DNA of 64,000 bases, taken from NCBI GenBank assembly GCA_944322675.1, contig CALUPO010000009.1:1-64000 (forward strand), given 5' to 3'. Below are positions 1 through 64,000 of this stretch, one piece after another. Made by a program: the position numbers and the translations under genes. The notes beneath the pieces are model-generated. The model saw nothing but the letters and a program-made list of their open reading frames with translations. It was not told the origin of the DNA and made no database searches. The stretch's first letter is position 1. Every line of letters starts with the position of its first letter. Source of the DNA: Candidatus Gastranaerophilales bacterium. GTDB lineage: Bacteria; Cyanobacteriota; Vampirovibrionia; Gastranaerophilales; Gastranaerophilaceae.

Positions 1-399
1 GAAAAACAAAATAACAAAGAATATTTGTTAAATGACATGAAATTGTCTATGGAATTAAATAATATTGAGTATGTATGCTATTCACCAAGTATGTATACAT
101 ATAAAGCTAAAGAAAGTTTGGAAAATGTAGGCATATATTATAAATATGCAAATTTGTTGGATTTGAGAAAAAAATGTGAATATGGTAAAAAAAGTACAAC
201 TTTGATTTTATTTGTAAAAAATAATGAGGAAATTATCCCAATTTTTACCTCTTTTCATTTTTATGATTTCAATAAAGAAATTAAATTTCTTAACATCGAG
301 AAAAAAACAAATTGTGTAAAAGTTCCAAACAAAAAAGTAAAATTCAAGATAGATGATTCATTAAAAGATAAAACATCGCTTCAAATAGAATTTTTATAA
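1..399 (+). CDS. hypothetical protein, 5'-truncated by window edge
   Basis: The reading frame is open from base 1 to a TAA at 397-399, so the start most likely lies outside the window; the first in-frame ATG (37) and a TTG (25) have no convincing ribosome binding site. The visible 132 codons are rich in Lys, Asn and Tyr and have no membrane segment or motif I recognise. The C-terminal part alternates hydrophobic and charged residues, as in a beta-rich domain. Function unknown. Confidence 0.6.
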   Translation, partial: EKQNNKEYLLNDMKLSMELNNIEYVCYSPSMYTYKAKESLENVGIYYKYANLLDLRKKCEYGKKSTTLILFVKNNEEIIPIFTSFHFYDFNKEIKFLNIEKKTNCVKVPNKKVKFKIDDSLKDKTSLQIEFL

Positions 400-499
400 A
401 TTTATTTTCCTTAATTTTTACATATTAATTAGAAAAATAAAAGGAAAAATAAGCATAACAGATATTGAAATTATTTAAATTATATGTTTATTATAAGGT

Positions 500-535
500 A
501 AGAAAGGATGAGGGGCGATAGCCCGTTATATAAAA
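500..535 (+). repeat. 36-bp direct repeat, copy 1 (mini-ORF / hairpin unit)
   Basis: Identical over 36 bases to 620-655, which lies immediately before rimO, with starts 120 bp apart. The unit carries a Shine-Dalgarno-like AGAAAGG directly followed by ATG and a compact inverted repeat GGGC-GATA-GCCC that could fold as a tetraloop hairpin. No other copy was seen in the window. Confidence 0.85.
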
Positions 536-555
536 CTAAAATAAAAAAAGTGTAA
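508..555 (+). CDS. putative 15-codon mini-ORF, repeat copy 1
   Basis: ATG at 508 opens a peptide reading MRGDSPLYKTKIKKV before TAA at 553-555. Its first nine codons are identical to the mini-ORF that overlaps rimO. AGAAAGG is only one base from the ATG, an unusually short spacing, so translation is uncertain. It may be an upstream copy of a regulatory leader or simply a by-product of the repeat. Confidence 0.3.
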   Translation: MRGDSPLYKTKIKKV

Positions 556-619
556 TAAAAAGGAAAGGTTGAACTTAGTTAATATAATTTGTAAAATCAA
601 TCCACATTGGTGGAAGAAC

Positions 620-655
620 AAGAAAGGATGAGGGGCGATAGCCCGTTATATAAAA
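620..655 (+). repeat. 36-bp direct repeat, copy 2, abutting rimO start
   Basis: Second exact copy of the unit at 500-535, ending one base before the rimO ATG. It includes the AGAAAGG box, the mini-ORF start at 628 and the GGGC-GATA-GCCC inverted repeat (635-646). Its position makes it the likely rimO translation-initiation or attenuation region. Confidence 0.85.
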
Positions 656-660
656 GATGA
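628..660 (+). CDS. putative 10-codon leader peptide coupled to rimO
   Basis: ATG at 628 gives MRGDSPLYKR and stops at TGA 658-660, which overlaps the rimO ATG (657-659) in the classic ATGA arrangement for translational coupling. rimO has no Shine-Dalgarno of its own within about 12 bases of its start; the only good box (AGAAAGG at 621-627) sits before this mini-ORF. I infer that ribosomes enter here and re-initiate on rimO. Whether the peptide itself matters is unknown. Confidence 0.45.
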   Translation: MRGDSPLYKR

Positions 661-1973
661 AAAAAATAGCTTTAATAAATCATGGATGTGCAAAAAATTT
701 AGTAGATTCAGAACTTATGTTAGGAGCGTTAGCTCAAAATGGTTATGAGATAACTTTAAATGAAAACGAATCAGATATTGTCATTGTAAACACCTGTTCT
801 TTTATTCATGATGCAGAAAAAGAATCAGTTCAGTCTATATTGAAACTGGTTGAAGACGGTAAAAAGGTAATCGTTACAGGATGCTTGCCTCAAAAACATA
901 AAATGGAATTAAAAGAAGCTATTCCTGAAATAGTTGCACTTTTAGGAACTGGTGATATTGATAAAATTGTTGATGTTATAAAAAAAATAGATATAAATAA
1001 TTCAAACTTTTTATATGAAGTTAAAGATAAACCCCAGTATGTTTATCCTGAAATGATAGAACGACAGCAAATAACTATGGGACCAAGTTCATATATTAAA
1101 ATAGCTGACGGATGTAATTTTCACTGTAGCTATTGTATTATTCCACAACTTCGTGGAAGGTATAACTCAAGAAAAATCGAAGATATTGTTGAAGAAGCAA
1201 AAAAAATGGGAGAAAAAGGAGTTTCAGAAATAATATTGATAGCTCAGGATACGACAAGTTATGGTTGTGATTTATATGGTGAACCTTCTTTATATAAATT
1301 GTTGTATGAATTAAATAAAATTGAAACAATAAACTGGATACGATTTTTATATGCTTATCCAACAATGGTGACAGATGAACTGCTTGAAGCAATTAATGCA
1401 TGTGATAAAGTTGTAAAATATATTGATATCCCGCTTCAACATTCACATCCTCAAATTTTGGAATCAATGAAACGTCCAAAAGATGATCCGAGAATATTAA
1501 TAAATAAAATAAGAGAAAAAATCCCAAATGTTTCAATTCGAACTACTTTTATCGTTGGATACCCTGGTGAAACTGAAGAACATTTTAGTCATCTTTATAA
1601 TTTTGTAAAAGATATGAAATTTGATAAAATGGGTGTATTTACCTATTCAAAAGAAAAAAATACTTTTGCTTACGATTTAAAAAATCAAGTTCCAAAAAAA
1701 ATTATGAAATATAGAAAAAATAAATTAATGGAGCTACAAAGTCAAATTTCTCGTGATATAAATGAAAGTTTAGTTGGTACAACAATACCTTCAATGATAG
1801 ATGTAATATATACAAGTTCTGATGCGATGGGACATACATACCGTGATACACCTGAAATTGATGGCGATATTTATATTAAAATAGAGAATCAATCGGTATT
1901 ACCTGGAGATATTGTCAACGTTAAGATTGTTAAAGCTGATGAGTATGACTTATGGGGTGTTGTAAATAAATAA
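657..1973 (+). CDS. rimO: ribosomal protein S12 methylthiotransferase RimO
   Basis: Radical SAM methylthiotransferase, 438 aa, the usual family length. By family knowledge it adds a methylthio group to a conserved Asp of ribosomal protein S12 using two Fe-S clusters. The N-terminal cluster ligands are visible as Cys11, Cys47 and Cys76, and the radical-SAM CxxxCxxC is at Cys153, Cys157 and Cys160 (DGCNFHCSYC). A C-terminal TRAM-like beta domain follows from about residue 375. The start MKKIALINHGCAKN fits RimO better than MiaB, as does the absence of MiaB-type N-terminal extension. Its ATG overlaps the stop of a repeated mini-ORF. The next gene is 119 bp away with its own likely promoter, so rimO may be transcribed separately. 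Confidence 0.95.
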   Translation: MKKIALINHGCAKNLVDSELMLGALAQNGYEITLNENESDIVIVNTCSFIHDAEKESVQSILKLVEDGKKVIVTGCLPQKHKMELKEAIPEIVALLGTGDIDKIVDVIKKIDINNSNFLYEVKDKPQYVYPEMIERQQITMGPSSYIKIADGCNFHCSYCIIPQLRGRYNSRKIEDIVEEAKKMGEKGVSEIILIAQDTTSYGCDLYGEPSLYKLLYELNKIETINWIRFLYAYPTMVTDELLEAINACDKVVKYIDIPLQHSHPQILESMKRPKDDPRILINKIREKIPNVSIRTTFIVGYPGETEEHFSHLYNFVKDMKFDKMGVFTYSKEKNTFAYDLKNQVPKKIMKYRKNKLMELQSQISRDINESLVGTTIPSMIDVIYTSSDAMGHTYRDTPEIDGDIYIKIENQSVLPGDIVNVKIVKADEYDLWGVVNK

Positions 1974-2030
1974 CAAGTATGAATTTTATTAATATAAAGT
2001 AGGATTTAATTTATTTTTTTTTATGATATC

Positions 2031-2059
2031 TTTAAAAAGTCAAAAAAAAATGCTATACT
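2031..2059 (+). promoter_or_regulatory. possible sigma70-type promoter for the YtxH operon
   Basis: TTTAAA, a 17-base spacer and TATACT stand about 35 bp before the start of the first YtxH-like gene. The -35 element is poor and the region is AT-rich, so chance occurrence is possible. Confidence 0.35.
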
Positions 2060-2092
2060 AAATATAGTTATTTTTTAAATGAGGTAAAAGAG

Positions 2093-2410
2093 ATGTCAAA
2101 AAACGATAATAAGTTGTTATACTTTGGTTTAGGCTTGCTTGGCGGTGTTGTGGCAGGTGTTGTAGGTGCGATATTATATGCACCTCGAAGTGGGCGAGAA
2201 ACACGTCATATTTTATGCACAAAAGTTAGTACATTGGCTCAAAAGCATGGACCTGATATATTAAAAGCTAAAAAACAAGCTTTTGAATCGATTGATTTGA
2301 TGCGTTATAAGCTTGAAAGGCAATATAATAAAATAAATGAGATGATTAAAGCAAAACAGCTTGCAAAAGCTAAAAAGCTTGAGTCTTCTTGTGACTGTGA
2401 TTTTGAATAA
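2093..2410 (+). CDS. YtxH domain-containing protein
   Basis: 105 aa. The N-terminal half is a Gly-rich hydrophobic segment (about residues 9-29) running into APRSGRETR, the hallmark of YtxH-like envelope or stress proteins. The remainder is a charged helix with a Cys pair at the tail (SSCDCDFE). It has a good Shine-Dalgarno (GAGGTAAAAGAG) before the ATG. It is first of three small co-directional genes, followed by a YtxG-like and a second YtxH-like gene. In Bacillus, YtxG and YtxH are general-stress proteins; their molecular role is not established, so only envelope association is inferred here. Confidence 0.8.
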   Translation: MSKNDNKLLYFGLGLLGGVVAGVVGAILYAPRSGRETRHILCTKVSTLAQKHGPDILKAKKQAFESIDLMRYKLERQYNKINEMIKAKQLAKAKKLESSCDCDFE

Positions 2411-2435
2411 AAAAACTATTTGGAGATTTTGATTT

Positions 2436-2783
2436 ATGTCTGAAGTTTTGGAAATAGCTTTAATATTACTTGTTATCACTTTAATTGTGATGTTTATTTT
2501 TGCAACAAAGTTGTTATTTGATATTTCTAAATTGGTTAAAAATCTTGATAATTCTTCATCTTCATTAAGGAATGAACTTGAATTGACAATAAAAGAAATT
2601 AATGTTGGAATTAAAAATATTAATAGTTTAACGGCAAAGCCAAGTTTTAAGATGAATATATTAAGCAAGTTATTAACAAGTGCATTAAGTTTAAGCACTC
2701 TTGGAGTATGTGCTTTTAAAACTATGTCAGGCGGTTTAACAAGTGGATTTTTAACCGGATTAAAAATGTTTATGAAAAAATAA
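2436..2783 (+). CDS. YtxG/DUF948-like single-pass membrane protein
   Basis: 115 aa with one N-terminal membrane helix (about residues 5-29), then a polar helical region and a Gly/Ser/Thr-rich C-terminal hydrophobic stretch. The layout of one membrane helix followed by a DUF948-like amphipathic helix, and its position between two YtxH-type genes, match the ytxG-ytxH pairing of Firmicutes. The assignment is by architecture and neighbourhood rather than by a sequence motif, so it is moderate. It starts 25 bp after the upstream gene and ends 14 bp before the next. Confidence 0.6.
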   Translation: MSEVLEIALILLVITLIVMFIFATKLLFDISKLVKNLDNSSSSLRNELELTIKEINVGIKNINSLTAKPSFKMNILSKLLTSALSLSTLGVCAFKTMSGGLTSGFLTGLKMFMKK

Positions 2784-2797
2784 AAAGGAGTAAAATT

Positions 2798-3073
2798 ATG
2801 TCAGCAGGAAAATTTTTAGCAGGTTTTATAGTAGGTGGTATGGTAGGTTCATTAATTGGACTTTTACTTGCTCCACAATCGGGTGAAGAAACACGTGAAC
2901 AAATATTTGAAGCATCAAAGGATATTGTTGATAAAGCAGGTGACACTGTTAAACAAATACAAAATAAAGCCGACAATGTTATTGGTGATATTCAGAAAAA
3001 AGGTGATGAAATTATTGAAAAAGTTTCAGACCTTTTAAAACGTAAAAATGGTGAAGAACAACATCAAATGTAA
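2798..3073 (+). CDS. YtxH domain-containing protein (second copy)
   Basis: 91 aa. A Gly-rich hydrophobic N-terminus (residues 4-25, GFIVGGMVGSLIGLLLAP) is followed by QSGEETRE, the YtxH signature, and a long charged helix with apolipophorin-like heptads. AAAAGGAG lies just upstream of the ATG. It is a shorter paralogue of the first gene of this operon. A strong intrinsic terminator follows, so it is the last gene of the transcript. Confidence 0.85.
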   Translation: MSAGKFLAGFIVGGMVGSLIGLLLAPQSGEETREQIFEASKDIVDKAGDTVKQIQNKADNVIGDIQKKGDEIIEKVSDLLKRKNGEEQHQM

Positions 3074-3100
3074 AAATATTTATGTTCATTAATAATTTAA

Positions 3101-3140
3101 AAATAATACGGGATATTGTTTAAAATCCCGTATTATTTTT
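3101..3140 (+). terminator. intrinsic terminator of the YtxH operon
   Basis: A perfect 14-bp inverted repeat (AAATAATACGGGAT with its complement at 3125-3138) has a 10-base loop and ends in a T-run. It lies 28 bp after the second YtxH gene. The A-run on the other arm could also serve the convergent M48 protease gene. Confidence 0.85.
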
Positions 3141-3204
3141 AAGTATTTAATAAATTAATGAAGGGTTTAAATTATAAATATTGTAAAATAAAAATTTAAA
3201 ATTT

Positions 3205-4083
3205 TTAATTATTTAGTTGTTGAAGAACATTAACAGATGTATTCCAAGGGTCACTTGAACTTACCATTTTCTTTGCCCGTTTGATTTTCTCTTGTTTAAG
3301 TTTTTCTTGTTCTTTGTTTACTTTTGCAAGCTTTCGGGGATTTTCTTCTCTAACTTTTAGGTTAGCTTGTATAAATTCAAGTGCTTTTAAGTATGAATCG
3401 GAAGTATAACCTTTCTTAATAAAATCCGGGTAGTTATAATTAGTATAATCATAAATATTCATTAAGCGTTTTTCTCCGCTTGGATGTGTTGATATTAAAT
3501 CAAAATAATTTCCACATATTTTATTTAGAACGGAAATTAAAGCTAGTGGATTATATCCTGCTTTTTGAAGCAGGTCTACGGCTGTTAAATCTGCTTCAAA
3601 TTCATCTTCACGGCTAACTTTCATTGATGAAAGCTGTTTTGCAGCTGCAACGGATGTTGAAACAACAATATTTGATGTTGAAGGGTTAAATAAAGAAATT
3701 AATGCATTAAAAATAGTTTGTTTTGCACTATGACTGTTTACTATATGACCAATTTCATGAGCTATAACAGCTGCAAGTTCCTCGTCATTTGTGACATATT
3801 CAAGCAAACCACGAAAAACGTACACTTCTTTATTAATATTTGCATATGCGTTAATGCTTTCATCATCTGAAACTTTAAATGTAATTCCTTGAGGAAGATT
3901 ATTGGCAGAAAGTATTTTTGTACCTATGGTGTTTACTCGTTTCAAGTTTTCATCCTGGTTCCAGTTCGTGTAGTTTATATTTGATGCAGCATATGTTTTT
4001 AGAATATAATTACTGTTTAAAATTAGAGTAAATAAATATATAAGAAATAATACAAAAATAATTAATAATTTTAAATTTTTCAA
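3205..4083 (-). CDS. M48 family zinc metalloprotease, membrane-anchored or secreted
   Basis: 292 aa. An N-terminal hydrophobic stretch (residues 5-23) acts as signal or anchor. The zinc site is HEIGH at His109-Glu110-His113, with the third ligand in EFEAD (residues 161-165), the order expected for M48 (BepA/LoiP/HtpX superfamily) peptidases. The C-terminal 70 residues are Lys-rich and end in Gln/Asn. There are no TPRs, so it resembles LoiP-type enzymes more than BepA. The probable site of action is the periplasm, in envelope-protein quality control; the substrate is unknown. It is the last gene before a 324-bp gap with tandem repeats. Confidence 0.88.
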   Translation of the reverse strand: MKNLKLLIIFVLFLIYLFTLILNSNYILKTYAASNINYTNWNQDENLKRVNTIGTKILSANNLPQGITFKVSDDESINAYANINKEVYVFRGLLEYVTNDEELAAVIAHEIGHIVNSHSAKQTIFNALISLFNPSTSNIVVSTSVAAAKQLSSMKVSREDEFEADLTAVDLLQKAGYNPLALISVLNKICGNYFDLISTHPSGEKRLMNIYDYTNYNYPDFIKKGYTSDSYLKALEFIQANLKVREENPRKLAKVNKEQEKLKQEKIKRAKKMVSSSDPWNTSVNVLQQLNN

Positions 4084-4131
4084 TTTAAATCCCTTTATAT
4101 TAGACTATATACTTAATTATATTTAAAATAA

Positions 4132-4333
4132 AAAAAAAGAAAAGCAGGAAATGTGGGATAAAAACTAAGATAAATTAGGTATTATAGTTGGACTTCTTTG
4201 TCAAGGTTGAGACAGTTCATAAAAAAAGAAAAGCAGGAAATGTAGGATAAAAACTAAGATAAATTAGGTGTTATAGTTGGACTTCTTTGTCAAGGTTGAG
4301 ACAGTTCATAAAAAAAGAAAAGCAGGAAATGTG
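4132..4333. repeat. 89-bp tandem repeat, two full copies plus a partial third
   Basis: Copies at 4132-4220 and 4221-4309 differ at only a few positions (for example GTGGGA versus GTAGGA, and GGTATT versus GGTGTT). A 24-bp partial third copy (4310-4333) forms one arm of a terminator. The unit contains the words AGTTGGACTTCTTTGTCAAG and GTTGAGACAGTTCAT. It fills most of the otherwise gene-free stretch 4084-4407. Confidence 0.9.
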
Positions 4334-4344
4334 GAATTCCTGCT
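4310..4344 (-). terminator. intrinsic terminator of the sigma/anti-sigma/Spy-like cluster
   Basis: On the minus strand AGCAGGAA (4344-4337) pairs with TTCCTGCT (4328-4321) around an 8-base loop and is followed by TTTTCTTTTTTT. It lies about 65 bp downstream of the stop of the LTxxQ protein gene. The T-rich arm has been duplicated as part of the 89-bp tandem repeat. Confidence 0.8.
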
Positions 4345-4407
4345 ATATTTTGCTGATTGGTTTTATGTGTTTTTATTTTTTTTAATTATAAAATAGTATT
4401 TTTACTC

Positions 4408-5025
4408 TTACTTATCCATAGGGCATACAGGAGGGTGATGCGGACCTTTGTGATTTTTTTTCATTTCTTTAAAACGTTCTTCACCTTCTTTTTTCATTTT
4501 TTTCAATTCTTTTTGTTGTTTTTTAGTTAATATTTTTTCAAATTCACTATTATTTGTTTCGCGAATTGATTTAGCACGGTCTTTTAATGCTTTAACTTCA
4601 TTTTCAAGTTGTCTTATTTTTGCTTGTTCCACTAGTGATGGGTTTTGTTTAGCTTTTAGTTCTTTAAGTTCATCTTTTTTAGTTTTCATTTCTTCAAATA
4701 TTGGTTTTATTTCTTCATGTCCTTTCATTCTTATTTCTTTTGCTTGTTGTTTTTGTTCGTCGGTTAATTTAAGTCTTGTTTCAAATTCACGTTTACGAGC
4801 TTCTTTCATTTCCTTGATTTTTTCTTTATGTTTTTCCATACATTTTGGACAAGGTGGTTGCATTTTACCTTCAGGACCGTTAAAATTTGGTTGAGTTGCA
4901 GTTTGTTGTTCATTTGTGCAGGATGTGCAAGGTATAGCGGTACTTTCTGTTGCTGCAAATGATGTTAATGATGACATAAGAATAGATGTTGTCAATAATG
5001 TTGATAAAATAAATGTTTTTTTCAT
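4408..5025 (-). CDS. Spy/CpxP-like LTxxQ periplasmic protein
   Basis: 205 aa with a clear signal peptide (residues 1-24, cleavage near SFAA-T). The mature protein is almost entirely charged helix with two LTxxQ-type motifs, LTDEQ near residue 88 and LTKKQ near 167, the signature of the Spy/CpxP/CnrX/ZraP superfamily. It also carries Cys pairs near the mature N-terminus (CTSC, CPKC) and a His/Pro/Cys tail (HHPPVCPMDK) that could bind metal. It lies 85 bp downstream of an ECF sigma gene that follows an anti-sigma-like gene. By family knowledge such proteins are periplasmic chaperones or metal/stress sensors; here I infer an envelope-stress or metal-sensing role. Confidence 0.75.
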   Translation of the reverse strand: MKKTFILSTLLTTSILMSSLTSFAATESTAIPCTSCTNEQQTATQPNFNGPEGKMQPPCPKCMEKHKEKIKEMKEARKREFETRLKLTDEQKQQAKEIRMKGHEEIKPIFEEMKTKKDELKELKAKQNPSLVEQAKIRQLENEVKALKDRAKSIRETNNSEFEKILTKKQQKELKKMKKEGEERFKEMKKNHKGPHHPPVCPMDK

Positions 5026-5110
5026 AAAATTTCTCCTTTTTATCTAATTACTATTTATACTAAAACCCTTTATGGATTATATTTTATATATAAACTTGTA
5101 AGTATTTATT

Positions 5111-5611
5111 TTATAATAGGTTTTTAAGGTTATTTGCAAGTATTTTTTTTGCTGTGAATAATCTTGATTTAATTGTGCCAAGAGGGCAAGATAGTTTTTT
5201 GGCTATTTCATCATATGATAAATTATAAAATTCATATAATATAATTACTTCACGATGATTTTTAGGTAAATTGTCAATGGCATCAATAATTTGTTTTCTT
5301 GTTTGAAGATTTATTATATTGTTTTCTACATGTGATTTAGTGTCATAAATATTTTTTAACGCATCCTCATCATCAACTATCATATTTGCCTGTTTATTTT
5401 GTTTTGATTTTAGAAAATCTTTTGTTGCGTTTATGGTGATTGTTTTTATCCAACTTTTAAATTTACCGTTTTCTTCATATTTATCACGATTTTTCCATAG
5501 TTTTATATAAACCTCTTGTTCTATATCTTCATTATTGTGTGTATTAGTAATTGTTTTTATTAAATTTTTTACATACTGGCGGTTATCTTCGATAATTTTT
5601 TTTATATTCAT
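5111..5611 (-). CDS. ECF-type RNA polymerase sigma factor
   Basis: 166 aa from the ATG at 5611, chosen over a TTG nine bases upstream because the AGAGAG box then has workable spacing. Region 2 is recognisable around the DIEQEVYIKLWKNRDKY segment and region 4 around LPKNHREVIILYEFYNLSYDEIAKKL, ending in the usual GTIKSRLFTAKKIL. There is no C-terminal extension, so it is a minimal two-domain ECF factor of the RpoE/SigW type. It follows an anti-sigma-like gene by 30 bp and precedes the LTxxQ gene. The set probably forms an envelope stress response that activates its own operon. Confidence 0.9.
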   Translation of the reverse strand: MNIKKIIEDNRQYVKNLIKTITNTHNNEDIEQEVYIKLWKNRDKYEENGKFKSWIKTITINATKDFLKSKQNKQANMIVDDEDALKNIYDTKSHVENNIINLQTRKQIIDAIDNLPKNHREVIILYEFYNLSYDEIAKKLSCPLGTIKSRLFTAKKILANNLKNLL

Positions 5612-5641
5612 AAAAATCAAAAACTCTCTTTATATAAAATC

Positions 5642-5968
5642 TCAATCAACAAGTATAAATCCGTATTCGTCAGTTGGAAATCCCAAATCATCAAAAGATA
5701 AATTATTTTGATGATAAGTTCCGGTCAAATAAGTTGCCATAAAACCTGTAAATATGGTTAAAGTTAATATGGCTGCTGTTTTAAAAGTTTTTATTATATT
5801 TTGTTTTTTGATATAATATGGTTTAACGGTTTTTAAAACTTCTGACAGTTTTTGCATTTCTAAATATTCAATTCGACAACTTTCACAAGTTTGAATATGT
5901 TCATATAATTCATTTTCATTTAAATTTATAAACTGTTCTTTAAAACCTTCACATTTTTTTTTGTTCAT
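5642..5968 (-). CDS. zinc-finger anti-sigma factor-like membrane protein
   Basis: 108 aa from the ATG at 5968; an upstream in-frame GTG (5983) looks like part of the GTGAGG ribosome binding site. The N-terminal half carries HxxxCxxC (HIQTCESC, near residues 29-36), the zinc-binding anti-sigma (ZAS) motif. One membrane helix follows (about residues 68-88), then a short extracytoplasmic tail. It is smaller than typical anti-sigmas and unusually precedes its sigma gene rather than following it. The predicted role is to hold the ECF sigma at the membrane until an envelope signal releases it. Confidence 0.72.
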   Translation of the reverse strand: MNKKKCEGFKEQFINLNENELYEHIQTCESCRIEYLEMQKLSEVLKTVKPYYIKKQNIIKTFKTAAILTLTIFTGFMATYLTGTYHQNNLSFDDLGFPTDEYGFILVD

Positions 5969-6083
5969 AATTTTTATCCTCACATTTATTATAACGAGAT
6001 AAAAATAAAAAAGTTCATTTTTGATAGAATATTAAAATTTATTTTTAATTCCAGGTTTATTGTACTTTTAATATTAAACTATT

Positions 6084-6980
6084 TTAAATTTTCCATGAAG
6101 AATCAAGTTTTCCAAAATGTGTGTTTGAATAAAAATAATTTAAGATTTGATATGCATTGTAACCCATTTTAGCAAGATTATTTGCCCCATGTTGAGACAT
6201 ACCTACACCATGTCCATTTTTTGAAATATGTTCATCAAAAGAAGGAACTGATTTTAAAAATGGCAAATCTTCATACCATACATCACCGGAAGCTTTTGTT
6301 TGTCCGCCGGCTGATGCACAATAAAAAGCCGGGATTACTTTTTTGTTGTATGTTAAAACAATACCTTTTGTTTGTTCAACAGCATTATTTGTTTTGACAG
6401 TTTCACTTGAAGCACCGCCATAAGCCTGGTCTTCAGGTGTATCTTTTAAGTCGTAACCATATGATGAGCGTTTGCCTAAATTTGCAATGGCATAGCTTCT
6501 TGCAGCTATTGCTTGAGCTTTTTGTGCTTCAATATTCCAACCTGATGGCATTTCAGATGGAACAACTCCTTTTAAATAATCCTCCAAACTCAAATCATTT
6601 ATGACAGTCAAGCCGCCATTTACAAGTTTTATCATCATATTTCCGCGATACCAACGGTTTTTTGCACATAGAAAATCATTTGGATTTTTTGACGTTATAA
6701 CAACATTATTTGTTTTTGTGTTATAGGTTTGACCTTCAATAATAATCGCTATATTTCCACGATGTGTTTTAAAGTCATAATACTTCATTTTATTAAACGT
6801 AAAAAGTCTTTCGCCTGTTTTGCCATTTATTAAATAGGCCTCACCGCTTGATGCAAGCGAAGTTTTTTTTACGTTTTCATATAATCCAATTTTTATTGCA
6901 TTTGCATTTAAAGGAATATTAAAAGCAATAATAAACGATAAAAATATTAATAAAATAAATTTAAATTGATTTTTTAACAT
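6084..6980 (-). CDS. SpoIID/LytB domain-containing protein
   Basis: 298 aa with an N-terminal signal peptide or anchor (residues 7-28). Family landmarks are SLEDYLKGVVPSEMPSGWN, EAQKAQAIAARSYA, YCASAGGQT and a terminal NGHGVGMSQHGAN segment, in the order of SpoIID (amidase enhancer/lytic transglycosylase) domains. SpoIID enzymes cleave denuded peptidoglycan during endospore engulfment, but homologues occur in non-sporulating cyanobacteria and relatives, where a general wall-remodelling role is likely. No sporulation genes are seen nearby. It is a stand-alone gene. Confidence 0.9.
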   Translation of the reverse strand: MLKNQFKFILLIFLSFIIAFNIPLNANAIKIGLYENVKKTSLASSGEAYLINGKTGERLFTFNKMKYYDFKTHRGNIAIIIEGQTYNTKTNNVVITSKNPNDFLCAKNRWYRGNMMIKLVNGGLTVINDLSLEDYLKGVVPSEMPSGWNIEAQKAQAIAARSYAIANLGKRSSYGYDLKDTPEDQAYGGASSETVKTNNAVEQTKGIVLTYNKKVIPAFYCASAGGQTKASGDVWYEDLPFLKSVPSFDEHISKNGHGVGMSQHGANNLAKMGYNAYQILNYFYSNTHFGKLDSSWKI

Positions 6981-7133
6981 ATATTTATATTATAATATTT
7001 CCTTTTTTGTTTTTTACCCTTTATATAATTGATTTACAGGCACAAAGTTGATTTTTAAGTTTATATAATTTTATTTTAAATTAATTACAATAAAATTACA
7101 ACAAATTTGCAAAAAATGGCAATTCCGTTGCAA

Positions 7134-7162
7134 TTGAAATTTTATCCGGATTAGAATATAAT
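7134..7162 (+). promoter_or_regulatory. sigma70-type promoter upstream of the 79-aa gene
   Basis: TTGAAA, exactly 17 bases, then TATAAT, placed about 38 bp before the ATG at 7201. This is one of the best consensus matches in the window. Confidence 0.65.
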
Positions 7163-7200
7163 AAGTTCTGTTGCAAATATATACAAAAAAAGGATAAAAA

Positions 7201-7440
7201 ATGAATAAAAACTACAAAATTAAAGTATCAAAAATTACAAAGCCTTTTCAAAATGTAAAAAAAGAAATAATTATTATGGAAAGTCTAATAAGGATTTTAC
7301 TTGATTCAATTAGAGAAAGCGAAAGTTTTCAAGAAAACGCTATTGAAAATATATCTATTGTACTTTACGATAGAGTTGAAGCACTTAATAAAAAAATTAA
7401 AATAATTGAAACTATTTTAAATATTAAAAAATATATTTAA
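7201..7440 (+). CDS. hypothetical small helical protein
   Basis: 79 aa, probably real: AAAGGATAAAAA precedes the ATG and a near-consensus promoter stands upstream. The protein is soluble, Lys/Ile/Glu-rich and predicted mostly helical, with no known motif. The segment MESLIRILLDSIRESESFQENAI followed by ISIVLYDRVEALNKK resembles the layout of the 71-aa protein at 32484-32699, suggesting distant paralogy. It converges with the ZIP transporter gene, whose stop lies 1 bp away. Confidence 0.6.
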   Translation: MNKNYKIKVSKITKPFQNVKKEIIIMESLIRILLDSIRESESFQENAIENISIVLYDRVEALNKKIKIIETILNIKKYI

Positions 7441-7441
7441 T

Positions 7442-8263
7442 TTATATTAATAGCATTCCAAAGGCTACAAAGAACATACCTGAAATAATACCTATTAAAA
7501 CAAGGTGATCTTCGCCATATTCACGTGCAAGCGGAAGAAGGGTATCAAGCGAAATATACACCATAATCCCTGCTACCATTCCAAACAAGACACCTATAAA
7601 ATTGTTAGTTATAAATTGGCTTAAAACCATAAATGCTAATACTGCACCCAATGGTTCCGCCATGCCGGATAAAAATGAATACCATATTGCCATACGTTTT
7701 TTCCCGGTAGCTTGATAAATAGGCAGAGCAACAGCAATACCTTCAGGAATGTTGTGTATTGCAATGGCAAGTGCAATTGGAATACCCATTTTTATTGTTT
7801 GGGATGAAACAAAAAATGTTGCAATACCCTCGGGTACATTATGAATAAATATGGCAAGTGCAGCCATTAAGCCGGCCCTTTTTATTTTTTTAGTTTCGAT
7901 TTTTTGTTTATATATTTTATTTTCTTCTTCATTTTCAGAAACTGACAAAAACTCATCTTCATAGTGCTCGGGGATAAAATAATCAATTAAAAATGCCGTT
8001 AAACACCCAAGCAAAAACGATAACATTGTTATAAGCTGTGCTTTTGTATTAAATGTTGGTATTAAAAACTCATGTGATTCTGATAATATTTCGGATAGTG
8101 ACAAAAATATCATTACACCGGCTGAAAAGGCAAGCCCAACTGATAACGCTTTTAAGTTTCCTTTTTTTACAAAAAATGTTAACATTCCGCCTAAAACTGT
8201 TGATAATCCGGCTAATGTAGTTAAAACAAGCGGTATAAAAAACGTTTCATAATTAATATTCAT
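7442..8263 (-). CDS. ZIP family divalent metal transporter (ZupT-like)
   Basis: 273 aa with about eight hydrophobic segments. The two metal-site helices are plain: HNVPEGIATF near residue 141 and HNIPEGIAVALPI near residue 170, the HN-x-PEG signature of ZIP/ZupT zinc (and iron or manganese) importers. A charged cytoplasmic loop (about residues 98-128) separates the third and fourth helices, as in ZIPs, but lacks a His-rich cluster. It is probably an inner-membrane uptake transporter. No metal-responsive operator was recognised upstream. Confidence 0.9.
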   Translation of the reverse strand: MNINYETFFIPLVLTTLAGLSTVLGGMLTFFVKKGNLKALSVGLAFSAGVMIFLSLSEILSESHEFLIPTFNTKAQLITMLSFLLGCLTAFLIDYFIPEHYEDEFLSVSENEEENKIYKQKIETKKIKRAGLMAALAIFIHNVPEGIATFFVSSQTIKMGIPIALAIAIHNIPEGIAVALPIYQATGKKRMAIWYSFLSGMAEPLGAVLAFMVLSQFITNNFIGVLFGMVAGIMVYISLDTLLPLAREYGEDHLVLIGIISGMFFVAFGMLLI

Positions 8264-8464
8264 ATTTTATTCTCTATCCTCTTTTACAATCTAAAAACTT
8301 ATCTTTATTATACATCTATTATTTTAAAAATGTTAGGTTATGTGAACTTTTATTATTTTTATCTTTACAAAACTTAACACTACGGTTGTAAAAAGTCAAT
8401 TTTTTTATTTAAATATACTTTATATATACATAGAAAGATAAAGTTTATAAGAGGATTTAAATTT

Positions 8465-8668
8465 ATGCAAGAACATCAAATTGAGGTATCATTAGGGATA
8501 AAAGTTGAACCGGTTGAAAACGTATACCGTGCAAATGATTTCAAATCATTAAATGAAATAAATCGTATTATTCGTATATTTGAAATTAAAAATTCACAAA
8601 ATATGAAACACAAAGTTTTTGCTTTGGAAATGTTAAGTTCTTTAAAAGCATTGGCTTCAAAAAATTAA
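8465..8668 (+). CDS. hypothetical small protein
   Basis: 67 aa. AGAGGATTTAAATTT precedes the ATG and the ORF ends 7 bp before the convergent TPP-enzyme gene. The sequence is charged and soluble with a central RIIRIFEIKNSQN helix; no motif or family is recognised. The upstream 200 bp is AT-rich without a clear promoter. Its independent ribosome binding site and open frame support a real gene. Confidence 0.5.
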   Translation: MQEHQIEVSLGIKVEPVENVYRANDFKSLNEINRIIRIFEIKNSQNMKHKVFALEMLSSLKALASKN

Positions 8669-8675
8669 TATTTTG

Positions 8676-10505
8676 TTATATTTGGAAAATGTTTTCTTGA
8701 TATTCTTCTCTTGAAATAAAAGGAAACATATCCTCCAAACTTGGTGAAACCATTGTACCATCATCAAGTTTACGACTAGATAATTTTGGGGAAAAAGAAT
8801 ATTCTTCTTTAAGGATAGCTTCACATAATATAAAACCATCAAAATCAAGCACTTCTTTTATTTGTGCGTTTAAGTTTTTAGCTTTATTGATTTTCGTTGC
8901 ATTTAAATTAAATCCTTTTGCAATATTATAAAACTCGGGGACGGAAACACCTGAATCGTTTCCGCTTCCTGTCATGTGTCCTTTAAAAAAGTTTCTTTGT
9001 GTTTGGCGAATTGATGAATATCCGCTATTATTTAACACAAATAGTTTTATTGGCAATTTATTGTATTTTATAGTTTCAAGCTCTTGCAAGTTCATCATTA
9101 TTGACCCATCTCCTGCGATGCATATTATACGTCGTTTTGAACTATCTTTTGTTTCTAGATTCTTAATAGCAGCACCAATAGCACATGGTAAATCATAACC
9201 CATTGAAGCATTGCCCGAGTTTAAAATATAACGTTGCCCATTTTTTACTTTTGCAACCTGATATGTGCAAACACAAGCCGAGCCGTTTGCCATTATTACT
9301 ATATCATTTTCATCAAGCTCGTTTGTAAGTTGATGGATAAAATAGTAAGGGTTTAAAGCTTCGTTTTCGTTTTGTTGATATTCATTTGTTTTGTCAAAAT
9401 CATACTTATTTTTTAGTTTTTGTGCAAATTCAAGCCATTTTGAAGAATAATTTACTTTAAAATTATCATCATTCAATTTTTCAAGCATTTGAGGAATAAA
9501 GGTTTTTAAATCTGCATTTATTTTTAAATCAACATCAACTGTTGGTTTATATAATTCGTTTCTGTCGATATCGACAACAATTTTAAAAGCATTTTTAGCA
9601 AAATTTTCATAATTATAACTGGCTTGTCGTATATTGTTTCTTGTTCCCAAAAACAATACACAATCAGCATTTTGAAGAGCAAAATTCCCGGCACGTTGTC
9701 CAACTGTACCAATTCTGCCTATATAAAATGGATTATCATCTTCCATAATGTCAAACCCATTGAATGTAGTAACAACAGGCACATTTAATTTTTCAATAAG
9801 TTTATAAAAATTATCGATTTGGTTTGAAAGACGAATACCATGACCACACACAATAAGCGGCTTTTTAGCCATGGCAAATTTATTTAATACTTCTTCAAGT
9901 TCATCATTTTGGCAAATCACTTCTAGTTTTTCATTTTGAGGGTTAAATTCAACAAGTTCGTCTTCTTCAATTATTGAAGCTTGTATATCTATTGGAATAT
10001 CCAACCACACAGGCCCAAAACGTCCAGTTGTTGCTTCATATATTGCTTTATCAATATGATATTTTATTTTGTTTTTATCGGTTATCATTTTTGCATATTT
10101 TGTAAGTGGTTTTACAACAGAAATAATATCAACTTCCTGATCTCCAAGCTGACGCACATTCATATTTGGATAATGCTGCATAGTTGTTGTTGTTTTAACT
10201 TGACCTGAAATATACAAAACAGGAACAGAATCAGTCCATTGCCCAAAAACTCCATTTAAAGTGTTAAGCCCGCCAGGTCCTGTTGTTACGTTGACTACAC
10301 TTAAAGTGTCACCTTTTAAGCGGCTATATCCTTCAGCGGCTATTGCACAAGCTTGTTCATGATGATTTGCGGTATAATTTATATAACGACCAAGACTGTC
10401 GTTTAAATGCATTGCTCCACCACCTGACACCATAAAAAAATGTTTTACATTATGATGTTCTTTTAAATACTTTGCAACAAAATCACTTAACTTTATTTTT
10501 GACAT
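8676..10505 (-). CDS. thiamine pyrophosphate-dependent enzyme, acetolactate synthase (IlvB-like) family
   Basis: 609 aa with the three-domain POX/ALS layout: N-terminal TPP-PYR domain with the activating Glu in NHHEQACAIAAEGYSR (near residue 51), a central domain, and a C-terminal TPP-binding domain with GDGSIMMNLQELETI followed by NN about 30 residues on. It diverges from true IlvB, no ilvN small subunit is adjacent, and the C-terminal region ends in a non-ALS tail. Such proteins often act as decarboxylases or lyases in surface-sugar or secondary pathways. The exact substrate cannot be read from the sequence. It is monocistronic, 81 bp downstream of dnaB. Confidence 0.82.
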   Translation of the reverse strand: MSKIKLSDFVAKYLKEHHNVKHFFMVSGGGAMHLNDSLGRYINYTANHHEQACAIAAEGYSRLKGDTLSVVNVTTGPGGLNTLNGVFGQWTDSVPVLYISGQVKTTTTMQHYPNMNVRQLGDQEVDIISVVKPLTKYAKMITDKNKIKYHIDKAIYEATTGRFGPVWLDIPIDIQASIIEEDELVEFNPQNEKLEVICQNDELEEVLNKFAMAKKPLIVCGHGIRLSNQIDNFYKLIEKLNVPVVTTFNGFDIMEDDNPFYIGRIGTVGQRAGNFALQNADCVLFLGTRNNIRQASYNYENFAKNAFKIVVDIDRNELYKPTVDVDLKINADLKTFIPQMLEKLNDDNFKVNYSSKWLEFAQKLKNKYDFDKTNEYQQNENEALNPYYFIHQLTNELDENDIVIMANGSACVCTYQVAKVKNGQRYILNSGNASMGYDLPCAIGAAIKNLETKDSSKRRIICIAGDGSIMMNLQELETIKYNKLPIKLFVLNNSGYSSIRQTQRNFFKGHMTGSGNDSGVSVPEFYNIAKGFNLNATKINKAKNLNAQIKEVLDFDGFILCEAILKEEYSFSPKLSSRKLDDGTMVSPSLEDMFPFISREEYQENIFQI

Positions 10506-10586
10506 TAAAAAACCTTATCTTTCCAATAATAAACTATAGATAAATTGTAACATTATAAATAAAAACGTCAAAATTATTAAATTTAT

Positions 10587-11936
10587 TTAAAATACAGCAG
10601 TTCTGGCAGGATTTTTAAATTTAGTAATATTTGCTTGAAAAAGAAGATCAAAACTTCCCACAGGCCCATTTCTGTGTTTTGCTATAATAATTTCAGCTTT
10701 ACCTTTATTTTCAGCATTATCTTTTTCATAATATTCATCACGATAAATAAACATAACGACATCAGCATCCTGTTCAATAGCACCTGATTCACGAAGATCA
10801 GATAACATTGGACGCCTGTCTTTTCTTTGTTCAACCGCACGTGAAAGTTGAGATAATGCAATAATTGGAACCTGAAGTTCTCTTGCAAGTGTTTTTAAAC
10901 CTCTAGATATAGCCGATATTTGTTGATTACGATCATCACCTTTTGAGTTATCCTCCATTAACTGCAAATAATCAATAACTATCAAACCTAAATTTTTTTC
11001 CTCCATTGCAAGCCGGCGGCATTTTGCACGAATGTCCATAACTGATGCTCCAGCTGCATCATCAATATAAATTGGAGCATCTGTAAAATTATTCATAGCT
11101 TCGGTTAATTTTTCCCAGTCTCTTGGCTGCATGTTTCCGGAATTTAGTCTTTGAGTGTCAACTTCAGCTTCTGAACATAACATACGTTTTACAAGCTGTT
11201 CCTTCGGCATTTCAAGTGAAAATATAGCAACAGGTTTATTATCCCGTAAAGCTGCGTTTTGTGCTATGTTTAAAGCAAATGCAGTTTTACCCATTGATGG
11301 ACGTGCTGCAAGAATAATTAAATCTGATTTTTGAAGTCCTGAGGTCATCTCATCAAGTTCATAAAAACCGCTTGAAGTACCGGTTAGTTCATCACGATGG
11401 TTATAACGATATTCAATCTGTTCAAAACTTGTTAATACAAGATCTCCAATAGCAATTAAATCGGATGTTGTCCGTTCCTGAGCTATATTAAAAATAAGCT
11501 TTTCAGCAGTATCCAAAGTTGTTTCAGTTGTCAAATTGTCATATGCCATTTCAACAATATCCGACCCTGCCGCTATAAGTTGTCGTTTTATTGACTTTTC
11601 TTGAATTATTTTTGCAAAATATTCAATATTGGCTGTTGTAATTGTATTTAAAGCAAGATCATTAATATAATCTCTCCCGCCAACTGCTTCAAGTGTACCT
11701 TGATTTTGCAGTTCATCTGATACTGTTAATATATCTATTTGCACATTTCCTTTATTATATAAACTTAGCATGACTTCATATATAACTTTATGTGCCTTAA
11801 AATAAAAACTTTCCGGTTTTACATATTCTACAATCCTATTCAATACAACAGGATTTACCAATATTGCACCTAATATTGATTCTTCAGCTTCTTTATTATG
11901 CGGAGGGAGTTTTGTTGTTTTTTCTTTTTTTTTCAT
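10587..11936 (-). CDS. dnaB: replicative DNA helicase DnaB
   Basis: 449 aa. The N-terminal primase-interacting domain begins with LPPHNKEAEESILGAILVNP, typical of DnaB. The RecA-like C-terminal domain has the Walker A segment ARPSMGKTAFALN (near residue 212), Walker B at LIVIDYLQLM and the arginine-finger region ending DLRESGAIEQDADVVMFIYRDEYY. Length and motif order are normal with no intein. It acts as the hexameric fork helicase. It starts close to a divergent nadB with about 209 bp between. Confidence 0.96.
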   Translation of the reverse strand: MKKKEKTTKLPPHNKEAEESILGAILVNPVVLNRIVEYVKPESFYFKAHKVIYEVMLSLYNKGNVQIDILTVSDELQNQGTLEAVGGRDYINDLALNTITTANIEYFAKIIQEKSIKRQLIAAGSDIVEMAYDNLTTETTLDTAEKLIFNIAQERTTSDLIAIGDLVLTSFEQIEYRYNHRDELTGTSSGFYELDEMTSGLQKSDLIILAARPSMGKTAFALNIAQNAALRDNKPVAIFSLEMPKEQLVKRMLCSEAEVDTQRLNSGNMQPRDWEKLTEAMNNFTDAPIYIDDAAGASVMDIRAKCRRLAMEEKNLGLIVIDYLQLMEDNSKGDDRNQQISAISRGLKTLARELQVPIIALSQLSRAVEQRKDRRPMLSDLRESGAIEQDADVVMFIYRDEYYEKDNAENKGKAEIIIAKHRNGPVGSFDLLFQANITKFKNPARTAVF

Positions 11937-12145
11937 ATTTTTCTCAAATTTCTTTTAAATTATAAAACAAAAAATAAAAATCATAAAGAAGTTATTGATT
12001 CATGTATAGTAATTTGTATTATCTCACAGATTAAATATTTTTTATTTTTTTTCATAAATAAAATTTTTTCTATAAAAAGTTTTTGTAGCAAATAAAAAAT
12101 ATTTATTGTAAAATATACATTAAATAAAAGTCAGGGATATTAGCC

Positions 12146-13789
12146 ATGAAATATTCAAAATACTCAGTTATTATTGTAGGTAGCGGTATAGCTGGATTAT
12201 ATGCTGCTTTAAAGTTATCCGAAACAATTAATCTTCTTGATGGAATTTTGATTATTACAAAATCCGAATTAAGTGAATCAAACTCCCGTTATGCTCAAGG
12301 TGGGATTGTTGGTGTTTTAAAAGAAAATAAAAATGATAGTATAGAATTGCATGTAAAAGATACTCTTAAAGCAGGTGCAGGTTTATGTGAATTTGATACT
12401 GTTAAATTTATTTCAGAAAACAGTCAAAACATTATTGAAGATTTAATAAATTATGGTGTGGATTTTGATAAAGATGAAAATGATAATTTAAAACTTACAA
12501 TGGAAGGGGCACACAGTATAAGACGTATTTTACATTCAGGCGGTGATGCAACAGGTTATAATATTGAAAAAGCCCTTGTTAAAAAAGTAAAAGAAAATCC
12601 TAATATTTTTGTATATGAAAAAACATTAGCAGTTGAATTATTATTAAATAAAGATAATATTTGTAAAGGTGTTATAACTTATAATCAGGAATTAAATGAA
12701 TATGAAACAATCTATGCTGCATCAACTGTCCTTGCAACAGGAGGGGTAGGTCAGGTATACAAATATACAACAAATCCGGAAGTTGCAACAGGTGATGGAT
12801 TTGCATTAGCTTATAAAGCAAATGCACTTATGCAAGACATGGAATTTATACAATTTCATCCTACTGCTTTAAAACTGCCTAATTGTGAAAATATGTTTTT
12901 AATTTCTGAAGCTGTTCGTGGAGAAGGGGCAAAACTTGTTGACATTGATGGCAATACATTTATGGAAAAATATGACGAACGTTTGGAACTTGCTCCTAGA
13001 GATATTGTTACACGTGCTATTTTTAATGAAATGCAGAAATTAAAATATAATTGTATGTATTTAGATGCCACAATGATTGATAAAGCTGTTTTTCAACAAA
13101 GATTTCCTAATATTTATAAAATGTGTAAGGATAATAATATTGATGTTTCAAAAGACTTTATACCTGTGGCTCCTGCCGCTCATTATACTATGGGTGGTAT
13201 AAGAACAACAGTTGAAGGTCAAACTTCCATACCAAATTTGTATGCAATTGGTGAAGCAGCATCAAATGGGCTTCATGGGGCAAATAGACTTGCAAGTAAC
13301 TCGCTTTTGGAATGTGCTATTTGTGCAAGTGAACTTGCAAATTATTTAAGCTTTGTAAATCATCAAACATCCAATATAATTGATGAAAAAATAATTGAAA
13401 CTATAAAAAAATATGATGAAAATATTGAAACTTTATATTTGGATTATGAGATTGATTCTGTTAAGCTAAAACATGATTTAAAAAATATAATGTGGGAATA
13501 TGTTGGCATTTTACGTGATGAAAAAAATCTCAAACTTGCACTTTATAAAATTAATGATTTAGAAAATATTTATAGCAATAAGTATAAGTGTGCAACAGCA
13601 AGTCATTATGAATTGCGTAATTTAATTATGACAGCTAAAATAATTGTATTAAGTGCAATAAAACGAAAAGAATCACGTGGTGCACATTTTCGTGTTGATT
13701 ATCCAACCCCTTTGGAAACAGCCAAACATAGTATTACAAATATGAAAGAGATATTAGATTATGAAAAAACATACGTTAATATTAAATGA
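12146..13789 (+). CDS. nadB: L-aspartate oxidase
   Basis: 547 aa flavoprotein oxidising L-aspartate to iminoaspartate, the first step of de novo NAD synthesis. The FAD dinucleotide fold is at the N-terminus (VIIVGSGIAGLYAALKL), followed by NSRYAQGGIVGV, the HSGGDATGYNI region and the substrate-site EFIQFHPTAL near residue 235. HYTMGGIRT and GLHGANRLASNSLLECAI are also diagnostic. It overlaps nadC by 29 bp, so the two are co-translated. nadA (quinolinate synthase) is not in the window. Confidence 0.95.
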   Translation: MKYSKYSVIIVGSGIAGLYAALKLSETINLLDGILIITKSELSESNSRYAQGGIVGVLKENKNDSIELHVKDTLKAGAGLCEFDTVKFISENSQNIIEDLINYGVDFDKDENDNLKLTMEGAHSIRRILHSGGDATGYNIEKALVKKVKENPNIFVYEKTLAVELLLNKDNICKGVITYNQELNEYETIYAASTVLATGGVGQVYKYTTNPEVATGDGFALAYKANALMQDMEFIQFHPTALKLPNCENMFLISEAVRGEGAKLVDIDGNTFMEKYDERLELAPRDIVTRAIFNEMQKLKYNCMYLDATMIDKAVFQQRFPNIYKMCKDNNIDVSKDFIPVAPAAHYTMGGIRTTVEGQTSIPNLYAIGEAASNGLHGANRLASNSLLECAICASELANYLSFVNHQTSNIIDEKIIETIKKYDENIETLYLDYEIDSVKLKHDLKNIMWEYVGILRDEKNLKLALYKINDLENIYSNKYKCATASHYELRNLIMTAKIIVLSAIKRKESRGAHFRVDYPTPLETAKHSITNMKEILDYEKTYVNIK

Positions 13790-14609
13790 TTTCATTATTG
13801 AATCGCATGTTAAAAGTGCACTTATTGAAGATATAGGGTATGGTGATATTACAACGGATAGCATTGTTTCTTGTGATAAAATTTGTGTTGCTTATTTAAA
13901 TACACGTGAAGATGGAATTTTATGCGGTATTCAAGTTTTTAGAAAAGTTTTTGAGCTTTTGGATAAAAATATAGAAATTGAGTTTTACTATAATGATGGA
14001 GATGTAATCAAAAAAGGTGATACTATTGCTAAAATTAAAGGATTGGCAAGCACTATATTAAAAGGTGAAAGAACTGCATTAAATTATATTCAAAAGCTTT
14101 CAGGTATCTCAACACAAACAAGTCTTTATGTTGAAGCAATAAAGGATTATAAAGCAAATGTTGTTGATACACGTAAAAATACACCAGGATTTCGTATTTT
14201 TGAAAAATATGCTGTTTTAAAAGGTGGCGGAAGTATTCATAGGTTTAATTTATCTGATTGTGTTATGATTAAAGATAATCATATTAAGATAGCAGGTTCT
14301 ATAGAAAATGCAGTTAATCTTGTAAAAAATCAAATATCACATGCACATAAGATAGAAGTTGAATGTGACACTACTAAACAGGTTCTCGAGGCCTTAAGAT
14401 TAAACGTTGACATAATTATGCTTGATAATATGTCAATATGTGATATAGAAAAATCAGTAAAACTTATCAACAATAATGCTATAATTGAAGTGAGCGGCAA
14501 GGTAACTTTGGATAATATTGTTGAAATAGCTAAAACAAATGTTGATATTATTTCAACATCATCTTTAATAAATAAAGCAAAAACACTTGATTTAGGGCTT
14601 GATTTTTAA
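13761..14609 (+). CDS. nadC: nicotinate-nucleotide pyrophosphorylase (carboxylating)
   Basis: 282 aa quinolinate phosphoribosyltransferase, forming nicotinate mononucleotide from quinolinate and PRPP. Landmarks: EDIGYGDITTDSI at the N-terminus, GERTALNYIQKLSGI, DTRKNTPGFRIFEKYAVLKGGG with its substrate-binding Arg/Lys, and HIKIAGSI. The ATG at 13761 lies inside the end of nadB (29-bp overlap). The stop overlaps by 3 bp the stop of the convergent Gly/Ser-rich gene. Confidence 0.95.
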   Translation: MKKHTLILNDFIIESHVKSALIEDIGYGDITTDSIVSCDKICVAYLNTREDGILCGIQVFRKVFELLDKNIEIEFYYNDGDVIKKGDTIAKIKGLASTILKGERTALNYIQKLSGISTQTSLYVEAIKDYKANVVDTRKNTPGFRIFEKYAVLKGGGSIHRFNLSDCVMIKDNHIKIAGSIENAVNLVKNQISHAHKIEVECDTTKQVLEALRLNVDIIMLDNMSICDIEKSVKLINNNAIIEVSGKVTLDNIVEIAKTNVDIISTSSLINKAKTLDLGLDF

Positions 14610-15421
14610 AGATTTTGTATGGATTTGCTATCACCATCAAGTGATTCTTTAAGCATTTTTTTAACAACATCGCCTTGAGTATCAAGCATTTTACAAACTG
14701 TTTCAATATTTCGAACTTTATTACTTAAAATTGTATCTGCATTTGCTTGTATACGTCCGGTTACATTTTGATAAGCTGCAAGTGCTGCAGATGAAGTTCC
14801 TTGAAGAATATTACCTGCCACAACTGCCGGGAGTCCAAACATATCCATATACGGTGCAGCTGCTGACATAATACCGCCAATACCTGAAGCTATACCTGCA
14901 ATAGGAAGTACAAAGTTGTTTCCAAACCCGTAACCTGTTGCTGTTCCCAGACCATAAGCACCTAAACTTGCCATACTAGCAACATCACTTGCAGCTGTTA
15001 AAGATGATGCACCTCCTGTGATATATCCATCTGAATATGAAGAACCAAAACCCCACTGAATTGGTGCTGCACTTCCTGATGGAAAACCAGGATAATTACC
15101 AAGCCCGCTTATACCGAAAGATGCTCCACTGCCATCAAATGTAGCATTTCCACCTGAAACAGGTGACCAGTATGAAGTTCCTGGAATATTCATTGATTGA
15201 GAGCCGCCCATTGTTGTCATAAATGCACTTGGAGAAAGCAAACTTGCAAGATTCCATAAAAAACTTCCAGCTGTACCAAAACCAGACCCGCCAATTGATG
15301 GACCGGAAACAGTTAAATCCCTTAATTGATCATATGTTTCCCACAATTGTGCTTTGGCTGCAGCACTTGCTCCACCGAATTTACTTGCTATTACTAAAAA
15401 AGAATCATTTTTATAGGACAT
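14606..15421 (-). CDS. Gly/Ser/Ala-rich hypothetical protein
   Basis: 271 aa. A short charged N-terminus (MSYKNDSFLVIASKFGGASA) leads into about 170 residues dominated by Gly, Ser, Ala, Tyr and Phe, then a helical C-terminus (NADTILSNKVRNIETVCKML). There is no Sec signal peptide, yet the low-complexity composition is typical of secreted or surface-assembled proteins. It lies 51 bp downstream of the GMAASQAR gene and is probably co-transcribed with it. I do not recognise the family; a role as an exported partner of that protein is speculation. Confidence 0.65.
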   Translation of the reverse strand: MSYKNDSFLVIASKFGGASAAAKAQLWETYDQLRDLTVSGPSIGGSGFGTAGSFLWNLASLLSPSAFMTTMGGSQSMNIPGTSYWSPVSGGNATFDGSGASFGISGLGNYPGFPSGSAAPIQWGFGSSYSDGYITGGASSLTAASDVASMASLGAYGLGTATGYGFGNNFVLPIAGIASGIGGIMSAAAPYMDMFGLPAVVAGNILQGTSSAALAAYQNVTGRIQANADTILSNKVRNIETVCKMLDTQGDVVKKMLKESLDGDSKSIQNL

Positions 15422-15472
15422 TTATTTTCTATTCTCCATTTTGTAAATATAATTATTATAGTTTTAATTATT

Positions 15473-16786
15473 TTATTGAAATGTTTTAAATGTTGATTCA
15501 ATATTTTTATCAATTACTTTTTTAACGGATTCCATTTCTGTTTGAAGAGCTTCTTGCTCTGTGTCAAGCTGGCGTAATTTTAATTCAAGCATTTTATCTT
15601 GTTGTTGAATCATTTCTGTTTTTGCATTTATTTCTTCAATTGTTTGTTGATATACCATACACTGATATTCATAATCTTTCATAGCTTCGTTGTATGCTAC
15701 ATCATCCTGTTCGGTAACAGCACTAAGTTCATAAACAGACCCGTTTAATGAACCATCATCAATTAATATCTGTGTAGGATAAGAGCCTGTTGGATCAAAT
15801 GTTATTTGTGCATTTACATTTTCTTTTCTTGTGTATTCTATATTTGATGCAAAATATGTATTTAATTTATTTACTGCACTATAAGGTTGACTCATATATG
15901 CATTTAGATCAGATTGAGATATATACATTGTATTCTCGCCTTGTTCATATGAATAGAATACCTCATCTGTTAATCCATATTTATCTTTAATTGTTTGAAT
16001 AGCTATTTTATCAGTATCCGATGCACTCGGACTTGCTTTATATTGATTAAGCAGTTCAAATGCATCAGTGTCTTGATTATATGTAATAAGAGGATGAGTA
16101 TTTCCTTCAGCATCTGTTACTGTTGAAGCTACATATCCACCCTTACTTGTATCATAAGTAAATAAATATTTATTTTCTTCACCTGTTCCATAAGCATCAA
16201 TTTTTGGATTGTTGTCAGGTGTTATACCTACCCATATTTGTTTATTTGGATCATAAGATATGTTATCATCATTATTTAAAGAATCTAGAACATTTTTATT
16301 TATATCACTATCTGGAATATTATCAACCAGTTTGGATTGTAAAGTAACTTCCTTTAAATTTTTGAGACCACCTGATGTCATAATCACATATGGGTAATGA
16401 TTTCCAACATCATCATAAATAGACGTAGTATCATTATTTGATTTTATCTGAGCACCATTTTGTATATTTTTTGCTGCTTCATAACGATAGTCTGAATAAG
16501 AAATTGTTACTACATAAGGAAAGTTAGGATCTTCAGGATTGTTATTTAAGGTATAACTTTCAATAGTATACTGTTTACCTCCGTCTGTATAAACATAAGA
16601 TGTCGTTTTGTAATTTTCAGATGAAGGAGGTGTTGGTGCCTCAAGTGAATAATACTGGTTAAAAGCATCCGCACTTTGATTTGCAAGTGCAACCCGTGCC
16701 TGGTTAATTTGTTGTCCTTCATATTCAACATTTGTTTTTCTGGCTGTTAAACCTAAATACCTTGCTTGTGATGCTGCCATGCCCAT
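15473..16786 (-). CDS. hypothetical protein with GMAASQAR N-terminal motif
   Basis: 437 aa. It begins MGMAASQARYLGLTARKTN followed by EYEGQQINQARVALANQS, an N-terminus I associate with multi-copy, poorly characterised proteins of Gastranaerophilales-type bacteria. There is no Sec signal peptide; the conserved N-terminus could itself be an export or assembly signal, as in flagellar axial proteins, but no flagellar motif is present. The middle (about 50-330) is Asp/Asn/Tyr-rich and beta-like. The last 70 residues (from about EEINAKTEMIQQQDKM) form a strong coiled coil. It is followed by the Gly/Ser-rich gene. Confidence 0.7.
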   Translation of the reverse strand: MGMAASQARYLGLTARKTNVEYEGQQINQARVALANQSADAFNQYYSLEAPTPPSSENYKTTSYVYTDGGKQYTIESYTLNNNPEDPNFPYVVTISYSDYRYEAAKNIQNGAQIKSNNDTTSIYDDVGNHYPYVIMTSGGLKNLKEVTLQSKLVDNIPDSDINKNVLDSLNNDDNISYDPNKQIWVGITPDNNPKIDAYGTGEENKYLFTYDTSKGGYVASTVTDAEGNTHPLITYNQDTDAFELLNQYKASPSASDTDKIAIQTIKDKYGLTDEVFYSYEQGENTMYISQSDLNAYMSQPYSAVNKLNTYFASNIEYTRKENVNAQITFDPTGSYPTQILIDDGSLNGSVYELSAVTEQDDVAYNEAMKDYEYQCMVYQQTIEEINAKTEMIQQQDKMLELKLRQLDTEQEALQTEMESVKKVIDKNIESTFKTFQ

Positions 16787-17182
16787 ATAAAATTACCTCG
16801 CTATTTACTCTCTTATGATATTTTTTATCGACAATTAATCATTTTTCTTAAATTGTCATTGTCTTTTTTATTTATTAATGTGTATTTCTGAAAAGTCAAT
16901 TTTTATCAATAAAATTGCAAAATATTTTAAATTTAAGAATATAAAAAAAATCATACATTTGTATGAGATAAATAAGTTAGTTCTTAATTTAAAAAAATAT
17001 GTATATTTGTTTTATACAATATATAAATTATAAAATTAAATAGCATTAAAAGATCCGGATAGAAATTTTTAAAGCTAAACAAAATTTAGATTAAAAGAAA
17101 AATTTTTATACCAAAGAAAAATTTATGATAAAATAATGAAATAAAAAATAATCAAAGTAATGTTAATAAATGAAGAGGTAGT
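16787..17182. other. 396-bp AT-rich intergenic region
   Basis: This divergent spacer between the GMAASQAR gene and plsC contains no convincing ORF. Two small inverted repeats are visible: GACAATT (16830-16836) with AATTGTC (16851-16857), and CATAC/GTATG around 16952-16965. Either could be an operator, but the base composition makes small palindromes common. Confidence 0.5.
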
Positions 17183-17830
17183 ATGCGAACAAATTATACA
17201 CGTAGAGAAGAAAAAGAATACAATTTATTTCGTACACTGTTTCAGAAATTTGTATGCACAGGATTATATGCAACATATTGCAAAACTGTTTTTGATTTAA
17301 AGGTTGAAGGATATCGAGATGAATTAAGAAATAAAAAATTTATAGTGGCAGGTAATCATATATCAGCCCTTGAACCTTTTTTAGTTCCACATGCAATACG
17401 AAAGCCTGTGGCTTTTTTAGCAAAAAAGGAGCTTTTTGAAGGATTTTGGTCTCGTATATATATGGATTTTCTAGGTGCAATTGCAGTGGATAGAAAAAAA
17501 CTTGAGGTATCTACTATAAAAACGGCATTATCAATAAAAAATACAAACTGGACACTTGGTTTTTTCCCTCAGGGAACAAGACAACAAAAGGAGGAATTTT
17601 CAAATATTACACGTGGTTTTGCAACTTTGGCAAAAGCAACAAAATGTGATATACTACCAATAGCAACGATAGGAGCTGATGAAAAATCCCGTCATCCATT
17701 TAAAAGTAAAATCGTAATGAAAATAGGGGAATTAATACCTTATAGCAACAATATAGATGAAATGGTAGATCAATGGGGAATAGCTATTTCAAAATTAACC
17801 GGCAATCAATATATACCGAGGAATAAATAA
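17183..17830 (+). CDS. 1-acyl-glycerol-3-phosphate acyltransferase-like protein (PlsC family), variant motif
   Basis: 215 aa. PlsC-type acyltransferase fold with block I AGNHISALEPF, in which the catalytic HX4D reads HX4E (His59...Glu64), and block III FPQGTRQQ instead of FPEGTR. The central AFLAKKELFEGFW and FLGAIAVDR blocks fit the family. There is no clear membrane helix. The next gene, a close paralogue, starts on the last base of this stop codon. It probably acylates lysophosphatidic acid or a related acceptor in the inner membrane; whether the Glu variant is active is not known. Confidence 0.8.
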   Translation: MRTNYTRREEKEYNLFRTLFQKFVCTGLYATYCKTVFDLKVEGYRDELRNKKFIVAGNHISALEPFLVPHAIRKPVAFLAKKELFEGFWSRIYMDFLGAIAVDRKKLEVSTIKTALSIKNTNWTLGFFPQGTRQQKEEFSNITRGFATLAKATKCDILPIATIGADEKSRHPFKSKIVMKIGELIPYSNNIDEMVDQWGIAISKLTGNQYIPRNK

Positions 17831-18513
17831 TGAGAAAGAAAAAAGAAAAAAATTATGCACGTAAATATGCAAGGGATTTTAATTTTTTAACCACGATGTA
17901 TCAAAAATATGCAGTATTTTTATACAGGTTAGTTTTTAACTTCTTTTATAGATTTAAATTTGAAGGTAAAAAGAATATAAAAAATAAAACCCGATATATA
18001 GTTGCCGCAAATCATATATCATATTTAGATCCTTTACTTTTGTCTGATGCATTAGGTATAAATATAGCTTATATGGCGAAAAAAGAACTTTTTGAAAATT
18101 CAAAATGGTTTGCAAAGAAAATATCATGTTTAGGAGCATTTGCAGTTAATCGTGAAAATCCTGAAGTTTCAACGATAAAATCAGTTTTGGAAGTGTCAAA
18201 GGCAAAATGGAATTTAGGAATATTTCCTCAAGGCGGGATACGTCGTGATAAGACTATAAGGGAAATAAATAAGGGTTTCATTGTATTTGCAAAAATGCTT
18301 AAATTTAATATACTACCTGTAGGTATAACAGGTTGTGAGAAATATAACTGGAAATTATTTCAAGGCAAGATAAATGTTAAAATAGGAGAAGAAATACCAT
18401 TTGACTTGCCGGAAGAGGAAATTTTGCGAAGATGGGCAAAAAGTATTGAGGAATTAACAGGGTATAAAAATGAATTAAATAATGAAGAAAATATAAAAAA
18501 GTGCTTGACATAA
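17830..18513 (+). CDS. 1-acyl-glycerol-3-phosphate acyltransferase (PlsC family)
   Basis: 227 aa paralogue of the preceding gene, overlapping it by one base (TAATG). It keeps the canonical HX4D (AANHISYLDPLLL, His62 and Asp67) but, like its neighbour, has FPQG (FPQGGIRRDK) in place of FPEGTR. AYMAKKELFENSKW and CLGAFAVNRENPEVSTIKS align with equivalent blocks in the first copy. It is a candidate for the second acylation step of phosphatidic acid synthesis. The promoter of the following tRNA-tuf unit overlaps its last codons. Confidence 0.85.
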   Translation: MRKKKEKNYARKYARDFNFLTTMYQKYAVFLYRLVFNFFYRFKFEGKKNIKNKTRYIVAANHISYLDPLLLSDALGINIAYMAKKELFENSKWFAKKISCLGAFAVNRENPEVSTIKSVLEVSKAKWNLGIFPQGGIRRDKTIREINKGFIVFAKMLKFNILPVGITGCEKYNWKLFQGKINVKIGEEIPFDLPEEEILRRWAKSIEELTGYKNELNNEENIKKCLT

Positions 18514-18533
18514 ATAAAGGGTTTAGATATTAT
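18505..18533 (+). promoter_or_regulatory. strong promoter of the tRNA-tuf transcription unit
   Basis: A perfect TTGACA (18505-18510), 17-base spacer and TATTAT (18528-18533), 24 bp before the first tRNA. It overlaps the 3' end of the upstream acyltransferase gene. A near-consensus promoter is expected for stable RNA and EF-Tu expression. Confidence 0.75.
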
Positions 18534-18557
18534 TTTATTATGCGTTAAGTCGTATGG

Positions 18558-18629
18558 GCCGGTGTAGCTCAATGGCAGAGCAACGGTTTTGTAAACCGTA
18601 GGTTGTAGGTTCAACTCCTATCACCGGCT
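18558..18629 (+). tRNA. tRNA-Thr(TGT)
   Basis: A 7-bp acceptor stem GCCGGTG/CACCGGC with discriminator T. The anticodon stem ACGGT/ACCGT encloses TTTGTAA, giving anticodon TGT. The TTCAACT T-loop is present. CCA is not encoded. Confidence 0.95.
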
Positions 18630-18653
18630 TTTTTGTTTGTACATTTAAAAAAT

Positions 18654-18736
18654 GGGTAGATGCCCGAGTGGCTAAAGGGAGCAGACTGTAAATCTGCCGT
18701 CTAACGACTACGGTGGTTCGAATCCACCTCTGCCCA
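18654..18736 (+). tRNA. tRNA-Tyr(GTA)
   Basis: Acceptor GGGTAGA/TCTGCCC (one T-G wobble) with discriminator A. The anticodon loop CTGTAAA lies between GCAGA and TCTGC, giving anticodon GTA. A long variable arm, as in bacterial tRNA-Tyr, makes it 83 nt. CCA is not encoded. Confidence 0.95.
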
Positions 18737-18763
18737 AATTTCTCAAATTAAAGCTTAATCTGT

Positions 18764-18835
18764 GCCTCTGTAGCGCAGGGGTAGCGCACTCCCTTGGTAA
18801 GGGAGAGGCCACGAGTTCAAATCTCGTCAGAGGCA
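18764..18835 (+). tRNA. tRNA-Thr(GGT)
   Basis: Acceptor GCCTCTG/CAGAGGC with discriminator A. The anticodon stem CTCCC/GGGAG holds loop TTGGTAA, giving anticodon GGT. It lies 69 bp before tuf and is probably processed from the same transcript. CCA is not encoded. Confidence 0.95.
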
Positions 18836-18904
18836 GTTAAAATTGAGTTAAAGTTAGTTTAAAGAGATAATCGTACTAAAAATAAAGAAAAGGAGATTAA
18901 TTTC

Positions 18905-20113
18905 ATGGCACGGGAAAAATTTGAACGAAACAAACCACATGTTAACATTGGAACAGTTGGTCACGTAGACCACGGTAAGACTACATTAACAGCTGCAATT
19001 ACATCTTGTATGGCTGCTGTTGGTCAAGCTCAGGCAAAGAAATTTGATGAAATTGACGCTGCACCTGAAGAAAAAGCTCGTGGTATCACCATATCAACAG
19101 CACACGTTGAATATGAAACTGAGAAAAGACATTATGCTCACGTTGACTGCCCTGGTCACGCAGATTATGTTAAAAATATGATTACAGGTGCAGCTCAAAT
19201 GGATGGCGGTATACTTGTTATCTCTGCAACAGACGGCCCAATGCCTCAAACACGTGAACATATTTTGCTTGCACGTCAGGTTGGTGTTCCAAGGTTGGTT
19301 GTATTCTTAAATAAATGTGACATGGTTGACGATGAAGAACTTATCGAACTTGTTGAAATGGAAGCACGTGAGTTATTATCTTCATATGAATTTGATGGTG
19401 ATAATATTCCGTTTATTCGTGGTTCAGCATTAAAAGCACTTGAAGCTGTTCAAGCTAATCCTACAATTGGTCGTGGTCAGGATAAGTGGGTTGATAAAAT
19501 TTGGGAACTTATGGATGCTGTTGATGAATATATCCCAACACCTGAACGTGATGTTGATCAACCGTTCTTAATGCCTGTTGAAGACGTATTTTCAATTACA
19601 GGTCGTGGTACAGTTGCTACAGGTCGTGTAGAACGTGGTAAAGTAAAAGTTGGTGAAGAAGTTGAAATTGTTGGTTTTGGTGAAACAAAGAAAACAGTTG
19701 TTACAGGTGTTGAAATGTTCCGTAAACAACTTGACGAAGGTATTGCAGGTGATAATATTGGTGCGTTGCTTCGTGGTATTGATAAAACACAAATTGAACG
19801 TGGTCAAGTTCTTGCAAAACCTGGAACAATACACCCACATACTAAGTTTACAGCAAACGTGTATGTATTAACAAAAGATGAAGGTGGACGTCATACTCCA
19901 TTCTTCCCTGGATATCGTCCACAGTTCTATATCCGTACAACAGATGTTACCGGTTCAATCAAGTTTGATGGCGAAATGGTTATGCCTGGTGATAACGTTG
20001 TTATGGAAGTTGAACTTATTGCTCCAGTTGCTATTGAAGAAGGTATGAGATTCGCTATTCGTGAAGGCGGACGTACTGTTGGTGCTGGTGTTGTTGACAA
20101 AATCATAGCTTAA
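18905..20113 (+). CDS. tuf: translation elongation factor Tu
   Basis: 402 aa GTPase delivering aminoacyl-tRNA to the ribosome. G1 GHVDHGKTT (from residue 19), G3 [13 protein letters not shown]4 NKCD and the domain II/III blocks ([31 protein letters not shown]) are all intact. It is slightly longer than E. coli EF-Tu because of an insert near [19 protein letters not shown], reminiscent of cyanobacterial forms. AAAAGGAG precedes the ATG. Codon use is visibly more GC-rich than in neighbouring genes, as expected for a highly expressed gene. It follows tRNA-Thr, tRNA-Tyr and tRNA-Thr as in many bacteria. Confidence 0.97.
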
Positions 20114-20142
20114 GTTTTGGTCAATAATTATAATTGAAATAT

Positions 20143-20185
20143 AAAAAAAGAAGCTTAGATTATATTAATCTAAGCTTCTTTTTTT
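20143..20185 (+). terminator. intrinsic terminator after tuf
   Basis: A 20-bp perfect inverted repeat (20143-20162 with 20166-20185) around a 3-base loop, core AGAAGCTTAGATTA, flanked by A7 and T7 so it can work in both directions. It serves tuf and probably the convergent acyltransferase remnant. Confidence 0.9.
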
Positions 20186-20202
20186 AATAATAATTAATTA
20201 TA

Positions 20203-20649
20203 TTACGGTTTCCAATATATACCTCTTTTAACAATTTTACCTGGATTACCGGCAATAATAACATTACTTTCACAAAATTTTTTATTTATTAAACTCTTAG
20301 CTCCTACAATTGAATCATTTAATATTTCTGAATTTTTTAGAACCATAACACTATCACAAATCCACACTCTATCACCTATTTTTATTATATCCTCATTATT
20401 TGATAAGTTTATACAATTATTAGTTTCTAAATCATAAATAAAATGTCCATCACTTGCATAAAAACATATATATCTTGAAAATAGACAAGCATCTCCTATA
20501 TGAACTTTTTGGCAACCTATATAAAATCTATTATTATAAATAGAGTGAAAACTTTTTCCAACTATAAATTCACCACCACCCATATTAATATATCTTTGCA
20601 CAATTGAAGCAGAATCTTTTATGTATATTTTATTAGAATTATTTCTCAA
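20203..20649 (-). CDS. hexapeptide-repeat acyltransferase, N-terminally damaged
   Basis: 148 aa counted from a TTG at 20649. The left-handed beta-helix pattern (IGCQKVHIGDACLFSR, IKIGDRVWICDSVMV, DSIVGAKSLINKKF, ending VIIAGNPGKIVKRGIYWKP) identifies a LbH O- or N-acetyltransferase of the kind used on surface sugars. Upstream, the frame continues with credible beta-helix sequence (about 24 more codons) until a TGA at 20719-20721. Four codons beyond lies an ATG (20733) in the same frame. So the gene either lost its start through a nonsense change near codon 5, or initiates at a weak internal codon. It is likely decaying. Confidence 0.6.
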   Translation of the reverse strand: MRNNSNKIYIKDSASIVQRYINMGGGEFIVGKSFHSIYNNRFYIGCQKVHIGDACLFSRYICFYASDGHFIYDLETNNCINLSNNEDIIKIGDRVWICDSVMVLKNSEILNDSIVGAKSLINKKFCESNVIIAGNPGKIVKRGIYWKP

Positions 20650-20885
20650 TATAAATCTTGTATTTTGGAAATAATATGGTTCTTCTATTTCAATTATATT
20701 ATTTTTTGAATTTAAAACTCAATAGATAATCATTTTATAATTCTATTATTTCTAATTAATTTTTTAGTGCCTTTTTTTATTATTAATCAAATATACTTTG
20801 TTAGTATGAACGTAATAATTTTTACTTATTTTATTTTTTAATTTGTTAATAACATTAAACATATATATTAACTTTCCTCAATACA

Positions 20886-21596
20886 TTAATTTTTTAACTT
20901 TTTTATATAAAATTCAATAATCTCAAGGGTTGCATGTGATAAAAGTGCTTCTATATGATGCTTTTCTTTCCATTCTTTATATCCGCAGCATTTTGGAAGT
21001 AAAACAAGAGGATTATTGGGAAAATCACGACAGATTTGCAGTCTATTATTATAATCAGAACATAATCCATTTTCATTTAATTTCTTACAATAATAAAAAT
21101 AAACGTTATTAATATCATCTAAATTTTCTTCAAGCATTTTTACATAATCAGGATATGCTTTTTTTGCTTCGTCAATATTATTATATGGAATAAAAAGACT
21201 AACAAATTGCTTAGAAAACTTGTCACCATTTTGTGCTTTTTCTTTTAATGTTTCATAATTAAATTCACTTGTTGCAAACTTACAACAAATTGTACAACGA
21301 TTACAAATAAATAATTCCTTATCTTTTTCTATTTCTTTTAGTTTGTATAATATATCTTTTGATAAATCATTTTCTAGAGCATTTATAATATTTTGCTTCC
21401 AAAGCTTTAAGTTGCAGTTTTTTTCAAATGTTTGAAAAGGGTTTGATTTATCAATTTTGCAAATATTATTTTTTTTACAATTTTTGCATGAAGGTTTTAA
21501 CTTATTAAAAAGTTCAGGCATTGATGAGTGAATATTATTAAAAATTTTACGATAGAGTTTTTTTGTATTTAAAATATCATAATTGACATCATTCAT
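20886..21596 (-). CDS. YkgJ-family cysteine cluster protein
   Basis: 236 aa. The central NRCTICCKFATSEF and the later QICRDFPNNP...PKCCGYKEW give the Cys spacing of the YkgJ (CxCx) cluster family, thought to bind zinc or an Fe-S cluster. An extra N-terminal Cys set (CKNCKKNNICK, near residues 37-47) adds another possible site. The gene overlaps the end of pth by 8 bp and is probably co-transcribed with it. The biochemical role of the family is not established. Confidence 0.8.
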   Translation of the reverse strand: MNDVNYDILNTKKLYRKIFNNIHSSMPELFNKLKPSCKNCKKNNICKIDKSNPFQTFEKNCNLKLWKQNIINALENDLSKDILYKLKEIEKDKELFICNRCTICCKFATSEFNYETLKEKAQNGDKFSKQFVSLFIPYNNIDEAKKAYPDYVKMLEENLDDINNVYFYYCKKLNENGLCSDYNNRLQICRDFPNNPLVLLPKCCGYKEWKEKHHIEALLSHATLEIIEFYIKKLKN

Positions 21597-22173
21597 TTAT
21601 AGAAATTCCATTAAATTTATTTTGAGCTTCATTAATATTAGTTTTAATATAATATATTATAGCTTCATTTACAATTTTACAAACTTTTTTTAAAATCAAT
21701 AATTGTTCACTATTAAAATTGTCAAGTACAAAACTTTCACTTTTTTGATTTGGCAGCTGAGGACCAATACCTATTTTTAATCTATCAAATTTATTTGTTC
21801 CAAGTGTTTTAATTATATTTTTTATTCCATTATGTCCACCATCTGAACCATTTGCTCGAAAACGTATTGTTCCTATATTTAAAGATATATCATCATAAAT
21901 AACAAGAATGTCTTCGATATTAATTTTATAATAATCAATAATTTTTCTTAAACATTCACCTGATAAGTTCATATATGTAAATGGTTTTACTAATATTAGC
22001 ACATTATTGCTTATATTTGTTTTTAACATTTGAGCATTAAATTTATTTTCAAATTTAAAGTTTTGTGAAATATTATTTAATTCACAAAAAAAATCTAGAG
22101 CCATAAAACCGGCATTATGACGGGTAAATAAATATTTATCACCCGGATTTCCAAGTCCTGCTATCAATTTCAT
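21589..22173 (-). CDS. pth: peptidyl-tRNA hydrolase
   Basis: 194 aa. It opens MKLIAGLGNPGDKYLFTRHNAGFMALD, with catalytic His20 in TRHNAGF and Asn10 in GNPG. FTYMNLSGE and the DDISLNIGTIRFRANGSDGGHNGIKNII segment supply the remaining active-site residues. It releases peptidyl-tRNAs dropped from ribosomes. Its start is preceded by AAAAGGAAA. It is the first gene of a two-gene unit with the YkgJ-like gene. Confidence 0.95.
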   Translation of the reverse strand: MKLIAGLGNPGDKYLFTRHNAGFMALDFFCELNNISQNFKFENKFNAQMLKTNISNNVLILVKPFTYMNLSGECLRKIIDYYKINIEDILVIYDDISLNIGTIRFRANGSDGGHNGIKNIIKTLGTNKFDRLKIGIGPQLPNQKSESFVLDNFNSEQLLILKKVCKIVNEAIIYYIKTNINEAQNKFNGISINE

Positions 22174-22312
22174 TTTATTTTCCTTTTTTTAATATATAAA
22201 TATTATCCCATAAGTATAAACCAAATTACTAATTAAAAAAACGTTAAAAAAAGTTAACAATATATTATAAAATATTATAATTTTAAAAAGCTTTCATATA
22301 GGGAGGAAAATA

Positions 22313-22888
22313 ATGAAGAACAATAAAGAACGTTCTATTATAAATTTGAAAAGTAGTGAAAAACTTCAAAATTTTTTAGAAAAAAATAATATACACAAAA
22401 AGGATTTTGCCGAAATGATAGGTGTAACATTATCTTATGTTTATAATCTTATTGATAATACAATTCCTTTTTCAAGTCGTTCAACAACAATTGAACGTAT
22501 AGCCTGTGTTATGGATATTGAACCTGAAGAATTCGATGAATATAAAATACCTCAAGAACCTATTTTAATTGATGAAAATACACAATTTTTAAAAGACAAG
22601 CTAAAAGAAAAAAGTTTACCAACACATCAATTTTTAAAATCATTCCCAAGAAAAAAACGTGTTGAAATTGTTGATATTCTTCGTGGAGCAAAACCAATAC
22701 CGCTTGATTGGAAAGAACTTTTTATGATTGGAAGTGTGCTTAATATAAAAGTTGAAGAAATTTATGAATTATGGGAAAATAGACTTCTTAATTTATTTGA
22801 AGCTGTTGGTTTAAATATTAAAAATAATCAAGCATTAGTTGATTCAATGTTTAATTGTGCAAGGAATTATATTTTAAAAAAGAGTTAA
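22313..22888 (+). CDS. XRE-type helix-turn-helix protein
   Basis: 191 aa. A Cro/C1-type HTH is visible at about residues 22-75: KKDFAEMIGVTLSYVYNLIDNT followed by ERIACVMDIEPEEFDEY. The C-terminal half has a second, weaker HTH-like repeat (THQFLKSFPRKKRVEIVDILRG then IGSVLNIKVEEIYELWENRL), suggesting an internal duplication of the fold. GGGAGG precedes the ATG. No phage or plasmid genes are nearby, so a chromosomal regulator is likely. Target unknown. Confidence 0.78.
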   Translation: MKNNKERSIINLKSSEKLQNFLEKNNIHKKDFAEMIGVTLSYVYNLIDNTIPFSSRSTTIERIACVMDIEPEEFDEYKIPQEPILIDENTQFLKDKLKEKSLPTHQFLKSFPRKKRVEIVDILRGAKPIPLDWKELFMIGSVLNIKVEEIYELWENRLLNLFEAVGLNIKNNQALVDSMFNCARNYILKKS

Positions 22889-23685
22889 TTTCGTATGTTT
22901 TTTCGAATATAATCACTAACATTACTTGAGACCTGAATATTTTGAAGTCCCATAACATATTTCTTTAATTCACCAATACGTTGATGTTCTTCAATTAGTT
23001 GTTTTGTTCCTTCAATATTTTGCTTTTCTTTTTGTTCTTTAATTTTTTGTTTTTCTTTGGGTGTTAACTTTGCATTTTTATCAATTTTTAAAACAAGTTC
23101 ATCAAACGTAGAAGCATTAATATTATAAGCTTTACAAGCTTCTTCAATAGTTAAAGCATTAGGTATTTGGTACATCCAGTTTAAAGTAGCCACATCATTT
23201 CTAGAAAGGTTTACCACTCCATATTGATGAGGTGAATACATTATATCTTCTATATAAATACTATGTCCCAAACCTAAAGCATGTCCTATTTCATGTAATA
23301 TAGTATGAAATACCTCTTCTTTTGCCATATATTCTTTATGCAAAATACCATCGGATAATCCAATTTGTATTTCGGCAGAATATAATCTTCCAAGTTTATC
23401 ATAATTATAAGTACAATACCCCAAAGCCTTTCTATCAACACGTTGCCAATCAAGATTAACTTGAGACTGCATTAATGAATTAACATATTCAAATGATACA
23501 ACACCATTTGATACCTGTGTCCAAATTTCAAGTGCTTCTTTAACCAATCCTAAATAATCAATACCCTGACTTGAAGATTGATACCATCTGCATGGTGCTA
23601 AATAAAATTTTAGAGGAAAAGCACTCTTGGGCCAACGTATTAATTTTTCGCGTTTTAAACATTGCTCTAAGTAAGTTTTATACAT
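22885..23685 (-). CDS. matrixin-type (M10) zinc metalloprotease
   Basis: 266 aa. The metzincin zinc site HEIGHALGLGH is complete (His131, Glu132, His135, His141), with a Met-turn at Met149 (DIMYSP). The N-terminal part (WPKSAFPLKFYLAPC) resembles the substrate-domain start of bacterial matrixins. No signal peptide is visible, which is odd for this family, so either export is non-classical or the enzyme is cytoplasmic. The last 70 residues are a Lys/Glu-rich helix. It converges with the XRE gene, the stops overlapping by 4 bp. Confidence 0.85.
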   Translation of the reverse strand: MYKTYLEQCLKREKLIRWPKSAFPLKFYLAPCRWYQSSSQGIDYLGLVKEALEIWTQVSNGVVSFEYVNSLMQSQVNLDWQRVDRKALGYCTYNYDKLGRLYSAEIQIGLSDGILHKEYMAKEEVFHTILHEIGHALGLGHSIYIEDIMYSPHQYGVVNLSRNDVATLNWMYQIPNALTIEEACKAYNINASTFDELVLKIDKNAKLTPKEKQKIKEQKEKQNIEGTKQLIEEHQRIGELKKYVMGLQNIQVSSNVSDYIRKNIRN

Positions 23686-23757
23686 ATTAATTTATAATTT
23701 ATATAAGTCCTTATACTATAAATTTTCTTGTATATTTTTGATTTTGTCAATATAAAA

Positions 23758-24702
23758 TCATTTCTTATTTTGTGTAACCCATTCAATTACATCTTCAGGT
23801 TTAGAAATATTGTTGCATAAATAATTATTAATGAGCATACGGCTATTACCATTATCCATACCAAATTTTACCGCTAGTTTTTCAAACTTTTTATGACTAT
23901 TAACTTTTGTTAAAGGTACATTCTTTGTAGCACTTTCCACAAGTGATGCTAGTTTTAAATAAGATAAAGCTGCAATTTTTTCATCATTTGTTATAGTATC
24001 ATTTGATTCTAATTTTTGAGTTATTTTATCAATATATTTATTTGCAGTTTGTTCAAGTGCCTGAGCTAATTTTTTATAGTGTTGCTTTTCTTCATTATTT
24101 TCTGAATTAATTGACATATTGTAATATTTATAGGCAAGAAGTGAAATAATAACAATTGTTGACAATCCGGCCAATCCAACAGTAACAGCACTTATTGCAC
24201 CTAAAGATGCTGTAGAGCCTATAATACCGGCTATTCCTGTTGCCAATATTGACCCTGCTTTTACAACATCAGAAGTACTTTTGGCATAATTAATTGCTTT
24301 ATCTATATTTTCATTTGCATTTTTTCCTTTTTTTATATTTTTATATGCATTAACCATATTTTCAGCAAATCCTGAAACTTGTTTTAATTCTGTGAATAAC
24401 TCTTCACCAAGTGTGTCTGATAATTCATTTCCAAACTTACTTAAAAATCCTTTAAACGTATTTGATATCTCATCACTACATTTAATAATATTAGAATCTT
24501 TTGATGAAGTATTTTTTGATTCATTTGTTTTTATATTATAAATAACCCGGGCTAACTCACCATTTACTTTTGGTAAATCATTATCCTGTTGATTTGTTTT
24601 TTCTTTTTCTTTATTTGTAACAAAATTCTTTTCACTTTTAATTAATGGCGTATTTAATTGTGAAATTGCAGTGTTATTAAAAGAACTTGCTGAGATTGTC
24701 AT
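23758..24702 (-). CDS. hypothetical protein with central hydrophobic hairpin
   Basis: 314 aa. Residues 1-100 are polar and Asn/Ser/Lys-rich. A long hydrophobic Gly/Ala/Ile region at about 148-195 could form two membrane helices. The remainder is helical and charged, ending WVTQNKK. This soluble-hairpin-soluble layout recalls translocator or pore-forming proteins, but no family motif supports that. There is no signal peptide. It is monocistronic, 72 bp upstream of the matrixin gene in the same direction. Confidence 0.55.
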   Translation of the reverse strand: MTISASSFNNTAISQLNTPLIKSEKNFVTNKEKEKTNQQDNDLPKVNGELARVIYNIKTNESKNTSSKDSNIIKCSDEISNTFKGFLSKFGNELSDTLGEELFTELKQVSGFAENMVNAYKNIKKGKNANENIDKAINYAKSTSDVVKAGSILATGIAGIIGSTASLGAISAVTVGLAGLSTIVIISLLAYKYYNMSINSENNEEKQHYKKLAQALEQTANKYIDKITQKLESNDTITNDEKIAALSYLKLASLVESATKNVPLTKVNSHKKFEKLAVKFGMDNGNSRMLINNYLCNNISKPEDVIEWVTQNKK

Positions 24703-24805
24703 TATAATACTTTTTAAATCACCTACTACTATATGTAGTAATAAAGTAATTTAATTTAAAAAAATTGCTATTTTTTTAATAACATTAAATAAATTTTACA
24801 AAACT

Positions 24806-25822
24806 TTATATAACAATACTATTTATATCAATACCATTAATATAATTTTTTATATTTTCAATTGTAGTATTTTGTATATTATTTATTGCTTCATAAGTAT
24901 TATATCCAATGTGAGAAGTTATAATAACATTATTTAAATTTAAAATTTTATGATTAATTAATGTTTTTTTCATACACTCATAGTCAATACACTCGATTGA
25001 TGACGTATACCCCCTTGGGCATATATTTTGTTCACATTCTAAAACATCCAAAGCACAATATGCAACTTTTTTCTCTAACAAAGCATTATATAAATCTTCA
25101 GTGACAACAATTTCACCTCGTGAAACGTTAATTAAAGTCATATTTTCCTTCATTAATTCAAATTTTTCTTTGTTTATTAAATGATAAGTATTCTTATTTA
25201 ATGGTAAGGTGATAATTAAAATATCACATTTCATTAATAAATCATCTAAATTTGATTTTTTTACATTATACTCTTCAGTAAATTTATCATCATAATTTAT
25301 ATCATAAGCAAAAATTTGTAAATTAAATCCATTTGCAATTTTAGCAATATGTTTGCCTATTTTACCAAGACCTATAATTCCTAATTTTTTTTGATATAAT
25401 TCAAAACCAATATACTTATCATTTGAAATTTTACAATTTTTTAAATCAATAAAAGATTTATTAATATGTCTAATACAAGTAAGTAGAAGACCAAATGCAT
25501 ACTCAGAAACGGTTTTATCGCCATAAGATGGTATATTATATATTTTTATTCCATGTTCTTTACAATAAGCTAAATCGACATTATTATATCCAGTTGAACG
25601 TAATATAATACACTTTAAATTAACAAATTTGGATAAAATATTATAATCTAAATTAGAAGATGTAAAAACAGAAATTATTTCAACATTATCCAAATTTGCA
25701 TCTTCAAAATTAACATTTTCAATGCTTTGTTCAAAAAATAAAACATTATAATTATCAATATTAAAATTTACTAACTTTTTATCAACTTTAAAATCAATAT
25801 TAAAAAATAAAATATCTTTCAT
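24806..25822 (-). CDS. D-isomer-specific 2-hydroxyacid dehydrogenase
   Basis: 338 aa NAD-dependent dehydrogenase of the D-lactate dehydrogenase type. The Rossmann motif is GLGKIGKHIAK (near residue 151). The catalytic triad is recognisable as Arg in NVSRGEIV, Glu in DVLECE and His in TSHIGYNT. A Cys-containing insert (CPRGYTSSIECIDYEC) follows the Glu loop. LRSTGYNNVDL near residue 76 also fits D-LDH rather than phosphoglycerate dehydrogenase. It probably reduces pyruvate or a similar 2-oxoacid in fermentation. It is adjacent to a dicarboxylate symporter gene in the same direction. Confidence 0.85.
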   Translation of the reverse strand: MKDILFFNIDFKVDKKLVNFNIDNYNVLFFEQSIENVNFEDANLDNVEIISVFTSSNLDYNILSKFVNLKCIILRSTGYNNVDLAYCKEHGIKIYNIPSYGDKTVSEYAFGLLLTCIRHINKSFIDLKNCKISNDKYIGFELYQKKLGIIGLGKIGKHIAKIANGFNLQIFAYDINYDDKFTEEYNVKKSNLDDLLMKCDILIITLPLNKNTYHLINKEKFELMKENMTLINVSRGEIVVTEDLYNALLEKKVAYCALDVLECEQNICPRGYTSSIECIDYECMKKTLINHKILNLNNVIITSHIGYNTYEAINNIQNTTIENIKNYINGIDINSIVI

Positions 25823-25869
25823 AAATAAATACTAAATTCAAAAGTGAAGAAAAAAATGAGTAATAATAA

Positions 25870-27234
25870 CTAATTTAATGTAGGATTAATGTATTTTTCA
25901 TTATTTGAATTATTATTTGAGTTATCTATTGAGTTTAAATTTTGAAGTTGAATATGTTTTTTTAAGTTTTTTCCAATTTTTATTTTTTTATTTTCTAAAA
26001 ATTTCGACATTTTAACATAATCGAATTCATTTTCCCATCGTGCAATTACTACTGAAGCAATACAATTTCCAATAAGATTAACGGTAGTGCGTCCCATATC
26101 AAGAATCTGGTCTATACCAAGTAAAATAGCAACACCGATTAAGGGATAATTAAAACTAGCTAAGGTTCCTGCAAGTACAACAAGTGAAACACGAGGAACA
26201 CCTGCAACTCCTTTGCTTGTTAGCATTAAAGCAAGCATTATCATAATTTGTTGTGACAATGATAATTCAATACCAACCAACTGAGTTGCAAAAATGACAC
26301 CTAAAGAAAGGTATAAAGTTGTTCCATCCAAATTAAATGTGTATCCTGTGGGAATAACAAAACTTACGATATTTTTTGGAACACCAAATTTCTCCATAAC
26401 TTCCATAGCCTTTGGAAATGCTGCTTCGCTGCTTGCGGTTGAAAAAGCAATTAAAGCGGGCTCTTGAATTGCTTTTAGTAATCCTATAAATGAAATACCT
26501 GTAATTTTGCAAGCAAATGCAATTACAATTACAACAAAAAGAATTAATGCTGCATAAGTTGAAATTATAACTTTTAAATAATTACCAAGCACTCCTATAC
26601 CGTTGCTTCCAATTGTAGCGGCAATTGCGGCAAAAATACCTACAGGAGCAAAAAACATAACAAGTTCTGTAAATTTAAACATAACTTCACTTGTTGAATT
26701 TAAAAAATCAAGAACTAATTTTGCTTTTTTTCCACAAGCACAAATAGCAAAAGCAAAGAATAATGCAAAAACAACAATTTGTAATAAATTACCCTCTGAC
26801 ATTGCCTGTACTATACTTGTGGGGACAATATGAACAAGCATATCTGATAATGATGAATGAGAGCTAATTTGTGACATTTGATTTACAGCTTGCATTTGTG
26901 ATGTTTGTGCTTGAAAATTAAATCCAAGACCAGGTTTAAAAAAGTGAGCAGACATTAAACCTATTATCAAAGCCAAAGTCGTTACAACTTCAAAGTATAT
27001 TAAAGTCTTTAATCCTATTTTACCAAGGCTTTTCATATCACCATGTCCGGCTATTCCAACAACCAATGTTGAAAATAATAATGGTGCTATAATCATTTTT
27101 ACCATTCTCAAAAACATATCAGCAAGAGGCTGAAACTTTATCGCCACATTTGGAGCAAGCCATCCTACAATAATACCAACCACCAAAGCAATAAATATCC
27201 ATAATGTAAGTTTTGAGTTGTTCAATATATTCAA
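25870..27234 (-). CDS. dicarboxylate/amino acid:cation symporter (DAACS family)
   Basis: 454 aa with about eight membrane helices plus re-entrant loops. Diagnostic blocks: the Ser-rich hairpin AFSTASSEAAFPKAMEVM, then FVIPTGYTFNLDGTTLYL (NMDGT-like motif in helix 7) and SKGVAGVPRVSLVVL. It is thus a GltP/DctA-type Na+- or H+-coupled importer of glutamate, aspartate or C4-dicarboxylates. The C-terminal tail is Asn-rich and probably disordered. The upstream 70 bp is AT-rich with no operator recognised. Confidence 0.92.
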   Translation of the reverse strand: MNILNNSKLTLWIFIALVVGIIVGWLAPNVAIKFQPLADMFLRMVKMIIAPLLFSTLVVGIAGHGDMKSLGKIGLKTLIYFEVVTTLALIIGLMSAHFFKPGLGFNFQAQTSQMQAVNQMSQISSHSSLSDMLVHIVPTSIVQAMSEGNLLQIVVFALFFAFAICACGKKAKLVLDFLNSTSEVMFKFTELVMFFAPVGIFAAIAATIGSNGIGVLGNYLKVIISTYAALILFVVIVIAFACKITGISFIGLLKAIQEPALIAFSTASSEAAFPKAMEVMEKFGVPKNIVSFVIPTGYTFNLDGTTLYLSLGVIFATQLVGIELSLSQQIMIMLALMLTSKGVAGVPRVSLVVLAGTLASFNYPLIGVAILLGIDQILDMGRTTVNLIGNCIASVVIARWENEFDYVKMSKFLENKKIKIGKNLKKHIQLQNLNSIDNSNNNSNNEKYINPTLN

Positions 27235-27310
27235 CCCCTTAATATATCTTATAGTAATATTATATTATAAACATATTAAATTTAACAAAAATTAATATAA
27301 AAAAGTTAAA

Positions 27311-28048
27311 TTATGTAAATATATTCATTCCATTCAATATCATTATATCATCATTTGATAAATTTGATTTTAAAAATTTTTGAAATAAATCAGGACGTAA
27401 TTCTTTTGTTTTTTTAATTTGTTGTGTGCGTTTCCAAATATATATTTCACGATGATTACCATTTAATAAAACATTAGGTACATTATATCCCAAAAATTCT
27501 CTTGGTTTTGTATATTGAGGTGCTTCAAGCAAGTATTCATTAAATGACTCATTTTTAAAAGACTCGGCTTTGCTTAAAACATTTGGTATTAAGCGAGAAA
27601 CACTATCAATAATGCTTAATGCTCCAAGTTCACCACCTGTCATTATATAATCACCCATTGACACAAGGCGTGCTTTTGATATTATTTTTATTCGTTCATC
27701 AAACCCTTCATAGTGTCCGCATATTATATTTAAAGAGTTTAGTTTACTAAATTCAAAAGCCATTTCTTGATTATATGTTTCTCCATCCGGTGACATAATT
27801 ATAGTTTGGCTATTTTCATCCAAATCTATTGAATTTAAAGCATCAACAAATGGTTGTGCTTGAAGCAGCATACCTGCTGCCCCGCCATAAACCGTGTCAT
27901 CTACTTTTTTATGCTTACTTTTTGTAAAATCTCTTGGATTTATTGTATTAACAAAAATAAAATTATTTTCGCAAGCACGTTTTATGATACTATAATTTAA
28001 ATAATCATTTATCATTTGCGGAAATAAAGTTAATATATTAAATTTCAT
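27311..28048 (-). CDS. trmD: tRNA (guanine37-N1)-methyltransferase
   Basis: 245 aa SPOUT enzyme that methylates G37 next to the anticodon. The knot is seen in ICGHYEGFDERI, SMGDYIMTGGELGAL and the terminal EAPQYTKPREFLGYNVPNVLLNGNH. DDTVYGGAAGMLLQ near residue 51 is also typical. It is 2 bp downstream of rimM, the conserved pairing. The usual rpsP-ffh/KH context is replaced upstream by a zinc-ribbon protein gene. Confidence 0.96.
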   Translation of the reverse strand: MKFNILTLFPQMINDYLNYSIIKRACENNFIFVNTINPRDFTKSKHKKVDDTVYGGAAGMLLQAQPFVDALNSIDLDENSQTIIMSPDGETYNQEMAFEFSKLNSLNIICGHYEGFDERIKIISKARLVSMGDYIMTGGELGALSIIDSVSRLIPNVLSKAESFKNESFNEYLLEAPQYTKPREFLGYNVPNVLLNGNHREIYIWKRTQQIKKTKELRPDLFQKFLKSNLSNDDIMILNGMNIFT

Positions 28049-28050
28049 AT

Positions 28051-28575
28051 TTATTGTCCAATTAAACCTTCAATATTGTCAACAATAACAAATTTTTCTT
28101 TTAAATCGACTTTTAAAACAAGTTGTTTTACAAATGGTACAAAATATAATTTATTATCTTTATTATACCTCACACTTAGCAAACTCGAAGCTTTATTTTC
28201 AGCAACTTCCTCAACTATTCCTAAAAATAAACCTGATTTATCATAAACTTTTAATCCGGTAAGTTGTGAAATTAAATATTCATCCTCATCAAGATTTTCA
28301 ATAATATTAGATTCTTTAGTATATAAATTTAAACCTTTATATTTAATAACATCATTAATATTATCAATATTTTCAAATTTTATTATTGCAAAATTTTTAT
28401 GAAATTTTAAGCTTTTTATTTTTAGCTCTAAATATTCATTTTGATAATTAACGTAGACAAACTTTAATTTTTTTAATTTATTTTCATTACCTTGAGAATA
28501 ACCTGCTTTAACTTCACCATTAATTCCATGAAAATTTAAAATTTTAGCAATGGAAATAAGGTTATTCTGAAACAT
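28051..28575 (-). CDS. rimM: ribosome maturation factor RimM
   Basis: 174 aa. The N-terminal RimM domain contains ISIAKILNFHGINGEVKAGY, and the C-terminal PRC-barrel contains YLISQLTGLKVYD and YFVPFVKQLVLKVD. It assists maturation of the 30S head near ribosomal protein S19. Its ATG shares one base with the stop of the upstream zinc-ribbon gene, and trmD follows 2 bp after its stop, so the three form a tight operon. Confidence 0.93.
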   Translation of the reverse strand: MFQNNLISIAKILNFHGINGEVKAGYSQGNENKLKKLKFVYVNYQNEYLELKIKSLKFHKNFAIIKFENIDNINDVIKYKGLNLYTKESNIIENLDEDEYLISQLTGLKVYDKSGLFLGIVEEVAENKASSLLSVRYNKDNKLYFVPFVKQLVLKVDLKEKFVIVDNIEGLIGQ

Positions 28576-29714
28576 TATTCCTCCAATGTTTCAGTAGTTT
28601 TCTTAACAATACATTTTTTTTCAGTTACTTTAATTTTCTCAGCTTCATTATTATCAATATTTGCGGCTACTTCAACATTTTTTACATCTTTAACTTCTTG
28701 AGACTCAGGTTCTAAACTATTACTTTCACTTTGTTCATTTTGTTTTTGCTTATTTTCTTTAAGTGTTTTTTCAAGTTCGCGTTGTTTTTTAAGTTCAGCT
28801 TTTTTAGCTTTTTCTAAAGCTTTTTTCTCAGCTTTTCTGATTTTAGATTGAACTTCTTTTTCCCTTAATGATTCAGGAATATCAGTTCGTTCTAAATTCC
28901 ATCTTTCAAGTCCCATTTGACGACGAACTACACCAATTCCAACGTGAACACGCCACTCATCCATCTTTAACTGTGCTGCAATTATTTTATGACATCCTAT
29001 AGGTGGTAATGGTAATAATGGTTCATATAAATTTTTAATAGCAAATACCTGGTCTTCTGTAACTGCCAATTTACGTTTTGGAAAGTTTAATTTTGGTAAC
29101 ATTAACTTTTGACGAACAAGATTTATCCCAAAAAATACTTTTCTTGGTTCAATTCCCAATTTTTCAGCAATAACTTCATAAGCATCATGATTGGGTAAAG
29201 GAAGCATAGCTTTATATAAAGTTTCAATTTCCTGCATTTGCTCTTTTGTAACAAGAAGACGTTTAGAAGCATCTCTTTTTTGTGCTTGTCCTCCCTGAGG
29301 ATACCTAGATTTAAATCCTCCACGTGCATTTTTTTGCTGTAGTCTTCTTGAATTTTGATTGTTTCCATATTTTTGACCTGAAGAACTTACACCGTAACTA
29401 GTGTTGCGATATGTGTTTCCATCTTTTCTATATGAAGAACTATATGACTTATTATGATATCTCTGATTTGGATTGTTGCCTGCACGGTTATAATTTCCAC
29501 CAGCTCTTTGACTGGAATAATTTAGATCCTGACGTTCACTTCCTGCTGAATAACTATTATATGATGTCTTATAAGTGCTGCTGCTTTCATTTCCATCACT
29601 TGAGCTTTCCCCTGGTGCTTTTCTTTCAGGATATAAACAATTAGGACATATTACTCTTTTTGGATTTTTTGTCTCAAACTCACAACCGCATTTTATACAT
29701 TTATTCGTATACAT
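28575..29714 (-). CDS. zinc-ribbon protein with duplicated 60-residue domain
   Basis: 379 aa, family not recognised. An N-terminal zinc ribbon has Cys6, Cys9, Cys23 and Cys26. A disordered Ser/Tyr/Asn/Gly/Arg-rich linker spans about 30-150. Two homologous helical domains follow (152-210 and 215-273) sharing xxVTxxQxxxIxxLYxxxLPLP and a terminal VRxxxxLxxxN pattern. A Lys/Glu-rich coiled tail completes it. Basic charge, linker composition and operon with rimM-trmD suggest RNA or ribosome binding. It occupies the place normally held by rpsP and the KH-domain gene. Confidence 0.7.
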   Translation of the reverse strand: MYTNKCIKCGCEFETKNPKRVICPNCLYPERKAPGESSSDGNESSSTYKTSYNSYSAGSERQDLNYSSQRAGGNYNRAGNNPNQRYHNKSYSSSYRKDGNTYRNTSYGVSSSGQKYGNNQNSRRLQQKNARGGFKSRYPQGGQAQKRDASKRLLVTKEQMQEIETLYKAMLPLPNHDAYEVIAEKLGIEPRKVFFGINLVRQKLMLPKLNFPKRKLAVTEDQVFAIKNLYEPLLPLPPIGCHKIIAAQLKMDEWRVHVGIGVVRRQMGLERWNLERTDIPESLREKEVQSKIRKAEKKALEKAKKAELKKQRELEKTLKENKQKQNEQSESNSLEPESQEVKDVKNVEVAANIDNNEAEKIKVTEKKCIVKKTTETLEE

Positions 29715-29886
29715 TTATCTTCCAAATTCCCTTTATTCTTTTGTCTATAGTGTAAATAATTCCATTTTTCTAAATCTTTTTGTGGCGCAAATTTAAACTC
29801 CTCTTTTCTTAATAAATATTAATTCTTATGCACCTTAAATCATGTAACTATTGTATACTTAAAATTTAAATATGACAAGTATTTTT

Positions 29887-31173
29887 TTATTTTTTACAAC
29901 TTTTTACTTTATTTTCAACTGTTTGAAGGAGATTTTTAATTTGAAGTCTATTTTTTTCAAGTAATATTTTTTGAACATATATATTTATTGTATCAATTAT
30001 ACATTTTTTATCATCACCTATATATGGTACATTTGTGAGATTATTTAATTGCATTGCACTTATCATTTTAGCTTTATTTTCTTTTATTTTATCTTTATTT
30101 AAAATATTTATAAACTTTTGAAGTGCTTCATTATTAACAGGCAAAATTGAAGTTTTTTGTGCAAATTCATACTGATTTTTCTCATTTGTTAAAAACATGG
30201 CAAAACGTATTGCTTGTGTTTTGTGTTTTGATTTTATTGGTATAGCTAAATCCATTAACGAAAAGTCATATTTGCCGTTATCACCTGTAAGCTGGGGATA
30301 TATGACACTTTTTTCATATACTTGAGGTGCATTCTCCCGAATTATGTTTAAAAAATTTGCTCCAGTCACAATCATCATGGTTTGACCGCTTAAATATTGC
30401 TCCAAGGCTTCTTGATGCCCTTGAGTAATTGATTCCTTTGGAATTAAATCATCATTATATAACCTATTAAATTCACTAAATATATAATTACTCTTTTCAC
30501 TTGCTAAATTATAATAATCAATATCATATTTGTTTAATAGTTTTAAAGCAGTATCATTTTCAGTTAAAGTTGGAAAAATAATATATTTGCCTGTTTTTTC
30601 TTTAACTTGTTTAGCAAATTCAAACAGGTCATTATAGGTTGTTATTTTTTTATTTATTTGGGATTTTTTATATAAATCAGAATTGACTATTGTTATAGCA
30701 GACGTTGCATAAAAAGGTATAGCATAATATTTGCCTTCATAATTTAAGGAATTTTTTATTTCATTTACATAATTTTTAAAGCAAACTTCAGGTATTTCAT
30801 GTAAAGCTTTTTTGCCGGCAAGCGTCATTGAAAAATCGTATGTAAGATTAACTAAATCAGGCGGATTATCGGTAAGCAAGGCGGCTAATACTTTTTTTTC
30901 GCCTTCCTGATATGGAACATCAACCCAATTTACTTTTATATCAGGATTTTCATGTTCAAATTTTTGGATAAGTTTTTTAAAATAATCTTCTTGACTATTC
31001 AATTGAAGAGTCCAAAAAGTAAGCTGAGTTTTATGTTTACAGCAGCTGCATTTTGGCGTGCCTTTTGTTATATTGGCTACAATCAAGCTTGGGATTAAAT
31101 AAATAAGATATAAAGAAATAGCAAGTACTATAACACGCTTGATATTTATACTTTTAAAGTCAAAATTAATCAT
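29887..31173 (-). CDS. extracellular solute-binding protein (family 1, sugar-type)
   Basis: 428 aa. A hydrophobic anchor at residues 13-33 is followed by CSCC and a periplasmic-binding fold: LTFWTLQLNSQEDYFKKLIQKFEHENPDIKVNWVDVPYQ is the standard start of sugar-type SBPs. EALEQYLSGQTMMIVTGANFL and AIPIKSKHKTQAIRFAMFLTN are later family landmarks. There is no lipobox in the usual place; the anchor appears uncleaved. No permease or ATPase gene is adjacent, so partners must lie elsewhere. GAGGAG precedes the ATG. It is divergent from rarA. Confidence 0.85.
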   Translation of the reverse strand: MINFDFKSINIKRVIVLAISLYLIYLIPSLIVANITKGTPKCSCCKHKTQLTFWTLQLNSQEDYFKKLIQKFEHENPDIKVNWVDVPYQEGEKKVLAALLTDNPPDLVNLTYDFSMTLAGKKALHEIPEVCFKNYVNEIKNSLNYEGKYYAIPFYATSAITIVNSDLYKKSQINKKITTYNDLFEFAKQVKEKTGKYIIFPTLTENDTALKLLNKYDIDYYNLASEKSNYIFSEFNRLYNDDLIPKESITQGHQEALEQYLSGQTMMIVTGANFLNIIRENAPQVYEKSVIYPQLTGDNGKYDFSLMDLAIPIKSKHKTQAIRFAMFLTNEKNQYEFAQKTSILPVNNEALQKFINILNKDKIKENKAKMISAMQLNNLTNVPYIGDDKKCIIDTINIYVQKILLEKNRLQIKNLLQTVENKVKSCKK

Positions 31174-31238
31174 TTTTAAAACTCCTCAAATATATAAATT
31201 AATGTTATTATATTATTATAAAAAAACGGTAAAAGGAA

Positions 31239-32474
31239 ATGAATTTATTTACACAACTTGAAAATGAAAATAGACAGGAGCCATTGGCACAAATATTGCG
31301 TCCAAAGACTTTGGATGAGTATTTAGGTCAAACAAATGTCATATCAAATAATTCTCCATTATTAAACTTACTAAAGTCAAAACGTTTGTTTTCTTTTATT
31401 TTCTTTGGACCACCCGGTTGCGGGAAAACAACCCTTGCTAGACTAATTGCAAATTATACAAATGCACGTTTTGTTGAGTTATCAGCTACATCATCCGGTG
31501 TTAAGGATATAAAAGATATTGTTGCAAGTGCCAAAGAAAATCTTATTCACAACAGGAAAACTATATTATTTATTGACGAAATACACAGATATTCAAAGAC
31601 CCAACAGGATGCATTATTGCCACATTTGGAATCAGGTTTGATTTATCTTATCGGCTCAACCACTGAAAACCCTTCATTTCAGGTAAATAGTGCACTTCTT
31701 TCAAGAACATCCGTTATACAACTAAATAAAATTGATAATGAGTCAATAAAAAAAATAATTTTAAAAGGATTTGATTATTTAAAAAATCAATATGGTGATG
31801 TTATTTTTGATGACAAGATTACCGACTTTATAATACGTTTTGCAAATGGTGATGCAAGAAGTGCTTTAAATCTTGTTGAAAAAGCGTATTTTTCATCGTC
31901 TTTTAAAGATGAAAAACGATATATAAAAATGGAAGAGCTTGAAACATTAGCACAAAAAACAAATATTAAATATTCAATACAAGAGCATTATGACCTTGCA
32001 TCAGCTTTTCAAAAAAGTCTTCGTGGAAGTGATAAAAATGCAGCCATTTATTACCTTGCTAAACTTATTGAATCAGGCGAAGACCCACGATTTATTTCCC
32101 GACGCTTGATTGTTACAGCAAGTGAAGACGTTGGCAACCAAGACCCAAATGCTTTAAATATTGCAATAAATGCACACAAAGCGGTTGAAATTTTGGGGCT
32201 GCCAGAAGCCAGAATTCCACTTGCTCAAGCTGTCATCTATATAGCAAACGCACCAAAATCCAACCAGACTATTATGGCTATTGATGAGGCTATAAATGAT
32301 ATTAGATCTGGAAAAGACTATTTGCCGCCTATGCATTTAAGAGATTGTCATTACAAGGATGCTAAAAAATATGGCTATGGTGACGGGTATTTTTATTCGC
32401 ACCTTGATTATAACCACAAACAGCAGTTTTTGCCTGATGAAATTAAAGATAGGGATTATTTTAAAGAGTCTTAG
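31239..32474 (+). CDS. rarA: replication-associated recombination protein A (RarA/MgsA)
   Basis: 411 aa AAA+ ATPase related to clamp-loader subunits and eukaryotic WRNIP1. Walker A FGPPGCGKTTLARLI (near residue 57), Walker B ILFIDEIHRYSKTQQDALLPHLE and sensor 1 GSTTENPSFQVN are intact. The C-terminal tetramerisation part includes GSDKNAAIYYLAKLIESGEDPRFISRRL and ends with HLRDCHYKDAKKYGYG. It acts at stalled forks. Length is normal. It converges with a 71-aa gene, 9 bp away. Confidence 0.95.
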   Translation: MNLFTQLENENRQEPLAQILRPKTLDEYLGQTNVISNNSPLLNLLKSKRLFSFIFFGPPGCGKTTLARLIANYTNARFVELSATSSGVKDIKDIVASAKENLIHNRKTILFIDEIHRYSKTQQDALLPHLESGLIYLIGSTTENPSFQVNSALLSRTSVIQLNKIDNESIKKIILKGFDYLKNQYGDVIFDDKITDFIIRFANGDARSALNLVEKAYFSSSFKDEKRYIKMEELETLAQKTNIKYSIQEHYDLASAFQKSLRGSDKNAAIYYLAKLIESGEDPRFISRRLIVTASEDVGNQDPNALNIAINAHKAVEILGLPEARIPLAQAVIYIANAPKSNQTIMAIDEAINDIRSGKDYLPPMHLRDCHYKDAKKYGYGDGYFYSHLDYNHKQQFLPDEIKDRDYFKES

Positions 32475-32483
32475 TCTTTTTGT

Positions 32484-32699
32484 TTAGAGATTAACTTTTA
32501 TTTTCTCGATATTTTCATTGATTTTTATTACTTCGTTTAAAATAACATTTGACAATATTTGTGTATCACCAATATTTATTTCGACTTCCTCTTCCATATA
32601 AATGGTTGCAACAAGTATTTGGATAAGGCTTTTAAGTTTACAAAAATCGTTGCCTATTTTTTCGATATTTTGATTTAATTCGTTATCTTTTGTAATCAT
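32484..32699 (-). CDS. hypothetical small acidic helical protein
   Basis: 71 aa. A well-spaced GGAG (AAAGGAGACAAAAAA before the ATG) supports translation. The protein is Glu/Asn/Ile-rich, without Trp or Pro, probably an all-helical soluble protein. Its centre (LIQILVATIYMEEEVEINIG then SNVILNEVIKINENI) is laid out like the 79-aa protein at 7201-7440. Function unknown. It borders the GC-rich repeat island on its 5' side. Confidence 0.6.
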   Translation of the reverse strand: MITKDNELNQNIEKIGNDFCKLKSLIQILVATIYMEEEVEINIGDTQILSNVILNEVIKINENIEKIKVNL

Positions 32700-32994
32700 T
32701 TTTTGTCTCCTTTTTTTGTATATATATTTTTTTATATTTTATGTCCTTCGGACGGTTATAAACTGTCTGAGCAGTGGATTTTCCCCTGAATGATATACTC
32801 CTTGTATGGCTCAACTTCGTTTCGCCTACAAGAGGAGCTGGCGGATGGGCAAAGCCCCGGGGAGCGAAAAAAAACGTAATTCATTGGTTGGACTTCAACG
32901 CAACAATCTGAGGAATGCGTGAAAAGCGTAAGCCGTGCGAAGCTTTAGACGAGGAAGCGACCCAGCTTCCGAGTATAAAGCGAGCAGTTAATGA

Positions 32995-33120
32995 CCGCCG
33001 TAGGACAGACGACCGAATGAAATGAGGGCGGATACCACAGGCGGGAAAAAAGCCAGAGCCGACAGCACGAAGTGCGATAGGAGAAGTTAAACAGAGTAAC
33101 CCCGTCTGGAAGACATTAAA
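32995..33120 (+). repeat. 126-bp direct repeat, copy 1
   Basis: Aligns without gaps to 33574-33699, offset exactly 579 bp, with roughly a dozen substitutions. It begins CCGCCGTAGGACAGACGACC and ends at a CCGTCTGGAAGACATTAAA word. Internal complementary segments (CCGCC with GGCGG; GCAC-GAA-GTGC) suggest a folded transcript. Confidence 0.85.
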
Positions 33121-33256
33121 ATAAATTTAAACTTAACAATTTTATCACCCTCACCCCAAAAAAGAGAAAGTGAGAATAAAAAAGTTGGAGAATGAGGTCA
33201 ACAATGGCAACCCATACGCAGGTTTGAGTAATAGTCACAGACGAAACATTGTCAAA

Positions 33257-33349
33257 GCCTCCTTTTGTTTGAGTGCACGAAGTGCACGAGTTAAGGAGGC
33301 TCAAGTTGAGTCGTATGAATATACAAAAACTAAGTGGGTTGCGGTTTTG
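33257..33349 (-). repeat. hairpin element, inverted copy 1
   Basis: GCCTCCTT (33257-33264) pairs with AAGGAGGC (33293-33300), and an inner GTGCAC-GAA-GTGCAC (33273-33287) caps the stem. The flank GGGTTGCGGTTTTG (33336-33349) is the exact complement of 33780-33793. The element is related in reverse orientation to 33780-33870. Confidence 0.75.
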
Positions 33350-33530
33350 TGCAGCTTTTGCGTAAAAGCTGCCCCGTCCGGAGGACATTAAATTAATTTT
33401 AAATAATTCTTGAAAAAAAATAATTGTTCGTGCCTGCGTATGGGTTACATTTGCTGACTTTATTCTACAATTGTTTAATTTTTTGAAAAAATAAACAAAG
33501 TTGCCCCATCCAGAGGACATTAACTTTCGC

Positions 33531-33559
33531 GTGTGTGTCCCCCCCCCCACACACACACA
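33531..33559. repeat. simple-sequence tract (GT)4-C10-(AC)5
   Basis: GTGTGTGT (33531-33538), ten consecutive C (33539-33548), then ACACACACACA. The GT and AC arms can pair across the C-run. Homopolymeric C tracts are prone to slippage; in a genome this AT-rich the tract is exceptional. Its length in the read assembly may itself be unreliable. Confidence 0.85.
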
Positions 33560-33573
33560 TAAATTACTAATTT

Positions 33574-33699
33574 CCGCCGTAGGACAGACGACCGAATGAA
33601 ATGAGGGCGGATACCTCAGGCGGAAAAAAAGCCAAAACCGACAGCACAAAGTGCGATAGGAGAAGTTAAACAGAGTAACCCCGTCCGGAGGATGTTAAA
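33574..33699 (+). repeat. 126-bp direct repeat, copy 2
   Basis: Second copy of the 32995-33120 unit. Substitutions include CCTCAGGCGG for CCACAGGCGG and CACAAAGTGC for CACGAAGTGC; the latter weakens the hairpin by one pair. It ends with CCGTCCGGAGGATGTTAAA. Confidence 0.85.
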
Positions 33700-33755
33700 A
33701 TATTTTTAAATAATTTTTTGAAAAAAATTTTAAATATTTAAATAAAATTAAAGGA

Positions 33756-33779
33756 GGCACTTTGTGTGGACAAAGTGCC
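33756..33779 (+). repeat. perfect 9-bp hairpin
   Basis: GGCACTTTG and CAAAGTGCC enclose a 6-base loop TGTGGA. It directly precedes the inverted hairpin element and has no T-run, so it is a structural RNA or DNA element rather than a terminator. Confidence 0.8.
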
Positions 33780-33870
33780 CAAAACCGCAACCCGACTTGC
33801 CGCTCTCATTCTCACTAAACTCAACTCAAGCAGCCTTAACTCGTGCTTCGCACTCAAACAGACGGCTGCC
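33780..33870 (+). repeat. hairpin element, inverted copy 2
   Basis: Homologous in opposite orientation to 33257-33349. It contains CAAAACCGCAACCC, CTCAACTCAAGC and CCTTAACTCGTGC, and folds with GCAGCC (33830-33835) against GGCTGC (33864-33869), with GTGC-TTC-GCAC inside. The stem bases differ from copy 1 (GCAGCC/GGCTGC against GCCTCC/GGAGGC), yet pairing is kept. Confidence 0.75.
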
Positions 33871-34057
33871 TGTTGTTGTTTCGTTAAGCGAATTTCCGGA
33901 CGGGCGAAGTCCCGGGGAGCGAAAAGCCGGAGCCGGCAGCACGAAGTGCGACAGGCGAAGTGCTTTGAGCTTGAAGGAAATTCAAGAGAGTGATAATTGT
34001 TCGCGGCTGCGAATGGGTTGCAATATATTAGTTATTTTTATATTTGCTCATTTTTTA

Positions 34058-34110
34058 GTAAATTATATACATATATGAGAATTTATTCTCATATATGTAT
34101 ATAATTTTAC
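34058..34110. repeat. long AT-rich palindrome
   Basis: Arms at 34058-34082 and 34085-34110 are complementary over about 25 bp with a single-base bulge and only two central bases; core ACATATATGAGAAT. There is no T-run, so it is not an intrinsic terminator. It separates the GC-rich island from the HTH/small-peptide region and could be an operator, a replication or recombination site, or an element end. Confidence 0.85.
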
Positions 34111-34142
34111 GTAAATATTTATAATATGTCATAATAAATAAT

Positions 34143-34381
34143 ATGAGTATTAGAGATGATGTAAAATATTTATTATTTGAGAATAATGTCACAATGACCC
34201 AACTTGCTGAAGTATTGACTAAACGTACGGAAAAAACTATACAATAGGAAGCCTTTCTAAAAAATTAGTTCGCAATTTTTTACGTGCTGATGAATACAAA
34301 CTAATTGCTCAAATTTTAGGCTATGAAGTTAAACTTATTAAAAAATACCCTTCCACAATAAAGCCTAAAAATAAAGAGTAG
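34143..34381 (+). pseudogene. HTH-like small protein, frameshifted
   Basis: The ATG frame reads MSIRDDVKYLLFENNVTMTQ, then LAEVLTKRTEK, and stops at TAG 34245-34247 after 34 aa. One base out of register, the frame continues as YTIGSLSKKLVRNFLRADEY then KLIAQILGYEVKLIKK to TAG 34379-34381. Together these make a coherent ~80-aa HTH-like protein, joined if one A is added to the A6 run at 34231-34236 or if ribosomes slip back one base there. It is most simply a pseudogene or a sequencing indel. No good ribosome binding site precedes it. The 3' end is repeated 545 bp downstream. Confidence 0.65.
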
Positions 34382-34425
34382 AAATAGAAAAATTATTTAT
34401 AAAATCCAAAGCCACATTAACAAAC

Positions 34426-34454
34426 TTTATTTTTATACATATTTTCGGTATGAT
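34426..34454 (+). promoter_or_regulatory. sense promoter of small-peptide cassette 1
   Basis: TTTATT, 17 bases, TATGAT. The homologous positions in unit 2 (34971-34999) read TTTACT and TATAAT at the same spacing, supporting function. Predicted start near 34461, leaving a 5' leader of about 120 nt. Confidence 0.55.
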
Positions 34455-34492
34455 GAAATAAAATTGTACATTTAAAATTTAATAAAAGTTTT

Positions 34493-34744
34493 AAAAAGGT
34501 AGGGTTTAGTTTCTACAGAATACAAAACTCCTCTTCTTACGTCTTATTTGTTAAATAAAAAATGAAGAAAGGAGGTTGCGTATGAGTGATTTATTATTGT
34601 TAATTCTTCTAATTTATTTAGCTAGAAAAAATAATAAAGAGCTATTTATAATCTTAATGATTATTATAGCCCTTAAATATTAAATTACCTGTAGAAACTA
34701 AAAGTTAAATCGGGTACCAACCGAATTTAACGCCCTACCTTTTT
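34493..34744 (+). ncRNA. structured RNA enclosing peptide ORF 1 (candidate type I toxin mRNA)
   Basis: The ends pair perfectly over 12 bp (AAAAAGGTAGGG 34493-34504 with CCCTACCTTTTT 34733-34744). Just inside, TAGTTTCTACAG (34507-34518) pairs with CTGTAGAAACTA (34689-34700). A 3' hairpin GTTAAATCGG...CCGAATTTAAC lies at 34704-34731. CTCCTCTTCTT (from about 34529) is complementary to the Shine-Dalgarno region AAGAAAGGAGG. The final T5 may terminate transcription. Confidence 0.65.
34582..34683 (+). CDS. 33-aa hydrophobic peptide (candidate type I toxin)
   Basis: MSDLLLLILLIYLARKNNKE followed by a second hydrophobic segment ending LKY: two short hydrophobic helices (residues 4-13 and 21-31) around a charged hinge. 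A strong AAAGGAGG sits 8 bases before the ATG. The peptide is small, membrane-seeking and translated from an RNA that can mask its own ribosome binding site, as in type I toxin mRNAs such as hok, Ldr or AapA. I do not recognise it as any known toxin. Its paralogue in unit 2 keeps the pattern but differs at many residues. Confidence 0.65.
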   Translation: MSDLLLLILLIYLARKNNKELFIILMIIIALKY

Positions 34745-34772
34745 ATTATATCATTTTTTATATTTTTTTCAA
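34745..34772 (-). promoter_or_regulatory. convergent (antisense) promoter, cassette 1
   Basis: On the minus strand TTGAAA (34772-34767), a 16-base spacer and TATAAT (34750-34745). The predicted start is near 34738, inside the 3' pairing arm of the sense RNA, so the transcript would be antisense to the peptide mRNA. The element is conserved in unit 2. Confidence 0.6.
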
Positions 34773-34850
34773 TATACAAAAAAAATATGAATAAATGCAA
34801 AAAATTTAAACCATTCAAAGATGTAAGCAATTATATTTGTTATAATTAAC

Positions 34851-34926
34851 TGCTCAAATTTTAGGCTACGAAGTTAAACTTATTAAAAAATACCCTTCCA
34901 CAATAAAGCCTAAAAATAAAGAGTAG
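34851..34926 (+). pseudogene. 3' remnant of the HTH-like gene
   Basis: Repeats the final 25 codons of the HTH-like gene (AQILGYEVKLIKKYPSTIKP to TAG) with one silent change (GGCTAC for GGCTAT) and no start. It is a by-product of the tandem duplication and marks its left junction. Confidence 0.8.
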
Positions 34927-34970
34927 AAATAGAAAAATTATTTATAAAATCCAAAGCCACATTAACAAAC

Positions 34971-34999
34971 TTTACTTTTATACATATTTTCGCTATAAT
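34971..34999 (+). promoter_or_regulatory. sense promoter of small-peptide cassette 2
   Basis: TTTACT, 17 bases, TATAAT, closer to consensus than in unit 1. Predicted start near 35006. Confidence 0.6.
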
Positions 35000-35038
35000 G
35001 AAAGAAAATTGTACATTTAAAATTTAATAAAAGTTTAT

Positions 35039-35285
35039 AAAAAGGTAGGGTTTAGTTTCTATAGAATACAAAACTCCTCTTCTTACGTCTTATTTTGAAG
35101 AAATCGAGGAAAGGAGGTTACGTATGGTTGAAAATATTTTGTTTTTAATTTTGCTTATTAAATTGGCAAATAAAAATACAAAAGAGCTAATTCTGATTTT
35201 GGTAATCATATTAGCTCTAAATATTTAAATACCTGTAGAAACTAAAAGTTAAATCGGCTCGCAACCGTATTTAACACCCTACCTT
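35039..35285 (+). ncRNA. structured RNA enclosing peptide ORF 2 (candidate type I toxin mRNA)
   Basis: End pairing AAGGTAGGG (35042-35050) with CCCTACCTT (35277-35285), inner pairing TAGTTTCTATAG (35053-35064) with CTGTAGAAACTA (35233-35244), and a 3' hairpin GTTAAATCGG...CCGTATTTAAC (35248-35275) whose loop differs from unit 1. CTCCTCTTC in the leader can pair with GGAAAGGAG before the ORF. The terminal T-run of unit 1 is replaced by TTCCT, so termination may differ. Confidence 0.65.
35124..35228 (+). CDS. 34-aa hydrophobic peptide (candidate type I toxin, paralogue)
   Basis: MVENILFLILLIKLANKNTK followed by ELILILVIILALNI: the same two-helix plan as the 33-aa peptide, with a KNTKE hinge where the other has KNNKE. 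GGAAAGGAGG precedes the ATG by 8 bases. Divergence inside the ORF exceeds that of the flanking RNA, yet the frame, hydrophobic pattern and hinge are kept, which argues for selection on the peptide. Membrane activity is inferred from composition only. Confidence 0.65.
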   Translation: MVENILFLILLIKLANKNTKELILILVIILALNI

Positions 35286-35288
35286 CCT

Positions 35289-35316
35289 ATTATACCATTT
35301 TTTATATTTTTTTCAA
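35289..35316 (-). promoter_or_regulatory. convergent (antisense) promoter, cassette 2
   Basis: Minus-strand TTGAAA (35316-35311), 16-base spacer, TATAAT (35294-35289), identical to the unit 1 element. It would start near 35282 and run antisense into the peptide RNA. Confidence 0.6.
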
Positions 35317-35398
35317 TATACAAAAAATTATTAGAAAAATTAAGTAAAAGCTAAAACAATTGTACAATCAAACTATAATATTTCGGTTTATAAATTAA

Positions 35399-36847
35399 CT
35401 ACATTTCATGTGATGTTTCATTTTGATATAAAACAACACGATTGCGTCCCTGTTCTTTTGCCTGATATAATGCTTCATCAGCTTTTTTATATAAATCTTT
35501 AGGTGTTAAAATTGTATGTTCGTTAAACTCACTCACACCTATGCTTATTGTAACCTGAATTTCTTTTTGGTTGCTATATACCTGTTGAATATCTATCTTT
35601 TCACTTTCAACTTTTTTACGTAGACGCTCAGCTACAAATTTAGCTTCTTCAATTGTTGTATATGGAAGCAAAATACAAAATTCTTCTCCTCCATAACGTG
35701 ATGCCGTATCATATTCACGCAATTGAGATTCAATTATTGATGCAACTTTTTTTAGCACAATGTCTCCGGCAATGTGTCCATATGTATCATTAATTTTTTT
35801 AAAATAGTCAATATCTGTCATCATGCAACACAACTTCTTATTTTTACGTTTTGCAGTTGCAAATTCCTGATTTAAACGTATTTCAAACTGTCGACGGTTA
35901 TTTAAACCTGTTAAAGCATCCATTGTTGCATGTTTTAATATTTCAGAATACATATTTGCCCTGCCTATTGTTGTCGAGGATTGATTCGCTAGTTGAAGTA
36001 AATATGTTACCTCTCTCTCATTTAAAGGATAAACATTTGATGAAGCCACGATAGCCCCAAGTATTTTATTTTCATTTTTTAATGGAAAAATTGCTATTTT
36101 TTTATCCTTAGATATTATATACTCATCCTCAATTTTAACCGTATCAAGCATATTTATTATATTTTCATCCTTGCAAGATAAAGGCCATAAAAGATTATAT
36201 TTGTTATTGTCATCTTTTAAAAATACATATATCAAATGATTTGCAATAAATCTATCAATCATTTCACCTATTATGGGAATGATATAATTAAGCTCATACT
36301 GATTTTCAATAATTTTTGCTATATTCTTCATAGCATCATAAAATTTTACATTGATTTGCATTTGACTATTTAAAAGATTATTTAATACCGCAGATGAAAT
36401 TTGAGATAATACAACCTCAAATGTTTTTATTATATTATTTTCAAATTTTTTAATATCAATATTTTCAAGCTCTAAAAAAGCAAATGTTTTTCCATATTTT
36501 TTAAATGGGATGTAAACTTTATCATTTAGTTTTAAATTTTGAATTGTTGAAAATTCACAAACATTATCATTCATTATAATATATTTTTTTTTATTATCCG
36601 TTTCATTAATTTTTTCATTAAAATTGTTAAATAATTTTTGACAATTTTCATCAAGTATAATCCAATTTTTTTCAATATCTTTATAAATATTATTTCCTGA
36701 TATATCCATTACATATATTTTAAATTTAGTTGTAAATAAATATTTACCAAAAGTTATCCTTAGATTGTCAATAACTTTATTTATATCATAAGAGCTATTT
36801 AAATTATTTGTTATATCATATATAAAATTTAAATTAATATTTTCCAT
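35399..36847 (-). CDS. diguanylate cyclase with GAF-like sensor region
   Basis: 482 aa. The C-terminal GGDEF domain (about 315-475) starts DALTGLNNRRQFE and has an intact active-site loop RYGGEEF; ITISIGVSEFNE follows. The N-terminal 300 residues contain two GAF-like stretches (around 20-150 and 165-300, with PFKKYGKTFAFLELE and FPLKNENKILGAIVASS). There is no membrane helix, so it is probably a cytosolic sensor making c-di-GMP. No clear RxxD inhibitory site was noted. It is the last gene of a minus-strand run with a TPR protein and a methyltransferase. Confidence 0.9.
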   Translation of the reverse strand: MENINLNFIYDITNNLNSSYDINKVIDNLRITFGKYLFTTKFKIYVMDISGNNIYKDIEKNWIILDENCQKLFNNFNEKINETDNKKKYIIMNDNVCEFSTIQNLKLNDKVYIPFKKYGKTFAFLELENIDIKKFENNIIKTFEVVLSQISSAVLNNLLNSQMQINVKFYDAMKNIAKIIENQYELNYIIPIIGEMIDRFIANHLIYVFLKDDNNKYNLLWPLSCKDENIINMLDTVKIEDEYIISKDKKIAIFPLKNENKILGAIVASSNVYPLNEREVTYLLQLANQSSTTIGRANMYSEILKHATMDALTGLNNRRQFEIRLNQEFATAKRKNKKLCCMMTDIDYFKKINDTYGHIAGDIVLKKVASIIESQLREYDTASRYGGEEFCILLPYTTIEEAKFVAERLRKKVESEKIDIQQVYSNQKEIQVTISIGVSEFNEHTILTPKDLYKKADEALYQAKEQGRNRVVLYQNETSHEM

Positions 36848-36876
36848 AAATTAAGCTCCTTAGTTTTGCTGTTTAA

Positions 36877-37911
36877 TTAAAAAAATAAATTTTTACCTTC
36901 ACAAACTTCCATATTATTATTCATAGCTTCATCAAATTCATCAGACACAACAACTTTTCCGTCAATATAAGTCAAATTTCCATCCTTTGAAGTTTCACCA
37001 TTTGATAAATGTTCAACAAGATAATTATAATCACCTGAAACAACCAACCTTTGACTTACTTCGTTTAATATGTCAAAAATATACCGGCTTACTTTTGCAT
37101 TGCCATTTACATCCATAATCAAAACAGCTTTTTCTAGTTCATTATATGATTCTTTAAATCTTTTCATTTTTTTTAGCATTATTGCAAGATTATAATGTGC
37201 TTCATATTCAAGCGGTTTTAATTCAATAGCCTTACAATAATTTTGTCCTGCTTCTTTATAATTGCCAAGCATATGATTAACAATAGCCAAATTAAAGAAA
37301 GTATTATAATCAGATTCCAAAAAATTTAATGCATTTTCATACATTTCTTTTGCTTTATTTAAGTTTTCATTTTTAATATAATTATCTTCTGTTAATAAAG
37401 ACAATGCTCTATAGCTCAATCCCATATTATAATATGCAAGTCCTTTATTTTTTATTGTTGTTTCTTTATTGTTAAATATAAAAGGTATGCTTATTATTGC
37501 CACTTTTGCATCTGTAGCTTGCTTATATTGTTTTATTGCTTCTTCATAATTTTGCATCTGATTAGCTAAAATAAGTGCATAGTTAATTCTGCAAATTAAA
37601 AATTCCGGTTTATATTTTAAAGCAAGAAGATAAGCATCCGCAGCTGAAAAATAATCCTCATAAGCAACATAAATATTCCCTAAGTTATTTGCAGCAAGAT
37701 AATGCCCCGGATATTTTGCAAGCCCAAGTTTATAAAAATTAATAGCATTGACAAGATCTCTTTTTTTATATGCCTTATCACCAAGATAAATATAATAATA
37801 ACCCTTTGCTTTTTCAATTTGTTTTGTAAAAAATCCAAAATAAAAAAATACTATAAAAAGTAAAATTAATAGAAAAAATAATGAAAATATATTTTTTATA
37901 AATTTCTTCAT
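36877..37911 (-). CDS. TPR-repeat protein with N-terminal membrane anchor
   Basis: 344 aa. One membrane helix (about residues 8-27) is followed by tandem tetratricopeptide repeats, recognisable from AINFYKLGLAKYPGHYLAANNLGNIY onward, with units around 50, 85, 160, 195, 220 and 250. The C-terminus is a short acidic segment. TPRs mediate protein binding; facing the periplasm or cytoplasm cannot be decided here. It is 5 bp downstream of the methyltransferase gene and 29 bp upstream of the diguanylate cyclase. Confidence 0.85.
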   Translation of the reverse strand: MKKFIKNIFSLFFLLILLFIVFFYFGFFTKQIEKAKGYYYIYLGDKAYKKRDLVNAINFYKLGLAKYPGHYLAANNLGNIYVAYEDYFSAADAYLLALKYKPEFLICRINYALILANQMQNYEEAIKQYKQATDAKVAIISIPFIFNNKETTIKNKGLAYYNMGLSYRALSLLTEDNYIKNENLNKAKEMYENALNFLESDYNTFFNLAIVNHMLGNYKEAGQNYCKAIELKPLEYEAHYNLAIMLKKMKRFKESYNELEKAVLIMDVNGNAKVSRYIFDILNEVSQRLVVSGDYNYLVEHLSNGETSKDGNLTYIDGKVVVSDEFDEAMNNNMEVCEGKNLFF

Positions 37912-37916
37912 AAAAA

Positions 37917-38795
37917 CTATGATACCATATTTGTCTTGGATACGCTAATTATTATTGTATCATTTTTATTTAAAAGTTTTAAAAAAACTGAATACAAATA
38001 ATTTAATAGTTTAAAATCAAATTTTTCCCAAATAATATGTCCCCCGGGTTTATTGTTTATAATCCAATATAGATGATTCATTAAAGTGTATCTTTGAATA
38101 TTTTTTATATAATTTATTTTTAAATTTAAAGTATCCATAAGCAATTTTAACGTTTTGTGATTATACATAAATAAATGACAACTCCAATGAGTAAAGTCTG
38201 CAAATGCTTTATTTTTATATAAAGAAAGCAAAGCATCATCACAATTTGGCACTTCAATAATCAACTCACCGTCTTTTTTTAATTTACTTATCAAATTTAA
38301 TATTAAATCATTTGGATTTTTTATATGTTCCAGAACATGAAACATAGTTATATAATCAAATTTACCTTGTTTTTTATTTATATCATCGTATACAATTATG
38401 TTATTTTCTTTGAAATATTCTTTTAAATTTTTTTGTTTTTCAACACCACAAACGTCACCTGTTATGTTAGAGCATAATTTAATAAATCCTCCAATGCCAC
38501 AACCAAAGTCACAAACGGATTTATTTTTAATTTTATTTTTAAGAAATTTAAATCGTCTTAAATCATCATTATAACTTTTATTTTCCCAATGTTTAAAATC
38601 ATTTTTTAAATTTTCACAAGAATGCATATTGCCATTTTCATAAAAATTTTTATTTATATGTTCAAACGTTGATAAAAAATATAAACCACAATTTTTACAT
38701 TGCAAGACCGATATTTTGTCATTATCTCTAAGTTTATATGAAGTAAGGTTTATATCCTCACAATCACACAAATGGCATTTATTATTTTTTTTCAC
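37917..38795 (-). CDS. class I SAM-dependent methyltransferase with N-terminal zinc site
   Basis: 292 aa. An N-terminal Cys array (CHLCDCEDIN and LQCKNCGLYFL, residues about 6-42) suggests a zinc knuckle. The methyltransferase domain begins near residue 90 with VCDFGCGIGGFIKL (SAM motif I), then YITMFHVLEHIKNPNDLILN and GELIIEVPNCDDALL. This layout is common in enzymes that methylate sugars or lipids for surface polymers, but the substrate is unknown. It is the first gene of a three-gene unit. Confidence 0.85.
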   Translation of the reverse strand: MKKNNKCHLCDCEDINLTSYKLRDNDKISVLQCKNCGLYFLSTFEHINKNFYENGNMHSCENLKNDFKHWENKSYNDDLRRFKFLKNKIKNKSVCDFGCGIGGFIKLCSNITGDVCGVEKQKNLKEYFKENNIIVYDDINKKQGKFDYITMFHVLEHIKNPNDLILNLISKLKKDGELIIEVPNCDDALLSLYKNKAFADFTHWSCHLFMYNHKTLKLLMDTLNLKINYIKNIQRYTLMNHLYWIINNKPGGHIIWEKFDFKLLNYLYSVFLKLLNKNDTIIISVSKTNMVS

Positions 38796-38821
38796 ATTAA
38801 AAACCTTTTTTAAAATTAAAA

Positions 38822-38844
38822 TACAAGAGTTAAAAACTCTTGTA
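38822..38844 (-). terminator. intrinsic terminator after tRNA-Met
   Basis: A perfect 10-bp stem TACAAGAGTT/AACTCTTGTA with a 3-base loop. Reading on the minus strand it is followed by TTTTAATTTT. It lies 41 bp past the tRNA 3' end. Confidence 0.75.
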
Positions 38845-38885
38845 AACTATGCTGCATTTTAGATAAAACTTAAAAACTCAAAAAC

Positions 38886-38957
38886 TGGGCCCGGCAGGAT
38901 TCGAACCTGCGACCAAAGGATTATGAGTCCTCTGCGCTACCGCTGCGCCACAAGCCC
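38886..38957 (-). tRNA. tRNA-Met(CAT)
   Basis: On the minus strand GGGCTTG pairs with CGGGCCC (two T-G wobbles), discriminator A. The anticodon loop CTCATAA gives CAT; T-loop TTCGAAT. The acceptor begins with a G-C pair, as in elongator or lysidine-type tRNAs, so tRNA-Ile2 is an alternative. CCA is not encoded. Confidence 0.85.
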
Positions 38958-39007
38958 ATATCATATAATTAACATATCATTTATAAACACCTATGTCAAG
39001 CGTTTTT

Positions 39008-41782
39008 CTATTTTAATTTCTTTAAAGAAGATAAGAAATTGTTATGTTCAACATCACCATCAACTTTTGTTAAAAATATCTGACAATCTTTTTCGTCAGC
39101 ATCAATTTCAGGTATTTGGCTTAATTCTGCGGCATAGTAATGTGCATCACTTCGACTGCTTAGCGGTATTCTGTTTGCAAGACTATTCAAAGAGAGGTTG
39201 CGTAAAAAACCGCCGACACCCTTATTTTTATTGCTAAATTTGGTGTAAATTCTTAATATAGTATCACTATTTTCAATATTATAACAACCAACTATATAAC
39301 TTGCAAGTTGTGGAGCCTGGGATTTTATTTTTAATAATTCAACTACATTATTTTTAATAAAAAGCTCACCTTGTATATTGTCAAATTTACCTTCAGGAAT
39401 ATTAATAATATCAGAAATAACTGATGGACTTACCATAACAAAAGGATTACGAAATAGTGCTGCCAGTTTCAAAACATACTCAACCAAACCTATTTTCTGT
39501 ATTTGACCATCTTTCACCAAAAACTTTATTGAACCATTTAATTTTAAAGATTCATCCGTATTTAACTCAATTAAACCACTTGCTTTTCCAGCAATTTCAC
39601 GACTTAAATTTAATAAAGATGAGGACATAATATCAGAATTAACATCCTTTATTCCAAGTCTTATGTTATATTTATGTTTTTTTAAGTCACAAAAAACTTT
39701 TAAAGTTGAAATACCTTCTGCTATATCAAACTTATTTGACTTTAATTCAAGCACATTATTCTTATCTAAAGTTAAATTTGCTGCAAGATTGCCAAAATTT
39801 ATATCCTTATATTTTCCTTTGTCAAGCCTTAGAATACATCTTTCAATAATTAAATCATTAACATCAAAAGTAACAGATGTATCATCGACATTTTCCTTAA
39901 TATCATTTTCATATGCTAATTCTTTATTATCAGTAACACTTGATGTGTTCTGAGCATTGAATGACTGTAATAATCTATCAACATTAATGCTATCAAGCTT
40001 AAAATCAACGTTTTTAACAACAATCGGAAACATTATAGCATTTTTAATATTGCCCTTAAAACTATATTTGGAACGTTTATATCCACCATCAGCAATAATG
40101 TTTATCAAATTATCGTCTGTTTCAATTTTTGCACTTTTTATGCTCAATCTTTGTTGCGGTATTCTTACATCATTTGCCTGCATTTGACCTTTAATTTTAG
40201 GATATTGTTCATTATTAACAAATCCTAAATTTCCTGAAAACTTACCGCCTTTAAATACCTTTTGACCTATAAATACATTTAAAAACTCACTTGGAAGAGG
40301 ATTTGGTATATCAAAACTAAAATCTTTTACAACCGGTATTGGTTGAGAACAATCTATATTACCGTTTAAAACCATAACAGGTTTAGCTTTTACACCCTTT
40401 TTTAATACTGAAGCTATATAATAATTTATATTTTTTATATTTAAGATATTATTTTCAAAAGCTAAATCAGCTTTTAAAGCTCTATCATAATTTTTGGGTG
40501 AAAATGAAGCACCTTCAATTAATATATCATCTCCCTTTGCAACTTTTGCAGCCATTGTGATATCTATTTTATTATTTAATGATTTTACAAGAATTATGCT
40601 CGGTGCTTCACCAATCATTTCCATTTTTGCATTTATCATTTTTGATAGATAATTTTTAGTAAAATCATTTGTAATACTTGTTTTTATACTTAGATTAGTT
40701 TCGCAAGTTCTTGTATAATCTTTAATTTTACCTTCCAAAGTTGCTTTATTTAACTTTTGATTGCCATAATATCCTTCAAAGTCTTTTAAAATTATATCAT
40801 TTGATGATACGGTAATTTTACCCTTTTCAATATTTAAAGGTAAATTATTAACCGGAATAATTTTTAAAGAACTTTTTTTTATATCAATATCACCTTTTAA
40901 ATCATTTTTTGTAATGTTAATTTTAAAATCGAAATTTCCTTTTATATCATCGAAAAATGTAAGCATTTCACTTCCATTATTTATAATTATATTTGAATTT
41001 ACAATATCAACAATATCCTCAACTTTGAATCCATTTGATGTTAAATCAATATTAATACCTTCCTTTTTTGAAGCCATTGCGTTTATATGAACATTTGAAT
41101 TATTTATATTTAATACACAATCATTTACATAAATATACTTATTTTTTAGTAAGACTTTATTCATATCATTAATTGCAAAATGAACAGATTTACCATTTTT
41201 ATTAAGCAACGTGTCAATTTTAAAATGTAAATTACGTCCTTGTTTTTGAGTGTTATCAATATAAAAATCATTAAGTTCAAACTTCAAATCATATCCTGAT
41301 TCAATTTCATAAAGAATAAGACTTTTTTTTAACGTTAAAATTGAATCATAAAAATCAATTTCAAATGGTTGTTTATTTTTTTTGTTTTTACTTTCATCTT
41401 GTGGAAATAAATCAATAAGTTTATTAATATCAGCAAATATATAATCAAGTTCAAAGTGATTTAAAATTAGTTTATTTTTAATTATGTCTTTTATTGAAAT
41501 TTGAGTATTTAAATTTCTAACATCTAAAATATTTTTATTATCTTTGACTATTAAAAATTCGTCAACTTTAAATGAAATATTAGGGGAAAATTCGGTTTTT
41601 AATTTTGGATTTTTAATTTTAAGTTCACAATCAAAGTATTTTTTTACACTATTTTGAGCCAAAGATATAACCTTATTATTAGAAACACACAAAGGTAACA
41701 CTTTTATGTAAAGTGTAAAAAATAAAACAAAAAACAACAAAATAAATGACATACTAAATATTAAAATTTTATTCTTTTTCAT
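39008..41782 (-). CDS. AsmA-like large envelope protein
   Basis: 924 aa with one N-terminal membrane helix (residues 6-26). The rest is repetitive beta-strand sequence of the AsmA/TamB/YhdP kind: VSLAQNSVKKYFDCELKIKNPKLKTEFSPNISFKVDEF at the start, and a conserved C-terminal block near 755-880 (LNLSREIAGKASGLIELN, GQIQKIGLVEYVLKLAALFRN). By family knowledge these proteins span the periplasm as lipid-conducting grooves or affect outer-membrane assembly. It is monocistronic, with tRNA-Met 50 bp downstream. Confidence 0.85.
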   Translation of the reverse strand: MKKNKILIFSMSFILLFFVLFFTLYIKVLPLCVSNNKVISLAQNSVKKYFDCELKIKNPKLKTEFSPNISFKVDEFLIVKDNKNILDVRNLNTQISIKDIIKNKLILNHFELDYIFADINKLIDLFPQDESKNKKNKQPFEIDFYDSILTLKKSLILYEIESGYDLKFELNDFYIDNTQKQGRNLHFKIDTLLNKNGKSVHFAINDMNKVLLKNKYIYVNDCVLNINNSNVHINAMASKKEGINIDLTSNGFKVEDIVDIVNSNIIINNGSEMLTFFDDIKGNFDFKINITKNDLKGDIDIKKSSLKIIPVNNLPLNIEKGKITVSSNDIILKDFEGYYGNQKLNKATLEGKIKDYTRTCETNLSIKTSITNDFTKNYLSKMINAKMEMIGEAPSIILVKSLNNKIDITMAAKVAKGDDILIEGASFSPKNYDRALKADLAFENNILNIKNINYYIASVLKKGVKAKPVMVLNGNIDCSQPIPVVKDFSFDIPNPLPSEFLNVFIGQKVFKGGKFSGNLGFVNNEQYPKIKGQMQANDVRIPQQRLSIKSAKIETDDNLINIIADGGYKRSKYSFKGNIKNAIMFPIVVKNVDFKLDSINVDRLLQSFNAQNTSSVTDNKELAYENDIKENVDDTSVTFDVNDLIIERCILRLDKGKYKDINFGNLAANLTLDKNNVLELKSNKFDIAEGISTLKVFCDLKKHKYNIRLGIKDVNSDIMSSSLLNLSREIAGKASGLIELNTDESLKLNGSIKFLVKDGQIQKIGLVEYVLKLAALFRNPFVMVSPSVISDIINIPEGKFDNIQGELFIKNNVVELLKIKSQAPQLASYIVGCYNIENSDTILRIYTKFSNKNKGVGGFLRNLSLNSLANRIPLSSRSDAHYYAAELSQIPEIDADEKDCQIFLTKVDGDVEHNNFLSSLKKLK

Positions 41783-41852
41783 TTTTTACCTCAAAATTCC
41801 CCTTTTATAAAAAAATTATAACATAATAAATAATTTATGCTATTATAAAATT

Positions 41853-42767
41853 ATGAAGAAAATCTTATTACTTACAAGTTTAATAATATTATTACAAATA
41901 ATACAAAATAATGCTTATGCAAATGTTGAAACAGGAAGTGTTTCAAAAACATTGCAGGTGAAAGTTTTTAGTGAAGATAATAAAACATTTGGGCTTAAAA
42001 ATACAATAGATGATAAAGTAATAATTGAACCTCAATATAAAAAAATAATAAGACTTGGAGAATCTTCATTTATCGTTCAAAAGAAAAATAAATTTGGTCT
42101 TATAGATTTAAATGGAAATATTATAGTTCCTATCGAATTTTCACACGTTGAAAGATTGCTTGGAAAGTATGTAAAAATAGGTAAATATGGCAAGTATGCT
42201 TTATATGATGAAAATGGCAAGATGATTTTAGATAGAAAATATTCATCAATTGACCTTCTTTTTGGAGGAATGCTTTTAACCTGTCAAAATTTTAAATACG
42301 GTGTAACTGATTTTAAGGGTAGAACAATACTTGAAAATAAATTTGATGATATTTATATGCCAAAACCAAATGTTATGAGAGTAAAATATAACGGTATGTG
42401 GTATGAAATTGAACAGGTAAGCAGAGAAACACTTTCTTTGCCCGATGATGTTAAAGATGTTATGGAAGATAAAAGCTTTGTTATTTCAGAGCTTATTCAA
42501 AATCCAACAACAATGACAGGATATTCTCTTGTTTCGTTTACTGATTATTTATTAAAAATATTTTCCTCAATTTCGCCATCTCATGAACAAACTATTGATG
42601 AGTTAATGCTTTCTCAAGGTGCAGATACTATGTCAATATTTATAAAACTTCTTTGGCTGCCAAAATATCCTTTTGTTTATGCAAAACATTATTATAATAA
42701 TCTTATTTCTCCAAATAATGGACCTTTATCTGATATAAAATATGATATTAAGCGTCAAATTAAATGA
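41853..42767 (+). CDS. secreted WG-repeat protein
   Basis: 304 aa with a signal peptide (residues 1-23, ending NAYA-N). Residues 45-185 hold about four WG/KWG-type repeats with the pattern KFGLIDLNGNIIVPIEF, YALYDENGKMILDRKY and YGVTDFKGRTILENKFDD, expected to fold as a beta-propeller-like array. The C-terminal 120 residues are not repetitive. Periplasmic or outer-membrane location is likely; ligand unknown. It is divergent from the AsmA-like gene. Confidence 0.82.
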   Translation: MKKILLLTSLIILLQIIQNNAYANVETGSVSKTLQVKVFSEDNKTFGLKNTIDDKVIIEPQYKKIIRLGESSFIVQKKNKFGLIDLNGNIIVPIEFSHVERLLGKYVKIGKYGKYALYDENGKMILDRKYSSIDLLFGGMLLTCQNFKYGVTDFKGRTILENKFDDIYMPKPNVMRVKYNGMWYEIEQVSRETLSLPDDVKDVMEDKSFVISELIQNPTTMTGYSLVSFTDYLLKIFSSISPSHEQTIDELMLSQGADTMSIFIKLLWLPKYPFVYAKHYYNNLISPNNGPLSDIKYDIKRQIK

Positions 42768-42787
42768 ATATTGCTTCTTTTTATTAA

Positions 42788-44329
42788 TTAGGCTTCTTTT
42801 TTTGTTTTTAATGTGAAAGCAAAAGGTATTAAAATAACTGCAATTAGCCCAAAAATTGCGAAAATGTCAATAAAAGCAAGCAATTTTGATTGTGTCAAAA
42901 GTTCATTATAAATAAGGAGATTAGCTTTTTTCGCTGCAACATAAAGTATATTGCTGGATATCAATTTTGATATTAACATATCAATTTTATTTTGAAATAT
43001 TAAACTTGTAGGAATAATATTTTTCACTAAATAATTTTGATGAACTTGAGAAAACATTGTTATCATCGCATTTGATATTGATATTGTAAAAGCTGTAATA
43101 ACACATTTACATAAACTATGCAATCCTGCACCAAGTGAAAGTTTTTCCTTTGGAAGAGTTGATAAAGCAAGTGAAGCAATTGGAATAAATGTCATCATAA
43201 TACCAATTCCAAGTAAGACATTAGGCAATATTAAAGAACTAAATCCCCATGATAAATTTAATTGTGTGAACATTAATGTTGATATGCCAAGTAATATAAA
43301 CCCTAAAGCGATAATTAATCGGTTATCAATAAATGTAACAAGTTTTGCAACAACAAACATGGAAATTATACATGCAATTGCCCTTGGTATAAGTGAAAAA
43401 CCACTCAATGATGCTGTATATCCCATTAAAGTTTGAACATAAACAGGAAGAACAACTAAAGTCATATATGCAATCATATTGACAAAAGAGCCTAATATTG
43501 TACCAATTACAAAATTAAAATTTTTAAATATTTTTATATCGGTAAAAGCATTTTTATTTTCAAGTTCCCATAAAATAAAAAATACCATAGCACATACTGC
43601 AACAAAACTTAAACAACATATCCAACGACAATCAAACCAGCCATATTGTTGTCCTTTATCAAGAACTATTTGCATGGATAAAAGCCATACAATAAGTGCT
43701 ATAAAGCCAATTTTATCAAATTTTCCTACATTTACTTTGAATTTATTATTTAAAATATTTACATGTATTAATATGACTGACATAATAGCTACAGGAATAT
43801 TAATAATAAAAATCCATTGCCAGTTTAAATTGTCAACAAGAAACCCACCGATTGAAGGCCCCACTATGGCTGACACCATAATACCTAAAGAAAATATCCC
43901 CATAGCAGCTCCATGTTTTTCTTTTGGAAAAGTTTCAAGCAATATAGCCTGTGATAAAGGCATAAAAGGTCCACCGCCAATACCTTGAATAATCCTGCCT
44001 ATAATTAACATATTCAAATTCGATGCCAAAATACAGATAAATGACCCTATTCCAAAAATAACTGAAATTATTTTTAAAAAATTTCGCCGTCCTAATTTAT
44101 TCTCCAAATAACCGGTTATTGGAAGCATAATAGCATGGGCTATCATATAACTTGTAACAACCCAGTTAACTTCATCACGTGTTGCACCAAATGCACCTCC
44201 GATATGAGGTATTGCAACATTTACTGTTGATGTTGCAAGCATTGAAAATAATGTAGGTAACATTATTGAAAAAGCAACAAGACCTGTTGATATATGTAAC
44301 CTTTCACTTAACGACAAACTTCGACTCAT
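42788..44329 (-). CDS. MFS drug efflux transporter, DHA2 (EmrB-like) family
   Basis: 513 aa with 14 predicted membrane helices. The DHA2 signatures are DEVNWVVTSYMIAHAIMLPITGYL, LGRRNFL (motif A), GRIIQGIGGGPFMPLSQAIL (motif C region) and FPKEKHGAAMGIFSLGIMVSAIVGPSIGGFL. The adjacent HlyD-family adaptor and a divergent TolC-like gene make a tripartite pump across both membranes. Start and stop of the two transporter genes abut with no spacer, so they are co-translated. Confidence 0.92.
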   Translation of the reverse strand: MSRSLSLSERLHISTGLVAFSIMLPTLFSMLATSTVNVAIPHIGGAFGATRDEVNWVVTSYMIAHAIMLPITGYLENKLGRRNFLKIISVIFGIGSFICILASNLNMLIIGRIIQGIGGGPFMPLSQAILLETFPKEKHGAAMGIFSLGIMVSAIVGPSIGGFLVDNLNWQWIFIINIPVAIMSVILIHVNILNNKFKVNVGKFDKIGFIALIVWLLSMQIVLDKGQQYGWFDCRWICCLSFVAVCAMVFFILWELENKNAFTDIKIFKNFNFVIGTILGSFVNMIAYMTLVVLPVYVQTLMGYTASLSGFSLIPRAIACIISMFVVAKLVTFIDNRLIIALGFILLGISTLMFTQLNLSWGFSSLILPNVLLGIGIMMTFIPIASLALSTLPKEKLSLGAGLHSLCKCVITAFTISISNAMITMFSQVHQNYLVKNIIPTSLIFQNKIDMLISKLISSNILYVAAKKANLLIYNELLTQSKLLAFIDIFAIFGLIAVILIPFAFTLKTKKEA

Positions 44330-45403
44330 TTACCTAACCTTAACCTTTGGCACACATGACATACCTGGAGAAAGGTTATAATTTGAAATATCTTCATCAA
44401 ATACAATTTTTACAGGTATACGCTGAACTATTTTTATATAACTTCCAACAGCATTTTCAGGAGGAAATAAACTTGCTTTTGCACCGGTACTTCTTTGAAT
44501 ACTATCTATTTTACCTTTAAACTTTTTTCCTCCAAAAGTATCAACCTTGATTTGTACTTCCTGTCCTTTTTTCATGTTTCTAATTTGTGTTTCTTTAAAA
44601 TTAGCTACAACCCAAATATTTTTAGAAACAATCGAAAACAAAGGTTGACCTATATTGACATAATTTCCTTCCTCAACCTTTCGTGATGATATTGTTCCAT
44701 CTTGTGCTGCATAAATTGTCGTATAAGATAAATTTAATTTTGCTCTTTTAACTTCAGATTCTAAACGTTTAATTTCGGATAAAGATGCTTCTACTTTAGA
44801 TTTGGCTGATTCTTTTATTGCCTTGGCACTTCTTGATTTTTCAAGTGCACTTTTATAATTAGCTTTTGCAACTTCAAAACGTTTTTTGCTGTCTTCATAT
44901 TCCTGTTTTGTGCATAATTTATCGACAATTAATTTTTTATAACGTTCATAATCTTTTGAAGCAAAGTCAAGTTTTGATTTTTCACTGTCAATATTTTTGA
45001 TGGTATCATTAAAATTAGCATCAGTTCTATTTATATCAGTATTTGAAATTTTCAAATCAGCTTTTGCTTTATCTAATTTAGCAAGTGCATTTTCATATGC
45101 AATTTCGTATGGTTCTTTATCAATTTGTAATAAAACATCACCCTTTTTGACTTCATCATTATCATCGATATATAATTTAATGACCTCACCTGAAACTTTT
45201 GGGGCAACCTCAACAATATTTCCTTCAACAAAAGCATCATCTGTTGATTGAAAATATAATGAATAAATGCAAGCAAATATCCCAAAAATTAAAAAACCTG
45301 CAGCCGTTATAATAGGCACAATAACACGTTTCTTTTCAAAAGGTTTTCGTGTGCTTTTTAATGTATCAACTTTTTTATTTTTTGTTTTATTTGTTTCAGC
45401 CAT
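44330..45403 (-). CDS. HlyD/EmrA-type membrane fusion protein
   Basis: 357 aa. A cytoplasmic Lys-rich N-terminus is followed by one membrane helix (about 30-51) and the barrel-sandwich start STDDAFVEGNIVEVAPKVSGEVIKLYIDDNDEVKKGDVLLQID. A long periplasmic coiled coil occupies about 100-220. The second half-motif, YAAQDGTISSRKVEEGNYVNIGQPLFSIV, closes the lipoyl-like domain. It links the EmrB-like transporter to the outer-membrane channel. It lies 11 bp downstream of marR. Confidence 0.92.
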   Translation of the reverse strand: MAETNKTKNKKVDTLKSTRKPFEKKRVIVPIITAAGFLIFGIFACIYSLYFQSTDDAFVEGNIVEVAPKVSGEVIKLYIDDNDEVKKGDVLLQIDKEPYEIAYENALAKLDKAKADLKISNTDINRTDANFNDTIKNIDSEKSKLDFASKDYERYKKLIVDKLCTKQEYEDSKKRFEVAKANYKSALEKSRSAKAIKESAKSKVEASLSEIKRLESEVKRAKLNLSYTTIYAAQDGTISSRKVEEGNYVNIGQPLFSIVSKNIWVVANFKETQIRNMKKGQEVQIKVDTFGGKKFKGKIDSIQRSTGAKASLFPPENAVGSYIKIVQRIPVKIVFDEDISNYNLSPGMSCVPKVKVR

Positions 45404-45414
45404 ATTCCCTCGTA

Positions 45415-45861
45415 TTATTCTTTATTATTTTCTAAATTTGACTTAATTTTTGATAAAACTCTAAGACAAACATATAATTCATCTTCATTAATATCATCTA
45501 AATATTTTTTTCGAGACATTTGCATAAATGGTGCTATTAAATCTCGAACTTCCCTACCTTTTTTAGTAATTTGTATTTTATTTACAATTTTTTTATCTTT
45601 AGTTGGTATTTTTTGAATCAAATCTTTATCACAAAGTACACTTAATATTCGTGTCATGTTTGATTTATCTTTTAATAAAAGATCACATAATTCTTTTTGA
45701 TATAAATTTTCATGTTCACACAATGTATTTAAAACAATAAATTGTTCAGGTGTCACATTAAAATTATTTTCTAAAAATAATTTTATATTGTGAATTTTTA
45801 TTGCACGTCCGGCTTGAACAATTGCATTTCCTATCAGGTTTGTTAACATTGACTTTATCAT
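45415..45861 (-). CDS. MarR-family transcriptional regulator
   Basis: 148 aa winged-helix protein. The HTH is at about residues 52-75 (NLYQKELCDLLLKDKSNMTRILSVLCDKDLIQKIP) and the wing at KDKKIVNKIQITKKGREV, with Asp/Arg in the expected wing positions. It is the first gene of the efflux operon. Two identical 14-bp palindromes in the divergent spacer are probable operators, implying autorepression and repression of both efflux transcripts until an inducer binds. Confidence 0.92.
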   Translation of the reverse strand: MIKSMLTNLIGNAIVQAGRAIKIHNIKLFLENNFNVTPEQFIVLNTLCEHENLYQKELCDLLLKDKSNMTRILSVLCDKDLIQKIPTKDKKIVNKIQITKKGREVRDLIAPFMQMSRKKYLDDINEDELYVCLRVLSKIKSNLENNKE

Positions 45862-45889
45862 TTTGTTGTTTTATATTATCTATATCTTA

Positions 45890-45903
45890 GTTATTATAAT
45901 AAC
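45890..45903. promoter_or_regulatory. MarR operator palindrome A
   Basis: GTTATTATAATAAC is a perfect 14-bp palindrome, 29 bp upstream of the marR ATG. The flanking bases (TTA before, ACAAA after) are mirrored around the second copy. It contains a minus-strand TATAAT, so repressor binding would cover the marR -10 region. Confidence 0.75.
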
Positions 45904-45942
45904 ACAAAAAAACTTTTAATCAACATATATTTTTTTATTTGT

Positions 45943-45956
45943 GTTATTATAATAAC
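45943..45956. promoter_or_regulatory. MarR operator palindrome B
   Basis: Second GTTATTATAATAAC, 53 bp centre to centre from the first (about five helical turns), 26 bp before the outer-membrane factor ATG. It holds a plus-strand TATAAT. Together the pair forms a larger inverted repeat with 22-bp arms. Confidence 0.75.
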
Positions 45957-45981
45957 TAAGTGGTGGAAATAAGGAGCCGAA

Positions 45982-47370
45982 ATGAATTTAAGAAAAATTA
46001 TAATTGCTATAGTATACATATTTATCTTTCTCTTTTATTTTAACGAACAAGGTTTTTCAAAAAATATAAAACATAACGATTCGTCCACAAATTTAAACAT
46101 TATAAATATTCCTTTCTGGAAAAAATTTAATGATGAAGTTTTATTAAATTCCATTTTGATGGTTTATCAAAATAACAATGATTTAAAAATAAGTCAAAAC
46201 AAAATCAAGGAAGCTCAACGAATAGTTAAAATTTCTCTTTCAAATGAGTTGCCTTATATAGGTTTTGATGGATATATAAATAGAGCTTTTCATTCCTCAG
46301 ATGAGTATAAAGGTGATTTTATAATTCCTGATTATCACCAGTCACGTTTTTTATTGCCACTTACTATGAATTTTGAACTTGATATCTGGGGACAAAATAG
46401 ATTAAAAACCAAAGCCAAGAAAAAAGAACTTTTAATGCTTGAGGAAGATCAAAGGGCATTTTATATTTCAATCATTTCATCTTTTGCAATAAATTATTAT
46501 AACCTTGTTAAAATTGATAAATTAATTGATGTACAAAATAAACTTATTAATAATCAAAAACAAATTTTAAATGCATATAAAGATAAAGAAGAATTTGGAA
46601 CAGCAATACAAAATGATATAATACGTGAAGAGAAAAAAATAAATATTCTAAATTATGAATTAAATGATTTAAAAGAAAAACAAGAAGTACTTCAAAATCA
46701 GTTAAAAGTTTATTTATCTGATAGGAGTTTTGATAAAATTAATCGTATTGATTTTGAAAATATTAATTTTGACCCTAAAATCCCCAATAAAATAGAGTTT
46801 TCACAACTTGAGCAAAGACCCGATTATAAAAAAGTTCAACATAAAATTGAAAAAATAGGACTTGATGTTAAAATAGCAAAACGTGATTTTTTGCCTAAAT
46901 TTACGATTTTAGGAACATTAGGATTTAATGCTTATCAATTTAATAATATTTTTTCAAAAAGTTCCAGATTGGTAAATCTTGGTGTTATGCCAAGTCTTGA
47001 TATTTTTGATGGCGGACGTAAGTTTCAAATATTAAAAATAAATAAATATAGATATGATAGCACAATTAATGAATATGAAAAAATTATTCTAGCGTCAATT
47101 CAGGAAACAAATGATGCTTTATATAATTTAAAATCAACACATGAAAATTTAGAACTTGCTTTAAAACGATATAATTTGGATAATGAAGATTTATATCTTA
47201 TAAATAAAAAAATAAATTATGGAATAGCTAATAATATTGATTTATTCAAAAAACAGGAAGAATTACTATTAAGCGAAAAACATAAAATTTCTATAAAAGT
47301 AAATGAAATAATATCATATATAAATCTTTATAAAGCACTTGGCGGTGTAGAACCTATTGAAAATTTATAA
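45982..47370 (+). CDS. TolC/NodT-type outer-membrane efflux factor
   Basis: 462 aa. An N-terminal signal segment (residues 5-26) has no evident lipobox Cys. Two long helical-hairpin halves follow, each with the outer-membrane-factor pattern: NNDLKISQNKIKEAQRIVKIS and FELDIWGQNRLKTKAKKKEL in the first, QRPDYKKVQHKIEKIGLDVKIAKRDFLPKFTILGTLG and PSLDIFDGGRKF in the second. It is divergent from marR-emrAB-like genes across a shared operator region. It is the probable exit channel of that pump. Confidence 0.9.
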   Translation: MNLRKIIIAIVYIFIFLFYFNEQGFSKNIKHNDSSTNLNIINIPFWKKFNDEVLLNSILMVYQNNNDLKISQNKIKEAQRIVKISLSNELPYIGFDGYINRAFHSSDEYKGDFIIPDYHQSRFLLPLTMNFELDIWGQNRLKTKAKKKELLMLEEDQRAFYISIISSFAINYYNLVKIDKLIDVQNKLINNQKQILNAYKDKEEFGTAIQNDIIREEKKINILNYELNDLKEKQEVLQNQLKVYLSDRSFDKINRIDFENINFDPKIPNKIEFSQLEQRPDYKKVQHKIEKIGLDVKIAKRDFLPKFTILGTLGFNAYQFNNIFSKSSRLVNLGVMPSLDIFDGGRKFQILKINKYRYDSTINEYEKIILASIQETNDALYNLKSTHENLELALKRYNLDNEDLYLINKKINYGIANNIDLFKKQEELLLSEKHKISIKVNEIISYINLYKALGGVEPIENL

Positions 47371-47491
47371 AAATGAAATTTTAAACATATAACTTAATGC
47401 AATCAAATATAATATTAAAAGATAAAAAGCTCATTTTTAAGCTAAAACCTACTTTTTGTAAACTTATAAACTGCATAAAAATAATTATAAA

Positions 47492-47568
47492 TGGTACCCC
47501 GGATGCGATTCGAACGCATGACCTACCGCTTAGAAGGCGGTTGCTCTATCCAACTGAGCTACCGAGGC
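47492..47568 (-). tRNA. tRNA-Arg(TCT), CCA encoded
   Basis: Minus strand: acceptor GCCTCGG with CCGGGGT (two wobbles), discriminator A, then genomic CCA at 47494-47492. The anticodon stem CCGCC/GGCGG-type encloses CTTCTAA, giving TCT; T-loop TTCGAAT. It is the only one of the five tRNAs here with an encoded CCA. Confidence 0.93.
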
Positions 47569-47616
47569 TAACATAATTTATATTACCATGACATTATTTT
47601 TTGTTCAATAAAAAAA

Positions 47617-48651
47617 TTAAAACTGTTTTAAGAAACGAATATCATTATTATAAAATAATCTAATATCATCAATAGCCCATTTTAGCATAGCAAGACGTTC
47701 TACTCCCATTCCAAAAGCAAAACCTGAATATTTATCTTTATCAATATCCATATTTTCTAATACATTTGGATCAACCATGCCAGCTCCTAAAACCTCAAGC
47801 CATCCAAGCCCTGAACAAACACGGCATCCTTTGCCATTGCACATAATACATTGAACATCGACCTCTGCAGAGGGTTCAGTAAAAGGGAAAAAACTACTTC
47901 TAAAACGTGTTTTTTTATCTTCACCAAAATATATTTTTATAAACTCATTTAAAGTTCCTTTTAAATCACCGAAAGTTATGTTTGTATCAATTAAAAGCCC
48001 TTCTATTTGATGGAAAAGATTATTTTTTCTGGCACTTACTGCTTCTGAGCGATAAACACGCCCCGGGGCTATTATTTTGATAGGCGGTTTTTTATTCATC
48101 ATTGCTCGAATTTGTGAATTTGAAGTTTGACTCCTCAAAACAACATTTTTTCCAACATTTGTATAAAAAGTATCCTGCATATCACGAGCAGGGTGATCTT
48201 TTGGAACATTTAACATATCAAAATTAAAATACTCGGTTTCAACTTCTGGAGAATCTTTATCTTTTATCAAACTATATCCCATTTTTTCAAATATTGTTGT
48301 TATTTCATTTATAGTTTGTGTTAATGGATGTAATTTTCCATATTGCCTTCCAATTCCGGGTAATGTTATATCAATATATTCTTCTTCAAGTTTTTTATTT
48401 AAATTTAAAGTATATAGTTCATCATATTTTATTTTCAATTCACTATCAATAACATTTGAAATATTATTAGCCAAAGACCCTATTATTTTTTTTTCTTCGT
48501 TACTTAAGTTCTTTAAATTTTTCTTTATTTCCGTTAATTCAGAATTACGACCTAAATATTTTATTCTAATTTCATCAATTCTAGATATGTCATTGACATT
48601 TTTTATCTCATTTTGAGCATTTGACAATATTTCATTTAAAACTTTTTCCAT
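47617..48651 (-). CDS. pheS: phenylalanyl-tRNA synthetase alpha subunit
   Basis: 344 aa class II synthetase subunit. Motif 2 is around GRVYRSEAVSARKNNLFHQIEGLLID and motif 3 at GFAFGMGVERLAMLKWAIDDIRLFYNNDIRFL. The Phe-site FFPFTEPSAEVDVQC and the Cys pairs CIMCNGKGCRVCSGLGW (a zinc-binding loop found in many PheS) are present. The N-terminal coiled coil that contacts tRNA is intact. pheT is not adjacent, so the two subunits are encoded separately. Confidence 0.95.
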   Translation of the reverse strand: MEKVLNEILSNAQNEIKNVNDISRIDEIRIKYLGRNSELTEIKKNLKNLSNEEKKIIGSLANNISNVIDSELKIKYDELYTLNLNKKLEEEYIDITLPGIGRQYGKLHPLTQTINEITTIFEKMGYSLIKDKDSPEVETEYFNFDMLNVPKDHPARDMQDTFYTNVGKNVVLRSQTSNSQIRAMMNKKPPIKIIAPGRVYRSEAVSARKNNLFHQIEGLLIDTNITFGDLKGTLNEFIKIYFGEDKKTRFRSSFFPFTEPSAEVDVQCIMCNGKGCRVCSGLGWLEVLGAGMVDPNVLENMDIDKDKYSGFAFGMGVERLAMLKWAIDDIRLFYNNDIRFLKQF

Positions 48652-48737
48652 ATATCTTTTATTCCATATTTCCTATTTTTCTTATTATAAATGAAAAAAG
48701 TTATTTATGTATACTCATTTTAATTTAAATTTTTATT

Positions 48738-49547
48738 TTAATAAAATACTTTTACTGCAGAACCTGTTCCGTAATTTTTATTTTTAAAATATCTATACCG
48801 ATTACCTTGCATATAGTGTCTCATCCCATAGTTTGCATCATAATAATTAATAGGATTATAAACTGGAGGTGTAAATCCTGTCATTTTCATTGGATTAAAC
48901 AAGTTGCCTATTGCACTTCTAAATTGACTTGCTAAGTTTCTATGATAGTTTGGATATTGATTCATTCCATAATTATTTTGATAATAATTTTGTTGAGTAT
49001 ACATATTATTATATGGCTGGTTTTGCATATTCATATTATTAACAGCCATTTGAAGGTTGTTAAACCTATTATTTAAATTACCACTTTGTATTGTTCCAAA
49101 TACTTGTGTTTCTAAACGTTGAATACGTTTTTCAATAGTATCTTTTTTGTATGTTTTTTGAAAACATAACATTTCAAGATCATTTAATGTTGATTTTGAT
49201 ATATTGCCTAAATAATTGCCCTCTTCCATATTTCTTATAACATTATCAACCCTTGATGCCAAATCCATGTTTTCAAATGTTTTTCTAAATATTTTCTTTT
49301 CAATACGATTTAAACGTTCATAAACTGATTCATTTACATAGCTTTTGTTGAATAATGAATTTTCAATCAAAGTAAGTTTCGGGTAGTCATTGTTTACATT
49401 TTGAACATTATAAAAACCTTCATTATAATTAGAATATCCATTATATGGCATATTGGGCTCAAATGTTTTTATAGTATATGCATTTATCGAATTTGCATTT
49501 GATAATAATAAAATAATAAATAAATTTAATAAAATAAAAATCCTCAT
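48738..49547 (-). CDS. secreted protein with RLxRLExxVFG-like repeats
   Basis: 269 aa with a signal peptide (residues 1-23). Between about 60 and 165 are repeats of the form RLNRIEKKIFRKTF and RIQRLETQVFG, each followed by a short spacer and a second Arg/Leu helix. I associate these with abundant, uncharacterised envelope proteins of cyanobacteria and Melainabacteria. The C-terminal 100 residues are Asn/Tyr/Gln-rich and likely disordered. It starts 115 bp upstream of, and divergent from, an M16 peptidase gene. Function unknown. Confidence 0.72.
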   Translation of the reverse strand: MRIFILLNLFIILLLSNANSINAYTIKTFEPNMPYNGYSNYNEGFYNVQNVNNDYPKLTLIENSLFNKSYVNESVYERLNRIEKKIFRKTFENMDLASRVDNVIRNMEEGNYLGNISKSTLNDLEMLCFQKTYKKDTIEKRIQRLETQVFGTIQSGNLNNRFNNLQMAVNNMNMQNQPYNNMYTQQNYYQNNYGMNQYPNYHRNLASQFRSAIGNLFNPMKMTGFTPPVYNPINYYDANYGMRHYMQGNRYRYFKNKNYGTGSAVKVFY

Positions 49548-49679
49548 ATTGTGACTTTAAAAAAATTTATGAAAAAAATCATTATCCAAAAGGATATATA
49601 ATAATGTAGAATCTTTATCATTATAAAAATTATGATAAAATATTTATAAGAATAAGTAAAAATGGAGAGATTAATATAT

Positions 49680-52289
49680 ATGAAGAGGATAATTATTTTT
49701 TTATTAATAATATTTTTAAGTTCAAGTGTTTCATTTTGTGAAGAATTTACAACATTAAAACTTGAAAATGGACATACATATATAATAAAACCAATACACA
49801 CAAACCCTATTGTAACAATTGATACATGGGTTAAAACGGGTTCAATTAATGAAAGTGATAAAAATAACGGAATCGCTCACTTTTTAGAACATATGTTTTT
49901 TAAAGGCTCAAAAAATTATCAAACAGGTGAGTTTGACAAAATTTTAGAGTCAAAAGGTGCTATAATAAATGCTGCTACAAGTAAAGATTATACACATTTT
50001 TATATAACTATTCCATCCAAAGATTTTGAGCTTGCTTTAAAAATGCATGAAGATATGCTTTTAAATCCTCTTTTTCCAAGACCGGAATTAGAAAAAGAAC
50101 GCAAGGTTGTAATTGAGGAAATTTCAAGAGGACTTGATAATCCTCAAAATATTCTTTATAAAAATTTGAATGCTGGATTTTATAAATCTCATCCTTATAG
50201 ATATGATGTTATAGGTAAAAAAGAAATTATAGAAAAAGTTACACAAGATGAAATGTTTGACTTTTATAACAGGTGGTATGTTCCTGAAAATATGACAACT
50301 ATAATTGTTGGAGATGTTGATGAAAAGAAAATAATTGAAGTGTTAAAATCAACATTTAATAAAAAAACTACTCAAAAATTTGTCAAAACAACATATAAGG
50401 TTGACAATCCTCCACATGAACCTATTGTGATAAATAAAGAACTTGATGTACAAACAGGGTATTATATTTTAGGTTTTAAGGGTGTAAAACCTACAGATAA
50501 AGATAGCTATGCTTTGGATGTTTTATCTGTTATTTTAGGTGATGGAAGAAGTTCAATATTATATCAAAATATAAAAGAACAAAAACAACTTGCAAATTCA
50601 ATAACATCACGCAATTCATCTTCAAAAGATGACGGTTTATTTTTAATATTTGCAACTTTTGATAAAGAAAAACTTAATAAACTTGATAATTCTATTAAGT
50701 GTGAAATAGAAAATATAAAAAATATGAATGTTTCAAATGATGTATTAAATCGTGCAAAAAAAATTATTGAAAAAGATGTATTCTTTTCCCGTGAGTCCGT
50801 TTCTAATATAGCAAATGAACTTGGATATATTTCAGTTGTAAGTGATGATTTATCATTATATTCAAATTATATTGATGAAATAAACAAGGTTTCATCAAAT
50901 GATATAAAACGTGTTGCAAAAAAGTATCTTGATTTAAATAAAAGTGTTACTTCAATTATTGTACCAAAAGATAAATGTTCAAATGAACATCCGGTTTCAA
51001 ATGTAAGTACAAAAAATAATACACAAAATGAAATACAAGCCGAGTTAATAAAAAAAATTGATACAGTAAGTAAATATAAATTACCAAATGAGAGCATATT
51101 ATTAATAAATAAAAATACAAGTAATGATATAGTAGCCATACAAATTATGGATGCCGGAGGTGTATTCACCGAGCAAATTCCAGGTGTTGGCAATATTCTT
51201 GCAAAATCCTTAATGAAAGGAACAAAAAATTATAGTTATATTGAACTTGCCCAGGTTATGGAAGAAAATGGAATTACAATTATTCCGGCTATTACTTCTG
51301 ACACATTTACTATATCAGTACAAACCACAAAAAATGAATTAAATAAAACATTTGAAATACTTGATGAAATTCTAAATAATCCTAAATTTGATATTTTTGA
51401 AATAGAGAAAATAAAACGAGAACTTTTAACATCAATAAAAACTCAAAGAGACACACCATCAAATGTTATGTTTGAAGAATTTAAAAATGCAATATGGCAG
51501 TATACTCCATACAATAATACAGGCAAAGTTCTTGAAAAAACGTTAAGCCAGGTAAGTACAAATGATGTAATTGCTTATTATAATAAATTGTTTAATCCTA
51601 AGAATATTGTGATATCAGTAAATGGTAATGTTGATGAAAAAGAGTGTATTAATTTCTTTACAAAACTTTTTAAAAATAAAAAAGGAGAAAAAGTTGATTT
51701 AAAAAGTTTTCACAAATTATTTTTAACCCCCGTACAAAAAAAATGTATTAATACAAAAAAAGATACAAATACAAGTTGGATTGCAATAGGATGGAAAACG
51801 GATGGTGTTATAAATCAAAAAGATTGGGCAACATTGCAGGTTATAAATTCAATTTTAGGTAGTGGAATGAGTTCACGTTTATTTGTAAACCTTCGTGATG
51901 CTCAAGGGCTAGCTTATCAAATTGGTTCAACATATGCAGCAAATTTAAATAGCGGGCTTTTTGCCGTTTATATAGGAACTAAACCTCAAACTTTGGAACA
52001 TTCAAAAAATGAGTTATTAAAAGAAGTTGAAAAAATTAAAACCGAATTTGTTCTTGATAAAGAATTAAATGAAGCTAAAGAAAAAATTATTGGTAATTAT
52101 ATTATTTCACTTGAAACAAATGGTAAAAAAACCGCAACATTAGCTTGGTTTGAAACTTCAGGTCGCGGCTTTGAATTTAATAAAAAATATATTGAACTTA
52201 TAAATTCTGTTACAACAAAAGATATAATTTTAATAGCAAACAAATATTTTAATGAAAATATGATTATATCAATTGTTGGAAATAAATAA
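49680..52289 (+). CDS. M16 zinc peptidase, two domains fused
   Basis: 869 aa from the ATG at 49680; an earlier in-frame ATG (49662) overlaps the GGAGAG ribosome binding site. Residues 1-20 form a signal peptide. The active half has the inverted zinc motif HFLEH (His67, Glu70, His71), with the downstream Glu in VVIEEISRG. The second half repeats the fold (IMDAGGVFTEQIPGVGNILAKSL) without HxxEH, as in inactive partner subunits. Fusion of both halves resembles PqqL-like periplasmic peptidases. It probably degrades small peptides in the periplasm. Confidence 0.92.
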   Translation: MKRIIIFLLIIFLSSSVSFCEEFTTLKLENGHTYIIKPIHTNPIVTIDTWVKTGSINESDKNNGIAHFLEHMFFKGSKNYQTGEFDKILESKGAIINAATSKDYTHFYITIPSKDFELALKMHEDMLLNPLFPRPELEKERKVVIEEISRGLDNPQNILYKNLNAGFYKSHPYRYDVIGKKEIIEKVTQDEMFDFYNRWYVPENMTTIIVGDVDEKKIIEVLKSTFNKKTTQKFVKTTYKVDNPPHEPIVINKELDVQTGYYILGFKGVKPTDKDSYALDVLSVILGDGRSSILYQNIKEQKQLANSITSRNSSSKDDGLFLIFATFDKEKLNKLDNSIKCEIENIKNMNVSNDVLNRAKKIIEKDVFFSRESVSNIANELGYISVVSDDLSLYSNYIDEINKVSSNDIKRVAKKYLDLNKSVTSIIVPKDKCSNEHPVSNVSTKNNTQNEIQAELIKKIDTVSKYKLPNESILLINKNTSNDIVAIQIMDAGGVFTEQIPGVGNILAKSLMKGTKNYSYIELAQVMEENGITIIPAITSDTFTISVQTTKNELNKTFEILDEILNNPKFDIFEIEKIKRELLTSIKTQRDTPSNVMFEEFKNAIWQYTPYNNTGKVLEKTLSQVSTNDVIAYYNKLFNPKNIVISVNGNVDEKECINFFTKLFKNKKGEKVDLKSFHKLFLTPVQKKCINTKKDTNTSWIAIGWKTDGVINQKDWATLQVINSILGSGMSSRLFVNLRDAQGLAYQIGSTYAANLNSGLFAVYIGTKPQTLEHSKNELLKEVEKIKTEFVLDKELNEAKEKIIGNYIISLETNGKKTATLAWFETSGRGFEFNKKYIELINSVTTKDIILIANKYFNENMIISIVGNK

Positions 52290-52296
52290 TAAATTT

Positions 52297-52740
52297 TTAT
52301 TGTTTTTTATTTTTCATATTCATTAATGTTTCCGCAGCTTCTTTTTCCTTAGCGTCTTGCACAGTAGTTGTAGATGTTTGCTGTGCTTGATTTTTTGCAG
52401 ATGTATTTCTCATATTCACTAATGTTTCCGCAACTTCTTTTTCCTTAGCGTTTTGCACAGTAGTTGTAGATGTTTGCTGTGCTTGATTTCTTGTAGCTGC
52501 ATTCATCTTATTTCCATTAAAAAATTTTCTTTTAACATTTTTTAATACCTTTAATAAATCATTATAAAGAACAATTTGACCTAAATTTTTAGCCATTGGT
52601 TTTGAAAAATCATGATCCTTACCTTGACTTTTTAAATTTTGATTTTCTAAACGCAAGTTTTCTAATTCTCTTTTTACAAATTTTATACTTCTTTTCAAAT
52701 TTTGTTCTGTCCGTAACAAAGGTCTATTGCTAACGTTCAT
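52297..52740 (-). CDS. hypothetical protein with 32-residue tandem repeat
   Basis: 147 aa. The N-terminal part (about 10-60) is a Lys/Leu/Asn-rich coiled coil. The C-terminus contains two copies of a 32-residue unit with NQAQQTSTTTVQ then AKEKE and AETL, from a 96-bp DNA duplication. No signal peptide or membrane helix. GGAG-like AATAGGAG precedes the ATG. It converges with the M16 gene, 7 bp away. Function unknown. Confidence 0.6.
   Translation of the reverse strand: MNVSNRPLLRTEQNLKRSIKFVKRELENLRLENQNLKSQGKDHDFSKPMAKNLGQIVLYNDLLKVLKNVKRKFFNGNKMNAATRNQAQQTSTTTVQNAKEKEVAETLVNMRNTSAKNQAQQTSTTTVQDAKEKEAAETLMNMKNKKQ
52321..52512. repeat. 96-bp in-frame tandem duplication
   Basis: Two adjacent units with a period of exactly 96 bp (52321 and 52417) and few differences, lying within the 147-aa ORF. 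Length divisible by three keeps the frame, so unit number could vary without loss of the protein. Confidence 0.8.
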
Positions 52741-52815
52741 TTATCAATCTCCTATTTTTTACTACATAGTTAGCGTATCATATAAAAAAAATTTGTCAAT
52801 ATATCTTATTTAAAT

Positions 52816-54153
52816 TTATTTAAAAATTGTTACAATAATAAGTGCACTTATAAATAAAGGAATGTTAAAATGTAAAAAAGTCGGAATACAAGTATCCCAT
52901 ATATGATTATGCTGATTATCAACATTTAATCCAGATGTAGGCCCCAATGTGGTGTCACTTGCCGGTGAACCAGCATCACCTAGTGCAGCAGCACTTGAAA
53001 GTAAAACAACAGTTGATATTTCGCTTAAACCTAAATTACTACAAATAGGAACAAAAAAAACAGCTAAAATTGGTATTGTTCCAAATGATGTTCCTATACC
53101 CATTGTAATAAACAATCCTAAGGTAAGCATAATTATAGAAGCTATGATTTTACTATGCATCATATAATTTGATAATGAACTTATTAAAATATCTATGCTT
53201 CCTGTGTCTTTTAGTACAGCTGCGAAGCCTGCAGCCACAAGCATAACAAAAGCAACATATCCCATTAAACAAACGCCTTCATTCATTAAAGCATCCATTT
53301 TATGGTGACTTACTGTTTGTGTTGCAAAAATTATTCCTAAACCCACAAGTGCTCCTAAAGGCAATGAACCTGTTTTAAGTTGAACAATTAAGGTTACAAA
53401 AGCACTAAATATAGTAATATAATGTTCTTTTGTTAATTTAAGCTTATTTCCATTTGTATTTTCAACATTATTATCTTCTGTTTGTAAACATATAATTGGT
53501 AAATCTTTATATATCCTTTTTTTTCGGTAAGTATAAAATATAGCAACTAAAAGTCCTAAAAGCATGGCAAAGCCTAAAATTGAGTTGTATTTCCAAACAT
53601 TTGCTCTTATTATATTATATCCATTTTGTATCATATTATCGGCAATTAACCCCTGGAAAATAAGTCCAAATCCAGCTGGAACTGCAATATATGGAGCTTT
53701 TAATCCAAAAGCTAATGCACAAGCTACACCACGTCTATCAATTTCAAGTTTATTCATTAAATGTATTAAAGGAGGAATTATTATTGGAATAAAAGCAATA
53801 TGAATAGGAATAAGATTTTGTGACATTACTGCAATTATAGTTAGAATTAATATTAATAAATATTTATTATTTTTAATAATCCTAGTTATTTTTGATGCAA
53901 GAACATTTGCAAGTCCGGTATGAGCCATTGCCGCTGCAAAAGTTCCTAAAAGTATATAACTAAGTGCTGTTTCGCTATTTGCTCCCATACCGTTTATAAA
54001 TGTTGTCATTATATTATCAATTTTCATATGGGCTATTAAACCACCTATAATAGCTGAAATAATTAATGATAAAAGTACATTCACTTTCATTAGACATAAT
54101 AATGAAAGTATGATTACTGATAGTATTGCAGGATTTAATATAATATCAAACAC
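52816..54153 (-). CDS. Na+/H+ antiporter family protein (NhaC-like superfamily)
   Basis: 445 aa with about 11-12 membrane helices. The N-terminal INGMGANSETALSYILLGTFAAAM and the C-terminal ITMGIGTSFGTIPILAVFF and SSAAALGDAGSPASDTTLGPTSGLN blocks match the Na_H_antiporter family (YuiF-type). Members are annotated as Na+/H+ antiporters, but some carry amino acids, so the substrate is uncertain. It is monocistronic, upstream 62 bp from ftsY's stop in the same direction. Confidence 0.85.
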   Translation of the reverse strand: MFDIILNPAILSVIILSLLCLMKVNVLLSLIISAIIGGLIAHMKIDNIMTTFINGMGANSETALSYILLGTFAAAMAHTGLANVLASKITRIIKNNKYLLILILTIIAVMSQNLIPIHIAFIPIIIPPLIHLMNKLEIDRRGVACALAFGLKAPYIAVPAGFGLIFQGLIADNMIQNGYNIIRANVWKYNSILGFAMLLGLLVAIFYTYRKKRIYKDLPIICLQTEDNNVENTNGNKLKLTKEHYITIFSAFVTLIVQLKTGSLPLGALVGLGIIFATQTVSHHKMDALMNEGVCLMGYVAFVMLVAAGFAAVLKDTGSIDILISSLSNYMMHSKIIASIIMLTLGLFITMGIGTSFGTIPILAVFFVPICSNLGLSEISTVVLLSSAAALGDAGSPASDTTLGPTSGLNVDNQHNHIWDTCIPTFLHFNIPLFISALIIVTIFK

Positions 54154-54215
54154 ACTTATCCAACTTGTTTTCTATTTTCATAATAAATATATCAAAAAAT
54201 TTAAAAAAAGTAAAT

Positions 54216-55169
54216 TTAAACAAATAAAGATTTTATAAATTCATCCTTATCAAAATCTTTTAAATCCTCAACTTTTTCACCAACACCAATAAGTTTAACC
54301 GGCAACTTATAATCTTTTGCAATAGATATAATGATAGCACCTTTTGAGGAACCGTCAAGTTTTGTTAATGCAATACCTGTTAAGTTTGCGATCTCAAAAA
54401 AAGTTGCAGCCTGATTTATCCCGTTTTGTCCCATAGTTGCATCAAGAACCAGCAAACTTTCTTTTAAACTATTAGAAGCATTTTTTATTATTACATTTTT
54501 TATTTTATTTAATTCTTCCATAAGGTTATATTTATTTTGCAATCTTCCTGCTGTGTCAATAATTAAAACATCATAATTTTCATTTTTAGCTTTACTTATA
54601 GCTTCATAAACAACACTTGAAGGATCTGCATTATGCTTAAAAACAATATCAACATTAATTCTATTTGCCCATATTTGAAGCTGTTCAACAGCAGCTGCAC
54701 GGAAAGTGTCGCCTGCAGCCAGCAAAACTTTTTTGCCTTCTTTTTTAAATTTGTTTGCTAATTTAGCAATCAAAGTTGTTTTACCAACACCATTTACACC
54801 GGTAATTAGATAAATATTAAGTTCGTTTATATCATAACGAAGTTTATTATCGCCTGCATTATTTAAAATTTTACTAAATTCATCCTTTAAATACGATTTA
54901 ATTTGGGATGGTTTTATAACATTTTGTTTTCTTAAATTATCAATAAGATAAGAAGAAACATTAACCCCTAAATCAGCTTTTATAAGCATTTCTTCCATAT
55001 CATCGAGTGTAAAATCATCAAATTCTTCTTTTTCATTTGCAAATGAAACAATATCAGAAACAAGACTCTTACTTGTTTTTGATAAGGCATCTTTCAATGT
55101 TGAAAAAAAACCTTTATTTTCAATTTTATCATTTTCTTCATTATTTTTTTTATTAAAAAAATCAAACAT
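54216..55169 (-). CDS. ftsY: signal recognition particle receptor FtsY
   Basis: 317 aa SRP GTPase. A short charged A region at the N-terminus (no long acidic domain) is followed by the N domain and the G domain: GVNGVGKTTLIAKLA (near residue 124), DTFRAAAVEQLQIW, DTAGRLQNKYNLMEEL and TKLDGSSKGA. It docks ribosome-SRP complexes at the inner membrane. It lies 9 bp downstream of nusB in a long minus-strand run. Confidence 0.95.
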   Translation of the reverse strand: MFDFFNKKNNEENDKIENKGFFSTLKDALSKTSKSLVSDIVSFANEKEEFDDFTLDDMEEMLIKADLGVNVSSYLIDNLRKQNVIKPSQIKSYLKDEFSKILNNAGDNKLRYDINELNIYLITGVNGVGKTTLIAKLANKFKKEGKKVLLAAGDTFRAAAVEQLQIWANRINVDIVFKHNADPSSVVYEAISKAKNENYDVLIIDTAGRLQNKYNLMEELNKIKNVIIKNASNSLKESLLVLDATMGQNGINQAATFFEIANLTGIALTKLDGSSKGAIIISIAKDYKLPVKLIGVGEKVEDLKDFDKDEFIKSLFV

Positions 55170-55178
55170 AAAAATAAC

Positions 55179-55844
55179 CTATTTATATTTTAAGTTAAAT
55201 TCCGAAATTACACTGCCTAAAATTCCATTTATAAAAGAAGCACTATCCTGGGTTGAATATTTTTTAGCAAGCTCAATAGCTTCATCAACTACAACCTTAA
55301 CAGGAGCATCTTTAACATAAATAAGTTCACTTATGGCAATTCTTAAAATATCTTTATCTATCTTAACAAGACGGTCAATATTCCAACCATAAGCATATTT
55401 TTTTATCAAGCCATCAATTTCACTTTTGTTTTCTCTATAGCTTAAGACCATTTTTAAAATATAATCCTTGACGTCTTCTTTTTCTTCTAATACTGCCATT
55501 TCAGCAATTTCCAGTGCTGTTAATGCCTTATCAGAAACATTTATTAAGTCATCCAATTTTTCACGCATATCCAAAGTAGTAGGTAATGGAACTTCTATGT
55601 TATGAGAATCTATAGGACGATTTATGTTATCTTCATGGTTATTTTCATATTGCTCCAAAAAATCTTTTATTTCAAAAAAACAACTTGTAGCAACTTTTAA
55701 CTCCGAAGTAGCATTATTTGCAAGCGTACGAACTGATTTTAAAAGAATATCCGTATAGTTTTCTTTATCTAACTTTGATATGTTTTCAGAACACTGTGAA
55801 AACACAATTAAACCTAATTCCCTTGCCGCATGTCGAGCTTGCAT
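55179..55844 (-). CDS. nusB: transcription antitermination factor NusB (extended)
   Basis: 221 aa, longer than the usual 140-150. The start MQARHAARELGLIVFSQC is the Arg-rich NusB N-terminus. The C-terminal half is typical: DRLVKIDKDILRIAISELIYVKDAPVKVVVDEAIELAKKYSTQDSASFINGILG. The extra length is an acidic helical insertion between the halves (about 30-110). It binds boxA RNA with NusE/S10. It is followed closely by ftsY. Confidence 0.9.
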   Translation of the reverse strand: MQARHAARELGLIVFSQCSENISKLDKENYTDILLKSVRTLANNATSELKVATSCFFEIKDFLEQYENNHEDNINRPIDSHNIEVPLPTTLDMREKLDDLINVSDKALTALEIAEMAVLEEKEDVKDYILKMVLSYRENKSEIDGLIKKYAYGWNIDRLVKIDKDILRIAISELIYVKDAPVKVVVDEAIELAKKYSTQDSASFINGILGSVISEFNLKYK

Positions 55845-55970
55845 TTTTATTCCCTTTATCTTTCAATCTTTACTATATTTATATTAAGACATAAAAAAAA
55901 TAAAATTTAAAGTATGAATGCAAATATTTTTACACATATTTATTATTAAGATTTAATTATTATAATATTG

Positions 55971-57428
55971 TTATGATAATATTGCTTTTTCGATTCTACT
56001 TTTTACATTATCATGACCTAAAATACCAAGTATTGCTACTAAATCAGCACCATGTGTTTTTCCTGTAACAGCTGCTCGAAGTGCCCACATGGTTTGTTTA
56101 GGTTTTATTCCTTCATTTTCCTTAAAATATGTTCTTAAATCGGCAAGTTCATCATGCAGTTTTTCCTCATCATCAAAATGCCACGAATCAATTCTATTAT
56201 CTATAATATCTTTTAGAACTTTTTGAGAAACTTCAAGATTTAACACATCATTTTTAACATTTTCTTCAATTTCAACATTTTTTCCGCCAAAGAAATAATT
56301 GACTTCATCTGTTATATCTGACAATAATGTTAAAGGTTCACGTGTTATTTCAATCATTCTTTCCAATTGTTTTTGAGATAATTCACTTAAATCATATTTT
56401 GATAAAAATGGCTTAATTTTTTCAACAAGCTTTGGTATTTCCATTTTTTTAATATACTGCCCATTCATCCAATTTAATTTGTCATATTCAAAAATTGAAT
56501 TTGATGATGACACTTCATTAATACGAAAATCTTGAGCTATTTCATCCACATTTTTTATTTCATTACCATCAGATGGTGACCAGCCAAGAAGAGCTACAAA
56601 ATTTATTAAAGCATCAGTCAAGTATCCTTTTTCAACAAATTCAGACACTGCAGTTGCTCCATGACGTTTTGATAATTTACTTCTATCAGGTGCAAGTATC
56701 ATACCTAAGTGTCCAAATTTTGGAACTTCAGCTTTTAAAGCTTCATATATTAAAATCTGTTTATATGTGTTTGATATATGATCTTCACCACGGATAACAT
56801 GTGATATTTTCATTTCCATATCATCAATTACAACGGCAAAATTGTATGTAGGTGTTCCATTAGATTTCATAATCACAAAATCACCGATTGTATCAAGATT
56901 AACTTTTAACTCACCTTTTACCAGATCATTAAAGCCTATTTCACCATTTTGAGGAACCTTAAATCGAATTGACGGTTTTATTCCTTTGGCTTTTAATTCA
57001 TTTTTTTCTTCTTCACTTAAGTTTCTGCATTTTCCGCTATATTTATGTGGTTGTTTGTTTTTTATAGACTCCTCTTTTTCTTTATCCAATTCTTCCTGAG
57101 TACAAAAACATTCATAAGCATAGCCTTCTTCAACAAGTTTTTGAGCATACTTTGGATAAATATCAAATCTTTGAGACTGCTGATAAGGACCATAATCACC
57201 TCCAACATCAGGACCTTCATCCCAATTTAATCCCAATGCTTTTAAGCTATCATATATATTTTGAGTATATGCTTCATTTGAACGTTCCAAGTCTGTATCT
57301 TCAATACGAAGAATAAAAGCCCCATTATTTTTTTTTGCAAATAAATAATTAAATAAAGCCGTACGAGCTGTTCCTATATGCAAATTACCACTTGGTGACG
57401 GTGCTATTCTTACTCTTATTTTATCCAT
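55971..57428 (-). CDS. gltX: glutamyl-tRNA synthetase
   Basis: 485 aa class I synthetase. HIGH-type motif HIGT at residues 17-20 (PSPSGNLHIGTARTALFNYL) and KMSKS-type motif KLSKRHGA (near 250). YECFCTQEELD and VIRGEDHISNT are family blocks; the C-terminal anticodon domain ends in the TGKTHGADLVAILGILG segment. It may be discriminating or non-discriminating; no gatCAB is in the window. It lies 20 bp downstream of dapA. Confidence 0.96.
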   Translation of the reverse strand: MDKIRVRIAPSPSGNLHIGTARTALFNYLFAKKNNGAFILRIEDTDLERSNEAYTQNIYDSLKALGLNWDEGPDVGGDYGPYQQSQRFDIYPKYAQKLVEEGYAYECFCTQEELDKEKEESIKNKQPHKYSGKCRNLSEEEKNELKAKGIKPSIRFKVPQNGEIGFNDLVKGELKVNLDTIGDFVIMKSNGTPTYNFAVVIDDMEMKISHVIRGEDHISNTYKQILIYEALKAEVPKFGHLGMILAPDRSKLSKRHGATAVSEFVEKGYLTDALINFVALLGWSPSDGNEIKNVDEIAQDFRINEVSSSNSIFEYDKLNWMNGQYIKKMEIPKLVEKIKPFLSKYDLSELSQKQLERMIEITREPLTLLSDITDEVNYFFGGKNVEIEENVKNDVLNLEVSQKVLKDIIDNRIDSWHFDDEEKLHDELADLRTYFKENEGIKPKQTMWALRAAVTGKTHGADLVAILGILGHDNVKSRIEKAILS

Positions 57429-57448
57429 TTTTATTATTACTCCAAATT

Positions 57449-58339
57449 TTAATCTATATATTTTTCAGCAACACTATAAAATTCTTTTAATTCACAATCA
57501 TTCATCTTCGTCAATGGTTGTCTTAAAACATTTTCAATCAATCCCATTTTGCTTAAAGCTTCCTTAACAGGCACAGGATTTGGTGCCATAAATAATTTTT
57601 TAAATAAAGGGAATAGGCTTAAATGAATTTCCAAAGCTTTATTTATATTTCCAAGCTTAAATTCTTTTATCATTTGTTGCAATTTATTACCAACAATATG
57701 AGAAGCAACTGAAATAACACCTGTTGCACCCAGTGACATCATTGGAAGTATTAAGCTATCATCCCCGCAAAATATAGTAAAATCTTTATCAACTAACTCT
57801 TTTAATTCAGATATATAATCCATATCAGGCGAACTTTGCTTTAAAGCTTTTATATTTTTAAATTCACCTGCCAATTTTGCAACTGTTTGAGGTTGCATAT
57901 TGACTCCTGTGCGACCTGGAATGTTATATAAAATAATAGGAATATCAACACATTTTGCAATACTTGCAAAGTGCTCATATATTCCATTTTGTGATGGCTT
58001 ATTATAATATGGAACAACTGAAAGCAAAGCATCGGCTCCATTTGCTTGCATTTTTTGTGACATTTCAATTGCTGTTTTTGTTGAATTTGAGCCTGCTCCC
58101 ATAATTATTGAAGTTTTATCACCAATTGATTGTTTTAGTTCTTTTAATAAATTCAATTCTTCATCATGTGTCAAAGTTGGTGATTCACCTGTTGTGCCTG
58201 CAGCTATAATTGCATCAGAACCATTTTTTATCAAATGACAAGCAAGGTTTACTGTTTTTTCATAATTAACTTTCTCATCACTATCAAAAGCCGTCACCAT
58301 TGCCGTTATAACATTTAAAGAACTAAAACTTTTTTCCAT
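57449..58339 (-). CDS. dapA: 4-hydroxy-tetrahydrodipicolinate synthase
   Basis: 296 aa from the ATG at 58339, chosen because AAAGGAG stands just upstream; a 21-codon longer frame exists but has no such site. It is a class I aldolase of lysine/diaminopimelate synthesis, condensing pyruvate with aspartate semialdehyde. GTTGESPTL, YYNKPSQNGIYEHF, the Tyr in LYNIPGRTG and the Schiff-base Lys in NIKALKQSS are all present. It lies between an LptF/G-type gene and gltX. Confidence 0.95.
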   Translation of the reverse strand: MEKSFSSLNVITAMVTAFDSDEKVNYEKTVNLACHLIKNGSDAIIAAGTTGESPTLTHDEELNLLKELKQSIGDKTSIIMGAGSNSTKTAIEMSQKMQANGADALLSVVPYYNKPSQNGIYEHFASIAKCVDIPIILYNIPGRTGVNMQPQTVAKLAGEFKNIKALKQSSPDMDYISELKELVDKDFTIFCGDDSLILPMMSLGATGVISVASHIVGNKLQQMIKEFKLGNINKALEIHLSLFPLFKKLFMAPNPVPVKEALSKMGLIENVLRQPLTKMNDCELKEFYSVAEKYID

Positions 58340-58405
58340 GATTAAATTATCTCCTTTAGATTTATATAAATTAAGTTTTGCACAATTATATTTTATAATC
58401 AATAA

Positions 58406-59560
58406 TTAATTTATCATATAGACTTTTTTATAATATAAGATACTTCCCAATGTAATTAATATAATATTAGGTAACCATGCAGCTAATATAGGGGTAATTT
58501 GACCTGCTTCTCCAAGTGAAAAAGCAAAAGCTCTTAAAATATAAAAAATAAATATAATCAAGATACTAAACAAAAAACCGCGATTATAACGGACTCTTGG
58601 TGGTGTAATGGATAAAGGAACACCAAGAAGGACAAAAACAATAGTTGTAATTGGCAATGCCACTTTATCATGAAGCATAACTTCATATTCAAGTTTATTT
58701 TTCATAATTTTGCTGTTATTAGTTTTTATATATTTTGTAAGACTTTTAAAACTGCATTCTTCTGGTTTTAATTCAAATAATTTTTCATCAAGTGTAATAC
58801 CAAAATCAGCCGTAGTTGAACCAAGCCAGCTTGTGTTAAAAATTTTTCCAATAAGCGAAATAGTATAAACAGAAGCATCATTAAACACCCATGCACCATT
58901 TGTTGTATTTCCTGTATCAGCTTGAATGATTTGTATTGTATCCTTGTTTGATAAATCAAGTATAGTAACATTTTTTAAAGTTTTATTTTCACAACTTCGT
59001 ACATAAAATAATCTTTTTAAAGTGTCATCAGGTCCTTTTACTTTAAATGAAAAATTTTGTTTACCTTCAGGTACATTCTTTTGTCCAAGTGACCATATTG
59101 CAAGTGCTTTTGATTGTGATGTTGTAACCGGCACTATTGTTTCATTTACAACAAAAACAAAAATTGACATAATAATTGCAAATATAAATATAGGTTTTGA
59201 GATTCTATCAAGACCAACTCCCAATGCTCTTAAGACGGTCAATTCCGATGATAGACATAACTTGTTTAGAGTCATAACAACTGATAATAAAACAGACATA
59301 GGTATTGACATAACTATAATACTTGGTAAGTTTAAAAGAATCATCATTAATGCAACATTAAAAGGAATGCCGTAGTTTGTTATTTGTTTAACAAGTGTTA
59401 TAAAAGTGTCGCTTGCAAAAATTATTGATGTGAATACAACAACTCCTAAAATAAAAACTTCCAATACCTGAAGCATTATATATCTATCAAGTATTGAAAA
59501 CCTGCTTAGAAATTTTAATAAAACTTTTTTATATAAAATTCTTACATATCCCAAATTCAT
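58406..59560 (-). CDS. LptF/LptG family lipopolysaccharide export permease
   Basis: 384 aa with six membrane helices, three at each end (SRFSILDRYIMLQVLEVFILGVVVFTSIIF near the start; DKVALPITTIVFVLLGVPLSITPPRVRYNRGF near 295), enclosing a periplasmic jellyroll. This is the YjgP/YjgQ family, the Lpt transporter membrane subunits that extract LPS from the inner membrane. Only one such gene is seen, with no partner beside it. It heads the minus-strand run with dapA, gltX, nusB and ftsY, and supports an LPS-bearing outer membrane. Confidence 0.9.
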   Translation of the reverse strand: MNLGYVRILYKKVLLKFLSRFSILDRYIMLQVLEVFILGVVVFTSIIFASDTFITLVKQITNYGIPFNVALMMILLNLPSIIVMSIPMSVLLSVVMTLNKLCLSSELTVLRALGVGLDRISKPIFIFAIIMSIFVFVVNETIVPVTTSQSKALAIWSLGQKNVPEGKQNFSFKVKGPDDTLKRLFYVRSCENKTLKNVTILDLSNKDTIQIIQADTGNTTNGAWVFNDASVYTISLIGKIFNTSWLGSTTADFGITLDEKLFELKPEECSFKSLTKYIKTNNSKIMKNKLEYEVMLHDKVALPITTIVFVLLGVPLSITPPRVRYNRGFLFSILIIFIFYILRAFAFSLGEAGQITPILAAWLPNIILITLGSILYYKKVYMIN

Positions 59561-59734
59561 ATTTTATATTATATATTAAAAATAATTTTTTATTATTTAT
59601 ATTTAATTTTCATAAATTACATTTTATAATTTCATTTGTAAGCTAAAAAAATAAAAAACTACAAAATTTCAAGTGGTTATTTTAAAATAACCAACTATAA
59701 AAACAATTAGAAAATGGCTATAAAGAAAAATTGT

Positions 59735-60475
59735 TTAAATAGCATAAAGTTCTTTAATATTATCATATATTTCATGAAAAGGTTTATTAGTTAAATCAGT
59801 ATTAAAGTTTTCAACTTTATGCCAATCTTTAAGAAATTGTTGACTAACTTTTATTTCGTTATATTTAACATGTTTATTTAATATATCTTTATTTAATATA
59901 TTATTTTCAGTGTTATTAACCATGTGAAAAAAAAGATAATTTATATTTTGATTTTCAGATATTTCACTTAAAGAATCATAAATAGCATTAAGGACATAAG
60001 CATCAACAGGATTGTCATACATTTTTATGGTATAAATTAATACATTTTTTTGTGATTTTAATAATTTAAGAAAATTATTGATACGATTATTATATCTTTT
60101 TACAAATTCTTCTTTTGTATTGATACTATTATCATGATTAAAAAATAAATGGTATTTTTTATTACTCCATTTAGCAAATTTATTTAATGGATCAAAATTT
60201 AAGTCGTCAAAAAAATCTGAAAATTTATTTGATAGAATTTTTGATAATACATTTTCATTTAAAGCAACCAAGTCAAATGGCAAAGTTAGCTCACCATGTT
60301 TTTTGCGTGGTTTGACACCTGAAATAGTAAATATAGTTCTAGCATAACAATTACAACCTAAAGGAATAAATTTATTTTTGTATTTTTTTCTATCTGAAAA
60401 TGATATTTTTATTCCAAAAAATTTAAATATTTTTTTATAACCAAAATTTGAATAATCAAAAATTTTTTTAACCAT
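59735..60475 (-). CDS. DUF1796-like putative cysteine peptidase
   Basis: 246 aa. FIPLGCNCYARTI near residue 36, LPFDLVALNENVL near 85 and NKKYHLFFNHD near 125 resemble the DUF1796 (papain-like cysteine peptidase) family, in which the Cys following SLG/PLG is the presumed nucleophile. There is no signal peptide. Homologues are often found among glycan-biosynthesis genes, with no proven role. It is isolated here, divergent from murA. The assignment is by pattern only. Confidence 0.65.
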   Translation of the reverse strand: MVKKIFDYSNFGYKKIFKFFGIKISFSDRKKYKNKFIPLGCNCYARTIFTISGVKPRKKHGELTLPFDLVALNENVLSKILSNKFSDFFDDLNFDPLNKFAKWSNKKYHLFFNHDNSINTKEEFVKRYNNRINNFLKLLKSQKNVLIYTIKMYDNPVDAYVLNAIYDSLSEISENQNINYLFFHMVNNTENNILNKDILNKHVKYNEIKVSQQFLKDWHKVENFNTDLTNKPFHEIYDNIKELYAI

Positions 60476-60655
60476 TAAAATTACCCTCTACTTGAAATGT
60501 ATCTATTCTAGACTAATAATATAATATTTTTATACAAATTATTATACACATTTTCATATATGATGTAAAGTAAAAAAATATAAAGAAACTTTACAAGATA
60601 AAATATTAGTTATATTATGTAATCAGTTAATATATAAAAAATAGGTATATGTAAG

Positions 60656-61969
60656 TTGGTAGAGAAGTTAAAAATAAAGGGTCAGAAGTCATTAAAGGGA
60701 GAAGTTACAATAGGAGGGGCTAAAAATGCTGTATTAAAACTAATGGCTGCTTCTTTACTTAATAAAGGTAATTGTAAAATATATAATGTTCCGGATTTGA
60801 CCGATGTTAATATTATGTTAAATGTATTGAGTCAACTTGGAGCAAAGACAACGTATAATAAAGAAAAACAATATGTTATAATTGATGCGACAAATCTTGA
60901 TAATGTTGTTGCAAAGTATGAACTTGTCGGCAAAATGCGTGCTTCATTTATTGTTTTAGGTGCTCTTTTAGGAAGATGTAAAGAAGCTGTTGTTGCACTT
61001 CCTGGCGGGTGTGCAATTGGAGAACGTCGTGTTGACTTTCATATAAAAGGTTTAATGGCATTAGGTGCCAATATAAAAATAGAAAATGGTTATGTGAATG
61101 CAAAATGTAGCAAATTAACAGGTGCCGATATATATTTGGATATACCGTCTGTGGGTGCAACGGAAAATATAATGCTAGCAGCTGTTTTAGCACATGGAGC
61201 AACAAGAATTCAAAATGCAGCTCAAGAACCTGAAATTGTTGATTTGGCAAATTTTCTAAATGCTATGGGTGCTGATATTCAAGGTGCCGGTACAAGTGAT
61301 ATTATTATAAATGGTGTAAAACAATCTGATTTGCATTCAATTGAATATACAACAATGCCTGATAGAATTGAAGCAGGAACTTATATGGCTGCTTTTGTTG
61401 CAACAAAAGGAAAAGGGATTATAAGAAATGTATTTCCACAGCATTTAACTTTTTTTAATTCAAAATTAACTGAAATGGGAGCTATAATAAAACTTGTTGA
61501 GCCAAATGCAATAGAAGTGAGTGCAAAATCAAGATTAAATCCTGTTAATATTGTGACTCAACCATATCCAGGGTTTCCAACTGATTTACAATCTCTTGCA
61601 ATGGCAATGTTATCAACAGCAAGCGGGGTGAGTATAATAACTGAAAGCTTATATGAAAATAGGTTTATGCAAGTGGCAGAACTTGTACGTATGGGGGCTT
61701 CAATTCAAAATGAAAGAAATCATGCTATTGTAACAGGTGTTAAAAAACTTCAAGGTGCAAATGTTCGAGCAAGTGATCTTCGTGCAGGTGCTTCCCTTGT
61801 TATTGCTGCTTTAATGGCTGAAGGTATAACTGAAATTGAAAATCTTCATCATATTGACCGTGGGTATGAAAATTTTGAAAATAAACTAAAATCTATTGGT
61901 GCTGATGTTGTTAGATATAATGATAATGTAAAGTTAGTTAATGATATAATAAATGAGGTTAAATCATGA
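60656..61969 (+). CDS. murA: UDP-N-acetylglucosamine 1-carboxyvinyltransferase
   Basis: 437 aa, starting at a TTG (60656); no in-frame ATG lies closer to the conserved N-terminus EKLKIKGQKSLKGEVTIGGAKNA. It transfers enolpyruvate from PEP to UDP-GlcNAc, the first committed step of peptidoglycan synthesis. The fosfomycin-sensitive catalytic Cys is at residue 119 (LPGGCAIGERRVD). DRIEAGTYM and PTDLQSLAMAML are also diagnostic. The next gene overlaps its stop by 4 bp (ATGA). Confidence 0.96.
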   Translation: MVEKLKIKGQKSLKGEVTIGGAKNAVLKLMAASLLNKGNCKIYNVPDLTDVNIMLNVLSQLGAKTTYNKEKQYVIIDATNLDNVVAKYELVGKMRASFIVLGALLGRCKEAVVALPGGCAIGERRVDFHIKGLMALGANIKIENGYVNAKCSKLTGADIYLDIPSVGATENIMLAAVLAHGATRIQNAAQEPEIVDLANFLNAMGADIQGAGTSDIIINGVKQSDLHSIEYTTMPDRIEAGTYMAAFVATKGKGIIRNVFPQHLTFFNSKLTEMGAIIKLVEPNAIEVSAKSRLNPVNIVTQPYPGFPTDLQSLAMAMLSTASGVSIITESLYENRFMQVAELVRMGASIQNERNHAIVTGVKKLQGANVRASDLRAGASLVIAALMAEGITEIENLHHIDRGYENFENKLKSIGADVVRYNDNVKLVNDIINEVKS

Positions 61970-62301
61970 GTCAAAATTTTAAACGTTGGTATGACCATGA
62001 CCCTGTGTTAATGAAAGTTTTAGAGCTTTTAAAAAATTATCAGGATGAGTTACATGCACAAGCTCAGATTTTTTTAAAAAAACTTGAGACTAAAATTTCA
62101 AAAGAAACAATAGATAAATTTTATGAAATGGTAAAGCCTGTTGATGGTGGTGGTAAACGTTGGTACGATAAAGACCCTGTTATTTCAAAAACTGTTGAGT
62201 TGCTTAGGGTTGTTCCGCCTGAAATTCAAAGGACAGCTGCTGAACATTTCTTAAATTCATTAAAGGAAATGAATTTGATTGATAACGATACTAAAATATA
62301 A
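61966..62301 (+). CDS. hypothetical protein with internally duplicated RWYDxDPV motif
   Basis: 111 aa, translationally coupled to murA (ATGA overlap). The two halves are homologous: FKRWYDHDPVLMKVLELLKNYQ (residues 4-25) and GKRWYDKDPVISKTVELLRVVP (from about 63), each followed by a helix with ALxxFLxxL-type spacing. It is soluble and helical. Position between murA and birA suggests a housekeeping role. I do not recognise a named family. Confidence 0.7.
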   Translation: MSQNFKRWYDHDPVLMKVLELLKNYQDELHAQAQIFLKKLETKISKETIDKFYEMVKPVDGGGKRWYDKDPVISKTVELLRVVPPEIQRTAAEHFLNSLKEMNLIDNDTKI

Positions 62302-62310
62302 TTTTTTTTC

Positions 62311-63042
62311 ATGAATCTATTTTATTTTGAAACACTTGAGTCTACAAATTTATTTGCTAAAAAAAATATTGAAAAATTTGATGATAAATCCATTATCTAT
62401 TGTGATTTTCAAACAAATGGACGTGGAAGATTTGATAGAAAATGGTTATCAAATAAAAAAGACAATATTTTTTTGTCATTTATTTTAAAACCTCATTATA
62501 ATAATGTATTAAACTTGCCAATTGTTAATTTAACTCAGTATTTATGCGTTGTTTTAGCTAAAGTTTTTGAAAGCTATAATGTAAAACCACAAATAAAGTG
62601 GCCAAATGATATATTGATTAATGAACATAAAATATCAGGGATTTTAGCAGAATGTATTTGGAAGGAAAAAGACTTTAAAGGCTTAGTTTTAGGAGTTGGT
62701 GTAAACTTAAATTATGAAAAAGAAGATTTTGTAAATATAGAACAAAAAGCTACATCTTTAAATTTAGAAATAGGTCAAAAAATTAATCGTGATGAATTTT
62801 TAAAGAAACTTGTTGATGAGTTTTTTAAAAATTATGATGAATTTATGCAAGTTGGATTTCCTCTCATAAAAAAAGAGTATGTTAAAAGGTTTTTGTATCT
62901 AAATTGCGAAATATGTGTTAATATATTAAATAATAAGATAATTGGTAAAATAAAAACAATAAACGATGATGGAACAATAGATATTATTGAAAAAGAGACA
63001 CTTTGTGTTAGAAGAGTTAATATAGGAGATTTAACATGCTAG
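62311..63042 (+). CDS. birA: biotin--[acetyl-CoA-carboxylase] ligase (monofunctional BirA)
   Basis: 243 aa. Biotin-binding loop NGRGRFDRKWLS (in place of GRGRxGRxW), KWPNDILINEHKISGILAE and VLGVGVNLNYE are conserved. The DNA-binding N-terminal HTH of E. coli BirA is absent, so it is a ligase only, not a repressor. It overlaps oadG-like by 7 bp and is followed by a biotin-dependent carboxyltransferase gene, its likely pathway. Confidence 0.93.
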   Translation: MNLFYFETLESTNLFAKKNIEKFDDKSIIYCDFQTNGRGRFDRKWLSNKKDNIFLSFILKPHYNNVLNLPIVNLTQYLCVVLAKVFESYNVKPQIKWPNDILINEHKISGILAECIWKEKDFKGLVLGVGVNLNYEKEDFVNIEQKATSLNLEIGQKINRDEFLKKLVDEFFKNYDEFMQVGFPLIKKEYVKRFLYLNCEICVNILNNKIIGKIKTINDDGTIDIIEKETLCVRRVNIGDLTC

Positions 63043-63278
63043 ACGTTTTAATGGACGGATTAATTATTATGGTAATTGGCATGGGAGTTGTGTTTGTATT
63101 TTTGATGTTTATGGTATGGTCTATGCATGGTATGCATCATTTTCTTAATTGGTTTAATAAATTTATGCCTGAACCAATTGAAGAAGTTAAAACAAAAAAA
63201 ACTAAAAATAATAATGACAATGATGAGGCTTTAGTTGCTGTGGCAATAGCTGCTTGTGTTAATAAATTAGCAAAATAG
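63036..63278 (+). CDS. OadG-like membrane subunit of a biotin-dependent decarboxylase
   Basis: 80 aa. One membrane helix (about residues 8-28, IIMVIGMGVVFVFLMFMVW) is followed by a charged linker and a hydrophobic VAVAIAACVNKL tail, the OadG (gamma subunit of Na+-pumping oxaloacetate or methylmalonyl-CoA decarboxylase) pattern. It lies between birA and a carboxyltransferase gene. Beta subunit and biotin carrier would be expected beyond the window. Confidence 0.8.
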   Translation: MLDVLMDGLIIMVIGMGVVFVFLMFMVWSMHGMHHFLNWFNKFMPEPIEEVKTKKTKNNNDNDEALVAVAIAACVNKLAK

Positions 63279-63316
63279 AATATTTAATTTTATATGTTTA
63301 TAGAAAGGCGTAAATT

Positions 63317-64000
63317 ATGGGTAAAAAATTAATTAAAGTTATGGATACCTCATTTCGTGACGGGTTTCAATCATGTATTGGAGCCAGAATTTTTACGAAA
63401 GATTATATTCCTGCAATTGAAGCAGCTGTGAATGCCGGGATTCGACATTTTGAATCAGGCGGGGGAGCCTTATTTCAATCACTTGTTTATTATGCCAATG
63501 AAAATCCGTTTGAAAATATGGACTTGGTACGTCAAGCTGTGGGAAATGATGTTGAACTTCAAACGCTTTCTCGTGGAGTTAATTTAATTTGTTTAAAATC
63601 ACAAAGTAGTGACATTATTGATTTGAACATGAAATTATTTAAAAAACATGGTGTCAATACAATCCGCAATTTTGATGCTTTAAATGATGTAAACAATCTT
63701 ATTTATAGTGCAAATGCAATAAAAAATAATGGTATGAATCATGAAGTTACAATAACAATGATGGAGTTGCCTCCAGGCTGTGTTGGAGCACACACCCCTG
63801 AATTTTATATAGATAGATTAAGACAAATATTAGATTCAGGACTTCCGTTTGACAGATTAGCTTTTAAAGATGCCTCAGGAACTTCATCACCAAATAAAGT
63901 ATATGAAACAATAAAACAGGCAAGAGCTTTGTTGGGCAATGATATTCCTATTCGTTTTCATTCACATGAAACAGCAGGTGTTTCAGTTATTGCTTATAAA
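63317..64000 (+). CDS. pyruvate/oxaloacetate-type carboxyltransferase, 3'-truncated by window edge
   Basis: 228 codons visible. The start MGKKLIKVMDTSFRDGFQS follows GAAAGGCG. It is an HMGL-like TIM barrel of the biotin-dependent carboxyltransferase kind (OadA/PycB): DTSFRDGFQS stands for the usual DTTLRDAHQS, FKDASGTSSP for the metal/Lys block, and RFHSHETAGVSVIAY for HTHDTSG. These substitutions make it a divergent member. BirA and OadG-like neighbours support a Na+-translocating decarboxylase or a PycB-like subunit. The carrier domain, if any, is outside the window. Confidence 0.85.
   Translation, partial: MGKKLIKVMDTSFRDGFQSCIGARIFTKDYIPAIEAAVNAGIRHFESGGGALFQSLVYYANENPFENMDLVRQAVGNDVELQTLSRGVNLICLKSQSSDIIDLNMKLFKKHGVNTIRNFDALNDVNNLIYSANAIKNNGMNHEVTITMMELPPGCVGAHTPEFYIDRLRQILDSGLPFDRLAFKDASGTSSPNKVYETIKQARALLGNDIPIRFHSHETAGVSVIAYK

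What the first reader, a model, noticed from the sequence alone, without database searches (positions are those of the whole stretch)
34493..35285. Tandem pair of tiny hydrophobic-peptide cassettes with type I toxin-antitoxin architecture
Two adjacent ~545-bp duplicates each contain an ORF of 33 or 34 codons for a peptide with two short hydrophobic helices around a Lys/Asn/Lys/Glu hinge, a strong Shine-Dalgarno and RNA ends that pair with each other over 9-12 bp. The paired arms are conserved between copies, including one C-G to G-T wobble change, while the ORF diverges at many codons but keeps frame, hydrophobicity and hinge. Small membrane peptide, closed-end mRNA and tandem copies are typical of type I systems (hok/Sok, Ldr, AapA/IsoA). 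I recognise neither peptide, so this may be a new family.
Basis: partly seen in the sequence, partly recalled or inferred. Interest (0 to 1): 0.85.

Follow-up and report, generated by a model that had tools for sequence, protein, structure and literature searches.

The report
New gut-bacterial antisense-controlled toxin-like peptide family
Two side-by-side mini-genes in an uncultured gut bacterium belong to a large, previously undescribed family that encodes tiny membrane peptides apparently silenced by an antisense RNA, whose stop signal is written inside the peptide's own gene.

Summary
The tandem pair is real: two ~545-bp units, ORFs of 33 and 34 codons, strong SD, and RNA ends that pair (fold z -8.0 and -8.4). 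It is not an orphan. At least 75 distinct peptides sit on the same RNA chassis across Gastranaerophilaceae (Melainabacteria), often in tandem arrays. Each unit has a strong minus-strand promoter at the 3' end of the peptide mRNA and, inside the ORF, an intrinsic terminator readable only on the minus strand. The predicted antisense RNA is ~110 nt in the window (78-121 nt family-wide) and covers the 3' half of the ORF plus the 3'UTR. The ORF terminator was present in 37/39 elements of a first set and 36/36 of a second set; it beat synonymous-codon nulls in 35/39 and 36/36. The Lys/Asn/Lys/Glu 'hinge' is the coding-strand image of that terminator's U-tract. Arms covary and dN/dS is below 1. Best explanation: a new family of type I-like toxin-antitoxin cassettes. 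The gene layout is like BsrG/SR4 (convergent, 3' overlap) and the mRNA closure like AapA/hok. No Pfam, NCBIfam or Rfam family matches significantly. Expression, toxicity and antitoxin action are untested.

The parts
34299..34783 (+). first tandem unit
   Evidence: direct repeat, 545-bp spacing
34844..35327 (+). second tandem unit
   Evidence: direct repeat, 91-95% identical outside the ORF
34426..34454 (+). sense promoter, copy 1 (TTTATT-17-TATGAT)
   Evidence: conserved position in all five aligned copies
34971..34999 (+). sense promoter, copy 2 (TTTACT-17-TATAAT)
34495..34518 (+). 5' closing arm of mRNA 1
   Evidence: pairs with 34689-34702 and 34733-34742; covariation
35041..35064 (+). 5' closing arm of mRNA 2
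34527..34536 (+). anti-Shine-Dalgarno ACTCCTCTTC, copy 1
   Evidence: pairs with the SD in the MFE; invariant in the copies
35073..35082 (+). anti-Shine-Dalgarno, copy 2
34569..34575 (+). Shine-Dalgarno AAGGAGG, copy 1
35111..35117 (+). Shine-Dalgarno AAGGAGG, copy 2
34582..34683 (+). peptide 1, MSDLLLLILLIYLARKNNKELFIILMIIIALKY
   Evidence: modelled as two helices 2-16 and 19-32, mean pLDDT 79
35124..35228 (+). peptide 2, MVENILFLILLIKLANKNTKELILILVIILALNI
   Evidence: dN/dS below 1 against relatives
34628..34738 (-). predicted antisense (antitoxin-like) RNA 1, about 110 nt, two hairpins
   Evidence: promoter and internal terminator; fold
35170..35282 (-). predicted antisense (antitoxin-like) RNA 2, about 112 nt, two hairpins
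34745..34772 (-). antisense promoter 1, TTGAAA-16-TATAAT with extended TG, 11/12 matches
35289..35316 (-). antisense promoter 2, TTGAAA-16-TATAAT with extended TG, 11/12 matches
34628..34676 (-). antisense intrinsic terminator inside ORF 1 (hairpin TAAGGGCTATAATAATCATTAAGATTATAAATAGCTCTTT, then ATTATTTT)
   Evidence: dG -13.4; 0/60 synonymous nulls as good
35170..35221 (-). antisense intrinsic terminator inside ORF 2 (hairpin TTTAGAGCTAATATGATTACCAAAATCAGAATTAGCTCTT, then TTGTATTT)
   Evidence: dG -14.1; 0/60 synonymous nulls as good
34689..34742 (+). 3' closing arms and 3'UTR hairpin of mRNA 1 (hairpin 34704-34731)
35233..35286 (+). 3' closing arms and 3'UTR hairpin of mRNA 2 (hairpin 35248-35275)

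Best explanation
Each unit is a type I-like toxin-antitoxin cassette. A sense promoter makes a roughly 250-nt mRNA whose ends pair and whose SD is masked by an upstream anti-SD, so the fresh transcript is poorly translatable. A stronger inward-facing promoter at the 3' end makes an antisense RNA of about 110 nt. That RNA folds into a 5' hairpin (complement of the mRNA 3'UTR hairpin) and a terminator hairpin lying inside the ORF. Antisense and mRNA zip together over the 3'UTR and the C-terminal half of the ORF, and the duplex is probably destroyed by RNase III or kept untranslated. If antisense synthesis drops, or the mRNA is trimmed at its 5' end, the SD opens and a 33-34 aa hydrophobic two-helix peptide inserts into the membrane and harms the cell that makes it. 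Shown here, by sequence and comparison: promoter, ORF-embedded terminator, end pairing, SD masking and purifying selection. Inferred: transcription of both strands, duplex degradation, activation step and toxicity.
For: Antisense promoters score 11/12 with extended TG in both copies; -35 TTGAAA at 16-17 nt in 40/41 elements (partly selected for). Antisense terminator inside the ORF: 37/39 elements, 35 beating at least 57 of 60 synonymous-codon resamplings; 34/39 better than the same search on the sense strand. Second set of newly fetched elements: 36/36 on all three measures. Family-wide arms covary: TAGGG/CCCTA 13, CAGGG/CCCTG 11, AAGGG/CCCTT 8, GAGGG/CCCTT 1, mismatched 5. In the second set GAGGG/CCCTC 3 is also seen, but the fit is looser there. 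Window subfamily covariation. SD unpaired probability 0.17 versus 0.32 with shuffled leaders. dN/dS below 1 in 10/10 pairs. Recurrence: 232 promoter-plus-arm hits in 92 of about 145 family genomes versus 14 control hits, and none that is an element outside the family. Cognate duplexes -177/-185 versus non-cognate -105/-107 kcal/mol. Convergent 3'-overlap antitoxins are established: PMC4147584, PMC6562991, PMC6563280.
Against: No expression or toxicity data. One G001 copy (MVNKILFFILL...) and L059 gave no antisense terminator under my thresholds. Predicted SD masking is local and does not change when the 3' arm is removed, so the end closure need not itself control translation. Elements are related, so shuffle statistics are not independent. 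A small membrane protein with a non-toxic role under antisense control would look the same.
Confidence: 0.74

Rival explanations
1. Antisense-regulated small membrane protein without toxicity: same RNA control, but the peptide has a housekeeping or stress role.
For: All sequence evidence here fits it equally; peptides are under purifying selection.
Against: Tandem arrays, fast peptide turnover on a conserved RNA chassis, decayed copies (L029, L032) and patchy presence across genera are more typical of toxin-antitoxin cassettes (inference).
Confidence: 0.16
2. Short non-autonomous mobile element (MITE-like): the paired ends are terminal inverted repeats and the ORF is incidental.
For: Near-perfect inverted ends, dispersed and tandem copies; slight excess of shared flanking 7-mers (27 versus 18.3 +/- 3.5).
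Against: Frame, SD, hydrophobicity and an ORF-embedded directional terminator are kept across 75 different peptides; end sequences differ between copies and covary instead of matching one transposase; the flanking 7-mers are weak evidence that local composition and tandem copies could explain.
Confidence: 0.04
3. Structured regulatory RNA whose short ORF is only a translated leader or sponge; the peptide itself is irrelevant.
For: RNA structure is the best conserved part; peptide sequence varies widely.
Against: dN/dS below 1 and the hydrophobic class kept at 29-32 of 32-34 positions; maximum hydropathy is high in all listed peptides (hydropathy above 1.5 was an entry filter).
Confidence: 0.04
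4. Chance ORFs and promoters in AT-rich DNA.
For: AT-rich genome; simple promoter scans find many sites (16 versus 11 expected).
Against: Reversed-pattern controls 0 and 14 hits versus 38 and 232; of 30 viral contigs matching the same pattern at most 1 has such an ORF.
Confidence: 0.01

Closest known systems
BsrG/SR4 (also BsrE/SR5, YonT/SR6), Bacillus subtilis
   Same: Convergent genes, antisense RNA overlapping the toxin mRNA at its 3' end (about 120 nt for SR4; SR6 is 100 nt), SD in a stem, antitoxin terminator hairpin taking part in pairing (PMC4147584, PMC6562991, PMC5848175).
   Different: No sequence similarity found; here the whole antisense terminator lies inside the ORF, the mRNA ends close on each other, and peptides are only 19-34 aa.
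TxpA/RatA, B. subtilis
   Same: Convergent overlap at the 3' ends, expected mRNA degradation (PMC4147584).
   Different: RatA does not overlap the coding region (PMC4147584); here about half of the ORF is covered.
AapA/IsoA, Helicobacter
   Same: Multi-copy chromosomal cassettes, 5'-3' long-distance interaction, anti-SD masking, tiny peptide (PMC6733600).
   Different: Here the predicted antisense RNA is antisense to the 3' half, and predicted SD masking does not depend on the 3' end.
hok/Sok and Ldr/Rdl
   Same: Small hydrophobic peptide, end-closed structured mRNA (hok), duplicated loci.
   Different: Antisense pairs near the 5' region and a coupled leader ORF (PMC6562991); neither seen here.
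MsoT1/MsoA1, Microcystis
   Same: Type I candidate from Cyanobacteria, which share a phylum with this lineage in GTDB; several predicted Microcystis antitoxins overlap CDS plus 3'UTR (PMC12390103).
C. difficile CD2517.1-RCd8 group
   Same: Convergent overlapping toxin and antitoxin genes, no homology to other toxins (PMC6563280).
   Different: 50-53 aa toxins; no shared chassis shown.

Membership tests
Type I toxin-antitoxin system (general) | Toxin gene encodes a small (under 60 aa) hydrophobic peptide with its own ribosome binding site | tested here: met
   33 and 34 aa; family 19-34 aa, 75 unique peptides
Type I toxin-antitoxin system (general) | Antisense RNA from its own promoter, complementary to the toxin mRNA | tested here: inconclusive
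   Promoter and terminator predicted and conserved; transcription not observed
Type I toxin-antitoxin system (general) | Peptide is toxic to its producer when expressed alone | not testable with these tools
   needs a bench assay
Type I toxin-antitoxin system (general) | Antisense RNA suppresses the toxicity | not testable with these tools
   needs a bench assay
BsrG/SR4, TxpA/RatA type | Convergent transcripts overlapping at their 3' ends | tested here: met
   as a sequence prediction only: overlap about 110 nt in the window
Catalogued type I toxin peptide families (Pfam, NCBIfam) | Peptide sequence belongs to a catalogued toxin family | tested here: not met
   no Pfam or NCBIfam match above cut-off for 10 peptides; no confident PHROGs or PADLOC match for 7
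hok/Sok | Antisense to the 5' region with a coupled leader ORF (mok) | tested here: not met
   antisense promoter lies at the 3' end; no overlapping leader ORF of 25 aa or more in the 5'UTR
AapA/IsoA | 5'-3' long-distance interaction of the toxin mRNA | tested here: met
   predicted GGG/CCC pairing probability mean 0.92; covariation
AapA/IsoA | 3' truncation opens the SD | tested here: not met
   predicted SD accessibility unchanged by 3' truncation, 0.15 versus 0.15
Rfam families | Covariance-model match | tested here: not met
   no match at gathering score and none at E below 0.1 in the window region; only a tRNA in ten relatives

The most novel reading that the evidence does not exclude
A family-wide cassette system of Gastranaerophilaceae in which one RNA chassis (two inward promoters, closed ends, antisense terminator embedded in the ORF) carries dozens of unrelated-looking membrane peptides. 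The peptide sequence is partly dictated by the antitoxin's terminator, so toxin and antitoxin share the same bases as a two-way code.
Probability: 0.55. Interest if true: 0.82.

Novelty: new variant of a known kind. Interest (0 to 1): 0.73.

Why it matters
Type I systems are described as known only from Proteobacteria, Firmicutes and Tenericutes, with one 2025 candidate in Microcystis (PMC12390103); whether that narrowness is real or a search bias is open. Here a large family lies in a gut lineage for which the literature searched holds no type I system. It was found by RNA architecture and not by peptide homology. The ORF-embedded antisense terminator gives a simple, testable signature that could be scanned for in other phyla. 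It also offers a reason why the peptides keep lysines just before the second hydrophobic stretch.

Tried and rejected
Rfam scans of the window region and ten relatives: nothing relevant. Pfam, NCBIfam, PHROGs and PADLOC: no confident family. Phage and plasmid nucleotide searches: none. IMG/VR scan with the family pattern: 30 contigs, at most one with a hydrophobic SD-ORF, so used as a negative control. The two hits in the other family of the order (G263) have no ORF and are not elements. Weak R2 hits L010-L013 look like ordinary coding sequence. U-turn (YUNR) loops in the antisense hairpin: only 6/41, not a family feature. MITE idea: weak flanking signal only. The upstream helix-turn-helix-like remnant gave no Pfam match. 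Of the first 38 pattern hits, L063, L065, L078, L088 and L092 were judged not to be elements.

Full report
OBSERVATION. Reading 33600-36200 and the repeat search confirm two tandem units, 34299-34783 and 34844-35327, about 545 bp apart. Each holds an SD and an ORF: 34582-34683 (33 aa) and 35124-35228 (34 aa). The RNAs fold far better than dinucleotide shuffles (z -8.0 and -8.4, 0 of 200). Ends close over 10 bp outer and 14 bp inner pairs, with a 3'UTR hairpin between them on the 3' side. An upstream ACTCCTCTTC masks the SD.

WHAT WAS MISSED. The promoter scan shows that the two best promoter-like sites in the region are on the minus strand, at identical places in both units: TTGAAA-16-TATAAT with an extended TG, 34772-34745 and 35316-35289. 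They would start an antisense RNA near 34738 and 35282, at the 3' end of the peptide mRNA. Inside each ORF lies a hairpin followed by a T-run only when read on the minus strand (hinge codons AAA AAT AAT AAA GAG read CTCTTTATTATTTTT). The predicted antisense RNAs are about 110 nt and fold into two hairpins. AlphaFold2 still models the peptide as two helices, 2-16 and 19-32, broken at the hinge (mean pLDDT 79, only five sequences).

RELATIVES. The peptide search found another copy in the same genome and a tandem pair in the other held genome of the genus, which corresponds to a Candidatus Gastranaerophilales MAG. A second, sequence-divergent cassette lies next to the C32 copy. Covariance models of the 5' and 3' modules gave strong hits only in the genus, with several intact or decayed copies in each of the two genomes. 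Many weak 3'-module hits elsewhere had the same architecture with other peptides. A pattern for the 3' arm plus antisense promoter hit 24 of 142 family genomes, 16 of 41 genera, with zero hits for the reversed control; about 33 of 38 sites were judged true elements by eye. It gave no hit in the roughly 95 genomes of other families of the class. A looser pattern gave 232 hits in 92 of about 145 family genomes versus 14 control hits; these totals were summed by hand from the printed table. Not all of the 232 are elements: of 56 sites read, 38 have a hydrophobic SD-ORF. In all, 75 unique peptides of 19-34 aa were collected. Arrays of up to four promoter sites about 305 bp apart occur (G027:C34). 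The short relatives (for example MNISITEKALIIILIIIIALKLHI) resemble the C-terminal half of the window peptides (KELFIILMIIIALKY); hydrophobic composition limits what this proves.

TESTS. (a) ORF-embedded antisense terminator: 37 of 39 first-set elements have one, 35 beating at least 57 of 60 resamplings of synonymous codons, and 34 of 39 are better than the best sense-strand terminator in the same stretch. On a second set of newly fetched elements not used to form the idea, 36 of 36 passed all three measures with the scorer unchanged (40 resamplings each). (b) Closed ends: pairing probability mean 0.92. The base next to AGGG covaries with its partner: TA/TA 13, CA/TG 11, AA/TT 8, GA/TT 1, five mismatches. 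The second set adds GA/TC 3 but fits more loosely. In the window subfamily seven pairs change on both sides and the score exceeds all 500 shuffles and every slid register; the register was set by hand, which favours the structure somewhat. (c) SD masking: unpaired probability 0.17 versus 0.32 with shuffled leaders. Masking is local and unaffected by loss of the 3' arm; loss of the first 20 nt raises accessibility to 0.35 on average, so 5' trimming is the likelier activation step (inference). (d) Selection on the peptide: dN/dS below 1 in all ten pairs and the hydrophobic class conserved at 29-32 of 32-34 positions; RNA constraint on synonymous sites makes dN/dS approximate. (e) Predicted duplex energies are much stronger for cognate than for non-cognate pairs of the tandem copies (-177/-185 versus -105/-107 kcal/mol), which suggests that the duplicates can be regulated separately (inference).

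LIMITS. Elements were collected by their antisense promoter and by a hydrophobic SD-ORF filter, so those features are partly selected for. The terminator, the 5' arm and the covariation were not selected for. Elements share ancestry, so shuffle probabilities are optimistic. The terminator scorer is my own simple one. The sense start site of the window copies is uncertain: the conserved TATAAT lies about 40 nt before the closing arm, whereas in several relatives it lies 7-13 nt before it.

MECHANISM AND COMPARISON. The anatomy matches type I toxin-antitoxin loci with convergent, 3'-overlapping antisense RNAs (BsrG/SR4, TxpA/RatA, YonT/SR6; PMC4147584, PMC6562991, PMC5848175; C. difficile loci, PMC6563280), combined with mRNA end closure as in AapA (PMC6733600) and hok. 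It is not a member of any of those families by the sequence and RNA-family searches run here. Several predicted Microcystis antitoxins also overlap CDS plus 3'UTR (PMC12390103), so coverage of the CDS by itself is not new. In the papers searched I found no case in which an antitoxin terminator is described as lying within the toxin ORF across a whole family, but most subscription papers are not in that library. Toxicity and antisense transcription are inferred, not shown.

VERDICT. It is a new, family-wide variant of a known kind, confidence 0.74 for a type I-like module; the part most likely to fail is toxicity.

Noticed in passing
window 34143-34379 and 34844-34926: Remnant of a small, frame-broken helix-turn-helix-like gene just upstream; its 3' end was copied along with the cassette in the tandem duplication. 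No Pfam match.
   Followed up: partly
window 33100-33990 and L002 2116-2780: A dispersed, more GC-rich repeat (ORF fragments SNSHRRNIVKASFCLSA...) lies next to the cassettes on two different contigs of the same genome.
   Followed up: no
window 34060-34107: Perfect 23-bp inverted repeat separated by 2 nt, of unknown role.
   Followed up: no
L167 (G027:C34), L153/L168 (G079:C20): Arrays of three or four cassette-like sites about 305-320 bp apart with different peptides.
   Followed up: partly
short-peptide relatives, e.g. L080, L059, L043: The stop codon region often reads TAGGG, a second partner for the 3' CCCTA arm; a possible switch between a local terminator hairpin and 5'-3' closure.
   Followed up: no
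L029, L032 (G001): Decayed copies that keep the 5' RNA module but have lost the SD or the ORF.
   Followed up: no
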